Source: Flavobacterium sp. (GTDB lineage: Bacteria; Bacteroidota; Bacteroidia; Flavobacteriales; Flavobacteriaceae). From it: a stretch of 64,000 nt of DNA. Below the pieces are notes generated by a model. It did no database searches and was not told the origin of the DNA. It saw only the letters and a list, made by a program, of their open reading frames with translations. The position numbers and the translations under genes are program-made. Shown one piece after another: positions 1 to 64,000 of the stretch. Position 1 is the first letter of the stretch, and every line of letters starts with the position of its first letter. The stretch covers positions 1 to 64,000 of the forward strand of contig NZ_SEBR01000010.1 of the NCBI RefSeq assembly GCF_004295795.1, written 5' to 3'.

Positions 1-138
1 CCCGAGAGCGGGAACGGGTGGGACGGAACCTTCAACGGGAAGCCGATGCCGTCGACCGATTACTGGTTCCTGGTCGAGTATCCGGATCCGAGTGGCGCCA
101 TGAAAGAATTTAGAGCCCATTTTTCATTAAAACGATAA
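1..138 (+). CDS. C-terminal fragment of a T9SS type B sorting domain (gliding motility-associated CTD) protein
   Basis: Frame 1 reads PESGNGWDGTFNGKPMPSTDYWFLVEYPDPSGAMKEFRAHFSLKR*, a typical type B CTD ending; truncated by window start. Confidence 0.9.
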   Translation, partial: PESGNGWDGTFNGKPMPSTDYWFLVEYPDPSGAMKEFRAHFSLKR

Positions 139-143
139 ACCCC

Positions 144-1133
144 ATGAATTTCAAAAAGAGGTATCTATTTGTATTATTATTTTTAACCAAATTCGCGTTA
201 GCACAGGAAGGAGTAGCAGTTTATTCAGATTATCTTACCGACAACTATTACCTGATTCACCCTTCGATGGCTGGTGCCGCGAATTGTGCCAAAGTACGAG
301 CAACTGCGCGAGCTCAGTGGTTTGGTGAAGATGACGCTCCGGCGCTTCAGACGATAAGCTTCAACGGAAGAGTAGGAGAGCGTTCGGGAGCAGGTATTAT
401 CGTATTCAACGATAGAAACGGTTACCACTCGCAAACAGGTGTGAAGTTGACTTATGCTCACCACATCATGTTCTCAAGAGACGAAGTAGATTTGAACCAA
501 TTGTCTTTCGGGGTTAACGTCGGACTTATCCAAAGTAGATTGGACGAGACTTCTTTCCGTGAATTTGATCCGAATGTAACTGGAACGATCATCCAAAAAG
601 ATTCTTACTTCAACGTCGATCTTGGTGCTTCTTACAACTTCCTTGATTTTTACGCTCACTTGACTGTGAAGAACGTAATTGAGACGAGACGTGAAATCTA
701 TACGGGATACGAATCGGATAACTTGAGAAAATTCCTCTTGAGTCTAGGTTATGTGTTTGGCGATGAAGATCGCTTGTTGTGGGAGCCATCGGTTTTGTTT
801 CAATATACTGATGAAACTGCCGAGAAAGCGCTTGACGTCAACCTCAAAGTGTACAAAACTTTGGATTGGGGTAGACTTTGGGGAGGTTTGTCGTACAGAA
901 GACAATTCGATGGAGCTGAATTCCTGCGCGGTGGTTCAAGAGAAGAGCAACATCTTCAGTATTTCACACCATTAGTAGGTATCAACTACAAAAACTTCAT
1001 GTTCGCTTACACTTATTCTTATTTGACAGGAGATGCGAAATTCTCTACGGGCGGTTTTCACCAAATCACGCTTGGTTTCAACCTGTTCTGCCAACGCGAG
1101 AAATACCACTGTAACTGTCCTGCAGTAAACTAA
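144..1133 (+). CDS. PorP/SprF family type IX secretion system membrane protein
   Basis: 329 aa, signal peptide, HPSMAGA...ARAQW and beta-barrel pattern typical of PorP/SprF; directly follows a type B CTD gene. Confidence 0.93.
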   Translation: MNFKKRYLFVLLFLTKFALAQEGVAVYSDYLTDNYYLIHPSMAGAANCAKVRATARAQWFGEDDAPALQTISFNGRVGERSGAGIIVFNDRNGYHSQTGVKLTYAHHIMFSRDEVDLNQLSFGVNVGLIQSRLDETSFREFDPNVTGTIIQKDSYFNVDLGASYNFLDFYAHLTVKNVIETRREIYTGYESDNLRKFLLSLGYVFGDEDRLLWEPSVLFQYTDETAEKALDVNLKVYKTLDWGRLWGGLSYRRQFDGAEFLRGGSREEQHLQYFTPLVGINYKNFMFAYTYSYLTGDAKFSTGGFHQITLGFNLFCQREKYHCNCPAVN

Positions 1134-1137
1134 TATT

Positions 1138-1165
1138 GAGTCCCGATTCGTTCGGGACTTTTTTT
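1138..1165 (+). terminator. Rho-independent terminator after porP/sprF-like gene
   Basis: GTCCCGA-ttcgt-TCGGGAC followed by a T-run. Confidence 0.75.
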
Positions 1166-1179
1166 ATATCTTATTTTTT

Positions 1180-1698
1180 ATGCTTATCAAATCTGTAAAT
1201 GGGAAATCACCTTCGATTCCCGAAGATTGTTATGTCGCTGAAAATGCTACGATTGTTGGAGATGTTACATTTGGCGACTCGTGCAGCGTCTGGTTCAATG
1301 CGGTTGTGCGCGGCGACGTCCACTTTATCAAAATCGGAAACAAGGTCAATATACAGGATGGCGCGATCATCCATTGCACTTACCAGAAACATCCGACGAT
1401 AATCGGAAACAACGTCTCGATTGGGCACAACGCCATCGTTCACGGTTGCACGGTTCATGACAATGTACTTATCGGAATGGGCGCGATCGTGATGGATAAC
1501 TGCGTAATTGAAAGCAACTCCATAATTGCTGCCGGAGCGGTTTTGACCCAAAACATGAGAGTCGAGTCGGGAAGTATTTATGCGGGTGTTCCGGCCAAGA
1601 AAGTCAAGGACATCGATCAATCTGCATTTGCGGGCGAAATCGGGCGTATATCCAACAATTATGTAATGTATTCGTCTTGGTTTAAGGACGAAGGCTAA
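1180..1698 (+). CDS. gamma carbonic anhydrase family protein (left-handed beta-helix hexapeptide repeats)
   Basis: VRGDVHFIKIGNKVNIQDGAIIHCTY...SIGHNAIVHGCTV motif. Confidence 0.93.
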   Translation: MLIKSVNGKSPSIPEDCYVAENATIVGDVTFGDSCSVWFNAVVRGDVHFIKIGNKVNIQDGAIIHCTYQKHPTIIGNNVSIGHNAIVHGCTVHDNVLIGMGAIVMDNCVIESNSIIAAGAVLTQNMRVESGSIYAGVPAKKVKDIDQSAFAGEIGRISNNYVMYSSWFKDEG

Positions 1699-2471
1699 AA
1701 GTCAATCTGGTCGATTTTGTATTCGTTTTTGAGAATGTTCGATAGCACCTTTGGATTGAAGTTGGTGTAGAACGTCGCTTGTCCGTTTCTCGCTTCGGCG
1801 TTTCCGACCTTTTCTTTCAGCAGATTCTGTACCTGTTTGGCGACTGCGCGACCCGAATCGATTATCTGCACGTGTTCCGGAACGATTTGTCGGATTTGCG
1901 GAATCAGATACGGATAATGACTGCATCCGAGTACGAGATAGTCAATGTTTGCCTTGACCATCGGCTCGAGATATTCGTGCAAGAGCTTCGTCATTTCTTC
2001 AGATTCCATCTTTCCGCTCTCAATCAAAGCAACCAGATTGAATCCGACCTGTTCGACGATATTCGTATCGTGGTAAGTTTCTACCGCTTTGTTGAAAAGC
2101 TCGCTGGAAAGCGTTCCTTTCGTGGCCAGAACGCCAATGTTGTTTGTCTTCGACTCAAGAGCAGCAGGTTTGATGGCAGGTTCGATCCCAACGAACGGAA
2201 TGTCATATTTCGCCCTAAGTTCCTTTATCGCATTTGTGGTAGCCGTATTGCAAGCCACGACAATGAGTTTACAGCCTTTGTCAATCAGGAACTCGACATT
2301 TTTTTCGCTAAGTGCTATGATTTCCTCTTTTGGACGTTGGCCATAGGGCGCGTTTTTGCTGTCGGCCAGATAAATCGTGTCCTCGTTTGGAAGCAGATTG
2401 TGGATTTCCCTCCAAATGGAAGTTCCGCCAATTCCCGAATCGAATAGGCCAATGGGGCGATTGTTGTGCAT
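1695..2471 (-). CDS. murI: glutamate racemase
   Basis: IGLFDSGIGGTSIWREI, VACNTATTNAI, VLGCSHYPYL motifs. Confidence 0.97.
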   Translation of the reverse strand: MHNNRPIGLFDSGIGGTSIWREIHNLLPNEDTIYLADSKNAPYGQRPKEEIIALSEKNVEFLIDKGCKLIVVACNTATTNAIKELRAKYDIPFVGIEPAIKPAALESKTNNIGVLATKGTLSSELFNKAVETYHDTNIVEQVGFNLVALIESGKMESEEMTKLLHEYLEPMVKANIDYLVLGCSHYPYLIPQIRQIVPEHVQIIDSGRAVAKQVQNLLKEKVGNAEARNGQATFYTNFNPKVLSNILKNEYKIDQIDF

Positions 2472-2482
2472 AAAAACAAAAA

Positions 2483-2514
2483 TAAAAAAAACTGCTCTTT
2501 TTGGGAGCAGTTTC
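2483..2514 (-). terminator. Rho-independent terminator downstream of ompH
   Basis: AAACTGCTC-ccaaaaa-GAGCAGTTT then T-run on the minus strand. Confidence 0.7.
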
Positions 2515-2537
2515 TGTGATGGGTTTCGATGTTCTGA

Positions 2538-3047
2538 TTAGAAACCTAGGTCTTTCTTTACGTCAGCAGTGATGTTCGGACCGTCGGCAACCAAAAGATC
2601 GGCAGCGTTCAGGACATATTGGAAACCTTTGGCTTTTCCTACTTTTGTGATAGAAGCTTTGATTTTGTCCATGATCGGCTTTACCAAATCAGACTCTTTT
2701 TTCTGAAGTTCTTTTTGAGCATTGTCTCTGTAATCGACAATTCTCTTCTGCATATCCTGAACTTCTTTCGAACGCTCTTGGTTGATGGCTTCAGTCGTCG
2801 TTGGCAAAGTAGCTTCACGCTCGTATTTTTGAACCTTGGCCTGGAATTCGTCAACCATGGTTTTGTATTCTGTATCGTAAGTAGCGCTTAATTTTTCAAG
2901 TTGTTTCTGGGCATCGAGCATTGCCGGCATCTTCTGCATTAGTTCACTAACGTCTACGTGAGCCACTTTGGCTTGTGCATTCATCGCTTGGGTAGTTCCG
3001 AAAAATGCAACTGCAGCTATTAGCAAAGTCTTCAATTGTTTCATCAT
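2538..3047 (-). CDS. OmpH/Skp family periplasmic chaperone
   Basis: Signal peptide, KVAHVDVSELMQKMPAMLDAQKQLEKL, coiled-coil; adjacent to a second ompH and bamA. Confidence 0.93.
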   Translation of the reverse strand: MMKQLKTLLIAAVAFFGTTQAMNAQAKVAHVDVSELMQKMPAMLDAQKQLEKLSATYDTEYKTMVDEFQAKVQKYEREATLPTTTEAINQERSKEVQDMQKRIVDYRDNAQKELQKKESDLVKPIMDKIKASITKVGKAKGFQYVLNAADLLVADGPNITADVKKDLGF

Positions 3048-3072
3048 TTTTAGTATTAATTATTATTTGTTT

Positions 3073-4134
3073 TTAATTTGTTTTGGTGGAATCTTTCGGA
3101 GTGGCGGCCTTCTTGCGCTCTTCCTCTTTTTGCTTTTTCAGGGCTTCACGTGCGTCCAATGCTTTTTGGCGACGTTCGTCAGCCGCTTTTTTGCGCTCCT
3201 CGAGTTTTTTTGCACGGTCTTCTGCCGATGCTTGTTTCTCCGCAGCTTTCACAGAATCGGTAGCTTTTTTCGCAGCCTCGATTTCAGCTGTTTTTGGAGC
3301 AACCGATTTCTCTGCGGCAGTTTTATCAGCGGATGTTGTAGGCGCTGTTTCTGTCGTAGTCGGTGGAACAGTCGTGCCGTTTTTCTTGGCTTCGCGTTCC
3401 GCTTTCTGACGCGCTCTGTTATCCTCGAACTCTTTTCGCTTTGCGGCTTGGGCAGCTTTGCGGTCTTCTGCTAGTTTTTCACGGGCCGCTTTTTTCTCGT
3501 CAAGCGCTTTTTGACGTTCCTGCAAAGCCGGATTTTCGTCAATCATATCTTCCTGAGCTTCTTTTTTCGCTTCCTCCTTGAGGTCTTTTTTGCTCATCTG
3601 CTCACGTCTGGCGGCTCTGGTCAACGTTCTTATGACCTGATCGCTGATGTCAAACTTTTTGGCGGCGAAAAGCATCGTCATATCAGAAGACTTGTCGAAA
3701 ATGAAATCGTACTTCTTGGCTTCGGCAATGTCTTGCGCCGCGGTAAAAACCTGGTCTTGAATCGGTTTGATCAGAACAGCTTTTTGCGTGACAAGATCGC
3801 CGGTTGGACCAAATCTCTTTTGTTGGTAATCTGAAAGTTCTTTTTCCTGGAATGTGATTTCTTCTTCTCTTTCCTCGATCAGCTCTTTGGTCAAAAGCAC
3901 TCTTTCTGTCTTGAGTGTTTCCTTGAGTTTATTGATCTCGTTTTGCTTGGCGACGATTTCCTGTTTCCAACCTTGGGCTTTCTGCTCAAGTTGATTCTTG
4001 GCTTCGGCGAAATCGGGAACGCTTTTGAGGATGAAATCCATATCGATATAACCGATTCGGATGCCACGGCTTTGCGCGTTCAAAGTCGTCGATAGCAATA
4101 AAACGGGAAACAGTAAAAAAAGAATTCTTTTCAT
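3073..4134 (-). CDS. OmpH/Skp family protein with a long low-complexity charged C-terminal extension
   Basis: RIGYIDMDFILKSVPDFAEAKNQLEQKAQGWKQEI plus ~170 aa K/E/A-rich tail; start chosen at MKRILFLLF. Confidence 0.9.
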   Translation of the reverse strand: MKRILFLLFPVLLLSTTLNAQSRGIRIGYIDMDFILKSVPDFAEAKNQLEQKAQGWKQEIVAKQNEINKLKETLKTERVLLTKELIEEREEEITFQEKELSDYQQKRFGPTGDLVTQKAVLIKPIQDQVFTAAQDIAEAKKYDFIFDKSSDMTMLFAAKKFDISDQVIRTLTRAARREQMSKKDLKEEAKKEAQEDMIDENPALQERQKALDEKKAAREKLAEDRKAAQAAKRKEFEDNRARQKAEREAKKNGTTVPPTTTETAPTTSADKTAAEKSVAPKTAEIEAAKKATDSVKAAEKQASAEDRAKKLEERKKAADERRQKALDAREALKKQKEEERKKAATPKDSTKTN

Positions 4135-4169
4135 AACCAAATGTTGCTTAGTAAATATCGTGCCAGTTT

Positions 4170-6806
4170 TTAGAACTGCTGACCGATAATGAAGTGCGTT
4201 TCCCAACCGTTTCTTCCGGTTTGTCCAGGCACGGCGTCGAAACCGTGTCCGAAGTCGATACCAAGCAATCCGAAGGCAGGCATGAAGACGCGCAATCCGA
4301 AACCGGCCGAGCGTTGCAATACAAACGGATTATACTGCTTAAAATTGTCATAGGACGCTCCGGCTTCGGCAAAAGTAAGCGCATAGATAGACGCCGTTTG
4401 AGCCAAGGAGATCGGATAACGCAATTCCATTGAGAACTTATTGTAAATCGTACCACCGTCAGTAGAAGAGAGCGAGTAGTTCGGATAACCGCGCAACTGA
4501 ATGATCTCCCTACCGTCCATCGAGAAGTTCGCCAAACCGTCTCCACCTAAGAAGAAACGCTCGAACGGAACCAGTCCGCGATCGCTGTTGTAAGCGCCAA
4601 GGAAGCCGAATTCACCCAATGTACGGAGCACTAATTTACCATAAATTTTGGTATACCAATCTGCTTTGAATTTTATTTTGTAGTATTCCAACCAGTTGAA
4701 CTTTTTCTGGTCGACTTTCGACTGATCGACGGCTGCGTCGGCCAAAGCGTTCTGAGGCGAGACATAATTTCCGGTGGCGTTGATGTAATCGCCAGGAGCG
4801 ACCCAATGGTTGTTGTTGTCGAAATAGCCCGCTCCGGTCGTATTCGTAAGCTTGTATTCAAGCTGGTTTTCGAGATTCTTGTAGTCGACGTTGTTGAACA
4901 ATGAATAGGGAGGCGTCAACTTGGCCGTTAGTGAGAATTCCGATCCGTACATCGGGAAAATCGGGTTCGAACCTTTGTTGTTTCTAAGAATTCCGAACGT
5001 GTATGCCATGTTTCTCGCAGAACCGTTTCCGAAGGTAAACAATCCTGTGTTGTAGTTCTTCAAGTCATAATATTGGAAACTCAACGAGTGCGAGATGTAG
5101 AAGTTGTCATCCGGAACGGTCAAACGCTTCTGCAATCCGACGGTAACCGATGTAATGTTGAAGCTCTTGTCGCGATCCACATTGGCCGAACCGCCGGAAT
5201 AATTCGCAAGAAATTGCTTACTGTGGGAAATCGAGGCGCTGAACTGGATTGGTTTTTTTCCTCCGAACCAAGGCTCGGCGAACGATGCGGAATACGTCTG
5301 GAAGTAAGAACTTCCCTGAAGGCGCAACGATACTTTTTGTCCGTCTCCCATAGGAAGCGGGTGATAAGCGTCTTTGTTGAAAATGTTGCGCATCGAGAAG
5401 TTGTTGAACGAAAGTCCAAGTGTTCCGATGAAACCGCCACCGCCGTAACCACCTTGCAATTCAACCTGGCTGGATCCTTTTTCGACCACATGCCATTCCA
5501 CGTCGACGGTTGCGTCGGTTGGATTGATGTTTTTGAGTTCAGGTCGGATGGCTTCCGGATCGAAAAACTGGAGTGCTCCAAGTTCGCGGATCGTACGCAC
5601 AATTTCTTCCTTGGAATATTTCTGGCCCGGTTTGGTGCGAAGCTCTCGGTAGATAACTTCATCATTGGTGCGGTCGTTTCCGATAACCGTGATTTTGTTG
5701 AAGTAAGCGACTGGACCTTCGACAATCCTGATTTCGAAGTCGATCGTGTCGTTGTATGTTTTTGTCTCAACCGCGTTCACGTTCGAGAACATATAACCGT
5801 TGTTTTGGTAAAGGTTCGAGATGTCGTCAGAATCTGGTGAAGTTTTATCAGAAATACGTTTCTCGAGCAAGACGCCGTTGTAGACATCGCCCTTCTTGAT
5901 TCCCAACATTCGCTGCAAAGCTTGGTCGGAATAAACCGTGTTTCCCAGGAATTTGATGTTTCCGAAGTAGTGCTTTCGACCTTCCTCAAGTTTGATCTTG
6001 ATCTTGATGTCGTTGTCTTTTTTGTCGTATTTGACAGAATCGTAAACGACACGCGCATCGCGGTAACCGTTCTCCTTATAAAGGTTCGTGGCCGAGACCA
6101 AATCTTCCTTATATTTTTCCGGGATGAATTTCGAGGCTTTCCAAACGCGAAGGAAATTGCGTTGTTTGGTACCTTTCATGGCGCGTTTCAAGCGTCCGTC
6201 AGTGAAAACCGTGTTTCCGTCGAAGTCAATTTCATCGATCTTGATCTTCTTGCCTCGATCGACTGCGACGACCATTTTCACGTTGTTTCCGCCAATCGTG
6301 TCCGGAATCGTGTTGATGTTGACTTTCGTGGCGAAATATCCGTCTTTCCTGTACTTGTTCTCGATGTAGTTTTTGGTGGTCGTAACCAAGTTCTCGTTCA
6401 CGACTTTTCCTTTGGTCAAGCCGGTTTCCTTGATAAGGTCGTCGATTTTCCCTTTTTTGACACCCGTGATTTTGGCTTCGCTGAGTTTCGGAAGCTCATT
6501 GATGTTCAATTCAAGCCAGATGCTGTCATTTTCGACGCGGTCAACGTAAAAATCAATGTCGCTGAAAAGTCCGAGTTTCCCTAATTTCTTGATGGCGTTG
6601 CTGATCTGTTCTCCCGGAACCTGAATTTGCTGCCCTTTTTGAAGTCCTGTAAAAGTTACGACTGTTTGTTCGTTGAAGGTGACTTTACCGGTAACGGCAA
6701 CATTGGCCAAGATGTATTTTTTACCCTGGAGCCTGTCTTGGGCACGGAGCGAAAAAGTTCCGAAAATCAATACGATAAGAGCTAGCCCTAAGTTTTTTTG
6801 TAACAC
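4170..6806 (-). CDS. bamA: outer membrane protein assembly factor BamA
   Basis: POTRA repeats and surface antigen beta-barrel (VELQGGYGGGGFIGTLGLSFNNFSMRN). Probable GTG start at 6806 (M/VLQKNLGLALIVLIFGTFSLRAQ), which removes most of the overlap with uppS. Confidence 0.93.
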   Translation of the reverse strand: MLQKNLGLALIVLIFGTFSLRAQDRLQGKKYILANVAVTGKVTFNEQTVVTFTGLQKGQQIQVPGEQISNAIKKLGKLGLFSDIDFYVDRVENDSIWLELNINELPKLSEAKITGVKKGKIDDLIKETGLTKGKVVNENLVTTTKNYIENKYRKDGYFATKVNINTIPDTIGGNNVKMVVAVDRGKKIKIDEIDFDGNTVFTDGRLKRAMKGTKQRNFLRVWKASKFIPEKYKEDLVSATNLYKENGYRDARVVYDSVKYDKKDNDIKIKIKLEEGRKHYFGNIKFLGNTVYSDQALQRMLGIKKGDVYNGVLLEKRISDKTSPDSDDISNLYQNNGYMFSNVNAVETKTYNDTIDFEIRIVEGPVAYFNKITVIGNDRTNDEVIYRELRTKPGQKYSKEEIVRTIRELGALQFFDPEAIRPELKNINPTDATVDVEWHVVEKGSSQVELQGGYGGGGFIGTLGLSFNNFSMRNIFNKDAYHPLPMGDGQKVSLRLQGSSYFQTYSASFAEPWFGGKKPIQFSASISHSKQFLANYSGGSANVDRDKSFNITSVTVGLQKRLTVPDDNFYISHSLSFQYYDLKNYNTGLFTFGNGSARNMAYTFGILRNNKGSNPIFPMYGSEFSLTAKLTPPYSLFNNVDYKNLENQLEYKLTNTTGAGYFDNNNHWVAPGDYINATGNYVSPQNALADAAVDQSKVDQKKFNWLEYYKIKFKADWYTKIYGKLVLRTLGEFGFLGAYNSDRGLVPFERFFLGGDGLANFSMDGREIIQLRGYPNYSLSSTDGGTIYNKFSMELRYPISLAQTASIYALTFAEAGASYDNFKQYNPFVLQRSAGFGLRVFMPAFGLLGIDFGHGFDAVPGQTGRNGWETHFIIGQQF

Positions 6807-6813
6807 TAAGAAA

Positions 6814-7554
6814 TTATTTAATTTGTTCGCTGGTTTTACCAAATCTCCTCTCCCGACTTTGATAGCTGATAATGGCTTGATATAAATCTTCCTCACTGAA
6901 ATCAGGCCACAAAACGTCTGTAAAATAAAGTTCCGCATAAGCGATTTGCCAAAGGAGGAAATTGCTGATGCGGTGCTCTCCGCTGGTGCGGATCAGCAAA
7001 TCTACATCGGGTAAATTATGCGTGTAAAGATGCTGATTAATAATTGATTCGTCAACCTCGTCAATTACAATTATATTATTTTTAACTTTAGCTGAAATCG
7101 CTCTCACAGCCCGCGCCAACTCTTCGCGCGCGCCATAACTCAAAGCCAAAGTCAAGGTCATTCTCGAGTTGTTTTTTGTCTTTTCGATGACTTCTTCGAG
7201 TTCTTTGCGAGTGCCTTTCGGAAGTAGATCCAAATTGCCTATCGCGTTGAGTCTGATGTCGTTTTTGAGAAGCGTTTTGACTTCTGACCGCAGCGACTTC
7301 ATGAGCAATTTCATGAGCAGGTCGACTTCCAGTTTCGGTCGGTTCCAATTTTCGCTGGAAAAAGCGTATAAAGTAAGGTTTGCGATGCCAAGACGCGCAC
7401 AAGTTTCGACCGCCATGCGCACAGATTTCGTTCCGTTTTCGTGTCCAAAGGCGCGCAACATGCCTTTTTGTTTGGCCCAACGGCCGTTCCCGTCCATGAT
7501 TATGGCGAGGTGACTTGGAAGGTTGTCTTTGTTTATACGGTCTTTAAGTTCCAT
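6814..7554 (-). CDS. uppS: isoprenyl (undecaprenyl diphosphate) synthase
   Basis: HLAIIMDGNGRWAKQKGM...LYAFSSENWNRP...RTSGEHRISNFLLWQ. Confidence 0.97.
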   Translation of the reverse strand: MELKDRINKDNLPSHLAIIMDGNGRWAKQKGMLRAFGHENGTKSVRMAVETCARLGIANLTLYAFSSENWNRPKLEVDLLMKLLMKSLRSEVKTLLKNDIRLNAIGNLDLLPKGTRKELEEVIEKTKNNSRMTLTLALSYGAREELARAVRAISAKVKNNIIVIDEVDESIINQHLYTHNLPDVDLLIRTSGEHRISNFLLWQIAYAELYFTDVLWPDFSEEDLYQAIISYQSRERRFGKTSEQIK

Positions 7555-8235
7555 CTAATCTGCGCAGTAGCAGGGTTTGTTTCCGAAGGTATACGTCAGG
7601 GTCAAGCCCGAAAATATATACCAGTCTTTATTGTTCTGGTTTCCGAATCGCAACGTTTCTAGGTCGTCGTTCTTCGGATTGCTTCCGTCGAGGTTGTCGG
7701 TAAAGGTCCAACGGGCGCCAATTTCGGCACCCAAAACCCAATGGTCGGCAATATTCGATTTGATTCCGACGGTAATCGGGACCGCAAACGAAAAGGCGCG
7801 GTAATCGATTTTGTATCCGTCGAGCTGATACAATTCATCGTAAATGAAAAAGTTCAACCCCGTAAATACATAGGGAGTGATTTTCTTCTTTCCGTCGTGC
7901 AGGTTGAAATCGAAAAAGTTGAATTCAAGTCCGGCCGAAAATTCCTTCAGGTCGTTCTGGAAATTGAAACCTCTCGTCTTTCTTGCGGGCATATCAGAAT
8001 CGAGGTCGTTCGCCGTCAGTTTCGTTTGGTTGTAACCGAATCTCCAACTGTGACGCGGGCTTCGGTTCCATTTGTACAGCACGCCGTATGCAAACTCGTT
8101 AGGGTTGATGTAATTCGTCTTTCCTACATCGCCAATAAAATTACTGCCGCCCAAAAATACCCCGATCTCGTGAATCTGGGCCGTCGAGGCGTTCAGGCCA
8201 AAAATGCAAACGAATAAGACAAAAATCCTTTTCAT
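7555..8235 (-). CDS. DUF6089 family outer membrane beta-barrel protein
   Basis: Signal peptide MKRIFVLFVCIFGLNASTAQ, EIGVFLGGSNFIGDVG; conserved neighbourhood between NAD kinase and uppS. Confidence 0.85.
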   Translation of the reverse strand: MKRIFVLFVCIFGLNASTAQIHEIGVFLGGSNFIGDVGKTNYINPNEFAYGVLYKWNRSPRHSWRFGYNQTKLTANDLDSDMPARKTRGFNFQNDLKEFSAGLEFNFFDFNLHDGKKKITPYVFTGLNFFIYDELYQLDGYKIDYRAFSFAVPITVGIKSNIADHWVLGAEIGARWTFTDNLDGSNPKNDDLETLRFGNQNNKDWYIFSGLTLTYTFGNKPCYCAD

Positions 8236-8399
8236 CGATTTGAAAATAGCGTGCAAATATAACAATTAAGACCACTCCCGAAGGCTTTTCGGTTTAATTC
8301 TCTCAAATTATAACACACAGTTAGTGAATAATTTTGCGCAAAAGTCAATTAAGAAACGGGTCGGGAAGCGTTAATAGTATTGCCCGCCTGAAATTTGCG

Positions 8400-9284
8400 T
8401 CAATTTCTCTTGTCTTCGCCCCATAAAAGTTTGGCGCGCAATGTCTTGAGAAAAGTGTCTCCGGGAACTTCGACCATATTGATCCTGAAAGGCGTTTTCC
8501 TGATGATGAGTTCCGATTCGTTTTTGACCGAAGCGATGCGCGAATCGAGTGAAACCAAGTATTGTTCCTCGCGTCCGGAAACTTTCAATCGAATTTCGGT
8601 ATTGTCCGGAATCACCAATGGACGGGCATTTAGATTGTGCGGTGCGATTGGCGTAATGACCAAACTTTCGGCTTTCGGTGTCAGGATCGGGCCGCCGCAA
8701 CTCAGCGAGTATCCGGTGGAACCTGTTGGCGTGGAAATGATCAAACCGTCCGCCCAATACGAATTCAGGTATTCGCCGTCGAGCCAGGTTTCGATCGTGA
8801 TCATCGAGGTCGTGTCTTTTCGGCTGACCGAAACCTCGTTCATCGCAAAGTTGATTTCCTTTACGGATGCGATTTCGGGCACGACTTCCAGACTCAACAA
8901 CGTTCGGGGCGAAATCGTGAAATTCCTATCGATCACATATTGCATGAAAACATCGATATGGTCGCGCTGGACGCTTGCCAGGAAACCCAGTCGGCCCGCG
9001 TTTATTCCCAAAATAGGGATTCCGAGGTCGCGTACCAAAGTCGCTGCACGCAAGATTGTTCCGTCGCCGCCGATCGAGATCATGATGTCGAAACCCGAAT
9101 CAAGATCTGTGTATGAAGAAAAAGTCTTGTATTCTTTTTTGACGATTTCCTTCTCGTACAAAAGTTTCAGAAAATCGGCTTCTATGTAAAGATCGACCTT
9201 GTTTTTGTTGAAGAAGATGAAAATGTCCCTGATGATCGGCTCGGTACTGTTTTGATAGTATTGTCCGTAAATGGCGACTTTCAT
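8400..9284 (-). CDS. nadK: NAD kinase
   Basis: SIGGDGTILRAA, GINAGRLGFLA, PTGSTGYSLSCGGP motifs. Confidence 0.96.
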   Translation of the reverse strand: MKVAIYGQYYQNSTEPIIRDIFIFFNKNKVDLYIEADFLKLLYEKEIVKKEYKTFSSYTDLDSGFDIMISIGGDGTILRAATLVRDLGIPILGINAGRLGFLASVQRDHIDVFMQYVIDRNFTISPRTLLSLEVVPEIASVKEINFAMNEVSVSRKDTTSMITIETWLDGEYLNSYWADGLIISTPTGSTGYSLSCGGPILTPKAESLVITPIAPHNLNARPLVIPDNTEIRLKVSGREEQYLVSLDSRIASVKNESELIIRKTPFRINMVEVPGDTFLKTLRAKLLWGEDKRN

Positions 9285-9943
9285 CAGATGTTCAGGTATT
9301 TGTCGAGATAGTCAGAACGGTCGCGCAAACTGCTCAGGTAAGTATCCTCCTGGTGTTCTGAGATGATTTCGTAATTGTATCGGCGAAAAGTCTGCAAGAT
9401 GTCGTTCATGCCGCCAATTGCGATTTTTACAGTCACCTGAACCGTGTCGATCGTCGCTTCGGAAATGAACATCCCAAGGATTTTTCCGTTGTTGCTCTCG
9501 ACGATTTGTGTGATTTGTCCTATGGAATAATCGGCGATCCCTTTTTCGATGATGATGATTCCGCCTTGTTCTTTCAAGAATGGTGTCTCGTGAAAAAGCT
9601 TTATGATGTCGGAACTTTCGTAATATCCGACATACTTGTTGGTCTCATCCAGCACTGGAACGACGTTGGTCTCGTATCTCGCAAAAAGCTCCAAAACATC
9701 GAGCCAAAGCATGTTCGGCCTGGCGAAAAAACCTTCCAAAGCGTACCTGTAGTCGGCGATTTCCTTTTCGTCCTCAAACGTCTCGACGTCGTCAGCGCCA
9801 ACCGAACCGATGTAAACCGAATCTTCTACGATAGGAAAATGCGTGAAGTGTTCTTCGGCAAAAAATTCCTTGATCGCGCCGATAGTTTCCTTCGTGTCGA
9901 TAGGTCTGTAGTCGTTGTTGATATATTCGGAAATCTCGCTCAT
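9284..9943 (-). CDS. CBS domain-containing protein
   Basis: Two CBS modules (HFPIVEDSVYIGSV..., VVPVLDETNKYVGYYESSDII), ATG/stop overlap with NAD kinase. Confidence 0.88.
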   Translation of the reverse strand: MSEISEYINNDYRPIDTKETIGAIKEFFAEEHFTHFPIVEDSVYIGSVGADDVETFEDEKEIADYRYALEGFFARPNMLWLDVLELFARYETNVVPVLDETNKYVGYYESSDIIKLFHETPFLKEQGGIIIIEKGIADYSIGQITQIVESNNGKILGMFISEATIDTVQVTVKIAIGGMNDILQTFRRYNYEIISEHQEDTYLSSLRDRSDYLDKYLNI

Positions 9944-10042
9944 CTCGCCAATGCTGGGTTTGAGAATGCAAATTAATCAAAAAATGCAACAAACGCCCTT
10001 GTTTAACTTTGTATTTTTGTGGGTAAAACTACAAGAATTACC

Positions 10043-10756
10043 ATGACTAAGCTGTCCGTGAATATCAATAAAATAGCCACTTTGCGAAATGCGAGAGGCG
10101 GAAACGTGCCCGATTTGCTCAAGGTCGCCACCGATATCCAGAACTTTGGCGCGCAAGGCATCACGATCCATCCGAGACCTGATGAACGCCACATTCGGTA
10201 TCAGGATGCACGCGACCTCAAAAGCGTGGTTCATACCGAATTCAATATCGAAGGAAATCCCGAGAAGAAGTTTATTGATTTGGTTTTAGAGGTCAAGCCT
10301 GATCAGGTGACGCTTGTTCCTGACGCTGTCGATGCGCTCACCTCAAACGCGGGTTGGGATACGATCAAGAACATCGGTTTTCTCAAAGAAGTAATTTCCG
10401 AATTCAAGCGCAACGGCATCCGGACTTCGATTTTTGTGGATCCGATAGCGGCGATGATCGATGGAGCGGCCGAAACCGGAACCGACAGAATCGAATTGTA
10501 CACCGAAAGTTTTGCCACCGAATACGCAAACGGCAACATGCAAAGTGTCGAGATTTACGCCGCTGCGGCAAAACGCGCGGGAGAACTCAATTTGGGTGTG
10601 AACGCCGGACACGATCTGAGTTTGGACAATCTTGCTTATTTCAATCGCAACATCCCGAACTTGCTCGAAGTTTCCATCGGACACGCCTTGATTTCCGAAG
10701 CTTTGTATCTCGGATTGGAAAATGTCGTCAATATGTATCTGCAACGCCTCAAATAA
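10043..10756 (+). CDS. pdxJ: pyridoxine 5'-phosphate synthase
   Basis: [24 protein letters not shown]...[16 protein letters not shown]...[13 protein letters not shown]. Confidence 0.97.
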
Positions 10757-11529
10757 TGGACCTACTTTATTCAAGGATCGAAGGCGAAGGAAAACCGCTT
10801 TTGATCATTCACGGATTTTTGGGAACGTCAGACAACTGGAAAACGTTTTCCGGACAATATGCCGCGAAAGGTTATCAGGTTCATGCAATCGACATGCGCA
10901 ATCACGGCCGAAGCTTTCATTCGGATGAATCGAATTACGAAGTAATGGTCGAAGATGTTTGCCGATATGCGAACCATCACGGGATTTCTGCTTTCGATTT
11001 GATCGGACATTCGATGGGCGGAAAGATCGCGATGTTCTTTGCGATGAAATATCCCGAAATGATCGAGAAGATGATAATCGCCGACATCGGACCCAAATAT
11101 TACAAACAGCATCACCAAGACGTTCTTGCTTCTTTGAACGCAGTTGATTTTTCGGTCAAGCCGACGCGCTCTGACGTAGCGGAAATCATGAAAAAGTATT
11201 TGGGAGACGATCAGGGAACGATTCAATTTCTCCTGAAAAACCTGTATTGGATCGAACCCGGACAACTTGGTTTTCGCTTCAATTTGCCTGTCTTGACGAG
11301 TGAAATCGAGAACATCGGACTCGCTTTGCCCGAGAATGGAGCTTTTGAAAAACCGACGCTTTTCCTAAGAGGCGGGAATTCGAGGTACGTGAAAGATGAA
11401 GATATGGAAAACATCAGAAAGCAATTTCCGAAAGCGGTTTTTGCCACAATCAAGAACGCCGGACATTGGCTACACGCCGAAAAGCCTCAGGAGTTTCTCG
11501 ATGCGACTTTGTATTTCCTGGAACAATAA
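10756..11529 (+). CDS. alpha/beta fold hydrolase
   Basis: LLIIHGFLGTSDNWKTF...LIGHSMGGKIAMFFA...AGHWLHAEKP; start overlaps pdxJ stop (TAATG). Confidence 0.93.
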   Translation: MDLLYSRIEGEGKPLLIIHGFLGTSDNWKTFSGQYAAKGYQVHAIDMRNHGRSFHSDESNYEVMVEDVCRYANHHGISAFDLIGHSMGGKIAMFFAMKYPEMIEKMIIADIGPKYYKQHHQDVLASLNAVDFSVKPTRSDVAEIMKKYLGDDQGTIQFLLKNLYWIEPGQLGFRFNLPVLTSEIENIGLALPENGAFEKPTLFLRGGNSRYVKDEDMENIRKQFPKAVFATIKNAGHWLHAEKPQEFLDATLYFLEQ

Positions 11530-11547
11530 ATAAAAATTTTTGCCATA

Positions 11548-11577
11548 AAAAAAGCCCCTCGGTATCGAAGGGCTTTT
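11548..11577. terminator. Bidirectional terminator between convergent genes
   Basis: AAAAGCCCctcg-gtat-cgaaGGGCTTTT. Confidence 0.7.
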
Positions 11578-11600
11578 CTTTTATTCCAAGTTTGAAGTTA

Positions 11601-12890
11601 TTAGTTCTTCAAGACTTTAGTAGTTTTTGTTGCTCCAGTGTCTGAAGTAGCAGTCAAGACGTAAGCTCCTGTTTGAAGAGCAGAGATGTCAACTGACGCA
11701 TCGGCGATAGAAGCGAAATCTTTAGTGTAGACTTTTTTACCTGTAAGGTCGTAAACGCTAACATTTGCAACGTTGAATCCAGAAACTGTTACAACGCCGT
11801 TCGTAGGGTTTGGAGTAACTGAAACTTGAACAGCGTTCGTGTCGTTAGTTCTAAGATTTCCGTCGAATTTGTAGATTCCACCAACTCCGCCATTAACGAA
11901 TCCGCCAGTCCAACCTGTAGTCGCGTCGAAAAACGTGACAGTTGTGTGCTGAACTCCTGTGTCGATAGTCGTGAAAGAAGTTCCGGCGTTAGTAGTGAAT
12001 CTAGAACCTGAGTTTCCTGTAGCGGCACCTGTAGTAACGTAATAGTTAGCTTGTCCCGGTACAGAAGAGATGTTAGGCAATCCTGTCCAAGGTGCAGAAG
12101 CGCTCCAAGTCGTTCCTCCGTTTGTGGTTACGTAGTAAACTGTTCCGTTTGTGATAAGTCCGTTGTTGGCATCGCTGAAAACCAATTGGTGACCAGTGAA
12201 ATCGGCAACCGGAGTTTGAGACGCTGTCCAAGTATTACCTTGGTTCGTGCTCTTGAAGATACGACCGTTGCTCGTTCCGAACCAGATTGTGTTTCCAACA
12301 GCAGCATAAAGATCAGTGTATCCGTATTCTCCAGCAGCGGTTGGCATAGTAAGCAATCCTGTTGGGTTTGTCCAAGTTGTTCCGCCGTCAGAAGTAACTT
12401 TCAATTCAAAACGGTTTCCCGGAGACGGATCTCCCTGAGTGATTCCGTGAGTAGCATCGAAGAAGTGAACGAAGTTGAACCAAGAAGTCCCTGATGCATT
12501 GTAAGTGTTTGCAGGCGTAGATTGCGCCCATGTTGTTCCTCCGTTGGTCGTTTTCCAAACACCTCCAAGACCAGTGTCTCCGTCGAATGCGCCTACGAAT
12601 GCCGTGTTTGCATCAAGAGCGATAACATTCGAAAGTGTGTAAGTCGGGTGTCCGATGTTTACCAAACCTGGCGTCCAAGTGTTTCCGCCGTCAGTAGTTT
12701 TTGTAAATTCCTGAACAACGTTTGTCGGGGCAGCTCCGTCATAAGCCAAAGCCCAAACGGTACTTGCGTCAACGATGTGAATATCATTGATTCCACGTGA
12801 AGCCGTAGGGAATCCTGTATTCTGCACAACCCAGCTTTGAGCCGAAACGAAAGCGGGAGCGATAAGTAAAGAGAGTAATAGTTTTTTCAT
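11601..12890 (-). CDS. T9SS type A sorting domain-containing protein with BNR/Ycf48-like beta-propeller repeats
   Basis: Repeated TT(D/N)GG(N/T)TW motifs; C-term VSVTPNPTNGVVTVSGFNVANVSVYDLTGKKVYT...KTTKVLKN. Confidence 0.92.
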   Translation of the reverse strand: MKKLLLSLLIAPAFVSAQSWVVQNTGFPTASRGINDIHIVDASTVWALAYDGAAPTNVVQEFTKTTDGGNTWTPGLVNIGHPTYTLSNVIALDANTAFVGAFDGDTGLGGVWKTTNGGTTWAQSTPANTYNASGTSWFNFVHFFDATHGITQGDPSPGNRFELKVTSDGGTTWTNPTGLLTMPTAAGEYGYTDLYAAVGNTIWFGTSNGRIFKSTNQGNTWTASQTPVADFTGHQLVFSDANNGLITNGTVYYVTTNGGTTWSASAPWTGLPNISSVPGQANYYVTTGAATGNSGSRFTTNAGTSFTTIDTGVQHTTVTFFDATTGWTGGFVNGGVGGIYKFDGNLRTNDTNAVQVSVTPNPTNGVVTVSGFNVANVSVYDLTGKKVYTKDFASIADASVDISALQTGAYVLTATSDTGATKTTKVLKN

Positions 12891-13047
12891 AATTTTTAAT
12901 AGGATTTGTTAACTCGCTCAAAAGTAGGAAATTATTCTATCGATAAATCGCGGCTGCCATTTTTTTAAAGAAATTAACATCAGTTGCAGAAACGATTTTT
13001 GCCCTTTCGTCAAATTGGGTTAACTTTAAAGTAAAATCTTACGAATT

Positions 13048-13386
13048 ATGAATGTGATACTCCGATTGATAGCAACCGCATTGTTAGTGATGCTACTTTC
13101 TTACTTTCTTCCCGGCGTTGGCGTCGACGGATTTTTCTCGGCCATGGTCGTCGCAATCGTCCTGGGTTTGCTGAATCTTTTCGTGAAGCCCATACTTGTG
13201 CTTTTCACGCTTCCAGTGACGATTCTCACTTTCGGATTGTTCCTGCTGGTGATTAATGCCGTCGTAATTATGATGGTCGATTATTTCGTCGACGGATTCC
13301 GCGTCACATCTTTCCTGACGGCCGTCTTGTTCAGCCTGATATTGTCGGTCGTGCAATCGCTTATTTTTTCGTCCGGCAAGGACTGA
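13048..13386 (+). CDS. phage holin family / YvlD-like small membrane protein
   Basis: 112 aa, four hydrophobic segments, GLLNLFVKPILVLFTLPVTILTFGLFLLVINA. Confidence 0.85.
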   Translation: MNVILRLIATALLVMLLSYFLPGVGVDGFFSAMVVAIVLGLLNLFVKPILVLFTLPVTILTFGLFLLVINAVVIMMVDYFVDGFRVTSFLTAVLFSLILSVVQSLIFSSGKD

Positions 13387-13437
13387 TCGCCTGAAATTTT
13401 ACCGTTGCTTTAACTTGTGGCTCAAATTAAAAAATAC

Positions 13438-13445
13438 TACTTTTG
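13438..13445 (+). promoter_or_regulatory. Bacteroidota -7 promoter element upstream of tig
   Basis: TACTTTTG matches TAnnTTTG; TTG about 20 nt upstream. Confidence 0.55.
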
Positions 13446-13469
13446 CGCCCAATTTTAGCACGTATACAC

Positions 13470-14795
13470 ATGAATATCACGAGAAATAACGTCGACGCTT
13501 TGAATGCCGTCGTTACGGTCGAAATGAAAAAAGCCGACTACGAGCCTCAAGTGGAGAAAGTACTTTCGGATTATCGCAAGAATGCCAACGTTCCGGGATT
13601 CCGCAAAGGTCAGGTTCCTATGAGCCTTATCAAGAAACAATACGGCAAAGCTGTTTTGCTCGAGGAAGTCAACAAATTGTTGCAGGAAAAGTTGAACCAA
13701 TATCTGGTTGACGAAAAGCTCGAGATTTTGGGTAATCCGTTGCCTAAAGTGAACGAAGATTTCAATTTGGACAATGAAGATTTCACTTTCGAATTCGAAC
13801 TTGGGCTTGCTCCGACGTTCGATGTCGATTTGGCATCTGTCAAAAATCTGACACAATATAAAGTGGTTGCCGATGACAAATTGCTCGACGACCAGGTTTT
13901 GCGCATCCGCAAGCAATACGGGAAAATGATCCAGAAAGACGAAGTTGCCGACGGTGACGACATCACCGGAACATTCACCAACGAAGAAAAAGGGATCAAC
14001 GCTCCGGCGACTTTTGCAACCGATGTTTTCAAGAACAAAAAAGAAGCCGCAAAATTCAACGGCAAAAAAGTAGGTGACGTGGTGACTTTGGCCACGAAAG
14101 GTTTGTTCGACGACGACCACAAATTGATGGATTTCCTCAAAGTGGGACACGATGATGTTCACGGACTCGATATCAACGTCGACTTCAAGATCGAAGAAAT
14201 CACGACTACTGAACCAGCCGAATTGAACGAGGAATTGTTCCAAAAGCTTTTCGGAGAAGGTGAGGTCGCCAATCTCGACGAGCTTAAGAACAGGATCAAA
14301 CAAGATGCCGAGACGCAATTCGCGGTTCAGGCCGACCAAAAATTCCTCAACGACGTGACCGAAGCTTTGTTGGCAGGTACGACGTTCGATCTTCCGTCGG
14401 AATTCCTTAAAAAATGGATTCAACAAAATGGCGAAAATCCACTTACTGCAGAGCAAGCCGAAACAGAATACAACCGATCTGAAAACGGACTTCGCTACCA
14501 ATTGATCGAAGGAAAAATCATAACCTCGAACGGATTGCAGATCACTTTCGACGATCTGAAAGACTACACTAGCGTGCTAATCCGCAAGCAAATGGCGCAA
14601 TTCGGACAAATGAGTCCAACTGACGCAGACGTCGACGGAATCGTGATGCGAGTGCTTTCGAACCAAGAAGAAGTGAAGCGTCTGAGCGAGCAGGTCATGA
14701 GCGAAAAAATGCTGAATCTGTTCAAGGAAAAGGTAAAAGCCAAGACGAAAGAAGTTTCTTACGAAGACTTCGTTAAAGCAAGCTACGGCGAATAA
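13470..14795 (+). CDS. tig: trigger factor
   Basis: MNITRNNVDALNAVVTVEMKKADYEPQVEKVL...NVPGFRKGQVPMSLIKKQYG. Confidence 0.96.
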   Translation: MNITRNNVDALNAVVTVEMKKADYEPQVEKVLSDYRKNANVPGFRKGQVPMSLIKKQYGKAVLLEEVNKLLQEKLNQYLVDEKLEILGNPLPKVNEDFNLDNEDFTFEFELGLAPTFDVDLASVKNLTQYKVVADDKLLDDQVLRIRKQYGKMIQKDEVADGDDITGTFTNEEKGINAPATFATDVFKNKKEAAKFNGKKVGDVVTLATKGLFDDDHKLMDFLKVGHDDVHGLDINVDFKIEEITTTEPAELNEELFQKLFGEGEVANLDELKNRIKQDAETQFAVQADQKFLNDVTEALLAGTTFDLPSEFLKKWIQQNGENPLTAEQAETEYNRSENGLRYQLIEGKIITSNGLQITFDDLKDYTSVLIRKQMAQFGQMSPTDADVDGIVMRVLSNQEEVKRLSEQVMSEKMLNLFKEKVKAKTKEVSYEDFVKASYGE

Positions 14796-14820
14796 CTTTG
14801 TAAAAAAAGTAGTATATTTG

Positions 14821-14852
14821 AGCGCCTAAATCCTGTGATTTAGGCGCTTTTA
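14821..14852 (+). terminator. Hairpin/terminator between tig and clpP
   Basis: Perfect 12-bp stem AGCGCCTAAATC-ctgt-GATTTAGGCGCT followed by TTTAC. Confidence 0.75.
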
Positions 14853-14884
14853 CTTTCCATAAAGCATCTAAAGCTCAAACAACT

Positions 14885-15562
14885 ATGAATTACGGTAAAG
14901 AATTCAGGAAGTTCGCCACGAAACACCATGGCGTGAACTCCATGTACTACGATAAAATCGTCGGTGCCATGACGCCGACAAACATGACTCCTTATATCAT
15001 CGAAGAAAGACAGCTCAACGTTTCCCAACTTGACGTTTTTTCGCGTTTGATGATGGACAGGATTATTTTCCTCGGAACAGGTATCGACGACCAGATCGCC
15101 AATATCGTGCAAGCACAGCTTTTGTTCCTTGCAAGTGTGGATTCGGGCAAAGACGTCCAGATCTACATCAATTCACCAGGCGGAAGCGTTTATGCAGGTC
15201 TTGGTATTTATGACACGATGCAATTCATCCAACCCGATGTGGCTACGATCTGTACAGGAATGGCAGCTTCCATGGGTGCGGTTTTGCTTTGCGCCGGGGC
15301 AGCCGGAAAACGTTCGGCTTTGCCACATTCACGTGTCATGATCCACCAACCTTCAGGCGGCGCCCAAGGTGTTGCGACAGATATGGAAATCAACTTGCGT
15401 GAAATGCTCAAATTGAAAGAGGAACTTTACAAGATCATTTCCGATCACTCCGGACAATCGTTCGACCGCGTTCACAAAGACAGCGAGCGCGATTATTGGA
15501 TGAAAGCCGATGAAGCCAAAGAATACGGCATGATCGACGAAGTTTTGAGAAGAAACGTATAA
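14885..15562 (+). CDS. clpP: ATP-dependent Clp protease proteolytic subunit
   Basis: IYINSPGGSVYAGLGIYDTMQ, CTGMAASMGAVLLCAG, HSRVMIHQP. Confidence 0.97.
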   Translation: MNYGKEFRKFATKHHGVNSMYYDKIVGAMTPTNMTPYIIEERQLNVSQLDVFSRLMMDRIIFLGTGIDDQIANIVQAQLLFLASVDSGKDVQIYINSPGGSVYAGLGIYDTMQFIQPDVATICTGMAASMGAVLLCAGAAGKRSALPHSRVMIHQPSGGAQGVATDMEINLREMLKLKEELYKIISDHSGQSFDRVHKDSERDYWMKADEAKEYGMIDEVLRRNV

Positions 15563-15682
15563 GTCGGGAATCAATATCGGGGATGCCAATTTCTGATATC
15601 CGATCCGAATTAAACTAAACAGAAGGCTTGGAAACATTGGTTTTTCCATTGGTTCCAAGCTTTTCACATCTGACAAAAAAAC

Positions 15683-16915
15683 ATGGCAAAAGAAGTATTG
15701 GATTGCTCATTTTGCGGTAGGAAAAAGCCCGAAACCAATTTGCTGATCGCCGGCATTAGCGCGCACATTTGCGACAAATGCATCGAACAGGCTCACGGAA
15801 TCGTACTTGAAGAACTCAAATCGAGCGGACATTCGAAAATCTCGAGTGACCTCGTCTTGAAAAAACCGCGTGAAATCCGTGCATTTCTCGACACTTATGT
15901 GATTGGGCAAGACCAGACCAAAAAGGTCATGTCGGTAGCCGTTTACAATCACTACAAGCGTTTGATGCAAAAAAACCACGATGATGAAGTGGAAATCGAA
16001 AAGAGCAACATCATCATGGTAGGACAAACCGGAACAGGGAAAACCCTTGTAGCCAAAACGATAGCAAAGATGCTCGACGTGCCTTTGGCAATCGTAGACG
16101 CAACGGTTTTGACCGAAGCCGGATATGTTGGTGAAGACGTAGAAAGTATCCTCACGCGTTTGCTGCAAGCCGCCGATTATGACGTGGCCAAAGCCGAAAG
16201 GGGAATCGTTTTCATTGACGAAATCGACAAAATTGCGCGCAAGAGCGACAATCCTTCGATCACACGCGATGTGTCGGGAGAAGGCGTTCAGCAAGCTTTG
16301 TTGAAATTGCTCGAAGGAACGGTCGTGAATGTTCCGCCAAAAGGTGGGCGAAAGCATCCGGACCAAAAATTCGTTGAGGTAAACACCCAAAATATCTTGT
16401 TTATTGCCGGTGGCGCTTTCGACGGGATCGACCGAGTGATCGGAAAACGCCTCAATCGTCAGGCTGTCGGGTACGGAGCCGCGAAAGGACACGACGCGAT
16501 TGACCAGGAAAACCTGTTGCAATACATCATTCCGAAAGATATCAAAGACTTCGGACTGATTCCGGAGATCATCGGACGTTTGCCGGTTCTCACGCACATG
16601 GATCCGCTTGACCGCGAGACTTTGCGAGCAATCTTGACCGAACCGAAAAACGCGCTCATCAAACAATATCAAAAGTTGTTCGCGATGGACGATGTCGATT
16701 TCAATATCACCGAAGAGGCGCTTGATTTCATCGTAGACAAAGCTTTGGAATACAAACTCGGAGCGCGCGGACTTCGCTCGTTGTGCGAGGCGATCCTAAC
16801 CGATGCCATGTACGATTTGCCAAGTTCCGACGAGAAAATCCTCAGGATCGACCGCGCTTACGCAGAAGACAGCCTAACGCGCAACCTTCTGAAAAGGCTG
16901 GAAATCGCATCTTAA
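15683..16915 (+). CDS. clpX: ATP-dependent Clp protease ATP-binding subunit ClpX
   Basis: N-terminal zinc-finger [10 protein letters not shown]...CDKC, Walker [17 protein letters not shown]. Confidence 0.98.
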
Positions 16916-16931
16916 TTATTACGGTTATACG

Positions 16932-17099
16932 TTAATTCAAAAAAAATCCTGCTATCAAGGCAGGATTTTTTTGTTTCGGTAAAATCAGATTTTCTTTGGG
17001 TTTTAGGTAACACCTTCGGTACGGTCCGCATCCATATCGCTTTGGTCCGCACGAAATAAACAATATTCCGGCGGTAGCGATCATCATCATCTTTTTCAT
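16932..17099 (-). CDS. small putative lipoprotein (55 aa)
   Basis: MKKMMMIATAGILFISCGPKRYGCGPYRRCYLKPKE...; lipobox ISC. The 3' end is encoded by the clpX terminator hairpin. Confidence 0.5.
   Translation of the reverse strand: MKKMMMIATAGILFISCGPKRYGCGPYRRCYLKPKENLILPKQKNPALIAGFFLN
16939..16972 (+). terminator. clpX terminator (also overlaps the 3' end of the minus-strand sORF)
   Basis: AAAAATCCTGC-tatcaag-GCAGGATTTTTTT. Confidence 0.8.
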
Positions 17100-17113
17100 T
17101 CTGTCGGTTAAAA

Positions 17114-18640
17114 TTATGTAGCCTTGGAGAACTGCATTTCCTTGAGCTTTTCGAGATAGTCGCGCTGGTTCGACAATCTCGGGATTTTGTGTTGACCGCC
17201 GAGTTTGCCTTGGTCGCGCAACCAATCGTAGAAAAGATTCGGGCGTGCAGTGTTGAGGATTAACGCATTGAGCGTCATATTATTGTATCGCTTGGCTTCG
17301 TAATCTGAATTTAAGGTTTGCAGCGTTTCATCGAGCACTTTCGCAAAATGGCTCGGATCGACCGGCGGATTTCGGAATTCGACCATCCACTCGTGTGCGC
17401 CTTTTTCTTTTCCGTCCATGAAGACCGGAGCGACGGTGTAATCAATGACTTCGACTCCGGTAATTTCGCAGGCTTTCGCAAGCGCGGCATCGGTATTTTC
17501 GACCATCAATTCCTCCCCGAAGACATTTATGTGGTGCTTTGTTCGTCCCGTTATCCGGATGCGATACGGACTAAGCGACGTGAATCGCACAGTGTCGCCA
17601 ATCAAATAGCGCCACAAGCCCGAATTCGTCGTAATGACAACTGCGTAATTCTTGTTCAGCTCGACATCGGCCAAACGGATGGCTTTCTCGTTCGTCGTCC
17701 CAAAAACAGCCATCGGAATAAATTCGTAGAAAATGCCGTAATCCAGCATTAGCAGCAAATCACTCGAACCGTTTTGATCCTGGATCGCGAAAAATCCTTC
17801 GGAAGCATTGTAAATTTCGTAGTACTGAAAGCCTGTTTTCGGAAGTAATTTTCGGTATTGTTCGCGATAGGGTTCGAAACTCACGCCTCCGTGAAAGTAG
17901 ACCTCGAGATTCGGCCACAACTCGTGTAGGTTCGTCTTTTGATTTTCTTCCAGCACGCGGTTCATCAAGACCAAAAGCCAACTCGGAACGCCCGCGAAAC
18001 TCGTGACATTTTCCGTTCGGGTTTCGGCAATTATCGCTGCGAGTTTGCTTTCCCATTCGCTCATCAGCGAAGTTCGGTTGCTTGGCGTGGAACTGAATTC
18101 GGCCCACATTGGCATGTTTTCAATCAAAATCGCCGACAAATCACCAAAAAACGTGTTGTTGTTTTCGTAAATCTGAGAACTTCCGCCCAAGCGCAAACTC
18201 TTTCCGATGAACAATTGGGAATCTTCGTTGTTGTTCAGATACATGCACAGCAAATCCTTGCTGCCTTTGTAGTGGCAGTCTTCGAGCGCTTCTGCCGAGA
18301 CGGGAATGAATTTGCTTTTGGCATTCGTCGTTCCACTCGATTTGGCGAACCATTTGATTGGCGTGTTCCAGAAAACGAATTGTTCGCCCGTTCTCGTGCG
18401 TTCGATCATCGGCTGTAAATCTTCGTACGAAGAAATTGGCACGCGCTCGCAAAACGTTTGGTACGACTTTATCGACGAGAAATCGAATTGCTTCCCGACG
18501 GCCGTCAATTCTGCCGCGCGAATCAAGTTCATGAGCAGTTCTTCCTGAACCTCATTCGGATATTTGAGGAACAATTCAATTTGGTGGATGCGCTGTTTGA
18601 GCACCCACGACGCAATCGAATTGATAATCGGTAGCGGCAT
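17114..18640 (-). CDS. GH3 auxin-responsive promoter family protein (acyl-acid-amido synthetase-like)
   Basis: WFAKSSGTTNAKSKFIPVSAEAL...NASEGFFAIQD...LWRYLIGDTVRFTSLSPYRIRITGRTKHHINVFGEEL. Confidence 0.94.
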   Translation of the reverse strand: MPLPIINSIASWVLKQRIHQIELFLKYPNEVQEELLMNLIRAAELTAVGKQFDFSSIKSYQTFCERVPISSYEDLQPMIERTRTGEQFVFWNTPIKWFAKSSGTTNAKSKFIPVSAEALEDCHYKGSKDLLCMYLNNNEDSQLFIGKSLRLGGSSQIYENNNTFFGDLSAILIENMPMWAEFSSTPSNRTSLMSEWESKLAAIIAETRTENVTSFAGVPSWLLVLMNRVLEENQKTNLHELWPNLEVYFHGGVSFEPYREQYRKLLPKTGFQYYEIYNASEGFFAIQDQNGSSDLLLMLDYGIFYEFIPMAVFGTTNEKAIRLADVELNKNYAVVITTNSGLWRYLIGDTVRFTSLSPYRIRITGRTKHHINVFGEELMVENTDAALAKACEITGVEVIDYTVAPVFMDGKEKGAHEWMVEFRNPPVDPSHFAKVLDETLQTLNSDYEAKRYNNMTLNALILNTARPNLFYDWLRDQGKLGGQHKIPRLSNQRDYLEKLKEMQFSKAT

Positions 18641-18679
18641 TTGTTTTATCTTTACGCACACTAAAATACTACTTTTTAC

Positions 18680-19474
18680 ATGCAGTACGAAGGCACGCTT
18701 TCGAAAATGCCGACCGAAATCGGCAATCCCATCCAATATTATCTAGTGTTTGAAGACAGTTTCCTGAACGTTAACCAATTGCTTGGGCGAGACGTGTCGA
18801 TTTCATTCAAAGGTTATCAGTGTTTGAACTGCTCCAAACGCAAAAAGATTTTCCGACAAGGATTTTGTTACGACTGTTTTTATTCGAGTCCGGAAGTGGG
18901 CGATTGGATCATGCGTCCCGAATTGAGTACGGCTCATTTGGGCATTGCCGACCGCGATCTCGAATATGAGTCAAAAGTGCAATTGACGCCACATGTCGTG
19001 TATTTGGCGCTTTCGAGCGAGGTGAAAGTAGGAGTGACGCGCAAGACTCAAGTTCCGACGCGTTGGATTGATCAGGGCGCTTGCGAAGCTGTTTCGATTT
19101 TGGAAGTTCCGAATCGCTATTTGGCCGGAATCACCGAAGTCGAGCTCAAGAAACATTTCGTGGATAAGACAAATTGGCGAAAAATGTTGCAGAACGAGGT
19201 TTTGACTTTGGATTTGTTGGAGGAGAAAACGCGTATTTTCGACTTTTTGCCAGATGAAGTAAAACCGTTTTTCAATACGGATTTGCACGAACATTTGGTC
19301 ATCAATTATCCGGTTTTGGAACATCCGAAGAAAGTTGTCGGACTAAATTTGGACAAGACGACTTCTTACGCTGGAAAGCTCATCGGGATAAAAGGCCAAT
19401 ATTTGATTTTCTCGGATGGAACGGTTTTCAACGTTCGGTCTTTTGAGGGTTATGTCGTGAATATATCGGTTTAA
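18680..19474 (+). CDS. DUF2797 domain-containing protein
   Basis: CLNCSKRKKIFRQGFCYDCF, VYLALSSEVKVGVTRKTQVPTRWIDQGA. Confidence 0.92.
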   Translation: MQYEGTLSKMPTEIGNPIQYYLVFEDSFLNVNQLLGRDVSISFKGYQCLNCSKRKKIFRQGFCYDCFYSSPEVGDWIMRPELSTAHLGIADRDLEYESKVQLTPHVVYLALSSEVKVGVTRKTQVPTRWIDQGACEAVSILEVPNRYLAGITEVELKKHFVDKTNWRKMLQNEVLTLDLLEEKTRIFDFLPDEVKPFFNTDLHEHLVINYPVLEHPKKVVGLNLDKTTSYAGKLIGIKGQYLIFSDGTVFNVRSFEGYVVNISV

Positions 19475-19600
19475 TCCTCCAAAACCTCTATAGAAAAAAG
19501 CCGCCACCACCCACCCGTAAATTTAGAGGTAATGAGGTTGTGTCGGATACAGAAAATCTGTAATAAATCTTAAATGAAGGTGTCCGATATTTTGAACAGA

Positions 19601-20111
19601 TCAGTCGATTCTCAAAAATTCCCAACCGTAACCGCGCCCGCCGTCGAAAAAAGGGAAGAAAAAGATCATGCCCTATTTCAGATGTCTTGAATCGGCTAAC
19701 AAATTGCCTTTTTCGGACAGCCGAATCCTGATTTTGCCATTTTTGTAGAAGTTGCCCAGCAACAGCGGGTAGACAATCGCATTTCTGTTGAACACGAAAT
19801 AATCGGCCATTATATTTCCTTTCAGAATTTTTTCGTTTTGAATGCTATCTTCCTGGACGAGGCGCACCAATATGCGCGCGCTGTCGACTAACCTTGACGA
19901 AATATAGTCGTCTTCCCGGATCGATTACCCTATCATGAAGAAATCCCAAAACAGATCAGCGTTCGTCGGTTGAAAGTCGCTTGAATTTCTCGTTGAACTT
20001 TTCGAGGTTTGCTGACTATAACGGCGGTAGCTTTTCGGCATTCTCGACTTTTTTCAAGGACGAGCAGCAAGAAATGAGGATTGCTAAAATGGCCATGAAT
20101 AAGGTCCTCAT
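19601..20111 (-). pseudogene. decayed lipoprotein gene
   Basis: Minus strand from ATG 20111: MRTLFMAILAILISCCSSLKKVENAEKLPPL*SANLEKFNEKFKRLSTDER* then another frame: DLFWDFFMIG*SIREDDYISSRLVDSARILVRLVQEDSIQNEK...LADSRHLK*GMIFFFPFFDGGRGYGWEFLRID*; several stops and a frameshift within protein-like sequence. Confidence 0.7.
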
Positions 20112-20158
20112 GATGGTTTTTGAGTTTTGCGAAATTTCCGGATTGTAGCCATTTTCAA

Positions 20159-20191
20159 AGACCTAACAAATCTCAAAGATTTGTTAGGTTT
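20159..20191. repeat. Interspersed palindrome (copy 1)
   Basis: AGACCTAACAAATCT-CAA-AGATTTGTTAGGTTT; near-identical copy at 60415-60447. Confidence 0.9.
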
Positions 20192-20223
20192 GCACGAAGT
20201 TAGTCCCTAAAAACCAAAATCAA

Positions 20224-20240
20224 TTACAGGAAATCTGTAA
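20224..20240. repeat. Short palindrome TTACAG-gaaat-CTGTAA
   Basis: Related copies at 19548-19562 and 60368-60384. Confidence 0.7.
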
Positions 20241-20249
20241 AAAATCATA

Positions 20250-20276
20250 AAAAAAGCCACTACAGAAAGTGGCTTT
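20250..20276 (-). terminator. Terminator downstream of asmA-like gene
   Basis: AAAGCCACT-..-AGTGGCTTT with T-run. Confidence 0.7.
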
Positions 20277-20300
20277 CGGTAATCTTATGTCCGAAAAAAA

Positions 20301-22925
20301 TCAATTCGTCTTCGGTTCCTCTTTTTTCTTCTTTTTCCCAAACAAATCAATTACGCCCTGAGCCGCATTTTTGATGTCCTCATTCTTCGTTTTGGGCTTG
20401 GTTTTGGTCGTATCGGTTGTACTTTGATTCTGATTTTTGGTATTCTTATTGATCAAATCGGTCAAAGCCGACGTGCCTTGATTCACTAGTTTTTCCTTTT
20501 GCGCTTTCACGATCTGATTGGTCAGATTGGTCGCGGCCGACTTCATATCGGTAGCGACTTTCGGATTCGAAAAATTCCCTGTCAAAAGCGCCGTCACCGG
20601 AATGTTCTCGATCTTGTTCTGTTCGCCAGGAGACAATTTCGCCAGCAATTTGTTGACGTCGGTACCAAAATATTTCGCCGGAACATCGAATTTCAAACTG
20701 TAATTCATCGTCTGGTCAAATCCGTGAGAACCGACGATATCGACTTTCATGTCCTGATATTTCAGTGTGAACGGTTTTAGGTTCACGCGTCCGTTGGTGA
20801 ATGTCAAAGCCGCTTTGAGATCGTTGAGGTTCAATTTCTGAAGGTCGATAAAACTCACGCTTTCGTCCAATTTATTGAGCAAAGTCGAATTTTTCTCGTT
20901 GATCGTGGTCGACAAAAGTTGTCCGGCCAAATCGCCGTTTATCGTGTTGAGGATCGGCGACATTTCCTTCGGATCCAGTTTTCCGGAAACATTGATTTTC
21001 GAATTCAGTTTGCCGTTGATCACACCCGCGATCGGAGCGATGCTTTTCATCATCTCGAGTTGCGTGAAAGTCTGTTGAATGTCAACCGAGTTCAAACCCA
21101 GATCAACATTGAAAGTCGGAGTCGCTTCTTTGGTAGAAACGTCACCCGTAACAGCGATCAGTCCGCCGAAAATAGTGGTTTTCACGTCCTGAAGTTTGGC
21201 CGTTTGATCTTTGATGATGACTTTGCCCGAAACGTTTTTCAGCACCAGATTGTCGTACAAAACCGTGTTGGCTTTCGCCGTCAATGTGCAATCGAGAAAC
21301 GCAGGAATCTTCACGGCTTCTTTCGGCTGTTGGGTTTTCTGTTCCTTTTTCGGATCGGCTTCGGTTATGAAATCGGAAACCGCGAATTGGTTCGAAGTCA
21401 GGTTGAAATTGCCTTTCAGAGTTTGGTTTTTGAGCAGGAATCCGTAGAAATTGTCGAGTGTTCCAGAAAGTTTCATGTCGGTTTTTCCAGTTGTCGCGTC
21501 GAGTTCCTGAAGGGTGATGCGCGAAGGATTGAACTGCACGACGGCTTTGTTGACATTGATCGCCTTGTTGTCGGCATCGACATATTTGAATCCCGTAAGC
21601 GCCAAATTTCCGGAGTTTTGCATGTTTTGGTATTGGCTGGTTTCCACCGATTTCATGTCGAATTTCGTCACGACGTTTGCATCCAAAATGCCCGAAAGTG
21701 GTTTGTCAAGTTTCACCGGATACGCTTTTGTCAGATTCGCCAAATTGATCCGTCCGTCGAGTTTCGCATCGACAAGCGGGTTTTCCGACAGGTTTTTGAC
21801 AGTGGCCTTGGCATTGAAAACGTCTTGGTCGATTCGGAAAGAAAGCCTGTCCAGATTCACGTAAGTGTCGTTCATCAAACCCGTTTCGTTGATGATTTTG
21901 GTATCGATCACTATATTTTGAACCGACTTCGGCAAATCGGGATACTTGAATGACGCGTTGTTGGATGCGATCGCGATGTTGAATTTCGGAATGGTCGTGT
22001 CGGACAAAATCCCTTTCGCGAATCCTTCGACCTTGAAATCGCCCGTCGTCTGTACGTTCGCCAAACTTCCAGAATAGGCCGACGGGATCAATCCGAGGAA
22101 ATTCTGGAAACCCGAAACCGGCGTCTTGAACGTAAGATCGTATTGTTGGCCGTTGTCCAAAAGTTGGATGAATCCGTCGAATTCCAAAGGCAATTTATTG
22201 ATTAGCGCCTTATTTTTCTTGAACGAATATTTGCTGTTTTCGAGGTCGATCCCAAGCACGGCGTCCAAATTCAAATTCACTTTATTCAGATAATTCACTT
22301 TGTCCATGTCCAAAGAGACCACGGTCGAGGTTTTGGTGTCGAGATCGAGTTTTTTAGCCGCGAAATCTCCGGTTCCGTTGTGGTTCAAACTATCTAGCAC
22401 CAATTTGATCTTCGAGCGTTCGTCGTAATACTGGAAGCGATAGTTCTCGATTTTGTATTCCTGGACTTTTAGCGATAACGGATCGCCTTCGTTCTTGTCT
22501 TTGTTTTTTTCTTCGGCATTTTTGATCGCGATGTCGAAATTGCCGAGTCCGTCTTTGTTGAACAAAATATTTACGACGCCGTTTTTGGTCGAAATAGACT
22601 CGATGTTCATGCCTTCTTTCGCATCCTTGAACAGTTCCTTAACAGACATTTTGAGGTTAACTTCGCCCAAATAAACCAAAGTATCGCCCGCAAAAGGCGC
22701 TTTGTTGATGATCGAAAGTTTGTCTATCGTGACATTTGCCTGCGGAAAACTCTTGATCAGACTCAAATCTACATCTTCAAAAGCGACTGTCGCATCGACA
22801 TTCTTGTTGATGGTTTCGACAATCATCTGCTTGATTTTGTCTTTGAAAAGGAAAGGTGTTGCGACTAAAAGCGCGATGAGAACCAGAAGAACGATTCCGG
22901 TCCATTTGAGGATTTTCTTGACCAT
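20301..22925 (-). CDS. AsmA family protein
   Basis: MVKKILKWTGIVLLVLIALLVATPFLFKDKIKQMI...; long DUF748/AsmA-like repeats and AsmA C-terminal region. Confidence 0.92.
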   Translation of the reverse strand: MVKKILKWTGIVLLVLIALLVATPFLFKDKIKQMIVETINKNVDATVAFEDVDLSLIKSFPQANVTIDKLSIINKAPFAGDTLVYLGEVNLKMSVKELFKDAKEGMNIESISTKNGVVNILFNKDGLGNFDIAIKNAEEKNKDKNEGDPLSLKVQEYKIENYRFQYYDERSKIKLVLDSLNHNGTGDFAAKKLDLDTKTSTVVSLDMDKVNYLNKVNLNLDAVLGIDLENSKYSFKKNKALINKLPLEFDGFIQLLDNGQQYDLTFKTPVSGFQNFLGLIPSAYSGSLANVQTTGDFKVEGFAKGILSDTTIPKFNIAIASNNASFKYPDLPKSVQNIVIDTKIINETGLMNDTYVNLDRLSFRIDQDVFNAKATVKNLSENPLVDAKLDGRINLANLTKAYPVKLDKPLSGILDANVVTKFDMKSVETSQYQNMQNSGNLALTGFKYVDADNKAINVNKAVVQFNPSRITLQELDATTGKTDMKLSGTLDNFYGFLLKNQTLKGNFNLTSNQFAVSDFITEADPKKEQKTQQPKEAVKIPAFLDCTLTAKANTVLYDNLVLKNVSGKVIIKDQTAKLQDVKTTIFGGLIAVTGDVSTKEATPTFNVDLGLNSVDIQQTFTQLEMMKSIAPIAGVINGKLNSKINVSGKLDPKEMSPILNTINGDLAGQLLSTTINEKNSTLLNKLDESVSFIDLQKLNLNDLKAALTFTNGRVNLKPFTLKYQDMKVDIVGSHGFDQTMNYSLKFDVPAKYFGTDVNKLLAKLSPGEQNKIENIPVTALLTGNFSNPKVATDMKSAATNLTNQIVKAQKEKLVNQGTSALTDLINKNTKNQNQSTTDTTKTKPKTKNEDIKNAAQGVIDLFGKKKKKEEPKTN

Positions 22926-22950
22926 GTTGCGTGTGTTTGGAGTAAACAAA

Positions 22951-22982
22951 AACTCCCGATACTTCGGGGCATCGGGAGTAAA
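22951..22982 (-). terminator. sppA terminator
   Basis: Minus strand ACTCCCGAT-gccccgaagt-ATCGGGAGTTTTTG. Confidence 0.75.
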
Positions 22983-23137
22983 ACTAGTCCATTTTTTTAA
23001 CATTTGCCGAGGATCGGCTTTACTTTTAAGAACAATTTAATTTCGGATTTTGAGGCTGAGAGTCAAGAGTCGAGAGCCAAGATTGTGTCGACAAATTCGT
23101 GGATTGTTCTTTGGGGTGTTTTCCTGACTCCGACAAA

Positions 23138-23183
23138 GTCTATTGTCTATCCGTCTATTATCTATCCGTCTATTATCTATAAT
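23138..23183. repeat. 15-bp tandem repeat (GTCTATTATCTATCC), about 3 units
   Basis: GTCTATTGTCTATCC GTCTATTATCTATCC GTCTATTATCTATAA; related copy at 28837-28872. Confidence 0.85.
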
Positions 23184-23190
23184 CTTGTCC

Positions 23191-24948
23191 TTAGTGAATA
23201 TCTATCTTCACAGGAAGCAACGCCTGAACACCTTTGCGTTCAGTCATGCGTTTGGCCTGTTGCAACACTTCGTAATTCTCGGCGCCAAGCTCTTCTTTGA
23301 GCAATTGTTCCTTGGTTTTGGCGAATGGAAATCCGGCTAGCAAATCGGCGAGTTTCTTGTCGTATTCCGGGAAATCGACCGTTTTGTATTCCTTGATCTT
23401 GGCAAGTTTTGCCGCTTCCTTGATCGCGTCGTCCATTCCGCCGATTTTGTCCACAAGACCAATTTTCAAAGCTTCGGCTCCGGTCCAAACGCGACCTTGC
23501 CCAATAGAATCGACTTGAGCGACTGTCATTTTTCGGCCTTGAGCCACTTTCGAAGTAAACGTGCCGTAAATGCGCTCGATCTCGCCTTGCATCAGATTCC
23601 TGAAATTTGCGTCAAGCGGAACGAAAGGACTGTAACCCGAAGCATTCGCGTGCGTGCGGACTTGCTCTGCGTTTATCCCGATTTTGGTCGACAACTTCGT
23701 TACGTTCGGAAGCGTTCCAAAAACACCGATCGAACCCGTAATCGTACCATTTTCGGCAAAAATCGTATTGGCGTTGCAAGAAATATAATAACCGCCGGAC
23801 GCTGCGTAATTTCCCATGGAAACCACAACTGGTTTGGTCTTTTTGGTCAATTCGATTTCTCTCCAGATCAAATCTGAAGTCAGTGCGCTTCCGCCCGGAC
23901 TGTCCACGCGAAGCACGACAGCTTTCACGTTGTCGTCTCGTCTGGCTTCCTGAAGTGAGCGCTTGATTGAACCTTCGCCAATATAACTCACGTCGCCTTC
24001 ACCGCTCAAAATCTCGCCTTGAGCGTACACGATCGCGATTTCGTCATCGGCAAAATTCGATGGCGTCATGGCCACATTTCTTGCATAATCGAGCAAATCG
24101 ACTTTGTTGTATTTTTTGTCCTTGTCAACTTTCAGACGTGTTCGGATCGCATCGTGATATTCGTCCTCATAAGCAACTTTGTCTACTAAATTCGCGGCTT
24201 TCGCCATTTCGGGCGTCCTTGCGCCAAGGTTGTTGGCGAGTTCGTTGAGTTTTTCAACCGGAATTTTTCGGCTTTCCGAAATCTCGCTTACGATCGAACT
24301 CCATATAGAATTCAACATCGCCGTCAATTGCTCGCGGTTGGCCGGACTCATTTTGTTGTCCAGAAACGGTTCGACAGCACTTTTGTATTTTCCGTGGCGG
24401 ATGACTTCCATCGTGATTCCCGATTTCTCCTGGAAATCCTTGAAAAACATGACTTCAGTCGCCAAACCTTTGAAGTCAAGATCGCCTTGCGGATTCAGGT
24501 AAACGACGTCAGCCACAGAATTCAGGTAATATTCCTTTTGCGAGTAAGAATTGTTGTAAGCCATAACGAACTTGCCCGATTTCTTGAAGTCGATCAACGC
24601 GTCGCGAAGTGCTTTTGTTTGGGCGATTCCAGTTGTCGTATTGTCGTTCAGGATCGAAATTCCCTTGATTTTGTCGTCGTTTTTGGCTTCAGAAATCGCG
24701 GCGATGACGTCAGAAACACCAACAGATTTTGAATCCGAAAAAATAGTGACCAAAGGATCGCTGAATTTTCCGGCGTAGTCGTTATTGACTTCTTTCATGT
24801 CGAAAACCAGAACCGAGTCTTTTCGCACTTCGACCGCATCAGAATCGCCTCCGAAAAGCGCACTGATGAGAATCAGTAGGAAAAAAGAACCCATAAAGAA
24901 CAAAAATATACCGACGACGGTCGCCAATACGTTGCTGAGGAATTTCAT
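23191..24948 (-). CDS. sppA: signal peptide peptidase SppA, 67K type
   Basis: KAVVLRVDSPGGSALTSDLIWREI, VSMGNYAASGGYYISCNAN, GSIGVFG. Confidence 0.96.
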   Translation of the reverse strand: MKFLSNVLATVVGIFLFFMGSFFLLILISALFGGDSDAVEVRKDSVLVFDMKEVNNDYAGKFSDPLVTIFSDSKSVGVSDVIAAISEAKNDDKIKGISILNDNTTTGIAQTKALRDALIDFKKSGKFVMAYNNSYSQKEYYLNSVADVVYLNPQGDLDFKGLATEVMFFKDFQEKSGITMEVIRHGKYKSAVEPFLDNKMSPANREQLTAMLNSIWSSIVSEISESRKIPVEKLNELANNLGARTPEMAKAANLVDKVAYEDEYHDAIRTRLKVDKDKKYNKVDLLDYARNVAMTPSNFADDEIAIVYAQGEILSGEGDVSYIGEGSIKRSLQEARRDDNVKAVVLRVDSPGGSALTSDLIWREIELTKKTKPVVVSMGNYAASGGYYISCNANTIFAENGTITGSIGVFGTLPNVTKLSTKIGINAEQVRTHANASGYSPFVPLDANFRNLMQGEIERIYGTFTSKVAQGRKMTVAQVDSIGQGRVWTGAEALKIGLVDKIGGMDDAIKEAAKLAKIKEYKTVDFPEYDKKLADLLAGFPFAKTKEQLLKEELGAENYEVLQQAKRMTERKGVQALLPVKIDIH

Positions 24949-25062
24949 AAAATGTTTTTTGTGTTAGTGATTCGCGCGCGGAATTCGTTACAATTTGGGT
25001 TGGTAAACCTTTGTGAAACTTATCAACACAGGCGGCCAAAGATAAGTTTATTCTGTTAATTT

Positions 25063-26208
25063 GTGGCCGATATGAATGCGCAACATCAGGTAGTTTTGGC
25101 CATCGGAAGCAATCAGGGCGATCGTCTCGAACTTGTGAAATCGGCTATTTCGTACATTCACGAACACATTGGCACGGTGATCCGGGTTTCGAAACTTTAC
25201 GAGACGCCGGCTTGGGGTTTCGAAGGCGAGGCTTTCTACAATTGCGCGATCTTGATGCACACGACGCGTCCGGCCCACGAAATTCTCGACCTTGTTCTTG
25301 AGGCCGAAATCAATTTGGGTCGCGTGAGAAGCGACGAACCAGGTTATCAATCTCGGCTTATCGACATCGACGTGATCACGTTCAACGAAGACATAATCAC
25401 GTCCGAAAAACTGCAAGTGCCGCATCCGCTTATGCAGGAACGCCTTTTCGTGTTGTTGCCGATGCGCGATCTGAACCTCGATTGGCGCCATCCGATTTTC
25501 CAGAAATACCTGCATGAATTGCTCAGGATTTCAGAGGACAAAAGCGTCTGCAAAGTCGTCGGGAATCTCGATTCGCCTTTGAAGGAAATCGCTTTGGAAA
25601 ACTTCCGATACATCGCCATCGAAGGAAATATCGGTGCAGGGAAAACGACTTTGGCTTGCAAGATCGCCTCTGATTTCAATGCGAAAACCGTTTTGGAGCG
25701 TTTTGCCGACAATCCTTTTTTGCCGAAGTTTTACGAAGACCAAAACCGATACGCGTTTCCGCTCGAAATGTCGTTTCTGGCCGATCGTTTCCAACAAATT
25801 TCAGACGATTTGGCACAATTCGACCTATTTCGCGACTTCATCATTGCTGATTATCACATCTTCAAGTCCCTGATTTTTGCCAAAGTCACGCTTGGCGACG
25901 ACGAATATCGCCTTTACAGAAAGTTGTTCGAGATCATTTACAAGGAAATGCCAAAGCCGGATTTGTACGTGTATTTGTATCAGAATACCGACAGATTGCT
26001 CGAGAATATCCGAAAACGCGGACGCAGTTACGAGCAGGAAATCCCGGCCGAATACCTCGATTCGATCAATCGTGGCTATCTCGATTACATCAAGTCGCAA
26101 ACAGATCTGAACGTTTTGGTCATCGATGTCTCGGACAAGGATTTCGTCAAGAATCAGCAAGATTACGTCTACATTCTCGATCAGGTCAAATCCAAAATCC
26201 CCAACTAA
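25063..26208 (+). CDS. folK: bifunctional FolK (HPPK)-deoxynucleoside kinase fusion
   Basis: N-term VVLAIGSNQGDR...ETPAWGFEGEAFYNCA...RLIDIDVITF (HPPK); C-term RYIAIEGNIGAGKTTLACKIA...KPDLYVYLYQNTDRLLENIRKRGRSYE (dNK), one continuous ORF. Confidence 0.93.
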   Translation: MADMNAQHQVVLAIGSNQGDRLELVKSAISYIHEHIGTVIRVSKLYETPAWGFEGEAFYNCAILMHTTRPAHEILDLVLEAEINLGRVRSDEPGYQSRLIDIDVITFNEDIITSEKLQVPHPLMQERLFVLLPMRDLNLDWRHPIFQKYLHELLRISEDKSVCKVVGNLDSPLKEIALENFRYIAIEGNIGAGKTTLACKIASDFNAKTVLERFADNPFLPKFYEDQNRYAFPLEMSFLADRFQQISDDLAQFDLFRDFIIADYHIFKSLIFAKVTLGDDEYRLYRKLFEIIYKEMPKPDLYVYLYQNTDRLLENIRKRGRSYEQEIPAEYLDSINRGYLDYIKSQTDLNVLVIDVSDKDFVKNQQDYVYILDQVKSKIPN

Positions 26209-28262
26209 CGTTTCAGTGAAAAGTGTCCGCGGATCGTAGGAATTTGCGTGCCCGATTCGAACACGAACCAATAATCGTCGCTCGGAAGTGCTTTGCCGTT
26301 GTAAGTTCCGTCCCAAAACAGACTCTCGCGATTCAGCGTTTTGATAAACTTGCCGAACCTGTCGTAAATCTGGGTCGAGGCTTTCGGATAGAAAATCATT
26401 CCATTTACTGTCCACAAATCGTGGAAACCGTCGGTGTTCGGTGTAAAATAGTCCGGAATCACTATTGTTTTCGTATACGGAAAATCGTCGCCTCCGCAAC
26501 CGTGTATCGATTGCGCATAGAGTGTCGTGATGTCTGAACCCGAGATCACGAAAACCGGCGAATTCTGCCAGTTCACGCCGTCGAGCGAATATTCGAAATC
26601 GCCCGAATTGCTTGTTAAGATCGTGAGTTCATTCCCATAAAGAACCGCTCCGATTATCTCCGGAATATTTTTCTGCAAAACCGTGAAAGTCTTGGTCGCG
26701 CTGCAATTCGCGGGCGCCGGAGTGGTTACCGTGACCGTGAAAACACCTTGTCCAAAAACCGCGATTTGCTGCGAAGTTTGGCCCGTTGACCACAAATACG
26801 AAACGCCGGTGATTCCCGCGTCCAGAATGGCGCTTCCGTTTTCGCAAATGCCTACGTTCGGTTCGTCCTGAACTTGCGGAATCGGGTAAATGGTGACATC
26901 GACAGCAACTCGCGCGCCCGGGCAGGAATTGCTCAAGACTTCGGCATAGTAAGTCGTCGACTGGTTCAAAACCGGAGTCGTGAACGAATTTCCAGTGGCG
27001 ATCGAATTTCCGCCTGTGGCCGTCGTATACCAATTGATTGTGCCAGAACTAGCCGTGGCCGAAATTGTTACGCTGCCTTCGCAAGAGGCCGCGTTCGTCG
27101 TCGAAGTGATCGTGGGAATGTCGTTTATGGTAGCCGTTACCGGATTTCGTGTTCCGGTCGTGCAACCCACATCGTAAGCCGATGCGAAAAATATCGTGGT
27201 TTGGTTCAGGATTGGTGTCGTGAAATTGCTTCCCGTTGCCACGATATTGCCGCCCGTAGCCGCGTCATACCAAGTCACTGATCCGTTTTGGGCTTGTGCG
27301 CTTAAAGTCAATGACGAAGATCCGCAGCCTGTTGCGCCCGTCGTCGCCGAAATCGACTGAATTACCATCGAAGTCGTCGCTGAAATATTTAGAATCGGGT
27401 CGCCCGGCATTCCGCCATATTCGACGATAAAACCTTTCGGGACATAATCGCCTCCGCCACCTTCGTCTCCCAAATCGTTCCAGGAACCGTAAATCCCGAC
27501 GCCCGGCGCTGTAATGTGTGCATAATCTTCTTCGTCGAAATTGTTGGGTTCGCCATTGTTCCAGTTCGCGTAATTCGGGGTCGATCCGTTTGCTACGCCG
27601 TTCCAGAAGATGGTTCCGGCTTCCGGTCCCGTCATCCATTTCCAGACGCCTTCGGTTTCGGAATCGCTTCCGCCTATCCAACCTGTTCCGCTGGATTGTT
27701 CTCCGCACAAAGCTGCTTCGTCGGCCGCACCGATTGTCGCCAAATAACCCTGGAGCCCGTAATAGGTCATGTTTTGGGCGGCGACCCTCGCATCTGTCCA
27801 CTTGATGTTGAGGTTTGGGATGAATTGGTAATAGTGTCCGGTTGATGGCAGATAATTGGCATTTCCGGCAGTAATCGAAAAAGTGCGGTTTCCCGACGGA
27901 TTCGCAGCCGAACTCGAGAAAACGATGTCCTCGATCGCCGATTCGAATTGGGCGTAAGTCACCAACTGTCCGGCAACGGCGCTTGTCATCGTAAGTTTTC
28001 CGGTGCTTGTGTTCCAGGTTGTGCTTATGGTGGGATGGTTTCCGGTCAAAGTCAGCAAGTCGGTTCCGTTTTGGTATCCGACAGAAATCTGGACGTATAT
28101 CGCGATTGTGCCGATGTCGTCCGGATCGGTAATCGTCATGTTGTTCACGATCTTGTTAGGCGTTCCCGGACAATAGGCGTTGAATCCGACGGCGCTCAGA
28201 GTTGGCGGAATATTGCCTTGCGAAAAAGCATCCACACTTGGGAAAAGTCCGAAGACAAACAA
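26205..28262 (-). CDS. T9SS type B sorting domain-containing protein with a C-type lectin-like domain and two Ig-like repeats; apparent 1-nt frameshift near the start codon (true ATG at 28285)
   Basis: YYQFIPNLNIKWTDARVAAQNMTYYGLQGYLATI...GWIGGSDSETEGVWKWMTG (lectin-like); C-term VIPDYFTPNTDGFHDLWTVNGM...RGHFSLKR. Confidence 0.9.
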   Translation of the reverse strand: MFVFGLFPSVDAFSQGNIPPTLSAVGFNAYCPGTPNKIVNNMTITDPDDIGTIAIYVQISVGYQNGTDLLTLTGNHPTISTTWNTSTGKLTMTSAVAGQLVTYAQFESAIEDIVFSSSAANPSGNRTFSITAGNANYLPSTGHYYQFIPNLNIKWTDARVAAQNMTYYGLQGYLATIGAADEAALCGEQSSGTGWIGGSDSETEGVWKWMTGPEAGTIFWNGVANGSTPNYANWNNGEPNNFDEEDYAHITAPGVGIYGSWNDLGDEGGGGDYVPKGFIVEYGGMPGDPILNISATTSMVIQSISATTGATGCGSSSLTLSAQAQNGSVTWYDAATGGNIVATGSNFTTPILNQTTIFFASAYDVGCTTGTRNPVTATINDIPTITSTTNAASCEGSVTISATASSGTINWYTTATGGNSIATGNSFTTPVLNQSTTYYAEVLSNSCPGARVAVDVTIYPIPQVQDEPNVGICENGSAILDAGITGVSYLWSTGQTSQQIAVFGQGVFTVTVTTPAPANCSATKTFTVLQKNIPEIIGAVLYGNELTILTSNSGDFEYSLDGVNWQNSPVFVISGSDITTLYAQSIHGCGGDDFPYTKTIVIPDYFTPNTDGFHDLWTVNGMIFYPKASTQIYDRFGKFIKTLNRESLFWDGTYNGKALPSDDYWFVFESGTQIPTIRGHFSLKR

Positions 28263-28295
28263 AAGAATGGAAGCAACTTTTTCATGCAGAAAGAT

Positions 28296-28826
28296 CTAGC
28301 TACGGAGTTTACAAAATATATCCCAAACGACAATGCCGGCCGAAACCGAAATATTTAGCGAGTGTTTCGTGCCAAGCTGCGGAATTTCGATCACGCCGGC
28401 ACAAACCTCGATGGCTTTCTGGTTTACGCCAAAAACTTCGTTTCCGAAGACGAGTGCATAAGTCGTATTGGCTTCTGGCGTAAATTTCTCGAGCGAAATC
28501 GAATTCTCGACTTGTTCTAGCGCATACGTTTTGACGCCTTTTTCCTTCAGTTTGGAAATCGCCTCGACAACGTCTTTTTCGTGTTCCCAAGCCACGGTTT
28601 CGGTCGCGCCCAGTGCCGTTTTGTGGATTTCCTTGTTTGGAGGTGTGGCCGTGATTCCACACAGGATGATTTTTTCGATCAGGAAAGCATCGGCTGTCCG
28701 AAAAACCGAACCGATGTTGTGCAAGCTTCGGATGTCGTCCAAAACCAAGATCAAAGGTGTTTTTTTTGCCGATTTGAAGTCCAATACAGATAATCGGTCA
28801 AGTTCGCTGTTGTCGAGTTTACGCAT
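28296..28826 (-). CDS. TrmH/SpoU family RNA methyltransferase
   Basis: LVLDDIRSLHNIGSVFRTADAF, LVFGNEVFGV, HSLNISVSAGIVVWDI. Confidence 0.95.
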   Translation of the reverse strand: MRKLDNSELDRLSVLDFKSAKKTPLILVLDDIRSLHNIGSVFRTADAFLIEKIILCGITATPPNKEIHKTALGATETVAWEHEKDVVEAISKLKEKGVKTYALEQVENSISLEKFTPEANTTYALVFGNEVFGVNQKAIEVCAGVIEIPQLGTKHSLNISVSAGIVVWDIFCKLRS

Positions 28827-28836
28827 TATTTTTTTG

Positions 28837-28872
28837 GATAATAGATGATGGACGGATAGATAATAGACGATA
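28837..28872. repeat. 15-bp tandem repeat family, second copy, inverted relative to 23138-23183
   Basis: GGATAATAGATGATGGACGGATAGATAATAGACG; reverse complement shares GTCTATTATCTATCCGTC with 23 kb copy. Confidence 0.75.
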
Positions 28873-28901
28873 ACCTCAAAGTCGACAACATCCGTCTTAA
28901 T

Positions 28902-28932
28902 AAAAAAAGCTTCCCGGTTAAGAGAAGCTTTT
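28902..28932 (-). terminator. Terminator downstream of DUF1573 gene
   Basis: AAAAAGCTTCccggttaagaGAAGCTTTT. Confidence 0.7.
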
Positions 28933-28952
28933 CAAATTATAAGTAAGATTTA

Positions 28953-29399
28953 TTAGCCTTTCGGAGCATCAGTTTCAAGGACAGTTCCCTTGATAGTCAA
29001 AACTTTAGGTTGCTCAGAAGCGTTTGAAGTAACAGTTACGGTCTTGGTGAAAGCACCAACGCGCTCCGTAGCATATTTGACTCCGATAACTCCTCTTGCA
29101 CCTGGCATGATCGGTTCAGTGGGTTTTGTTGGAACCGTACATCCGCAAGAGCCGGTTGCATTAGTGATGATAAGTGGCTTGTTTCCGTTGTTGTTGAAAA
29201 CAAACTCGCGCTTTCCATCAGCGTTTTTGTTTATTGTTCCGTAGTCGATAGTCTCGTTTTCGAACACGATTCCAGGACCTTCAACTTTTGGAGCATTGGC
29301 AGCAGGCGTAGCTTTCTTAGCTGTAGCCTTTTTGGTCTGGGCTTGGGAAACCGTTAGCCCACCGATAGTTAGCATGGCCAACAAAAGGTATTTTTTCAT
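28953..29399 (-). CDS. DUF1573 domain-containing protein
   Basis: IDYGTINKNADGKREFVFNNNGNKPLIITNATGSCGCTVP. Confidence 0.93.
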   Translation of the reverse strand: MKKYLLLAMLTIGGLTVSQAQTKKATAKKATPAANAPKVEGPGIVFENETIDYGTINKNADGKREFVFNNNGNKPLIITNATGSCGCTVPTKPTEPIMPGARGVIGVKYATERVGAFTKTVTVTSNASEQPKVLTIKGTVLETDAPKG

Positions 29400-29558
29400 G
29401 TTTTTATGGTTTTAAAAAGTGACGGACAAATTTATTGAAAAATTGCAGACACGTCTTGATTAACGTCTTAAAATTAATTTAATTTTTCGGTTGAAGTCGG
29501 CAATGGCAAAAATCGTAAATTCGCCAATCGATTTTTTTTACCCTAAAACCCTAGAATT

Positions 29559-32165
29559 TTGGCAGTCAAACAGAAAGAAGCGAAGGAAACGCCGCTCATG
29601 AAACAATACAATGAGATCAAGCGAAAATATCCCGACGCTTGCCTTTTGTTTCGCGTGGGCGACTTTTACGAGACTTTTGGTGAAGATGCGATCCGCGCGG
29701 CGAAAATTCTCGGAATCGTGCAAACCAAGCGAGGTGCGGGCTCTGAAACCGAAACCGCGTTGGCCGGATTTCCACATCATTCGTTGAATACGTATCTGCC
29801 AAAATTGGTAAAAGCCGGATTGAGAGTCGCCGTATGCGATCAGCTCGAAGATCCGAAAATGACCAAGACGATCGTGAAGCGTGGAGTAACCGAATTGGTA
29901 ACGCCCGGAGTTTCGATGAACGACGAGGTTTTGATCTCGAAATCGAACAACTTTTTGGCCGCGATCCATTTTGGGAAAAAATTGCTCGGAGTGTCGTTTT
30001 TGGACGTTTCGACAGGCGAATTTTTGACTTCACAAGGAAATTCCGAGTACGTCGACAAATTGCTGCAGAATTTCAGTCCATCCGAGATTTTGGTTCCGAA
30101 GGCTTGCAAACAGGATTTCCAGGCCTTGTTCGGACAAAGTTTCCACACTTTCTATCTCGAGGATTGGGTTTTCAAGCACGATTACGCGTTCGAATCGCTC
30201 AACAACCATTTCAGGACAACATCGCTAAAAGGTTTCGGGATCGACGAGTTGCCTGACGGGATCGTGGCGTCGGGTGCGATTTTGTATTATCTGTCAGAAA
30301 CACAACACAATAAATTACAGCACATTACCGCGATCCAGCGCATTGCCGAAGACGCTTATGTTTGGATGGACCGCTTTACGATCCGCAATCTCGAGTTGTA
30401 TCACAGCTACAATCCGAATGCCGTTACGCTTCTCGACGTGATCGACCGCACGCTTTCGCCTATGGGCGGACGTTTGCTCAAACGCTGGCTCGCGCTTCCG
30501 TTGAAAGATGCCGACAGGATTCGCAATCGCCATCAAATTGTCGGTTATCTGAAGGATAACTCAGAGGTGCTCAAAAATATCCAATTTCAGATTAAGCAAA
30601 TGAGCGATCTGGAGCGCCTGATCTCGAAAATCGCCACGGGGAAAGTTTCGCCACGTGAAGTCGTTTACCTCAAGGATTCGTTGAACGCGATTGTTCCGAT
30701 AAAAGAATTGGCTTCGAAAAGCGACAATGAATCGGTAAAGAAAATGGGAGAAAACCTTGACAGTTGCGACGATCTGCGCGCGAAAATTGCACAAATGCTC
30801 AATCCCGAAGCGCCGGTTGCGATCGCGAAAGGAAACGCTATTGCCAAAGGCGTGAATCCGGAACTCGACGAATTGCGCGCGATTTCGACATCGGGAAAGG
30901 AATTTCTGGAAAGGATCGAGAAAGCCGAATCGGAAAGAACCGGAATTTCATCGCTCAAAATTTCGTTCAACAATGTTTTCGGTTACTATATAGAAGTCCG
31001 GAATGCGCACAAAGACAAAGTTCCGACCGAATGGATCCGGAAACAGACTTTGGTGAACGCCGAGCGCTACATCACCGAAGAACTCAAGGAATACGAATCG
31101 AAGATTTTGGGTGCCGAGGAGAAAATCCAAAAGCTCGAATCGGAACTTTTTGAACAATTGGTTTCGTGGATAGCGGGTTATATCAAGCCTGTGCAAATGA
31201 ACGCGAACTTGGTGGCGCAGCTTGACTGTCTGTCGTCTTTCGCGCAATTGGCCATCGAAAACAAATATGTGCAACCTACGATCGACGAATCTTTCGAACT
31301 CGAAATCAAGGACGGACGCCATCCGGTTATCGAAAAACAACTTCCGGTTGGAACGCCTTACATCGCAAACGACGTTTATCTCGACCGCGACAATCAGCAG
31401 ATCATCATGATCACCGGACCGAACATGTCTGGTAAATCGGCGATTTTGCGTCAGACGGCGCTTATAGTCTTGCTGGCGCAGATGGGAAGTTTCGTGCCGG
31501 CCAAAAGCGTGCGCATGGGAATTGTCGACAAGATTTTTACGCGTGTAGGCGCATCGGACAATATTTCGATGGGCGAGTCGACGTTTATGGTTGAAATGAA
31601 CGAAACGGCTTCGATTTTGAACAATCTGTCTGACCGAAGTTTGGTGCTTTTGGACGAAATCGGCCGCGGAACCAGTACTTACGACGGAATTTCCATAGCT
31701 TGGGCAATCGCCGAATATCTGCACGAACATCCAGGGAAACCCAAGACTTTGTTCGCGACGCATTATCACGAGTTGAACGAAATGACCGAAATCCTTCCGC
31801 GAATCAAGAATTTCAATGTTTCGGTGAAAGAACTCAAGGACAATGTTTTATTTATCCGAAAATTGGTCGAAGGCGGAAGCGCGCACAGCTTCGGAATCCA
31901 CGTGGCAAAAATGGCCGGAATGCCGCAAATGGTGATTTCGAAAGCCCAGAAATTGCTCAAAAAACTCGAGAAAGATCATTCTGGCGAGGCTTTGAACGGA
32001 AATATGGTCAAGGAAGATGAACTGCAACTGAGTTTTTTCAATCTCGACGATCCGCTTTTGCTTGAAATCAAGGAAGAGATCCTGAGTACGAACATCGACA
32101 ACCTCACGCCGGTCGAGGCTTTGATGAAGCTCAATGAAATCAAGCGAATGTTGACCAAAAAATAA
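29559..32165 (+). CDS. mutS: DNA mismatch repair protein MutS
   Basis: [62 protein letters not shown] start. Confidence 0.98.
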
Positions 32166-32303
32166 TTTTGTGTTATCGTTCCCGAAATCAAGAGATTAGA
32201 AATCGGAGATAATTTTTTCTTTGAAAAGACTTGCGTTTTTGGTTTATTGTCTTAAATTTGCCTCCGCATTACAGCAATGTGTGCATTTGAAATAGTGAAG
32301 TAC

Positions 32304-32376
32304 GCGAAAATAGCTCAGTTGGTAGAGCGCCACCTTGCCAAGGTGGAGGTCGCGGGTTCGAATCCCGTTTTTCGCT
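32304..32376 (+). tRNA. tRNA-Gly (anticodon GCC)
   Basis: GCGAAAA acceptor pairs with TTTTCGC; AGCTCAGTTGGTAGAGC D-arm; CACCTTGCCAAGGTG anticodon stem-loop; GGTTCGAATCC; encoded CCA at 32377-32379. Confidence 0.97.
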
Positions 32377-32390
32377 CCAAAGTGACTACC

Positions 32391-32476
32391 GCTCGGATGG
32401 TGAAATCGGTAGACACGCTGGACTTAAAATCCAGTGGGCAGTAATGCCTGTGCGGGTTCAAGTCCCGCTCCGAGTA
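32391..32476 (+). tRNA. tRNA-Leu (anticodon TAA)
   Basis: 86-nt class II tRNA: CTGGACTTAAAATCCAG anticodon arm, variable arm GGGCAGTAATGCCTG, GGGTTCAAGTCCC. Confidence 0.96.
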
Positions 32477-32483
32477 CAAAGAA

Positions 32484-32523
32484 AACCCGTAACGAATTTA
32501 TTATTAATTCTTTACGGGTTTTT
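32484..32523 (+). terminator. Terminator after tRNA cluster
   Basis: AACCCGTAA-...-TTTACGGGTTTTTTG. Confidence 0.75.
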
Positions 32524-32555
32524 TGTTTGTTGTTTGTCAGACTTGTGTCAAGCGA

Positions 32556-33521
32556 CTATTTCTTCATCACTTTCACCACTTTTGTCTTTTCCCCAATCTT
32601 GATTTTCGCCAGATATATTCCTATCGGCAAATGCGTCAGATCGATCGTGTTTCCCGATATTTTCTGAGGTGCGACAACCATTTTTCCGTCGAGGGCAAAA
32701 ATCGAAAATACGCAATTTTCGTCTGAGTTGACATGGATTTCTCCGGATGTCGGATTCGGATAGACACTGACTTCCGACAAATCCTGATCATTGACGCCAA
32801 GCGATTGCTGATGGATCACACCGACGGCCTGCAGGTCGAATCCGCAAGAATTGAATGGCGTGGGAAACGAATCGTTCACGGCGTTTCCGAAACTGTCTTG
32901 AGAAGCGAAATCAGGGTTGATCGATCCTACGACGTCGATGATTTTGACATGTGTGATACTATTCTTGTCCAAAAGCGCATCGTCAGGCAAATCGGACAAA
33001 TCGAAAGGCGTTCCGTAAAGCGCGGCATATTTTCCGGCGAGATTGTTCAGATACGGCGCAGAAGGCGTTCCGAATGAACCTATTTGGGTCGCGGTCTCCG
33101 TTTGGCTGTGATTCGGAAAACGGAAAAAATGCTGTCCGTCAGAACTCACTTCGACAAATGCCAATTCGAGATAAGCCGTGCTGCCGTTTTCAAAAACCGC
33201 GAAGTCGAACCCTTCGTCATTTCGGACGGCAGAGTCAAAAGTTGCGATCGCAAAACCGCCATCGCCAAGACTTACGGTGTTTCCGTCGGGAAAACCTGTC
33301 GCGTACTCCGGAAGTCCGGCCGAGGCGAAATTGCTTCCGGCGGCGGTAAGAGTCGGATTCGAAATATTGACATACCCGCGCTCGACCGAAATTTCCGTTG
33401 CCCAAGCGACAAAATTCGGGCTTTCTTTGGGAATCGCAGTCGAACCGGCCTCGCCCGCAGCCGGTGGATAACTTTGGGCGAGACAAGTCAGACTTAGAAA
33501 ACAGAGCAGCGAAAAACGCAT
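32556..33521 (-). CDS. T9SS type A sorting domain-containing surface protein (candidate cobalamin-regulon member)
   Basis: Signal peptide; YPNPTSGEIHVNSDENCVFSIFALDGKMV...KTKVVKVMKK CTD; directly downstream of riboswitch-controlled gene 33521-34816. Confidence 0.87.
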   Translation of the reverse strand: MRFSLLCFLSLTCLAQSYPPAAGEAGSTAIPKESPNFVAWATEISVERGYVNISNPTLTAAGSNFASAGLPEYATGFPDGNTVSLGDGGFAIATFDSAVRNDEGFDFAVFENGSTAYLELAFVEVSSDGQHFFRFPNHSQTETATQIGSFGTPSAPYLNNLAGKYAALYGTPFDLSDLPDDALLDKNSITHVKIIDVVGSINPDFASQDSFGNAVNDSFPTPFNSCGFDLQAVGVIHQQSLGVNDQDLSEVSVYPNPTSGEIHVNSDENCVFSIFALDGKMVVAPQKISGNTIDLTHLPIGIYLAKIKIGEKTKVVKVMKK

Positions 33522-34816
33522 TATTTTACGAGGATTTTTGTCGTGACGACGCCTTTTTGCGTGGCGATTTGCGCCAGATATTGTCCCGATTGCAAGCTTG
33601 TCACGTCAATACCAAGTTGGTTTGACGCATTTTGTTCGAGTACTTTTCGTCCGGTGAGATCGAATAGAGAGACCGGGACGACTTCTTCGGAATTCACGAA
33701 AAACTTGTCGCTTGTTGGGTTTGGATACGCGAACAACGCCAATTTTCGAGTAGGATTCGGAACGGACAAATTCGGTTCGGCTTTGTAGAAACCGTTCGGG
33801 ATCACGCCGACGACATAATTTGTGACTGCCGTGCCGTTAGCGTCATAAACAAAGGCCGTTCCTGGGGAAACGTAATTTCCGGCGTCGGCTACATAGAGTT
33901 TTCCGTCGATGAAATTGAGTCCGTAAATGCCGTAAACGCCTTGTTCGCCAAGAGCGATTATCGCCGGAGCGTTCAATCCCAAAGAAGAGATTTCGCCTTT
34001 GTACACGTTCGCGTCGTTGGTAAAGAAAATACTTCCGTTGCCCGAACTTTGTAAATTCGCCGGATTCATGCCGTTCCAAGTAAGGCTTTCCTCGACCTCA
34101 TTGTCGCTGAGGTCGATCTTGTAAAGTCCGCCGGAGGTTTGCGTTCCTGACCAAGACGGTTTCCCGCCGCACAAAACGTAAAGGAATCCGTTGTCGACCA
34201 CATAAGAATTCGGGACGTCGCCAACTGCAATCGAAGTCGTGAGCGTCTCGGTTTGAGGATTCACGATCGATACCGAATTCCCGAATCCGTAACCGCCTTG
34301 ATGCAAAATGTAAAGTTGGTTATTGATTGCCGCAATGCGCTCGGCACCTTCAGCAAGCGGGATCGTGTTTTCCACGATGTTAGTTTCCAAATCGAGAACC
34401 GCGAGGTAGTCGTCGTTTGCGTTTGCGCCGCTTCCCCAATTGGTAATGAAGCCTTTTCCATCGACAAAAGCCATATACCGCGGATTGTTCAAACCTGTAC
34501 TAACAGTAGCGACGAGTTCGAAAGTCATGCGGTCGACGATTTTTATCGTGTTGGAAATATTGAGTACGATGTAAGCGTAATTTCCGTAGAACGTCAGGCT
34601 TTGTGCCGTGTCACCCAAAGATCCGGCCGACGGATTCGCGCTTGCGAAAATGTTGTTCTGTAGCGATCCTGAGTTTGGGATGTAGGAAACCGAGGCGTTG
34701 TTGCTTCCGGCTCCGCCTTCGTTGAGCACGAAAATGCCGTTGTCGAACGATTGCGCATCGGCTGCGACCGAAATCAGTCCAAAAAGCATTGCAAAAAAAG
34801 TGTAGATATGTTTCAT
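33521..34816 (-). CDS. YncE-like/DUF5074-type beta-propeller surface protein with T9SS type A CTD; BtuG-like candidate
   Basis: MKHIYTFFAMLFGLISVAADAQSFDNGIFVLNEGG...TIKIVDRMTFELVATVSTGLNNPRYMAFVDGKGFITNWG...; CTD FAYPNPTSDKFFVNSEEVVPVSLFDLTGRKVLEQ; preceded by cobalamin riboswitch. Confidence 0.85.
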   Translation of the reverse strand: MKHIYTFFAMLFGLISVAADAQSFDNGIFVLNEGGAGSNNASVSYIPNSGSLQNNIFASANPSAGSLGDTAQSLTFYGNYAYIVLNISNTIKIVDRMTFELVATVSTGLNNPRYMAFVDGKGFITNWGSGANANDDYLAVLDLETNIVENTIPLAEGAERIAAINNQLYILHQGGYGFGNSVSIVNPQTETLTTSIAVGDVPNSYVVDNGFLYVLCGGKPSWSGTQTSGGLYKIDLSDNEVEESLTWNGMNPANLQSSGNGSIFFTNDANVYKGEISSLGLNAPAIIALGEQGVYGIYGLNFIDGKLYVADAGNYVSPGTAFVYDANGTAVTNYVVGVIPNGFYKAEPNLSVPNPTRKLALFAYPNPTSDKFFVNSEEVVPVSLFDLTGRKVLEQNASNQLGIDVTSLQSGQYLAQIATQKGVVTTKILVK

Positions 34817-34918
34817 GTTACAAAATTTACAAATGAAACATCGGGAAATGGAGAAGCGGGCGCGAACGCCAAAATGCCTCAAATCTTTTTTCCCGAAGAT
34901 TCGCGATGAATGTCGATT

Positions 34919-35085
34919 GAGGCAGGTCTCCTGGCTTGCGTCTTGGCCGCGCCTTCCCATATTTTCATACAGTGGCTTTAGGATGCGGCAAGCTTTTTAG
35001 CTTACAGTTGCGGGAACAGCTTTGGATTTTCACCAAATTCCCTTTTAATGCTTTGCGCGAAAAACGATCGGCAAGGCAACCAAAA
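34919..35085 (-). ncRNA. Cobalamin (B12) riboswitch upstream of 33521-34816
   Basis: Minus strand AAAGGGAATTTGGTGAAAATCCAAAGCTGTTCCCGCAACTGTAAGC...AAGCCAGGAGACCTGCC (B12 box). Confidence 0.95.
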
Positions 35086-35091
35086 TCGCGG

Positions 35092-35099
35092 CAAAGGTA
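35092..35099 (-). promoter_or_regulatory. -7 element for minus-strand riboswitch transcript
   Basis: TACCTTTG (TAnnTTTG) on minus strand. Confidence 0.55.
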
Positions 35100-35153
35100 A
35101 AGCAATTCTTTTCAAATTGGCAAAACGCTAAGAATTCCTTGGAATTTAAACGA

Positions 35154-35161
35154 TACCTTTG
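35154..35161 (+). promoter_or_regulatory. -7 element for plus-strand riboswitch transcript
   Basis: TACCTTTG (TAnnTTTG) on plus strand. Confidence 0.55.
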
Positions 35162-35174
35162 CGGCTTTTAAGTT

Positions 35175-35344
35175 CTTTCTTAATTCTTCAACCGGGAAAG
35201 GTTGCATGTAACGTGCATTAATAGGGAATCGTGTGCAAATCACGAGCTGTCGCGCAACTGTAAGTAACATGAGGTTTCATCTTTTTGTCCACTGTTTTTG
35301 AAATGGAAGGCAGATGAAAGCGTTACGAGCCAGGAGACCTGCCT
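35175..35344 (+). ncRNA. Cobalamin (B12) riboswitch upstream of fabH paralogue/DUF71 operon
   Basis: AATAGGGAATCGTGTGCAAATCACGAGCTGTCGCGCAACTGTAAGT...ACGAGCCAGGAGACCTGCC. Confidence 0.96.
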
Positions 35345-35586
35345 TTTTTGAATTGACGGTACTTTCGCGATTTGAAGTGTTTGTCAGGTGATGTCTGTTT
35401 TCCGGAAGCCTTTGTTTTCGGGAGATCGCTTTTTCAAAACGTCGCCTTTTCAATGATTTCCGCAAATTACCTCGAAGCGAGGCAGGATTTTTGACGACAA
35501 CAACCAATCAATAAAAAGTTGGGCGGCGAATGTTTATTTCCGTCAAGCGGATTTTTCGCGCCCTTTCAGCACATCAAGACAACACA

Positions 35587-36579
35587 GTGAACCACAACCA
35601 AAAAACCACAGCAAGAATTTCAGGCATTGGCGGATTCGTTCCAGACACGATTCTCGACAACGCGCAACTCGAGCAAATGGTCGATACAAGCGATCTTTGG
35701 ATTACCTCGCGAACCGGGATCAAACAACGAAGAATTGTCGGGAACGACGATTTTGCGACTTCGGACCTTGCTGCGAAAGCGATCGCGAATCTTTTCGAAA
35801 ACACTTCGATTTTACCCGATCAAGTCGAATGCGTGATTCTCGCCACGGCAACTCCGGATGAAATGCTCGCGCCTACGGCAGCTGTCGTATGTCAAAAATC
35901 GGGGCTCGAAAAAGCCTGGGGATTCGACCTTGGCGCAGCGTGCAGCGGATTTCTATACGCGTTGTCAGTAGGAGCAAGCCTCATCGAAAGCGGACGACAC
36001 ACACACGTAATTGTAGTCGGCGCAGACAAAATGAGTTCGATCGTGAATTACGAAGACCGAAACACCTGCATTCTTTTTGGTGACGGAGCCGGAGCGGTTT
36101 TGCTTTCGGCGAATTACGATGGTTTTGGCGTGCAACAAAGCATTTTTGGTTCGGACGGAGACGGCGCGCAATATCTTTCGGTTCCCGCCGGAGGTTCCAA
36201 AATGCCCGCCTCGCAGGAAACTGTCGCATCCAAACAACATTTCGTGCAACAAGACGGGAAAACCGTTTTCAAGCAGGCAGTGCGCAAGATGGGCGAGAGT
36301 TGCATCGAGCTTTTGAATCTGGCCAAAATCGGGAACGAACAGGTCGATTGGGTAATTCCGCATCAGGCGAACCTTCGCATCATAAAAGCCGTCGGTGAAC
36401 AAATCGGTATCGATCCCGACAAGTTCAAGATCAATATCGAACGTTACGGAAACACAACCGCAGCCACGATTCCACTCGCGCTTTGGGATTTCAAAGACGA
36501 TTTCAAAGCGGGCGACAATGTGGTTTTGACGGCGTTTGGCGCGGGATTCACTTGGGGAAGTACCTATGTGAAATGGTAA
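35587..36579 (+). CDS. 3-oxoacyl-ACP synthase III family (FabH) paralogue
   Basis: ISGIGGFVPDTILDNAQLEQMVDTSDLWITSRTGIKQRRI...DLGAACSGFLYAL...INIERYGNTTAATIPLAL; GTG start at 35587 (ORF open to 35530). Confidence 0.93.
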   Translation: MNHNQKTTARISGIGGFVPDTILDNAQLEQMVDTSDLWITSRTGIKQRRIVGNDDFATSDLAAKAIANLFENTSILPDQVECVILATATPDEMLAPTAAVVCQKSGLEKAWGFDLGAACSGFLYALSVGASLIESGRHTHVIVVGADKMSSIVNYEDRNTCILFGDGAGAVLLSANYDGFGVQQSIFGSDGDGAQYLSVPAGGSKMPASQETVASKQHFVQQDGKTVFKQAVRKMGESCIELLNLAKIGNEQVDWVIPHQANLRIIKAVGEQIGIDPDKFKINIERYGNTTAATIPLALWDFKDDFKAGDNVVLTAFGAGFTWGSTYVKW

Positions 36580-37273
36580 AATCGGATGCAAAAAAGACGT
36601 ATTTCAATTGGAGCAGCGGCAAAGATTCGGCCATGGCGCTTTTTGAGTTGTTGCAGGATAAAAGCTATGATGTCTCGTATTTGCTGACTTCGGTAAATGC
36701 CGTTTTGGATCGGGTTACGATGCATGGCGTTCGGGCGGAATTACTCGACAAACAATTGGAAGCGATTGGAATTCCGAGCGGAAAAGTGCTTTTGCCCGAG
36801 CATCCGACAAATCTCGAGTACGAGAAATTGATGGCTCAAAAAGTGTCCGAACTAAAACAAGACGGTTTTACCCATGCGGCTTTCGGCGATATTTTCCTGG
36901 AGGACTTGCGGATTTATCGGGAAACACAATTGGCATCTTTTGGAATCGAGACCGTTTTTCCGATTTGGGGAAGAAACACAAAGGATTTGATGCGGAATTT
37001 CGTGCAATCCGGATGCAAGGCGATCGTGGTTTGTGCCGATGCGTCGAAGCTCGACAAAGTTGGGTCGGAAAAGCAATCGATGCCGATTTTGTCGATTCGC
37101 TTCCCGAAAATGTCGATGCTTGCGGCGAAAATGGTGAATTCCATACGTTTTGTTTCGACGCTCCGTTTTTTGCGAATCCAGTCGCTTTTTCGGTTGGGGA
37201 AATCGTTTATCGCGAATATGAATCCGAAGGTTGCCAATCCGGATTCTGGTTTTGTGACTTGCTTCCGGCCTAA
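36573..37273 (+). pseudogene. DUF71/COG2102 (Dph6-like) ATP-pyrophosphatase, interrupted by a 1-nt frameshift near 37056-37060
   Basis: N-part TYFNWSSGKDSAMALFELLQ...FGDIFLEDLRIYRETQLASFGIETVFPIWGRNTKDLM...CADASKLDK in one frame; C-part WVGKAIDADFVDSLPENVDACGENGEFHTFCFDAPFFANPVAFSVGEIVYREYESEGCQSGFWFCDLLPA in another. Confidence 0.88.
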
Positions 37274-37336
37274 AAAATCCGAAATAAATCAACGATAAAA
37301 AAAACTTCATCGCACGCAAAATGTGTGAAATACCTT

Positions 37337-37729
37337 ATGGAAATGACAAGAGAAGAGAGAATTGCGAAGTCAGAAACCCGAATTTTTAAAGCCGTTTTTC
37401 CCAATACGACCAATCATTACGACACACTTTTCGGCGGAACGGCCATGCAGCTTATGGACGAAGTGGCTTTTATCACAGCCACGCGTTTTAGCAGACAGCG
37501 AATGGTGACCGTAAGTAGCGATCGCATCGATTTCAAAAAGGCAATTCCGGGAGGAACGATTATCGAATTGATCGGGAAAGTGACTTATCTGGGAAATACG
37601 AGTCTCAAGGTCAAAGTCGATATCTACATCGAGCAAATGTATTCGGAACATCGCGAAAAGGCCGTGAGTGGCGACTTTACGTTTGTGGCGATCGATGCCG
37701 ACAAAAATTCCGTCAAGATCGAACATTGA
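37337..37729 (+). CDS. acyl-CoA thioesterase (hotdog fold)
   Basis: VFPNTTNHYDTLFGGTAMQLMDEVAFITATRFSRQRMVTVSSDRIDF. Confidence 0.93.
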   Translation: MEMTREERIAKSETRIFKAVFPNTTNHYDTLFGGTAMQLMDEVAFITATRFSRQRMVTVSSDRIDFKKAIPGGTIIELIGKVTYLGNTSLKVKVDIYIEQMYSEHREKAVSGDFTFVAIDADKNSVKIEH

Positions 37730-37785
37730 GACTTTTGGCAGATTCGCCGTTTGAAATCTGTCCTATCCGCAAAATTCCAGACATA

Positions 37786-37812
37786 AAAAAAGCCCCGCAA
37801 TGCGGAGCCTTA
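37786..37812 (-). terminator. Terminator downstream of small lipoprotein
   Basis: GGCTCCGCattGCGGGGCTTTTTTT on minus strand. Confidence 0.75.
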
Positions 37813-37836
37813 TTCTGTATAAGCTTAAGCTTAAAA

Positions 37837-38049
37837 TTACTTAGCTGGAGCAGCAGCTGGAGCTTCAGTAGCAGCAGGAGCAGCAGCTGTATCAGCAGGA
37901 GCAGCAACAGTGTCAACAGCTGGAGCAGCTTCTTCAACTGGAGCAACTTCTTCAGTTGTAGTTTCTTCTGCAGCTTTCTCTTCAGTGTTTTTACAAGATA
38001 CAACTGTCAAAGCAGCGATCATAGCCAAGCTCAAAAATACTTTTTTCAT
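37837..38049 (-). CDS. small Ala/Pro/Glu/Thr-rich lipoprotein (70 aa)
   Basis: MKKVFLSLAMIAALTVVSCKNTEEKAAEETTTEEVAPVEEAAPAVDTVAAPADTAAAPAATEAPAAAPAK; lipobox VVSC, own terminator. Confidence 0.8.
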   Translation of the reverse strand: MKKVFLSLAMIAALTVVSCKNTEEKAAEETTTEEVAPVEEAAPAVDTVAAPADTAAAPAATEAPAAAPAK

Positions 38050-38255
38050 CTTACTTAATTATAAAAGGTTAATTATTAATTCGTGGCAAAGATATAAATT
38101 TTTTAATTCGGAAAAATTTTTTCAAATCTTTTTTAGAAAAAACCTTTAACACTTTGCTTGCGCCACACTTTGCAATTCTCGTGCCAAAAAATGCATGAAT
38201 CGTAAAAAATCCATAAAATTTTCAAAATACGTGTAACAATCTGAAAGTCTTGGTT

Positions 38256-40400
38256 TTATTTCTTTTTTGGATGCACCAGTTTCAATTCGCTCATGATGTT
38301 TTGGGCGTTAGCGAACTTGTCGATGATGAAAAGCACGTATCTCGCATCGACCATAACGTTTCTGCAAATCGACGGATCGTAGTGAATGTCGCTCATCGTT
38401 CCTTCCCAAACGCGGTCAAAGTTGAGTCCGATCAGGTTTCCCTTGGCGTCGATCGCCGGGCTTCCGGAATTTCCGCCGGTCGTATGATTCGTCCCGATAA
38501 AACAAACCGGCATTTTTCCTTTCTCGGCATATTGACCGTAATCCTTCTTATTATATAGGTCGATCAATTTCTGCGGAACATCGAATTCGTAATCGCCGGG
38601 AATGTATTTTTCCATGACGCCGTCCAAATAAGTCACTGGCGTGTAGATCGTGGCGTCTTTCGGTTCATAACCTTTCACTTTCCCGTATGTCACGCGCAAA
38701 GTCGAATTCGCATCGGGAAACAGGCGCTTGTCCTTGAAAAGCTCGAGTTGTCCTTTCACGTAAGCGCGTTGCAAAGCCGAGATCTTGAGGTTGATTTCGT
38801 CATATTTCGGGGCAACCGAATTGAAGTAAGAATCGGCCATTTCCTTGGTGATCTTGAAAGCCTTATCGTTGTTGAGGTTGGCCAAGACCGTTTTCGCGTC
38901 TCCGTTCAAAAGCGATTTCACGCCTTCGAGCGAAGTCAGTTTCGAATCTCTGTAAACTTCGGCAGACAAAGTCGCGGCGTTCACGTTTTTCAAGCTCGCA
39001 GGCAAAAACTGCGCGGGATATTTCTTCGAGTAAATTCCGATGAGTTGCTCGAAAACCTTCTCGTCCACAGTTTTGTTGAAATCCTTGTAGAAATCCACAA
39101 GTCCGTCCATCATGTTCTGTTTGCGCGCGTTGAACGCTTGTTCGCCTTTGGAAATGTAAGCTTGTTCGAGTTGATAAAGTCGGAAAGCGACGCTCGTCAA
39201 TTCTGTGTTCCGAAGCGCGATTTCCTGAAAATAATCGCGTGCCAATGCATAGGGCGCGATTTCTTTGTAGTTGGTTTCGAATTCCGGAAGGATTTTTCCA
39301 TATTCCGATTGCTTTCCGGCTTTCTCGACGCGTTTGGCAAATTCTGCTTCGTCTTTTTTCTTGAGATTCACGGCATCCGATTTCTTCAGACCTTGGGTTT
39401 CCCCGATCCATTTTTTCCAGTAATTGGCAATGCTGGCGTATTTCGACGCATATTGAATCTTGGTCGCCTGGTCTTTTCTCATGAAACCGTCCTCGACTTT
39501 CAAAGCGGCTTCGCGCACCTCGATTTTCGCCGGATTCAATTCGTTCACGATTTGCGCAACGGCGACCGCAGGCAAATATTCTGTGGTTCGTCCGGGATAG
39601 CCGAAAACCAGCGTAAAATCGTCTTCTTTTATTCCGTCGAGCGAAATCGGAAGGAAGTGTTTCGGTTTGTAAGGAACGTTGTCTTTCGAGTAAGCGGCTG
39701 GCTTGTTGTCCTTGTCGGCATAAATCCGGAACAACGAGAAATCGCCCGTGTGACGCGGCCAAACCCAGTTGTCAGTATCCGATCCGAATTTCCCGATAGA
39801 CGATGGCGGCGCACCGACCAAGCGAATGTCCTTGAAAGTTTCGGTCACGAAAAGCATGTATTGGTTGCCTTCGTAAAACGTCCGGATTTTGTTTTCCTGC
39901 CAGGTTTCCTTTGGCAAAGAAGTCGACAATGACGAAATGTTTTCCTGGATTTTCTTTTGTTTTTCGGCTTCCGAAGCAAGACTTTGCGTGCCATCGAGCA
40001 CTTTCGCGGTCACGTCCTCGATTCGCACGATAAACGTTACGACCATGTCAGGATTCGACAGTTCGTCTTCCATTTTGTAGGCCCAAAATCCGTTCTGCAA
40101 ATAGTCGTGCTCAACGGTGGAATGGTTTTGGATCGCGTCGAAACCACAGTGGTGATTCGTCAGAATAAGGCCTTTTGGCGAAATGACTTCAGACGTACAA
40201 CCGCCGTTGAATTGCGGAACCGCGTCCTTCAAGCTCGATTTGTTGACGTCGTAAATGTCTTTGGCCGACATTTTCATGCCCAGGCTTTTCATCTCTTTTT
40301 CGTTCATGCCTTCAAGCAAAGACGGAATCCACATGCCGCCTTGTTGGGCGCTCATTTGGATGACGAACATAAGCAGGAAGAGTCTTAGGAATTTGATCAT
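38256..40400 (-). CDS. S46 family peptidase (dipeptidyl-peptidase 7/11-like)
   Basis: GGMWIPSLLEGMNEKEM...GGCTSEVISPKGLILTNHHCGFDAIQ...TGGNSGSPAIDAKGNLIGLNFDRVWEGTMSDI. Confidence 0.96.
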   Translation of the reverse strand: MIKFLRLFLLMFVIQMSAQQGGMWIPSLLEGMNEKEMKSLGMKMSAKDIYDVNKSSLKDAVPQFNGGCTSEVISPKGLILTNHHCGFDAIQNHSTVEHDYLQNGFWAYKMEDELSNPDMVVTFIVRIEDVTAKVLDGTQSLASEAEKQKKIQENISSLSTSLPKETWQENKIRTFYEGNQYMLFVTETFKDIRLVGAPPSSIGKFGSDTDNWVWPRHTGDFSLFRIYADKDNKPAAYSKDNVPYKPKHFLPISLDGIKEDDFTLVFGYPGRTTEYLPAVAVAQIVNELNPAKIEVREAALKVEDGFMRKDQATKIQYASKYASIANYWKKWIGETQGLKKSDAVNLKKKDEAEFAKRVEKAGKQSEYGKILPEFETNYKEIAPYALARDYFQEIALRNTELTSVAFRLYQLEQAYISKGEQAFNARKQNMMDGLVDFYKDFNKTVDEKVFEQLIGIYSKKYPAQFLPASLKNVNAATLSAEVYRDSKLTSLEGVKSLLNGDAKTVLANLNNDKAFKITKEMADSYFNSVAPKYDEINLKISALQRAYVKGQLELFKDKRLFPDANSTLRVTYGKVKGYEPKDATIYTPVTYLDGVMEKYIPGDYEFDVPQKLIDLYNKKDYGQYAEKGKMPVCFIGTNHTTGGNSGSPAIDAKGNLIGLNFDRVWEGTMSDIHYDPSICRNVMVDARYVLFIIDKFANAQNIMSELKLVHPKKK

Positions 40401-40530
40401 TCTGAATTAATTTATAATTAATAATTAATAGTTAATAATTACAGGCGATATCGAAAACTTCGTCGGTAATTATCGTTGACTGTATTTCTATAATGGCAAA
40501 TAGAAAAAAGGATTTGTTGTCTGGCAATAA

Positions 40531-40983
40531 TCATTCATTATTCAATTTGCGACGCAACAATTGGCGTTTGTGTCCGATGAAACCTTTGTCCAAATAAAGT
40601 TTCCTGGCATTTTTATTATGTGGTTCGACCTCAAGATAAAGCAGTTTAAGCTTTTCTTCAGAAGCGATTTTTGTGATGAAATCAATGCTTTCCGCGCCGA
40701 TTCCTTTTCCGCGAAACGCCTCGACGATATACAATTCATCGACAAAACCGATTTTTCCGCCATACTCGAAATTGAAGACAAAAGTCAGAATCATGTAGCC
40801 GACGGTTTTCGAGTCGCTTTCAATTATCCAGGCTTTCCCGAGGTTTTCGTTCGCGATGAATTCCGAAAATAGCTTTTTCGATTTTTCGGGATCGATCGGA
40901 TAATTGTCGATCGCATAAAAATCCTGCATCATTTTGACGAGGATTTCGATGTCGGTTTCGGCAATCGGTCTATATGTCGTCAT
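40531..40983 (-). CDS. GNAT family N-acetyltransferase
   Basis: VDELYIVEAFRGKGIGAESIDFITKIASEEKLKLLYLEVEPHNKNARKLYLDKGF. Confidence 0.93.
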   Translation of the reverse strand: MTTYRPIAETDIEILVKMMQDFYAIDNYPIDPEKSKKLFSEFIANENLGKAWIIESDSKTVGYMILTFVFNFEYGGKIGFVDELYIVEAFRGKGIGAESIDFITKIASEEKLKLLYLEVEPHNKNARKLYLDKGFIGHKRQLLRRKLNNE

Positions 40984-42214
40984 TTTGGTCGAAATGTTTC
41001 ATGATGGTTGGTGTCGCATTTTTGTTCATTTGGACAAAAGTCGCGCAAATGTGGCCTTTTTCGTATCTGACATCTTCATTCGAAAGCAACAAATCGAAAG
41101 CTTCGTCCAATTCCGATTGATCGTCAATTGAAATCGCGCCTTCGAGATCGACTAGCGCGGTCGCCTCGGCAAAATGCGAATAATTTGGGCCGATGACAAT
41201 CGGAACGCCGAAGGTCGCAGGTTCCAAAATGTTGTGAACGCCAGGGTTTCCGAAGCCGCCGCCCACGTAGGCGATATCGGCATAACTGTAAATCTTGGTC
41301 AGAATCCCGATCGTATCAATGATGAAAACGTCGTATTCCGACAGGTTTTTGCCATGTTTGTCCGAAAACAAAACCACTTTTTTTGAAATGGAATTTTTGA
41401 GTTCGGAAATTTGAGCATCCTTAATATTGTGAGGTGCGATGATGAACTTGACGTTTTGCGACGTTTTGTTGATGAAATCGACGAGAAGCGTTTCGTCTTT
41501 TGGCCATGAACTTCCAATCACGATCGTATTCATGTCGTGTTTGAAATCGGAAATAAAAGCGAGCGAATTGTCTTTTTCGAGAATCGCAGCGACGCGGTCA
41601 AATCTCGTGTCGCCCGAAACCGTCGCGTTGTAACGCTTGAGTTTGGCGAGCAATTCTTTCGAACGTGAATTCTGGACGAAAAAATGCTCGAATGCGTCCA
41701 AAGCTTTGTTGTAAAAACTTCCGTACCATTTGAAAAACGCTTGATTTTCGCGAAAAATTCCAGAAATCAGGAACGTTCTGATGTTGCGTTTTTTTAGTTC
41801 CGTCAGGTAATTGGGCCAGAATTCATATTTGATCATGAACGCCATTTCGGGATGCACGGCGTCGAGGAATTTTTTTACGTTGGATTTTGTGTCGAGCGGA
41901 AGATAAACGGTCACATCGGCAATCGCATTGTTTTTGCGCACTTCGAATCCGGACGGCGAGAAGAACGTGAGTACGATCTTGTGGTTCGGGAACTTTTTTT
42001 TCATAGCCTCGATCACGGGCAAACCTTGTTCGTATTCGCCCAAAGACGCCGAATGGAACCAGATCGTTTTGTCAGAAGGCGCAATCTTGTCAGCCAAAGT
42101 GTTGAAAACCGATTTTCTTCCGTTGACGAACAACTTCATTTTCGGGCTGAAAAGTGCGACTACGCGAACGAAAAATCCGACGAGGGAAACCAACAAGCCA
42201 TAGATTGCAAACAT
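40970..42214 (-). CDS. kdtA: 3-deoxy-D-manno-octulosonic acid transferase
   Basis: IWFHSASLGEYEQGLPVIEAMKKKFP...FMIKYEFWPNYL...YVGGGFGNPGVHNILEPATFGVPIVIGPNY. Confidence 0.95.
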   Translation of the reverse strand: MFAIYGLLVSLVGFFVRVVALFSPKMKLFVNGRKSVFNTLADKIAPSDKTIWFHSASLGEYEQGLPVIEAMKKKFPNHKIVLTFFSPSGFEVRKNNAIADVTVYLPLDTKSNVKKFLDAVHPEMAFMIKYEFWPNYLTELKKRNIRTFLISGIFRENQAFFKWYGSFYNKALDAFEHFFVQNSRSKELLAKLKRYNATVSGDTRFDRVAAILEKDNSLAFISDFKHDMNTIVIGSSWPKDETLLVDFINKTSQNVKFIIAPHNIKDAQISELKNSISKKVVLFSDKHGKNLSEYDVFIIDTIGILTKIYSYADIAYVGGGFGNPGVHNILEPATFGVPIVIGPNYSHFAEATALVDLEGAISIDDQSELDEAFDLLLSNEDVRYEKGHICATFVQMNKNATPTIMKHFDQNDDI

Positions 42215-42269
42215 GGTCGCTAAAATACGCACTTTACAGAAATTTCATTGTGACAAGTCGCTTATTTAG

Positions 42270-42277
42270 TACTTTTG
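42270..42277 (+). promoter_or_regulatory. -7 promoter element upstream of DegT-family gene
   Basis: TACTTTTG with TTG 19 nt upstream (42248-42250). Confidence 0.6.
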
Positions 42278-42295
42278 TGTGGCTAAAATTTGAGC

Positions 42296-43426
42296 ATGAA
42301 AAAAATACAGATGGTTGACCTCAAAGGTCAATACGAAGCTATAAAAGAGGAAGTGAACGCCGGAATCCAATCGGTTTTGGACACGACTTCCTATATAAAC
42401 GGACCGGCGGTTCACGCGTTCCAGAAAAATCTCGAAACCTATCTCGACGTAAAACACGTGATCCCGTGCGCAAACGGAACCGACGCCTTGCAAATCGCCA
42501 TGATGGGCTTGGATCTGCAACCCGGAGACGAGGTCATCACCGCCGATTTCACGTTCGCGGCAACCGTAGAAGTCATTGCGCTTTTGCGTCTTACGCCTGT
42601 GTTAGTCGATGTAGAACTCGATACTTTCAACATTTCGATCGATGCGATCAAGAAAGCGATCACTCCAAAAACCAAGGCGATCGTCCCGGTACATTTGTTC
42701 GGGCAAGCGGCGAATATGGACGCGATCATGACAATCGCGCGCGAACACGATTTGTTCGTGATTGAAGACAATGCACAGGCGATTGGTGCGAATTACCAAT
42801 ATCCGCACGGCATGAAACAAAAAGTCGGTACGATTGGACACGTGGCTTCGACCTCGTTCTTTCCGTCGAAAAATTTGGGATGTTATGGCGATGGCGGAGC
42901 GATTTTCACCAACGACGACGGACTTGCCCACAAACTTCGCGGCATCGTAAACCACGGAATGTATGTGCGTTACCACCACGACGTCGTGGGCGTGAACTCT
43001 CGTCTTGACTCCATTCAGGCGGCGGTTCTCGACACGAAACTTCCAAAACTCGATCAGTACAATCAAGCGCGTTTGGCGGCCGCCGAGGCTTACTCTTCGG
43101 CGTTTGCGAATCATCCGAATATCGTCACTCCAAAAATCGTCGGAGACAAAGACAGCCACGTTTTCCATCAGTATACTTTGAGGATCGTCGACGCAGACCG
43201 CGATGGATTGATGCAACATTTGCTCGACAAAGGCATTCCTTGTGCGATTTATTATCCGATTCCGCTTCATGCGCAAAAGGCTTACCTCGACGATCGTTAC
43301 AAAGAGGAAGATTTTCCTGTGACGAATCAATTGGCCAAGGAAGTTTTGTCTTTGCCGATGCACACCGAGCTTGAAGCCGACCAAATCGAATTCATTACCT
43401 CAAGCGTGCTTGAATTCCTCAAATAA
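42296..43426 (+). CDS. DegT/DnrJ/EryC1/StrS family PLP-dependent aminotransferase
   Basis: GTDALQIAMMGLDLQPGDEVITADFTFAATVE...VIEDNAQAIGA...SFFPSKNLGCYGDGGA. Confidence 0.95.
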   Translation: MKKIQMVDLKGQYEAIKEEVNAGIQSVLDTTSYINGPAVHAFQKNLETYLDVKHVIPCANGTDALQIAMMGLDLQPGDEVITADFTFAATVEVIALLRLTPVLVDVELDTFNISIDAIKKAITPKTKAIVPVHLFGQAANMDAIMTIAREHDLFVIEDNAQAIGANYQYPHGMKQKVGTIGHVASTSFFPSKNLGCYGDGGAIFTNDDGLAHKLRGIVNHGMYVRYHHDVVGVNSRLDSIQAAVLDTKLPKLDQYNQARLAAAEAYSSAFANHPNIVTPKIVGDKDSHVFHQYTLRIVDADRDGLMQHLLDKGIPCAIYYPIPLHAQKAYLDDRYKEEDFPVTNQLAKEVLSLPMHTELEADQIEFITSSVLEFLK

Positions 43427-43498
43427 TCCGGTAGGGAAAACAGGATTGCGTTTGCGATCTCATTTACTTTTGAATCAAATCGATATACTCAAACAAAC

Positions 43499-44512
43499 AT
43501 GAAAATACTTGTAACAGGCGGCCTCGGATTCATCGGTTCGCACACCGTCGTTGAATTGCAGAACGAAGGATTCGACGTCGTGATCATCGACAATCTCTCG
43601 AATTCGTCCGAAAAAGTGCTCGACGGAATCGTGGCGATTACAGGCAAAAAGCCGATTTTCGAGAAACTTGACCTGCGTGAGAAAGCATCCGTCCAGGATT
43701 TCTTCTTGCGTCATTCCGATGTTTCTGGAGTGATTCACTTCGCGGCTTCGAAAGCGGTTGGTGAAAGTGTCGAAAATCCGCTTTTGTATTACGAAAACAA
43801 CATCAACGCTCTGGTTTATCTGTTACAGGAACTTTCGAAAAAACAGCAAGCTCACTTTATTTTCAGCTCGTCTTGTACGGTTTACGGTCAAGCCGAAACA
43901 ATGCCGATTACAGAGAGCGCCTCAATCCAGCCAGCCATGTCGCCATACGGAAACACGAAGCAAATTGGAGAGGAGATCATTCAGGACACGGCCAAAGTTA
44001 CGAACATCAACGCGATTTTGCTGCGTTATTTTAATCCGATAGGATCGCATCCGTCAGCTGAAATTGGGGAATTGCCGCTTGGTGTTCCGCAGAATTTGGT
44101 GCCTTTTATCACTCAGACGGGAATTGGCATGCGCGAGAAATTGTCGGTTTTTGGGGACGATTATCCAACGAGTGACGGAACTTGCGTTCGCGATTACATC
44201 CACGTTGTCGATTTGGCCAAGGCGCACGTTGTTGCCCTTCAACGTCTCATCAAAAACAGAAATCAGGACAAAGTCGAAACTTTCAACGTAGGAACCGGAA
44301 CTGGAAGCACGGTTTTGGAAGTCATTAACACGTTCGAGAAAGTCAGCGGGAAATCGTTGCCTTACCAAATCGTCGGAAGACGCGAAGGCGACGTGATCGA
44401 AGCCTATGCAAATACCGATAAAGCAAACAACGTTCTCGGTTGGAAGGCGGAATCTACTTTGGCAGATGGACTTGCCAGTGCTTGGAAATGGGAGCAGAAG
44501 ATTCGTTCCTAA
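43499..44512 (+). CDS. galE: UDP-glucose 4-epimerase
   Basis: KILVTGGLGFIGSHTVVELQ...FSSSCTVYG...RYFNPIGSHPSAEIGE. Confidence 0.96.
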   Translation: MKILVTGGLGFIGSHTVVELQNEGFDVVIIDNLSNSSEKVLDGIVAITGKKPIFEKLDLREKASVQDFFLRHSDVSGVIHFAASKAVGESVENPLLYYENNINALVYLLQELSKKQQAHFIFSSSCTVYGQAETMPITESASIQPAMSPYGNTKQIGEEIIQDTAKVTNINAILLRYFNPIGSHPSAEIGELPLGVPQNLVPFITQTGIGMREKLSVFGDDYPTSDGTCVRDYIHVVDLAKAHVVALQRLIKNRNQDKVETFNVGTGTGSTVLEVINTFEKVSGKSLPYQIVGRREGDVIEAYANTDKANNVLGWKAESTLADGLASAWKWEQKIRS

Positions 44513-44553
44513 TTAATAATTAAAAATGAATAATTAATAATTACCCGATACAT

Positions 44554-44591
44554 AAAAAAAATCCCGATTGTTAGTCAATCGGGATTTTTTT
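44554..44591. terminator. Bidirectional terminator
   Basis: AAAAAAAATCCCGATTG-ttagt-CAATCGGGATTTTTTT. Confidence 0.85.
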
Positions 44592-45039
44592 ATTTCTTCA
44601 ATTCGTGGAAACCGAGGTCGCCGTGCAGTCCGTAGCGTTTTATTTCCTTGATTTTTCCCGATGAAAATCGCAGTGAAATCATCGTTGAGAGTTTTTCAGG
44701 AGCAACTTTCCAAACGAGTTTGCTGTCGATCATATCCTTGATCTTGAGTTCTTCGGTTGGAATTGTTGTTTTATTGTCCAGGCTTATCAGACAGGATTTT
44801 CCGTCTTTTCCGACGATAATCTGGAGCATCAGAATCCCTTCGATTTTTGCCATTTTTTCCGATCCGATGGCTTCCGAAACAACTTTTATCAATTCCGATT
44901 GCTCGATTTTTGCCGATTCCACTTTTGACTCTATGGTGAAATGGTCGGTGTTACAACCCGCAAATTTTGTCGGATAAATATTTTGCGCCTTGGCAAATCC
45001 GACACAAAACAGAAGTATCGCGGCTACAAGTGATTTCAT
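44590..45039 (-). CDS. hypothetical exported protein (possible TonB C-terminal-like fold)
   Basis: Signal peptide MKSLVAAILLFCVGFAKAQ; IEGILMLQIIVGKDGKSCLISL. Confidence 0.65.
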   Translation of the reverse strand: MKSLVAAILLFCVGFAKAQNIYPTKFAGCNTDHFTIESKVESAKIEQSELIKVVSEAIGSEKMAKIEGILMLQIIVGKDGKSCLISLDNKTTIPTEELKIKDMIDSKLVWKVAPEKLSTMISLRFSSGKIKEIKRYGLHGDLGFHELKK

Positions 45040-45040
45040 C

Positions 45041-45916
45041 TTAAGCGCCGGCAACTTCCGCCTCTTTATCGATCTTTTTAATCAAGCCTTGCAACACATT
45101 TCCCGGCCCGACTTCGGTGAACAAAGTCGCTCCGTCGGCGATCATTTGGCGAACCGATTGCGTCCATTTTACAGGCGCGGTCAATTGGATTATGAGGTTT
45201 TTCTTGATTTCAGATGCGTCCGAAACCGCGCTCGCCGTCACGTTTTGGTAGACCGGACAAGTTGGTGCGTTGAAAGTCGTGGCCTCGATCGCTGCGGCAA
45301 GTTCTTCGCGCGCCGGTTCCATCATTGGCGAGTGGAAAGCGCCGCCCACAGGCAAGATCAAAGCGCGTTTTGCACCTGCGGCTTTCATGGCTTCGCAAGC
45401 TCTTTCGACTGCCGAATATTCTCCTGAAATCACGAGTTGTCCCGGGCAGTTGTAATTTGCGGGAACGACGATTCCATCAATTGTGGCGCAAACTTCCTCG
45501 ACTTTTTCGTCTTCCAGTCCAAGAACCGCGGCCATTGTGGAAGGCGTGATCTCGCAGGCTTTTTGCATGGCCAGTGCGCGCTGCGAGACGAGTTTGAGTC
45601 CGTCCTCAAATGACAAAGTGCCGTTTGCGACCAATGCCGAGAATTCTCCCAAAGAATGTCCGGCGACCATTTCGGGTTTGAACGATTCGTTCATCGTCTT
45701 GGCCAAAATCACCGAGTGCAGAAAAACCGCTGGCTGCGTGACTTTGGTTTCTTTCAATTCCTCGGCCGTGCCTTCGAACATGATATCGGTGATGCGGAAT
45801 CCCAGGATTTCGTTGGCACGCTCGAAAAGCTCTCTCGCCAAGTCAGACTGTTCGTACAATTCCTTGCCCATTCCCGTAAATTGGGCGCCTTGGCCCGGAA
45901 AAACGTATGCTTTCAT
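45041..45916 (-). CDS. fabD: ACP S-malonyltransferase
   Basis: AYVFPGQGAQFTGMGKELYE...VAGHSLGEFSALVANG. Confidence 0.97.
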   Translation of the reverse strand: MKAYVFPGQGAQFTGMGKELYEQSDLARELFERANEILGFRITDIMFEGTAEELKETKVTQPAVFLHSVILAKTMNESFKPEMVAGHSLGEFSALVANGTLSFEDGLKLVSQRALAMQKACEITPSTMAAVLGLEDEKVEEVCATIDGIVVPANYNCPGQLVISGEYSAVERACEAMKAAGAKRALILPVGGAFHSPMMEPAREELAAAIEATTFNAPTCPVYQNVTASAVSDASEIKKNLIIQLTAPVKWTQSVRQMIADGATLFTEVGPGNVLQGLIKKIDKEAEVAGA

Positions 45917-46035
45917 AAGTTGGTTTTCGATGTTTCAGACAGCAAAAATACTACTTTTTCAGTACCGAATCGGCATAAAAAAGCCCGGACGAATCCAGGC
46001 TTTTCCCACATTTATAAAAAAACAAATCAAAGTGA

Positions 46036-46986
46036 TCACAGTACGAAATAGGGTTGCTTGACCTTTTCGACAGGCTTGGGTTGCGAAGCTTTGGCGCTGA
46101 ACTCGTGCTCATATTCTTCGCGGAATTCGTTCACCATTTCAAGCAGATCTTTATGGATATTCTGCGAGATTACGGTCATCGGCGTATCGGTCGGACGGTT
46201 TTCGAACGGATCCTGCAAATGGATCGCCATTTTCTCGATCAGGAAAAAAGCGGCTCCGATAGTCGTCGTCAAAGGAATTACGAGCCATCCCAAATCATCG
46301 ATCATTCCGAAAGGCAACAAAATGATGAGCAGACACAGCGTGAATCGGATGTACATGCTGTAAGTCGTCGGGAAAATCGTGTTCTTGATTCGCTCGCATT
46401 TTCCCATTCCGTCGCACAAACGCGTCAAGGTGTTATCGATCTCGACTTGCTGGAAAGTGTTGATCCGTCCGTTGCCGAGCGCTTTCATGGTTTCTTTGGC
46501 GTGCAAAAGCAAGATTGCATTCGGTACGTGCTTATGGCGTTTTATGAACTGGAATTCGTCCTCGTCCAAAAATTGTTTAGCGGCTTTGACCGAGTCTTTT
46601 CCGCGAAGACGATTGGTAAGCGAAAAACACCACGCGGCCTGCCTCTTGGCGAATTTTTCCTTGAAATTATTGGCTTCATCCGAGAAATCGGGATCTTTGT
46701 AAAACGCGACGACCTGGCGCAAAAGCGATCTCGAGTCGTTCACGATTCCGCCCCAAACGATTCTGGCTTCCCACCAACGGTCGTAAGCCTGATTCGATTT
46801 GAACGCCAAAAGCAGCGAGATGATCGTACCCACTATTCCCGGAATCGCGATTGGAATTGTCAGTGGAACCGCCGCATAAAAATAGTGCACGAGCCAGAAT
46901 GAGGTCGAATATATGAGTACAAGTGCGAGTTCGATCTTGATTTTTCCAAGGACGTACTCCATCGGGATTTTTCTTTTTAACAGCAT
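46036..46986 (-). CDS. bestrophin family ion channel
   Basis: SLLLAFKSNQAYDRWWEARIVWGGIVNDSRSLLRQV...IQDPFENRPTDTPM-type C-terminal motif. Confidence 0.93.
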   Translation of the reverse strand: MLLKRKIPMEYVLGKIKIELALVLIYSTSFWLVHYFYAAVPLTIPIAIPGIVGTIISLLLAFKSNQAYDRWWEARIVWGGIVNDSRSLLRQVVAFYKDPDFSDEANNFKEKFAKRQAAWCFSLTNRLRGKDSVKAAKQFLDEDEFQFIKRHKHVPNAILLLHAKETMKALGNGRINTFQQVEIDNTLTRLCDGMGKCERIKNTIFPTTYSMYIRFTLCLLIILLPFGMIDDLGWLVIPLTTTIGAAFFLIEKMAIHLQDPFENRPTDTPMTVISQNIHKDLLEMVNEFREEYEHEFSAKASQPKPVEKVKQPYFVL

Positions 46987-47005
46987 AGACTTGGTTTTTA
47001 AGCGT

Positions 47006-47722
47006 TTAACTGATTTCTTCGAAGACCGAAAGCACGGGCATTTTGAGGCTTTCGTGCCAAAACGGTGTTTTTTTGCCGAGTTTCACTTTTTCAGGTTTTC
47101 TCGTGGCGACCACCAGATCGATGTCGTTTCTTGTTATGGTTTCCGACAGCAATTGTTGCAGCGATTCTTCCTCGCTTCGGCTGATTCTGGCCTGGCTCAC
47201 TATGCGGAACGGGAATTTTCCGTCGAGTTGCTGTTGCACGTCAGAAGCCTGGAGTTTGCTTTCGTCATATTCCAGGAAAAGCGCTTTTTGCATTTCAGAA
47301 GTCGGGCCATCGCACAAATTCAGGATCGGGCAGTGGCTGTTGGCCAAAAGTCCGAGGCAATAGCGATTGATTTTTTTGGACGATTCGCGAAAGCTCTTCG
47401 GAACGATGACAAGTCCAATTTCCAAAGCGGCGATCATATTGCGCAACAAAGGAGCCGAAATGCTCGACTGTTTCTGGATGTGCAAGGTTGCGTTTCCTTC
47501 GGCATAAGCGCGATTCTGGCAATCCTCGAGAACTTGCTGTTGCGAGATCGTGTAGGCAGCTCTGGAATTGCGAAGGAAAGCCGATGCCGAATAGTGACTG
47601 TCAGATTCATTGAGCAGCAACAAAACGAGATTGAAGTTTTGGCCGTTCGCATACGAAATGGCGCTTTCGATTGCGGCCAAAGTATCTTTTTCCAAAACCG
47701 TAGGTAGCAAAATATTCTTCAT
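47006..47722 (-). CDS. universal stress protein-like protein
   Basis: ILLPTVLEKDTLAAIESAISYANGQNFNLVLLLLNES; two-domain USP pattern. Confidence 0.7.
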   Translation of the reverse strand: MKNILLPTVLEKDTLAAIESAISYANGQNFNLVLLLLNESDSHYSASAFLRNSRAAYTISQQQVLEDCQNRAYAEGNATLHIQKQSSISAPLLRNMIAALEIGLVIVPKSFRESSKKINRYCLGLLANSHCPILNLCDGPTSEMQKALFLEYDESKLQASDVQQQLDGKFPFRIVSQARISRSEEESLQQLLSETITRNDIDLVVATRKPEKVKLGKKTPFWHESLKMPVLSVFEEIS

Positions 47723-47815
47723 GGTCGTCGTTTTTAGTTATACAAAACAACACCCTGAACATTAGTTCTTCCTTAGATTGAACTTAGAAGTTCCTTAGAT
47801 TTTCAATTAGAAATT

Positions 47816-49180
47816 TTAATGTGGACGTTTGAAAGTGATCGTCGCCATCGTACCTTTGTCGGTTTCCGATTGGATGTCGAGATCGCCATCGTGCATGCGG
47901 ATGATCTTGAAGGCAAGCGGCAATCCGAGTCCGTAGCCGTTGTATCGCGACGCTTTTTTTCCGCGGAAGAAAGGTTCGTACAAAAACGGAAGATCTTCTT
48001 TCGGGATTCCGATGCCAATGTCAGTAATCCTGACCGTAATCTGGCTTTTATCGGCTAACAATTCCACGAAAACGACGCTGTTGTCCGAATATTTGACCGC
48101 ATTCGAAATGATGTTCGAGAGCGCCAATTCCAAAAGCGGACGGTTGCAGGGCAATAACAAAAATTCCTCGTTATCAGGCAATTCGGTCATTCTCAAACTG
48201 ATGTTGTTTTCGGGAATTATCTTGTCGAGGTCGGCTTTCACATCTTCGAGCAATTCATCGAAACGCGCCACGTCCTGAACTTGTTTGTTCCCGTCGTAAC
48301 CCGTTCGCGTGAGCTTGAGCAAACCTTCGGTGAGATTTCCGAGTTTCGTCGCCTGGGCATTTATGTTCGTCAAAGCTTCTTCGTATTCGTCCGAGGTGCG
48401 CTTGCTTTGCAGAATGATCTCGGTTTCGGCCATGATCGTCGTGATTGGCGTCTTGAGCTCGTGAGAGGCGTTGTTGATGAAGTTCGCCTGAATCTCGAAC
48501 GAGGTTTCGAGTCGGTTGAGCATGTCGTTGAAGGTTCGCGAAAGTTCGGCGATTTCGTCGGCACCGATTGGTTGGTCAAGCCGATTGTGCAAATTCGAAG
48601 CGCTTATCCGCTTGACTTCGGAATTGATCTTCGAAATCGGATTGATCACGGTGTTAGCCAAAAATCTCCCAAGGAAATAAGCCAGGACCAGAAACAAAAG
48701 TCCGCCAACGGCCATCATCCGGATAATGTACCAAGTACTTGTGTTGCCGCGTCTGTCGCGAGCAGTGATTACAACGATGTACTTTTTGCCGTTTTCCTCG
48801 AACAATTGGGCATAATGGTAACGGCTGTCGTCCTCGACCCAAGACGATCCGCTCGACAAAACTTCGGTATAAAACTCGGGCGGAAGCTGCAATTCTGTGT
48901 TGTATTCGAACGAATTCGATCCGTTTACTGGCAAAACCCAATCGCCTTCATCGATGAGCTCCTCGAGGCCTTTCGATTTCAGGTTCCGATAGTATTCCGC
49001 TTTGGCCGGATCGTTCTGATAATGTATCGAAGACACGATTTTGGCGCGATCCTGCAAGCGTTTCAGGAAGTAATACTGATTGTTGTTCTTGAAAAGGATG
49101 ACCATGACGGCGCAGAGCAAGAGCGTGCTCAAGCCCGAAAGTGCAACATAGGTTATGGCGACTTTCTTGCGTATCTGCAT
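47816..49180 (-). CDS. HAMP domain-containing sensor histidine kinase
   Basis: FINNASHELKTPITTIMAETEII H-box; NIISNAVKYSDN N-box; DIGIGIPKEDLPFLYEPFFRGKKA; GYGLGLPLAFKI. Confidence 0.96.
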   Translation of the reverse strand: MQIRKKVAITYVALSGLSTLLLCAVMVILFKNNNQYYFLKRLQDRAKIVSSIHYQNDPAKAEYYRNLKSKGLEELIDEGDWVLPVNGSNSFEYNTELQLPPEFYTEVLSSGSSWVEDDSRYHYAQLFEENGKKYIVVITARDRRGNTSTWYIIRMMAVGGLLFLVLAYFLGRFLANTVINPISKINSEVKRISASNLHNRLDQPIGADEIAELSRTFNDMLNRLETSFEIQANFINNASHELKTPITTIMAETEIILQSKRTSDEYEEALTNINAQATKLGNLTEGLLKLTRTGYDGNKQVQDVARFDELLEDVKADLDKIIPENNISLRMTELPDNEEFLLLPCNRPLLELALSNIISNAVKYSDNSVVFVELLADKSQITVRITDIGIGIPKEDLPFLYEPFFRGKKASRYNGYGLGLPLAFKIIRMHDGDLDIQSETDKGTMATITFKRPH

Positions 49181-49181
49181 G

Positions 49182-49856
49182 TCAGGATTTCAGCGTATAA
49201 CCCAAACCTTTCACAGTGTGGATGAGTGGATTTTTGTAAGGTTTGTCGATTTTTTTCCTCAGATAATTGATGTAGACGTCGACGACATTCGTATTCATCT
49301 CGAAATTGATGTCCCAAACATTGTCGAGAATCTGTTCCCGCGAAAGGATCGCTTCGGAATTTTTGGCCAAATAATGCAAAAGCCGATATTCCTTGGCCGT
49401 AAGCACGATCTCATCGCTGGCACGTCTTACGGTTTTGGCTCTGTTGTCCAAAGTCAGATCGCCTACCGAAATGATTTCCTGAGGTTTGTGTTCCATTGCC
49501 GAACGCCTTACCAAAGCGTGAATTCTGGCTTCGAGTTCGCTGAATTTGAATGGCTTCGACATATAATCGTCAGCTCCCGATTGCAATCCCGTAACGATGT
49601 TTTCAGTGCTTCCCAAAGCCGTCAATAGCAAGATCGGCACGAAATTTCCGGCGGCGCGCAGTCTTCGGCAAATCTCGATTCCGTTTACATCTGGCAACAT
49701 CACGTCGAGAACGACCGCGTCGAAGGTATACTCGTCGAGCATCAAGAGTGCGGTGTTTCCGTCAAGGGCGGCGCTGACGTCGTGTCCTTTTTCAGAAAAT
49801 CCCTTCCGGATGACCGACAACAAATTGGGTTCGTCTTCGACTATAAGTAATTTCAT
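49182..49856 (-). CDS. OmpR-family response regulator
   Basis: KLLIVEDEPNLLSVIRKGF...DAVVLDVMLPDVNGIEI...SREQILDNVWDINFEMNTNVVDVYINYLRKKI. Confidence 0.97.
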   Translation of the reverse strand: MKLLIVEDEPNLLSVIRKGFSEKGHDVSAALDGNTALLMLDEYTFDAVVLDVMLPDVNGIEICRRLRAAGNFVPILLLTALGSTENIVTGLQSGADDYMSKPFKFSELEARIHALVRRSAMEHKPQEIISVGDLTLDNRAKTVRRASDEIVLTAKEYRLLHYLAKNSEAILSREQILDNVWDINFEMNTNVVDVYINYLRKKIDKPYKNPLIHTVKGLGYTLKS

Positions 49857-49978
49857 TCGCGGTATTTTATCTCGTCAAATCGGCCAAATGACCAACTGCT
49901 TCCAAAAATAACAAGGATTGTGTGAAATAAACGCTAAAACTAGGTGCTTTTGGCTATTATTCAGAATGCACAAAAGAA

Positions 49979-50021
49979 ATCCGCTTCTTCCCGAAGCATT
50001 CGGAAAAAAGCGGAAATTTTT
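49979..50021. terminator. Hairpin/terminator downstream of purT
   Basis: CCGCTTcTTCCcGAAgcatTCGGAAaaAAGCGG then AAATTTTT. Confidence 0.55.
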
Positions 50022-50042
50022 ATGTGATTCCACTATTTGGAA

Positions 50043-51209
50043 TTAGCCATGCACCTTGACCAAAGCCGCCGCCAATTTGGCTTTCTCGACAATTTGCTCC
50101 ACGGGCGTTTCCAGATCATCGCTTGTCAAGGCCACGCCCATTCTCCTGTATGGACGACTCGTCGGTTTACCGAAAAGGCGGAAGTCGGTTTTTGGCAGCG
50201 ATGCGATTTCCTCGATTCCCGTGAAAGTAGGATGTTCCGAATTTTCGGATGCGAGAATTACCGCGCTCGCTCCGGCTTTCTCGAGTCTGATCTCGAAAAT
50301 AGGAAGGCTAAGAATTGCTCGCAAATGCAATTCGAATTCGTTGAAATTCTGTGTTCCGGCCAATGTGACCATTCCCGTATCGTGCGGACGCGGTGAAAGT
50401 TCCGAGAAGTAAACGCCATCGTCTGCCAGGAAAAACTCCACTCCGAAAATTCCGGCGCCACCAAGGGCTTCGGTTACTTTTTCGGCCATGTCCTGGGCGT
50501 CGTAAAGATCTTTTTCAGAAACTTGTGCCGGTTGCCAACTTTCCTGGTAATCGCCTCTTTCCTGTCTGTGACCTATTGGCGAACAGAACAGTGTCGGCCC
50601 AAAATTTTGGGTAACCGTCAGCAAAGTGATTTCGGAATTGAATTTGACGAAAGCCTCGACAATCACTTCAACAACGTCGCCTCGCGAACCTTCGACCGCA
50701 TATTTCCACGCTTTTTCTATGTCTTCAGACGTTTTGATAGTCGATTGGCCTTTGCCCGATGAAGACATCAAGGGTTTGACGACACAAGGAATTCCGACTT
50801 CTTCGACCGCAGCTTTCAGTTCTTCGGATGAAGTCGCATACCGATGATTTGCCGTTTTGAGTCCGAGTTCTTTGGACGCCAAGTCGCGGATCGCCTTTCG
50901 ATTCATGGTGAAATTGGCCGCTTTCGCCGACGGAACGACTGTAATGCCTTGTTTTTCGTAATCGTAGAAACGCTCGGTGCGGATCGCCTCGATTTCCGGG
51001 ACGATGAAATCTGGGTTGTGTTTGGCGACGATTCGGTCGAGTTCGCTTCCGTCGAGCATGTTGATGACCTCGAAACCGTGCGCAACCTGCATGGCCGGAG
51101 CGTTCTCGTAACTGTCGACCGCGATTACTTTCTGGCCGATTCTTTGGGCCGCGATGACGAATTCCTTACCGAGTTCGCCTGAGCCGAGAAGTAATATTTT
51201 CTTTTGCAT
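50043..51209 (-). CDS. purT: formate-dependent phosphoribosylglycinamide formyltransferase
   Basis: [40 protein letters not shown]...[15 protein letters not shown]...[14 protein letters not shown]. Confidence 0.97.
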
Positions 51210-51237
51210 TTTAGACTGATGTTATTTCGAAGACGAT

Positions 51238-51340
51238 TGCCCGCGTTAGGGATTCGCGGCTTTGTTTAAGCTCTTTGCCAAACCCTCAAAGTTTGGCAAA
51301 AGCGAGTGCCGCAAGCCCGACCCGAAGGGTAACGCCCAAA
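51238..51340. repeat. Intergenic nested inverted repeat element
   Basis: Inner perfect TTTGCCAAAC-cctcaaa-GTTTGGCAAA (51274-51300); outer arms GCGTTA...GCGGC / GCCGC...TAACGC. Confidence 0.75.
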
Positions 51341-51377
51341 TCATTAAAAAAGCCCCAGAAATCCTGAGGCTAATAGG

Positions 51378-52565
51378 TTAGGCCAAAGCCTCTTTGATTC
51401 TCTTGAATGCTTCCTTGAGCACGTCGTCGCTGGTCGCGTAAGAAAAGCGGATGCAGTCCGGATTCCCGAAAGCATCGCCCGTTACGGGGGCGACATTGGC
51501 TTCGGCGAGCAAGTACATGGCCAGATCGTCGGCGTTTTTAATCTCTTTTCCGCGAAGTGTTTTTCCGAAGAAAGACGACACGTCAGGGAAAGCGTAAAAA
51601 GCGCCATCAGGAACGTTGATTTTCAAGCCCGGAATGTCGTTGATCAATCCGACTACAAGATCGCGACGGCTTTTGAATGCCGAGACCATATCGTTCAACA
51701 CCGATGGATCGGCGTCAACGGCAGTGATCGTGGCTCTTTGCGCGATGGAATTTGCACCTGAAGTCACTTGGCCTTGCATTTTGGTGCACGCTTTTGCGAT
51801 AAATTCCGGCGCGCCGATGTAGCCGATTCTCCAACCTGTCATGGCGAAAGCTTTCGCGACTCCGTTGACCGTAATCGTTCTGTCGAACATTCCCGGAATC
51901 GATGCGATAGAGCAAAAGTTTCCGGCAAAATTGATGTGTTCGTAGATTTCGTCAGAAACTACGTAGATATTCGGGTGTTTTTCGAGAACTGCCGAAAGTT
52001 CGGTCAATTCTTCTTTTGTATATACCGATCCGCTTGGGTTGCAAGGCGAGGAATACCAAACCATTTTGGTCTTTGGCGTGATCGCTTTCTCGAGTTGGTC
52101 GGCGGTAATTTTGAAATCGGAATCGACAGACGTCGGAACTTCTACCGGAACGCCACCGGCCATTTTGACGATTTCGAAGTAAGAAACCCAATACGGAGCC
52201 GGTAAAATCACTTCGTCACCTTCGTTCAACATGACTTGCGCAATGTTGTACAAAGACTGTTTCGCTCCAGTCGATACTACGATGTTGGCAGGTTTGTAAT
52301 CGAGGTCGTTGTCGCGTTTGAACTTGCGGCAGATCGCTTCTTTTAAATCCTGGTAACCGTCAACCGGCGAATACGTGCTGTAATTCTCGTCGATCGCTTT
52401 CTTGGCGGCTTCCTTGATGAAATCTGGAGTGTTGAAATCGGGTTCGCCCAAAGAAAGACTGATCACGTCTTTGCCCTGAGCTTTCAATTCGCGAGCCAAA
52501 GCGGCCATAGCCAACGTCTGGGAAGTGGCCATGCTGTTGATTCTGTCAGAAAGTAAATGGTTCAT
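51378..52565 (-). CDS. PLP-dependent aminotransferase (aspartate aminotransferase class I)
   Basis: SLGEPDFNTPDFIKEAAKKAI...VVSTGAKQSLYN...SSPCNPSGSVYTKEEL...VNGVAKAFAMTGWRIGY. Confidence 0.96.
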   Translation of the reverse strand: MNHLLSDRINSMATSQTLAMAALARELKAQGKDVISLSLGEPDFNTPDFIKEAAKKAIDENYSTYSPVDGYQDLKEAICRKFKRDNDLDYKPANIVVSTGAKQSLYNIAQVMLNEGDEVILPAPYWVSYFEIVKMAGGVPVEVPTSVDSDFKITADQLEKAITPKTKMVWYSSPCNPSGSVYTKEELTELSAVLEKHPNIYVVSDEIYEHINFAGNFCSIASIPGMFDRTITVNGVAKAFAMTGWRIGYIGAPEFIAKACTKMQGQVTSGANSIAQRATITAVDADPSVLNDMVSAFKSRRDLVVGLINDIPGLKINVPDGAFYAFPDVSSFFGKTLRGKEIKNADDLAMYLLAEANVAPVTGDAFGNPDCIRFSYATSDDVLKEAFKRIKEALA

Positions 52566-52599
52566 CTTGTGTTGTTATGCTTGTTAGAGGTTGTAAGGT

Positions 52600-53694
52600 T
52601 TAAGCGGCCACCGGCTTTGTCCCGAGTTCTTTGAGATGCCTGAAGTGGGCCGCGACGGCAGAACGCATCGTCTTGAATTCGTGATAAGGCAAGTTGCACT
52701 CGGCCGCGGTTTGTTTGATGATTTTGGAAATCTTGCTGTAGTGCACGTGGCTGATGTTCGGGAAAATGTGGTGTTCGATCTGATGGTTCAATCCGCCAGT
52801 AAACCAGTTCACGATCTTGTTTTTGGGCGCGAAGTTCGCCGTTGTGTAAAGTTGGTGGATTGCCCAGGTGTTTTCCATTGATCCGTTTTCATCGGGAATC
52901 GGATTGTCAGTTGCTTCGACGACGTGCGCCAATTGGAACACGATGCTCAAGATCAGTCCGGCAGTGTAGTGCATCAGGAAAAATCCGATAAGGACTTTCC
53001 ACCAGATCACGCCTGCGATCATAGGAAGTACGATCCAAATCGAGAAATAAATGACTTTCGTGATTACCAAAGTCGTCCACTGGATCGCGGGACTTTTGAA
53101 TTTTCCGTAAGACAATTTTCGCTTCAGATAACGTCGCATCTGTTTGAAATCTGTGGTGATTGCCCAATTGAAAGTGAGCAATCCGTAAAGGAAAATCGAA
53201 TAATAATGCTGGAATTTATGGAAACGTCTCCATTTGGCCTCATGCGTAAATCTTATCACTTGTCCGGCCTCGAGATCTTCGTCGTGGCCGTGAATGTTCG
53301 TGTAAGTGTGGTGCAAAACGTTGTGCTGCACTTGCCAGTTGTAGACATTTCCGGCCAGCACGTAAATCGTTCCGCCCATGAATTTGTTGAGCCAGGTCTT
53401 GGACGAATACGAACCGTGGTTGCCGTCGTGCATGACGTTCATCCCTATTCCGGCCATCCCGATTCCCATGGCGATGCTCAAAAGCAAATGTGCCCAAAAC
53501 GGAACGTCGAGTGCCATGATCAGGAAATAAGGCGCGAGGAAAACCGCGAAGAGAATGGCAGTCTTGAGATAGATTTGCCAGTTTCCGGTTTTTTTGATGT
53601 TGTTTTCCTTGAAATAAGCGTTGACCCGCGAGTTCAATGTCCTGAAAAATTTCACGGAATCCTGGGTCGAGAAGGTTGGAAGGTTGTAATTCAT
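52600..53694 (-). CDS. fatty acid desaturase / acyl-CoA desaturase
   Basis: Histidine boxes MHDGNHGSYS, HNVLHHTYTN, HQIEHHIFPNISHVHY. Confidence 0.95.
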   Translation of the reverse strand: MNYNLPTFSTQDSVKFFRTLNSRVNAYFKENNIKKTGNWQIYLKTAILFAVFLAPYFLIMALDVPFWAHLLLSIAMGIGMAGIGMNVMHDGNHGSYSSKTWLNKFMGGTIYVLAGNVYNWQVQHNVLHHTYTNIHGHDEDLEAGQVIRFTHEAKWRRFHKFQHYYSIFLYGLLTFNWAITTDFKQMRRYLKRKLSYGKFKSPAIQWTTLVITKVIYFSIWIVLPMIAGVIWWKVLIGFFLMHYTAGLILSIVFQLAHVVEATDNPIPDENGSMENTWAIHQLYTTANFAPKNKIVNWFTGGLNHQIEHHIFPNISHVHYSKISKIIKQTAAECNLPYHEFKTMRSAVAAHFRHLKELGTKPVAA

Positions 53695-53773
53695 GCTTTA
53701 AAATGATGCCAAAGGTAATTATTAAAACAGGTTCAAAGGTTTACAAAAACAAAAAAAATCCGTTGTGAATGGC

Positions 53774-53781
53774 TACTTTTG
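53774..53781 (+). promoter_or_regulatory. -7-like promoter element upstream of rsmG
   Basis: TACTTTTG 15 nt before the ATG at 53796. Confidence 0.45.
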
Positions 53782-53795
53782 CCAAAACTCTCACA

Positions 53796-54437
53796 ATGGA
53801 AGAAATCCTGCGCCATTTCCCGCATCTGACTGATACACAAAAGGAACAATTCGCCAAATTAGGCGAGCTTTACGAGGATTGGAACGCCAAGATCAACGTG
53901 ATTTCGCGAAAAGACATAGACGAACTTTACACGCGTCACGTGCTGCACTCATTGGCAATTGCGAAAGTGCAGCCTTTTGAGCCGGGATCGTCTATTATGG
54001 ACGTCGGCACGGGCGGCGGTTTTCCGGGAATTCCGCTTGCGATTTTGTTTCCGGAAACGAAGTTCTATCTGATAGACGTCATCGCCAAGAAAATAAAAGT
54101 CGTGCAAGCAGTGGCCGATGCGCTAGGCTTAAAGAATGTGAAAGCCGAACAGAAACGCGCCGAACTTGTCGACAGGCAATTCGATTTCGTCGTGAGCCGA
54201 GCCGTAACGAACATGCCCGATTTCGTGTCGTGGGTAAAGACAAAAATCGCCAAAAAGCAGAACCACGAACTTGCCAACGGGATTTTGTATTTGAAAGGCG
54301 GCGATCTGAGCGAGGAACTCAAAGATTACCAAAAGATTGAATTGTTCGAGATTCCCGATTTCTTCGAAGGCGAATTTTTCGAAACCAAGAAAGTCGTTTA
54401 CCTTCCGATAAAATTCAAAGGCGATTTGAACGCATAA
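53796..54437 (+). CDS. rsmG: 16S rRNA (guanine(527)-N(7))-methyltransferase
   Basis: WNAKINVISRKDIDELYTRHVLHSLAI...IMDVGTGGGFPGIPLAILFP; start re-assigned from 53769 to 53796. Confidence 0.95.
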   Translation: MEEILRHFPHLTDTQKEQFAKLGELYEDWNAKINVISRKDIDELYTRHVLHSLAIAKVQPFEPGSSIMDVGTGGGFPGIPLAILFPETKFYLIDVIAKKIKVVQAVADALGLKNVKAEQKRAELVDRQFDFVVSRAVTNMPDFVSWVKTKIAKKQNHELANGILYLKGGDLSEELKDYQKIELFEIPDFFEGEFFETKKVVYLPIKFKGDLNA

Positions 54438-54468
54438 AAAATCCCGGTCGATGTGGCCGGGATTTTTT
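54438..54468. terminator. Bidirectional terminator between convergent genes
   Basis: AAAAAATCCCGG-tcgatgt-GGCCGGGATTTTTT. Confidence 0.8.
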
Positions 54469-54470
54469 GT

Positions 54471-55514
54471 TTAGTTCTTGATGAATTTATGGGTTTCGGA
54501 TCCGACGTCCGAAGTTAGCGTCATGATGTAGATTCCCGAATGCAGTCCCGAGACGTCGATGCCTGCTGTTTGTCCGATTTTGGCCAAAACCGTTTTTCCG
54601 GTCAAGTCGGAAATCGTTGTCGATTTGAGTGAAAATCCATCGGCGAAAGCCAGATTCACAACTCCATTTGCCGGATTCGGCGACAATGTCACATTCGCTT
54701 TCTTTGCAAATTCCGGACTTGCCAGAAAAGTGTCATTCTGTCTTTCCAAAAGTGTCAGGGATTCGTTCACGCCCAAAAGCGGAACCGAAATCGTTGTGTT
54801 CGTGCTCTTGAACAGTGGCCAGAATCGCGCGGGCGAATCGGCGGCCAAATGGTAGTAGAAATAGGAAGTGATCACGACAGTTCCAACATTTCCGAAAGGC
54901 GAATAGGCGATATTCAGCGTTTGGACGGTTTTTAGCCTGGTAACGGCGATTGGCGTCGTGGTCTGATTGTCGACCAAAGTTCCGTAAGCGTCGAATGTCG
55001 TTACGATATTTCCCGAAAAGGTTCCGGCATAAGTGTCATATTCGTACGTTCCGGCGACCGCATCAGTATTCGAATAGCCATAATTCAGCGGAAAAGTGCC
55101 AAGACTCGCCGGATTCGTGTAAATGAGCGAGAATTGGGAATTCTGCAAAGCGACGATGGACGATCCATTCGTGGAAGTGAACTCAACGCCGGTCAAATTT
55201 CCTCCCGAGGTAAAATCAGTCCGCTTTGTCGCCGTTGGAAAAGCCGCGATTTCGTTGGCAGTCGGAGCTTGGTTTTTGTACTCGTTAGACGTGTTGAGGT
55301 TGGTCATTCCGGTGAAATTCCAAGTGGCGTTTGCTCCGGTTGGCGCGTGATTCAAAGCCGTTGCGCTTTCGTACATGTTGTAGATCCGCCAGTTCAGTCC
55401 ATCGGAAAAAGTCGTTCCCGGAATGCCTTCGAGCGTACCTTGATAATGTGTGATCGGACTTTGGGCAAAAGCCGAAATTCCAACGAATAAAAGAGAAAGT
55501 AGTTTTATTTTCAT
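54471..55514 (-). CDS. T9SS type A sorting domain-containing protein (paralogue 1)
   Basis: NVTLSPNPANGVVNLAFADGFSLKSTTISDLTGKTVLA...VGSETHKFIKN; similar to 55517-56536. Confidence 0.9.
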   Translation of the reverse strand: MKIKLLSLLFVGISAFAQSPITHYQGTLEGIPGTTFSDGLNWRIYNMYESATALNHAPTGANATWNFTGMTNLNTSNEYKNQAPTANEIAAFPTATKRTDFTSGGNLTGVEFTSTNGSSIVALQNSQFSLIYTNPASLGTFPLNYGYSNTDAVAGTYEYDTYAGTFSGNIVTTFDAYGTLVDNQTTTPIAVTRLKTVQTLNIAYSPFGNVGTVVITSYFYYHLAADSPARFWPLFKSTNTTISVPLLGVNESLTLLERQNDTFLASPEFAKKANVTLSPNPANGVVNLAFADGFSLKSTTISDLTGKTVLAKIGQTAGIDVSGLHSGIYIMTLTSDVGSETHKFIKN

Positions 55515-55516
55515 GG

Positions 55517-56536
55517 TTATTGTTTTGCTATTTTTTGAACGGAGTTTCCTTTTTCGGATGTAATCTCGGCGATGTAAATTCCGGTTTTCAAGTCGGATAA
55601 ATCGATTTGCGCACCCGGATTCTTGATTTTTCGGATGATTTTTCCCGAAATGTCAGCAATCGAGATCGACTGGATTTGCGCATCTGATTGAAGATTCAGG
55701 AGTTCTTTTACGGGATTAGGATAGATGGCCACGGACGCTTTTGCGTTCTCCGGATTTCCAAGGAAAACCTGCGTCTGTTGCTCGAGAATCGTATCGTTTT
55801 CGTTCAAGCCAAGCAGCGGAACGCTCAAAACCGTATTCGTGCTTCTGAATTGCGGCCAAAGAAACAGTACGTCATTTTCGTAATAGTGGTAGACCGTTTG
55901 CGTAAAAGTGCCCACGTTTCCGAACGGTGGATAGCTTAAATTGAGCGTTTGTACAACTTTCATGCGGATCACGTCGCGAGGCTCGTTGAATGCATAAGTC
56001 ATCAAAGTGCCTTGAGCATCTACCGTCGTCGTTATCGTTCCTGAAAATGTGCCGTTGTAAGTTTGGTAACTGAAAGTTCCCGCAACGGTATCGGAATTGT
56101 TGTATCCGAAAGACAATGGAAAGCTTCCCATCGTGGCTTGATTGGTGTAAGTCAGTACGAATTCGGGAGTTGCGGCCGCTGTAAAACCTCCTCCGTTATT
56201 TCCAAGATAAAATTGAGACGATTGTCCGCCTGGAAACGTCGCTGACAACACGCGATCTGTTCCCGGGAAAGCAGAAATCTCCGCTGGCGTTGGCGTCGTC
56301 ACGGCATAAGTGGCGCCGCCTGCAGCTGTAAGATTCTGGAAGTTCCAAGTAAGTTCGCCAGCTGTTGGCGTGTGATTCAACGCCGTTGGACTTGTGACTA
56401 TTTCATAAGAACGGAAATTGATTCCGTCGACGACTCCGCCCGGACCATTGTAAAGTTGTCCCATAAAAGTCTGGGGAACGCCTTGGGCAAAAATTGCGCA
56501 GGGAACGAAAAGTAATGCTAGTAAAGTTTTTTTCAT
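55517..56536 (-). CDS. T9SS type A sorting domain-containing protein (paralogue 2)
   Basis: SVAIYPNPVKELLNLQSDAQIQSISIADISGKIIRKI; shares DG(I/L)N(F/W)R(S/I)Y, TALNH(T/A)PT, GTFSG motifs with the adjacent gene. Confidence 0.9.
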   Translation of the reverse strand: MKKTLLALLFVPCAIFAQGVPQTFMGQLYNGPGGVVDGINFRSYEIVTSPTALNHTPTAGELTWNFQNLTAAGGATYAVTTPTPAEISAFPGTDRVLSATFPGGQSSQFYLGNNGGGFTAAATPEFVLTYTNQATMGSFPLSFGYNNSDTVAGTFSYQTYNGTFSGTITTTVDAQGTLMTYAFNEPRDVIRMKVVQTLNLSYPPFGNVGTFTQTVYHYYENDVLFLWPQFRSTNTVLSVPLLGLNENDTILEQQTQVFLGNPENAKASVAIYPNPVKELLNLQSDAQIQSISIADISGKIIRKIKNPGAQIDLSDLKTGIYIAEITSEKGNSVQKIAKQ

Positions 56537-56567
56537 ATAGCCGATATTTGCCCAAATATAAAAACAA

Positions 56568-56592
56568 AGCCCCGACAAATATCAGGGCTTCA
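56568..56592 (-). terminator. Terminator downstream of pruA
   Basis: AAGCCCTGAtatttgtcgGGGCTT on minus strand. Confidence 0.6.
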
Positions 56593-56615
56593 ATTATTTA
56601 ATCGAGTTTTTTCGC

Positions 56616-58244
56616 TTATTCACCCAAAAACGGATAGCGGTAATCGACCGGCGTCACGAAAGTTTCCTTGATCGTGCGAGGCGAAACCCAACGCAATAGG
56701 TTTTGTGGCGATCCGGCTTTGTCATTCGTTCCCGAAGCTCTTGCTCCGCCAAACGGCTGCTGACCGACGACGGCTCCGGTAGGTTTGTCGTTGATGTAGA
56801 AGTTTCCGGCGCAGTTCTCGAGCGCTTTCGTGGCTTCGTTGATCGCATATCTGTCTTGGCTGAAAATTGCTCCGGTCAAGGCGTAAGGCGAAGTTTCGTC
56901 TACGAGTTTCAGGGTTTCGGCCCATTTTGCGTCTTCGTAAACGTAAATCGTGATGACTGGTCCGAACAACTCGGTTTCCATCGTCACATATTTCGGGTTT
57001 GTAGTAAGGATGACGGTCGGTTCGACGAAATAGCCAACCGATTTGTCGTAGTTTCCACCAATGATCACTTCTGCGTCAGCGTCAGCTTTGGCGCCGTCAA
57101 TGTACTTCGCCAATTTGTCGAACGAACCTTCGTGGATCACGGCCGTGATGAAGTTCGAAAAATCTTCGGGCGTTCCCATCTTGAACGATTTGATGTCTTT
57201 TTCAAGTTCCGATTTCACTTGCGGCCACAAACTTTGCGGAATGTAAGCACGTGAAGCCGCGGAACATTTTTGTCCCTGGAATTCAAAAGCGCCACGGACA
57301 ATTCCTGTCACGACCTGGCGCACATTGGCACTCGGATGCGCGACAATGAAGTCTTTCCCGCCGGTTTCCCCAACGATTCGCGGATAAGTCTTATAGATAT
57401 CGATGTTGTTTCCGATGTGTTTGAAGATGTCTTTGAACACGTGAGTCGATCCCGTAAAGTGGATTCCGGCAAAATCCTGGCTCGCGTAAACGGTTTCCGA
57501 AATCATTTGTGCGTCTCCGAAAACGACGTTGATCACGCCATCAGGAACTCCGGCTTCCTTGAAAATGTCGATGATGACTTTGGCCGAGAAAACCTGTGAA
57601 TCACTCGGTTTCCAAACCACGACGTTGCCCATCAAAGCGGCGCTCGCTGGCAAATTCGCCGAAATCGCGGTAAAATTGAAAGGCGTAACGGCATAGACGA
57701 AACCTTCAAGCGGACGGTATTCGACGCGATTCCACATGTCTGAAGTAGACGTTGGCTGATCGGCATAAATTTGTGTCATGAACTCGACATTGAAACGCAA
57801 AAAGTCGATCAGTTCGCAAGCCGCGTCAATCTCAGCCTGGAAAATTGTCTTGGATTGCGCGATCATCGTGGCCGCGTTGATTTTGGCGCGATAGGGTCCG
57901 GCGATCAATTCGGCTGCTTTGAGGAAAATTGCGGCTCTTTGCTCCCAAGGCAACGAAGCCCAGTTTTTTCTGGATTCCAAAGCGTTCGAAATCGCTTTTT
58001 CCACGTGGGATTTTTCTGCCAGGTGATACTGACCCAAAACATGTTTGTGGTCGTGCGGCGGCGTCATGTTTCTCGTGTTTCCCGTCTTGATTTCCTCGCT
58101 TCCGATGTAGAGCGGAACGTCGATTTTCGCATTCCACATTCCGCGGTAAGTAGCAAGGATGGCGGCCTTTTCGGGCGAGTTCGGAGCGTACGCTTTTACA
58201 GGCTCGTTGACTGCTTTCGGTACGTTATAAAAACCTTTTGGCAT
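56616..58244 (-). CDS. pruA: L-glutamate gamma-semialdehyde (1-pyrroline-5-carboxylate) dehydrogenase
   Basis: VKAYAPNSPEKAAILATYRGMWNAKIDVPLYIGSEEIKTGNTRNMTPPHDHKHVLG...ETGGKDFIVAHPSA...EFQGQKCSAASRAYIP. Confidence 0.97.
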   Translation of the reverse strand: MPKGFYNVPKAVNEPVKAYAPNSPEKAAILATYRGMWNAKIDVPLYIGSEEIKTGNTRNMTPPHDHKHVLGQYHLAEKSHVEKAISNALESRKNWASLPWEQRAAIFLKAAELIAGPYRAKINAATMIAQSKTIFQAEIDAACELIDFLRFNVEFMTQIYADQPTSTSDMWNRVEYRPLEGFVYAVTPFNFTAISANLPASAALMGNVVVWKPSDSQVFSAKVIIDIFKEAGVPDGVINVVFGDAQMISETVYASQDFAGIHFTGSTHVFKDIFKHIGNNIDIYKTYPRIVGETGGKDFIVAHPSANVRQVVTGIVRGAFEFQGQKCSAASRAYIPQSLWPQVKSELEKDIKSFKMGTPEDFSNFITAVIHEGSFDKLAKYIDGAKADADAEVIIGGNYDKSVGYFVEPTVILTTNPKYVTMETELFGPVITIYVYEDAKWAETLKLVDETSPYALTGAIFSQDRYAINEATKALENCAGNFYINDKPTGAVVGQQPFGGARASGTNDKAGSPQNLLRWVSPRTIKETFVTPVDYRYPFLGE

Positions 58245-58495
58245 ATCGTTGTTTTTTAAGTGGCACAAAGATAGGAAATCGGGATTTTATAAATGTGCCG
58301 ATTGTGAAATCAGTAACAAAGGCTGTTTTTTTAGCTGTTTCGTTATTGGATTTTCAGATTGTCGGAAAGTCTGGAGTTGACGTTCGGATGAAGGATTATT
58401 GATCGAAGGCTCGCTTGATTTGTATCGGACAAAATCCGCAAGTCGATTCCGCCTGACATTTTTCGACGATCAGAAATCCGAAAATCAAGAAAAAA

Positions 58496-58882
58496 TCAAT
58501 TCAATGCAAAAGGCGCGCTCAGTTTGAAAGTAGGAACAATCACGCGAAAACTTTTCGTGGAAGTGAAATTGATCATATTGAAATAACCGCGCATGGCACC
58601 AAAAGGTGATGCTAGCAAGCAACCCGAACTGTAAGTGTGTGTTTCTCCGGGTTTCAAAACGGGTTTTTTCCCGATCACGCCTTCACCGTCAACTGTTTCG
58701 AGATCGTTAAGAGAATCGAGAATGTCCCAATGGCGCGAAGTGAGCTGTACGGAATCTTTGCCGTGATTCTCGATGGTCACATGATAGCTGAAGGCATAGT
58801 GGATCTTGTGATTCTTGAAGTAAGTGCCTTCAAAAGTCGTTCCCACGGAAATTTTTATGCCTCTGGTAATTTGTGAAACCAT
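58496..58882 (-). CDS. apaG: Co2+/Mg2+ efflux protein ApaG
   Basis: FSYHVTIENHGKDSVQLTSRHWDILDSLNDLETVDGEGVIGKKPVLKPGETHTYSSGCLLASPFGAMRGYF. Confidence 0.96.
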   Translation of the reverse strand: MVSQITRGIKISVGTTFEGTYFKNHKIHYAFSYHVTIENHGKDSVQLTSRHWDILDSLNDLETVDGEGVIGKKPVLKPGETHTYSSGCLLASPFGAMRGYFNMINFTSTKSFRVIVPTFKLSAPFALN

Positions 58883-58953
58883 CAAAGAGATCAGGATTTT
58901 GTTGGTGCAAATTTACTAAAAATAGCGTAGATGCGTGACTTTCAGTGCTAAAT

Positions 58954-60207
58954 TTAGTTTATGATGTTTGTCGAGCTGGCCATTCCGCGCCCAATTACGC
59001 GGTCGTAGCGAGAATTGTTTTCCCGATAGTACGCGATGACGAAATAGTTGCTTTCGGTTTGCCAGAAGTTTCCGTCAACGGCATTTTTGGCGTCGATTCT
59101 TCCGGCTTTGTCTACGATTTCGTACTGGAAATTCGTGTAGCCTTGTTTTACCAGAATCGCTTTTTTGTACGATTTCGATTTCTCGTCATAGTCGAGTTTG
59201 AACTCTGGCGTATGCTGGAAATTGTTGAACATTCCGTTCACGTAAATGTCGTTTTTGCCGAAATAAGACGGAGCCGAAAGACTGAAATAAACCCAGACGT
59301 AGTCGGCTTCGACTCTTGGATCATCGCGGTTGACGACCATCGGGATAAAGTTTCCGTTTTGGTCTGGATAAAACGTGTAGGCTTTGTCAGCGCGGGCGTC
59401 GTTGGTGAACAGATAGGCGTTGTAAAGCGATCCGTTTGAGTCGATTTTGGCTACGTTGAAAGCAGCGGCGCGCACGTCTTTGTTTTCGAAGAACAGGAAT
59501 TCGTTTCCGGCGTAAAATTGGGTTTCCTTGTCGTATTTATAGATGAGGTCGTTTGCGATCGTGTACTGCGGTTGGATGTTCGTTATGGCGTTGTCGAACC
59601 GTCCGTTTTGCATCAGCATAACCTTCACGTTCTTAAGCGGATTCTGAAAAGTGATAGAAGCAGATTTGACCGAAAAATCAAGGTTATGCATAAACGGCAT
59701 TGCGTCGATGGTTCTTGCGCGTTTTATTTGCAAAGGCACCGAAACCAATTCTTCGTACAGAATAAATTTTCTTGTGAAAACTACATCGCGGTCTTCGTTG
59801 AGAATCTTGAGCATGTAATTGCCCGAGACTTTTAGTTGTGTTTGCCTGTTTGGGAAGGAAATGGTGTAATGCGAGTAAATCTGGAGTGTGTTGAACGAAT
59901 TCGTGTAAGTCTGGATTCGGATGTCATCAAATCCTGACAGATATTCCTGTTTCACCAATTGTGAAGGTTTCCAGTCGTAATCGCAGTGTATGATTTGGTA
60001 ATAATAATTGGCCTCGTTTCCATAAAGATCGTCGAACTGAAGCGTGAAAGTATCGTTCAACGGGAAAATCGGGGCAATGTTCATGCCCGCGCCTTGCGTA
60101 AACATGATCGATCTTATGTTATATGGTGCCTGGATTTCGGTCTCGGCTTGCTGCGCGTTCGTCATGGCGAAAATCAGCAGGAATACTGTCGCGAAAAATT
60201 TTGTCAT
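58954..60207 (-). CDS. type IX secretion system plug protein (DUF5103)
   Basis: APIFPLNDTFTLQFDDLYGNEANYYYQIIHCDYDWKPSQLVKQEYLSGFDDIRIQTYTNSFNTLQIYSHY; matches recalled DUF5103/Plug family. Confidence 0.9.
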   Translation of the reverse strand: MTKFFATVFLLIFAMTNAQQAETEIQAPYNIRSIMFTQGAGMNIAPIFPLNDTFTLQFDDLYGNEANYYYQIIHCDYDWKPSQLVKQEYLSGFDDIRIQTYTNSFNTLQIYSHYTISFPNRQTQLKVSGNYMLKILNEDRDVVFTRKFILYEELVSVPLQIKRARTIDAMPFMHNLDFSVKSASITFQNPLKNVKVMLMQNGRFDNAITNIQPQYTIANDLIYKYDKETQFYAGNEFLFFENKDVRAAAFNVAKIDSNGSLYNAYLFTNDARADKAYTFYPDQNGNFIPMVVNRDDPRVEADYVWVYFSLSAPSYFGKNDIYVNGMFNNFQHTPEFKLDYDEKSKSYKKAILVKQGYTNFQYEIVDKAGRIDAKNAVDGNFWQTESNYFVIAYYRENNSRYDRVIGRGMASSTNIIN

Positions 60208-60315
60208 GGTGAGAAATTGAGATTCGTAAATATAGGGAAAATCGAATCAGTTGGGTAACAACGTGGCATTGTCTCGATTTATTGGTGGAAGTCACAGACT
60301 TCATCACGCAACGTC

Positions 60316-60332
60316 CGGAGTTGCAAACTCCG
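60316..60332. repeat. Palindrome CGGAGTT-gca-AACTCCG
   Basis: 7-bp perfect arms in noncoding DNA. Confidence 0.8.
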
Positions 60333-60367
60333 AACCAAAAAACGCCACGACCTCCATTTAACAATTT

Positions 60368-60384
60368 TTACAGAAAATCTGTAA
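60368..60384. repeat. Palindrome TTACAG-aaaat-CTGTAA
   Basis: 6-bp perfect arms; same family as 20224-20240 and 19548-19562. Confidence 0.75.
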
Positions 60385-60414
60385 GGAGTTCTGGCGTTTG
60401 GTCCCGAACTTTGC

Positions 60415-60447
60415 AGACCTAACAAATCTTCGAGATTTGTTAGGTCT
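60415..60447. repeat. Interspersed palindrome (copy 2)
   Basis: AGACCTAACAAATCT-TCG-AGATTTGTTAGGTCT, perfect 15-bp arms; near-identical to 20159-20191. Confidence 0.95.
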
Positions 60448-60526
60448 AGCAAAACCTCGAAAAAAGCAAATTTTCCAACAGCCAAAAACGCTTGCAAAAC
60501 ACAAACAGCGATCCAAGCCGAAAGTC

Positions 60527-60668
60527 CTAGCCCCGATAGCAGCGGCTAGCCTTTTGCCCAAAGCAAACTAGGTTTGCCCAAAAGCCGCAGCGACCGGAGG
60601 AAGCTCGCGGGTTTTGGTACAAACCTTTTGTTTTGGGTGAAAGCTACTAGCGGATAGCGGGATTCAGC
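60527..60668. repeat. Long imperfect inverted repeat (structured intergenic element)
   Basis: CTAGCCCCGATAGCAGCGGCTAGCCTTTTGCCCAAA versus reverse complement of TTTTGGGTGAAAGCTACTAGCGGATAGCGGGA. Confidence 0.7.
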
Positions 60669-60726
60669 TTCAAAAAAAAGCAGATTCAGCCTAAACCAAA
60701 TCTGCGTTCCATTCTAGATTTCGCTG

Positions 60727-61590
60727 TTACAGTCCGTAGATTTCCTGTAAAGCGGTTTTGAGATCGGCGGGTCTTCTGCCCAGGAACTTCTCCAGATCGC
60801 CGGTGTTGACTTCGAAATTTCCGGCTTTTGTGTCGGCTAAAAATCCTGGAACCAACCACACGATCTCTTCCGGAGCGCCAGAATCGGCAAGGCCTTTTTT
60901 GAACGCTTCGGCGTCGATGTCGTTGTACGCGATTGTCTGTCCGGTCAATTCTGATAAGGCTTTTGCGACATCGGCAAACGAATAGAGTTCGGTATTCGTG
61001 ATCGGGTAGGATTTGTTCTCGTGTCCGTCTTCGCTCAAACCGTTGGCGATCGCTTCTCCCATTTCGCGTCTCAAGGCATACGGCGCTTTCCCGTCTCCGA
61101 CAGGCGCGTTTATTTCGCTGTTTTCGAAAACTTTGTCGCCTATGTACATGGGAATCACGTCCGCGTAAAGCGAATTTTGGTAGAAAGTGTAAGCCAAACC
61201 GCTTTGTTTGATGTAATCTTCGGTTTGGAAATGGCTTTCCATCAAAGGTTTGATTGCCGAATTTTCAAGGTCGTTCAAAGTTACGCTCGTGTAAGCGACA
61301 AGTTTTACGCCCGCTTTTTTGGCTGCATCGACGACGTTTTTGTGTTGCTCGAAACGGTTGTGGTCGACCGTCGAAATGATCAGCACTTTTTCGATGCCTT
61401 TTAAGGCTTTGTCAAGCGAATCCACGTCGTCAAAATTGCCTACTCGAACTTCAACTCCTTGTTTTTTGAGGTTTTCGGCTTTGGCTTCATCCCGCACGAA
61501 AGCGGCGATGTTCGCGACCGATGTTTTCTTTAAAAGTTGGTTTATGACTGCGCTTCCAAGATGTCCGGTCGCTCCTGTTACTAAAATCAT
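60727..61590 (-). CDS. NAD(P)H-binding SDR/NmrA-like oxidoreductase (QorB-type)
   Basis: MILVTGATGHLGSAVINQLLKK...VLIISTVDHNRFEQHKNVVDAAKKAGVKLVAYTS. Confidence 0.93.
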   Translation of the reverse strand: MILVTGATGHLGSAVINQLLKKTSVANIAAFVRDEAKAENLKKQGVEVRVGNFDDVDSLDKALKGIEKVLIISTVDHNRFEQHKNVVDAAKKAGVKLVAYTSVTLNDLENSAIKPLMESHFQTEDYIKQSGLAYTFYQNSLYADVIPMYIGDKVFENSEINAPVGDGKAPYALRREMGEAIANGLSEDGHENKSYPITNTELYSFADVAKALSELTGQTIAYNDIDAEAFKKGLADSGAPEEIVWLVPGFLADTKAGNFEVNTGDLEKFLGRRPADLKTALQEIYGL

Positions 61591-61619
61591 TTTGTATAAT
61601 GTTTAAATTAATTACTTTT

Positions 61620-61704
61620 GTTACGCAAAGTAACTAATGATAGTTGTAAAAAGTAACTGGTTACGTAGCGGTAACGTCAAATAAAGTGGTAACGCAATGG
61701 TAAC
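61620..61704. promoter_or_regulatory. Candidate HxlR operator array
   Basis: Seven GTAAC/GTTAC pentamers in 85 bp, including GTTACgcaaaGTAAC and GTAACtgGTTAC. Confidence 0.55.
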
Positions 61705-62038
61705 CAATGAGGTTTTTGGGGGCGGAAATTGTCCCGTGGTAGCGACTCTGGAGAAAATCGGAGGAAGATGGAAGTCGATAATCCTGTTCCAACTCACCTA
61801 CGGAACGAGGCGTTTTGGGGAAATCGCAGTAAGAATCCCGAGCATTTCCAGAAAAGTCCTGACCGAACAATTGCGGGAACTCGAAAAGGACGGATTGATT
61901 TTTCGTCAGGAATTTCGCGAAACGCCACCGAGAGTCGAATATACGCTAACTGAAATGGGCGTGAGTCTTTCGCCGATTTTCGACCAAATGGCGGTTTGGG
62001 GAAAAACGAATCTGTTCCGCGAACGCGTTACGGTTTAA
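61697..62038 (+). CDS. HxlR family winged-helix transcriptional regulator
   Basis: CPVVATLEKIGGRWKSIILFQLTYGTRRFGEIAVRIPSISRKVLTEQLRELEKDGLI. Confidence 0.95.
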   Translation: MVTNEVFGGGNCPVVATLEKIGGRWKSIILFQLTYGTRRFGEIAVRIPSISRKVLTEQLRELEKDGLIFRQEFRETPPRVEYTLTEMGVSLSPIFDQMAVWGKTNLFRERVTV

Positions 62039-62795
62039 AAACGACCGGAATGATTTCGCCCGGAGCGAGGCAATATTTTTCGACCGATTCCGTTGCGATT
62101 TTCTTGGTGTAATCTTCCTCGATCACAGTAAATCCGATGCTTCTCAGCTTGTCGAAATAATCGCGTCCGTAGACTCTTACATGGTCATATTGGCCAAAAA
62201 TCTCGGCTCTTTTCTTTTGGTCGGTGATCGAATTGTCCTCGAAAGTCTTTTCGCGTTTCAAATCTTGCGGAATCTGGAAAATGCCCATTCCGCCAGGTTT
62301 CATCACGCGAAAAAGTTCCTGCATCGCCTTGGTGTCGTCCGGAATGTGTTCCAGGACGTGGTTGCACAAGATCAGGTCGTACTGATTGTCTGCAAACGGC
62401 AAGTTGCAGATGTCGGCCTTGACGTCGGCCAAAGGAGAAAGCAAATCCGTAGTCGTGTAATCGAGGTTTTTTTGGTTTCGGAAACGCTTGTAGAACGCTT
62501 GTTCGGGAGCGAAATGCAGCACTTTTTTGGGAGCCGTGAAAAAATCGGTTTCATTTTTCAGGTAAATCCAAAGCAACCGATGGCGTTCCAGCGAAAGCGT
62601 ACTCGGGGAAAGCACATTGTCGCGCTGTTTTCCGTATCCGTAAGGCAAAAATTTCCTGAAACTTTTCCCGTCGATAGGATCGGTGAAGCGATTTCCCGTA
62701 AGCAAAGCCGCCACGACAGGACGCGCGACATAACTCAGCCGAATCAATATCGGACGCGGAATCGCATTGAGGATAAACTTGAAGATTTTTTTCAT
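62028..62795 (-). CDS. class I SAM-dependent methyltransferase
   Basis: VLHFAPEQAFYKRFRNQKNLDYTTTDLLSPLADVKADICNLPFADNQYDLILCNHVLEHIPDDTKAMQEL. Confidence 0.92.
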   Translation of the reverse strand: MKKIFKFILNAIPRPILIRLSYVARPVVAALLTGNRFTDPIDGKSFRKFLPYGYGKQRDNVLSPSTLSLERHRLLWIYLKNETDFFTAPKKVLHFAPEQAFYKRFRNQKNLDYTTTDLLSPLADVKADICNLPFADNQYDLILCNHVLEHIPDDTKAMQELFRVMKPGGMGIFQIPQDLKREKTFEDNSITDQKKRAEIFGQYDHVRVYGRDYFDKLRSIGFTVIEEDYTKKIATESVEKYCLAPGEIIPVVFKP

Positions 62796-63616
62796 CAGGC
62801 AAAAACGAGCGCTTGTTGTCTGAATTCGTTCTCTTCGTCAGATTCGATTCCCAACGCCTTGTAAATGTAGGCGTAAGTCGACAGCAATTCCGGTTTTCCG
62901 TCGATGATAGCAACGTCGTGCTCGAAATGTGCCGATGGTTTTTTGTCGGCCGTAACGATTGTCCAACCGTCTTTCAAAGTGCGGATGTTTTTCACGCCCA
63001 TGTTGATCATCGGCTCGATCGCAACCACCATTCCTTCGACGAACATCTTGCCTTTTCCGCGTTTTCCGTAGTTTGGCATTTCGGGTTCTTCGTGCATTTT
63101 CTTGCCGAGTCCGTGTCCCACAAGTTCGCGAACGACGCCATATCCGTGACCTTCGGCGTAAGCCTGGATCGCATTTGCCACGTCGCCAACTCGGTTTCCG
63201 GCCTGGAATTCACGAATCCCGATGTAAAGCGATTCTTTCGTGACCTGAAGTAATTTCTTGGTTGCCGGCGCAATTTCACCAACCTCGAAAGTATAGGCGT
63301 GGTCACCGTAATATTCGTTCATCAACGTACCGCAATCCAGCGAAATGATGTCGCCTTCCTCAAGCGGGCGGTCGTTCGGAAGTCCGTGAACGACGGCTTC
63401 GTTTACGCTTGTCAAAATCGATGACGGACATCCGTAAAGTCCCAAAAATCCTGGAACCGCGCCGTGGTCGCGAATGAATTCCTCGGCTTTTTTGTCGAGG
63501 TGCAAAGTCGTGACGCCAGGTTTGATTTCGGTGGCGAGCATTCCCAGAGTCTTTGAGACCAAAAGAGCGCTTTCTCGCATGAGTTCAATCTGTTCGCGGG
63601 ATTTCTGGATGATCAT
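62795..63616 (-). CDS. map: type I methionyl aminopeptidase
   Basis: MIIQKSREQIELMRESALLVSKTLGML...GDIISLDCGTLMNEYYGDHAYTFEVG...GHGLGKKMHEEPEMPNYG. Confidence 0.97.
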   Translation of the reverse strand: MIIQKSREQIELMRESALLVSKTLGMLATEIKPGVTTLHLDKKAEEFIRDHGAVPGFLGLYGCPSSILTSVNEAVVHGLPNDRPLEEGDIISLDCGTLMNEYYGDHAYTFEVGEIAPATKKLLQVTKESLYIGIREFQAGNRVGDVANAIQAYAEGHGYGVVRELVGHGLGKKMHEEPEMPNYGKRGKGKMFVEGMVVAIEPMINMGVKNIRTLKDGWTIVTADKKPSAHFEHDVAIIDGKPELLSTYAYIYKALGIESDEENEFRQQALVFA

Positions 63617-63797
63617 AACGATTAAATTTTCGCGCAAAAATACAACTTTAAACGCAAAATAAATGTGAAGAAGCGATATGGAAATTATCCTCGGATTTTT
63701 TGCGGTCGCGGCCGAAATAGGCGTCGTCCGAGTTTGGGTCTTCGGCCTAAAAAAAGCCCTCAAATTCGGACGGCTATTGATTTTTAGGAACGCTTTT

Positions 63798-64000
63798 TCA
63801 GTTCGCGTAAGTGTGTTTGTACGCCTGATTCGTGAGAATTTTGAGCATGTCGGCTTCCAGGGTTTCTCGTGGCGATTCTACAATGCGGTTCAGTTCCTTG
63901 GTTTTCGGATCGCCTTTCGGACCTTTTTTTCCGCCGGGAATCGTCGTTCTGTAGAAGATAAAAGTAGGAACGTTCGTGATAGCCAATCCTGATTCGAGTT
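63798..64000 (-). CDS. C-terminal part of a thioredoxin-fold family protein (truncated by window end)
   Basis: ...LESGLAITNVPTFIFYRTTIPGGKKGPKGDPKTKELNRIVESPRETLEADMLKILTNQAYKHTYAN*. Confidence 0.65.
   Translation of the reverse strand, partial: LESGLAITNVPTFIFYRTTIPGGKKGPKGDPKTKELNRIVESPRETLEADMLKILTNQAYKHTYAN

Follow-up and report, generated by a model that had tools for sequence, protein, structure and literature searches.

Divergent cobalamin riboswitches of two types in a Flavobacterium genome, heading putative B12-capture genes and a possible B12-sparing acyl-CoA operon

A sequence-only reading of 64 kb of Flavobacterium sp. DNA (RefSeq assembly GCF_004295795.1, contig NZ_SEBR01000010.1, positions 1 to 64,000; this whole stretch is referred to here as the window) suggested that complete cobalamin riboswitches lie back to back on the two strands and co-regulate the genes on either side. 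The locus raises the question of whether both riboswitches are genuine and, if so, what the two divergent sets of genes would have in common. We identified the following elements in the intergenic region:

34904..35099, minus strand: cobalamin riboswitch aptamer, btuB type (RF00174, 117.5 bits, E 8e-29)
35182..35360, plus strand: cobalamin riboswitch aptamer, metE type (RF00174, 95.8 bits, E 1e-22)
35092..35099, minus strand: TACCTTTG -7 box of the minus promoter, fitting TAnnTTTG
35154..35161, plus strand: TACCTTTG -7 box of the plus promoter, fitting TAnnTTTG

Scanning the 64-kb window with all Rfam models (cmscan) gave two RF00174 matches and no more, each covering the full model (positions 1-189) with a score far above the gathering score of 31.5. 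The claim of complete riboswitches on both strands is borne out by these full-length matches (117.5 bits on the minus strand and 95.8 bits on the plus strand), and the Rfam check, for which a hit on a single strand had been named as the refuting outcome, returned true matches on both. The divergent aptamers are separated by 82 bp, and their 17-nt B12 boxes (34920-34936 and 35328-35344) are perfect reverse complements of each other. The extent originally proposed, 34919-35344, falls on real elements but is too short, because together with the hairpins downstream of the aptamers they span 34881-35378. B12 co-regulation of both sides would follow naturally from two divergent switches; however, the description of the two sides as one regulon overlooks the different switch types, the different functions of the flanking genes, and a third cobalamin riboswitch at G000:C6, which precedes the genome's own btuB-btuG and lies beside btuF, btuC, and btuD. 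Compared with known RF00174 riboswitches, the two window elements are alike in fitting the model and in each heading a B12-linked gene or a putative B12-sparing operon, and they differ in forming a divergent pair of two switch types at so short a distance. Elsewhere in the window (60525-60668, plus strand), there is an Rfam Flavo-1 RNA with a long insert, a second copy of which is present in L179.

The identical -7 boxes that had been reported before the two switches are indeed present (35099-35092 on the minus strand and 35154-35161 on the plus strand). They are the only TAnnTTTG matches in 34800-35600, and the whole window contains 55 such matches on both strands. The sigma-A box mapped in F. 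psychrophilum is TAnnTTTG, located at -12 to -5 (PMC9723704). A -33-like TTTG is located 21 bp upstream of the minus box only, the plus box having none, and the minus transcript start predicted from the box coincides with the beginning of P1. What had been described as one shared promoter region is a pair of adjacent promoters, with one TACCTTTG box per strand. Between these promoters is a perfect dyad (35132-35148, AATTCC-TT-GGAATT), which could be an operator.

The nearest relatives of the plus aptamer are switches before metE in other species (78-80% identity), and those of the minus aptamer are btuB-type switches (70-72% identity), while the two window aptamers are 56% identical to each other. 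This low identity and the different nearest relatives rule out an inverted duplication of one switch; judging from the aptamer sequences, the two switches are independently derived and were united rather than copied. No other divergent pair nearer than several kilobases was found among the RF00174 matches listed for about 160 genomes, a search that weak matches can escape, and when 400 genomes of the genus were searched with a pattern specific for this spacing, only the window pair was found. A layout like that of the window occurs in G190 (L092, 3334-4960), where fabH is divergent from a riboswitch-btuB-btuG operon; a search for a fabH-side (plus-strand) switch in that genome found none.

The minus riboswitch precedes two genes:

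33521..34816, minus strand: BtuG-like beta-propeller protein (DUF5074) with a T9SS sorting tail (PF16819, PF18962)
32556..33521, minus strand: second protein with a T9SS sorting tail (PF18962 only), its N-terminal part belonging to no known family

The second of these genes overlaps the stop codon of the BtuG-like gene. The best solved relatives of the BtuG-like protein are BtuG structures, including 3dsm and 8okv (E 1e-22 to 1e-24), and the homology covers the seven-bladed propeller (residues 25-343). In Bacteroides, BtuG captures B12 with femtomolar affinity, and a B12 riboswitch gives approximately 70-fold repression by B12 (PMC6143338). The window protein is like Bacteroides BtuG (3DSM) in belonging to the same beta-propeller family over 318 residues and in being encoded behind a cobalamin riboswitch, but its N-terminus (MKHIYTFFAMLFGLISVAADAQ) contains no lipobox cysteine, it carries the PF18962 T9SS tail instead, and there is no btuB beside its gene. 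We call it BtuG-like because it lacks this mark of the surface lipoprotein BtuG. With a T9SS tail and no btuB neighbor, this propeller (33521-34816, minus strand) may bind B12 as a secreted protein or through another kind of anchor. A role of the minus side in B12 capture or uptake is well supported.

The plus riboswitch precedes three genes, of which the middle one is interrupted:

35590..36579, plus strand: second FabH (beta-ketoacyl-ACP synthase III; TIGR00747, 359.7 bits versus a cut-off of 292.1)
36573..37273, plus strand: Dph6-like (Diphthami_syn_2) ATP-pyrophosphatase, frameshifted near 37060 (PF01902 in two frames)
37343..37729, plus strand: hotdog-fold (4HBT) acyl-CoA thioesterase (PF03061)

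The FabH paralogue, for which a GTG start was set by comparison with the starts of its relatives, has the Cys-His-Asn active site (motifs AACSGF, IPHQAN, and YGNTTAA) and shares 53% identity with the genome's housekeeping FabH. In a FabH tree, it sits on a long branch and clusters (96/88) with homologues from the G134 group and from G190, the latter encoded by the divergent fabH described above. FabH proteins with and without an associated switch are intermixed in this tree, so that switch control must have been acquired or abandoned repeatedly. Compared with intact relatives of 245-255 residues (L104 and L105; G161 and G024), the reading frame of the Dph6-like gene shifts by one base in a run of A near 37060, through either a real pseudogene mutation or an assembly error; the gene product scores 43.1 bits against the Dph6 diphthine-ammonia ligase model TIGR03679, below the cut-off of 197.3. 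The closest solved structures of the thioesterase are acyl-CoA hydrolases. It shares the 4HBT hotdog domain with YciA-type acyl-CoA thioester hydrolases, but it differs from them in lying under a cobalamin riboswitch and in scoring far below the YciA equivalog cut-off (NF007970, 47.7 versus 162 bits), for which reason we file it only as a 4HBT acyl-CoA thioesterase.

Crossing the listed match positions of thioesterases and riboswitches revealed that at least 18 of about 111 thioesterase cases in the genus have a same-strand riboswitch no more than about 3 kb upstream, compared with about 0.1 expected (our own estimate from about two switches per 4-Mb genome). The gene orders vary: switch-metE-fabH-thioesterase (Pedobacter and Mucilaginibacter), switch-metE-CWC protein-thioesterase (G238), switch-fabH-thioesterase (G033, G322, G090, G278, and F. 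macacae), switch-thioesterase-fabH (G142), switch-Dph6-thioesterase (G161 and G024), switch-nrdB-nrdA-thioesterase (G022, G206, and G204), and, in several genomes, switch-thioesterase without a further partner. Both metE and nrdAB are B12-independent replacements under B12 riboswitches and form an isozyme category of the B12 regulon (PMC3766115); fabH and the thioesterase gene are not among the regulon categories of that study. The thioesterase resembles these B12-repressed genes in sharing riboswitch operons with metE (in Pedobacter, Mucilaginibacter, and G238) and nrdBA (in G022, G206, and G204), and thus shows the repeated placement under cobalamin riboswitches that marks a B12-sparing gene. 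MetE and NrdAB are isozymes of B12-dependent enzymes; the thioesterase and FabH are not, and would instead bypass or relieve such an enzyme. Because the thioesterase is found with metE, with nrdAB, and also alone, it is likely another answer to B12 shortage. Several observations count against a sparing role: in many Flavobacterium genomes no riboswitch lies near the thioesterase gene, FabH has repeatedly come under or escaped switch control, and the Dph6-like gene of the window is frameshifted. In the open-access literature searched, we found no earlier report of the plus-operon genes as members of a B12 regulon. In two genomes, the thioesterase operon is headed by a switch of another model, AdoCbl (RF01482) in G204 and AdoCbl-II (RF01689) in G020. 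These switches (L121, 9089-9227, minus strand, and L109, 5791-5886, minus strand) fit one or the other of these models and not RF00174, and the operon thus seems to have changed riboswitch class.

The explanation that we favor, with moderate confidence, is that the minus side serves B12 capture and the plus side serves B12-sparing disposal of acyl-CoAs, the two being governed by independent switches with their own sigma-A promoters and both being off in the presence of B12. When cobalamin is plentiful in the cell, both aptamers would bind it and expression would fall. When cobalamin is scarce, the minus transcript would supply T9SS-exported surface proteins, one of them BtuG-like and capturing B12, and the plus transcript would supply the second FabH and the acyl-CoA thioesterase. 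With AdoCbl-dependent mutases (i.e., methylmalonyl-CoA mutase and IcmF) stalled, the pools of propionyl-, methylmalonyl-, and isobutyryl-CoA would be expected to rise; the thioesterase would then free CoA from short or branched acyl-CoAs, and FabH would use such acyl-CoAs as fatty-acid primers. In this way, the plus operon may ease the effects of B12 depletion on the cell. We infer the OFF direction, the form of the ligand, the substrates, and the relief function of the plus operon, and its role in acyl-CoA metabolism is likewise putative.

The window genome encodes methylmalonyl-CoA mutase and IcmF, both above the family cut-offs. Proteins of the methylmalonyl-CoA mutase family occur in all 57 genomes tested, with or without a thioesterase switch, and the presence of a mutase therefore did not serve as a discriminating test. 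The window genome also has a split MetH and no MetE, and it thus probably needs B12 for methionine too. Neither MetH nor MetE was detected in G090 and G022, which keep the switch and thioesterase, arguing that the role of the thioesterase does not concern methionine synthase in general. The three Flavobacterium genomes in which MetH was not found (G090, G022, and G206) may belong to methionine auxotrophs or to users of another methionine synthase.

The close relationship of the plus aptamer to metE switches could also mean that the plus switch once belonged to metE, which was then lost while fabH and the thioesterase gene stayed behind with no physiological link to B12. In addition to the absence of metE from the window genome, this is suggested by G263 (L106, 5766-5990, minus strand), in which a 74-residue metE remnant lies between the riboswitch and the thioesterase gene, i.e., metE decayed and the switch and thioesterase were kept. 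A remnant operon is nevertheless unlikely, given that several lineages have the thioesterase gene immediately after a switch, that it also follows nrdBA or Dph6 in varied orders, that the switch-linked thioesterases are only 47-83% identical to that of the window, and that neither the riboswitch nor its hairpin has decayed in sequence. Rather than relieving mutases, the plus operon might serve cobamide salvage or membrane lipid remodeling under B12 limitation, as the Dph6-like ATP-pyrophosphatase in the operons of three genomes and the role of FabH in determining the fatty-acid chain type could suggest. We consider this equally improbable, since most switch-thioesterase operons lack Dph6, the window copy is broken, and no cobamide biosynthesis gene is present in any switch-thioesterase operon.

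Comparison with relatives revealed that in both switches P1 is directly followed by an extra hairpin that the Rfam model does not cover:

34881..34902, minus strand: P13-like hairpin of the minus leader (GAAUCU...AGAUUU, loop with UCGGG), the same hairpin as in btuB-type leaders, with paired changes
35361..35378, plus strand: P13-like hairpin of the plus leader (ACUU-UCGCGAUUUG-AAGU), conserved in 35 leaders

The position of this hairpin matches that of the P13 regulatory hairpin of class-I cobalamin riboswitches. In the 35 plus-type leaders, the hairpin has the form GCUU-UCGCG-NNNNN-AAGC, with all cells paired and with G-C exchanged for A-U; the ACUU...AAGU of the window is such an exchanged pair relative to GCUU...AAGC, and the covariation score was matched in 0 of 500 shuffles. 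In 16 btuB-type leaders, the hairpin resembles GAAUCU-UCGGGAAAAA-AGAUUC, and for four of its six pairs at least one sequence carries changes in both partner bases. In many btuB leaders, about 10 nt separate the end of the hairpin from the start codon, which suggests control of translation in leaders of this type. In plus-type leaders, the hairpin is usually 50-350 nt upstream of the start codon. A terminator platform in the plus leader was unconvincing (three candidates versus 1.6 expected by chance). The P5 type and the L13 loop co-vary by lineage, a pattern broken by L071, and L5-L13 kissing as a simple AUUUG/CAAAU complement was rejected as inconsistent across sequences. It is least likely of all that the plus leader works as an ON switch or is no longer functional, leaving the usual B12 response to the minus side. 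In favor of this reading, the leader from the hairpin to the fabH start is long and has no clear platform, and the sequence at about 35307-35350 allows a hairpin (AAGGCAG...CUGCCUUUUUU) to be drawn whose formation would compete with the aptamer. Against it, the plus switch retains an intact core, B12 box, and downstream hairpin, all of them conserved, and in relatives metE, a classic B12-repressed gene, is headed by a switch of this type.

More broadly, we tentatively propose, as a possibility that falls somewhat short of probable, that Bacteroidota have a third riboswitch-controlled B12-sparing response beside metE and nrdAB, in which the thioesterase, with or without FabH, is a valve that relieves CoA sequestration at stalled AdoCbl-dependent acyl-CoA mutases and which is here placed back to back with B12 capture. 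If this is true, the swap of methionine synthase or ribonucleotide reductase would not be the sole answer of Bacteroidota to B12 shortage, which would also be met by managing the acyl-CoAs left unprocessed by the mutases. Lipid and acyl-CoA changes would be predicted under B12 limitation, and a widespread uncharacterized thioesterase and a FabH paralogue would gain a function. The divergent pair would bring capture and bypass under two switches, readable in one two-color reporter.
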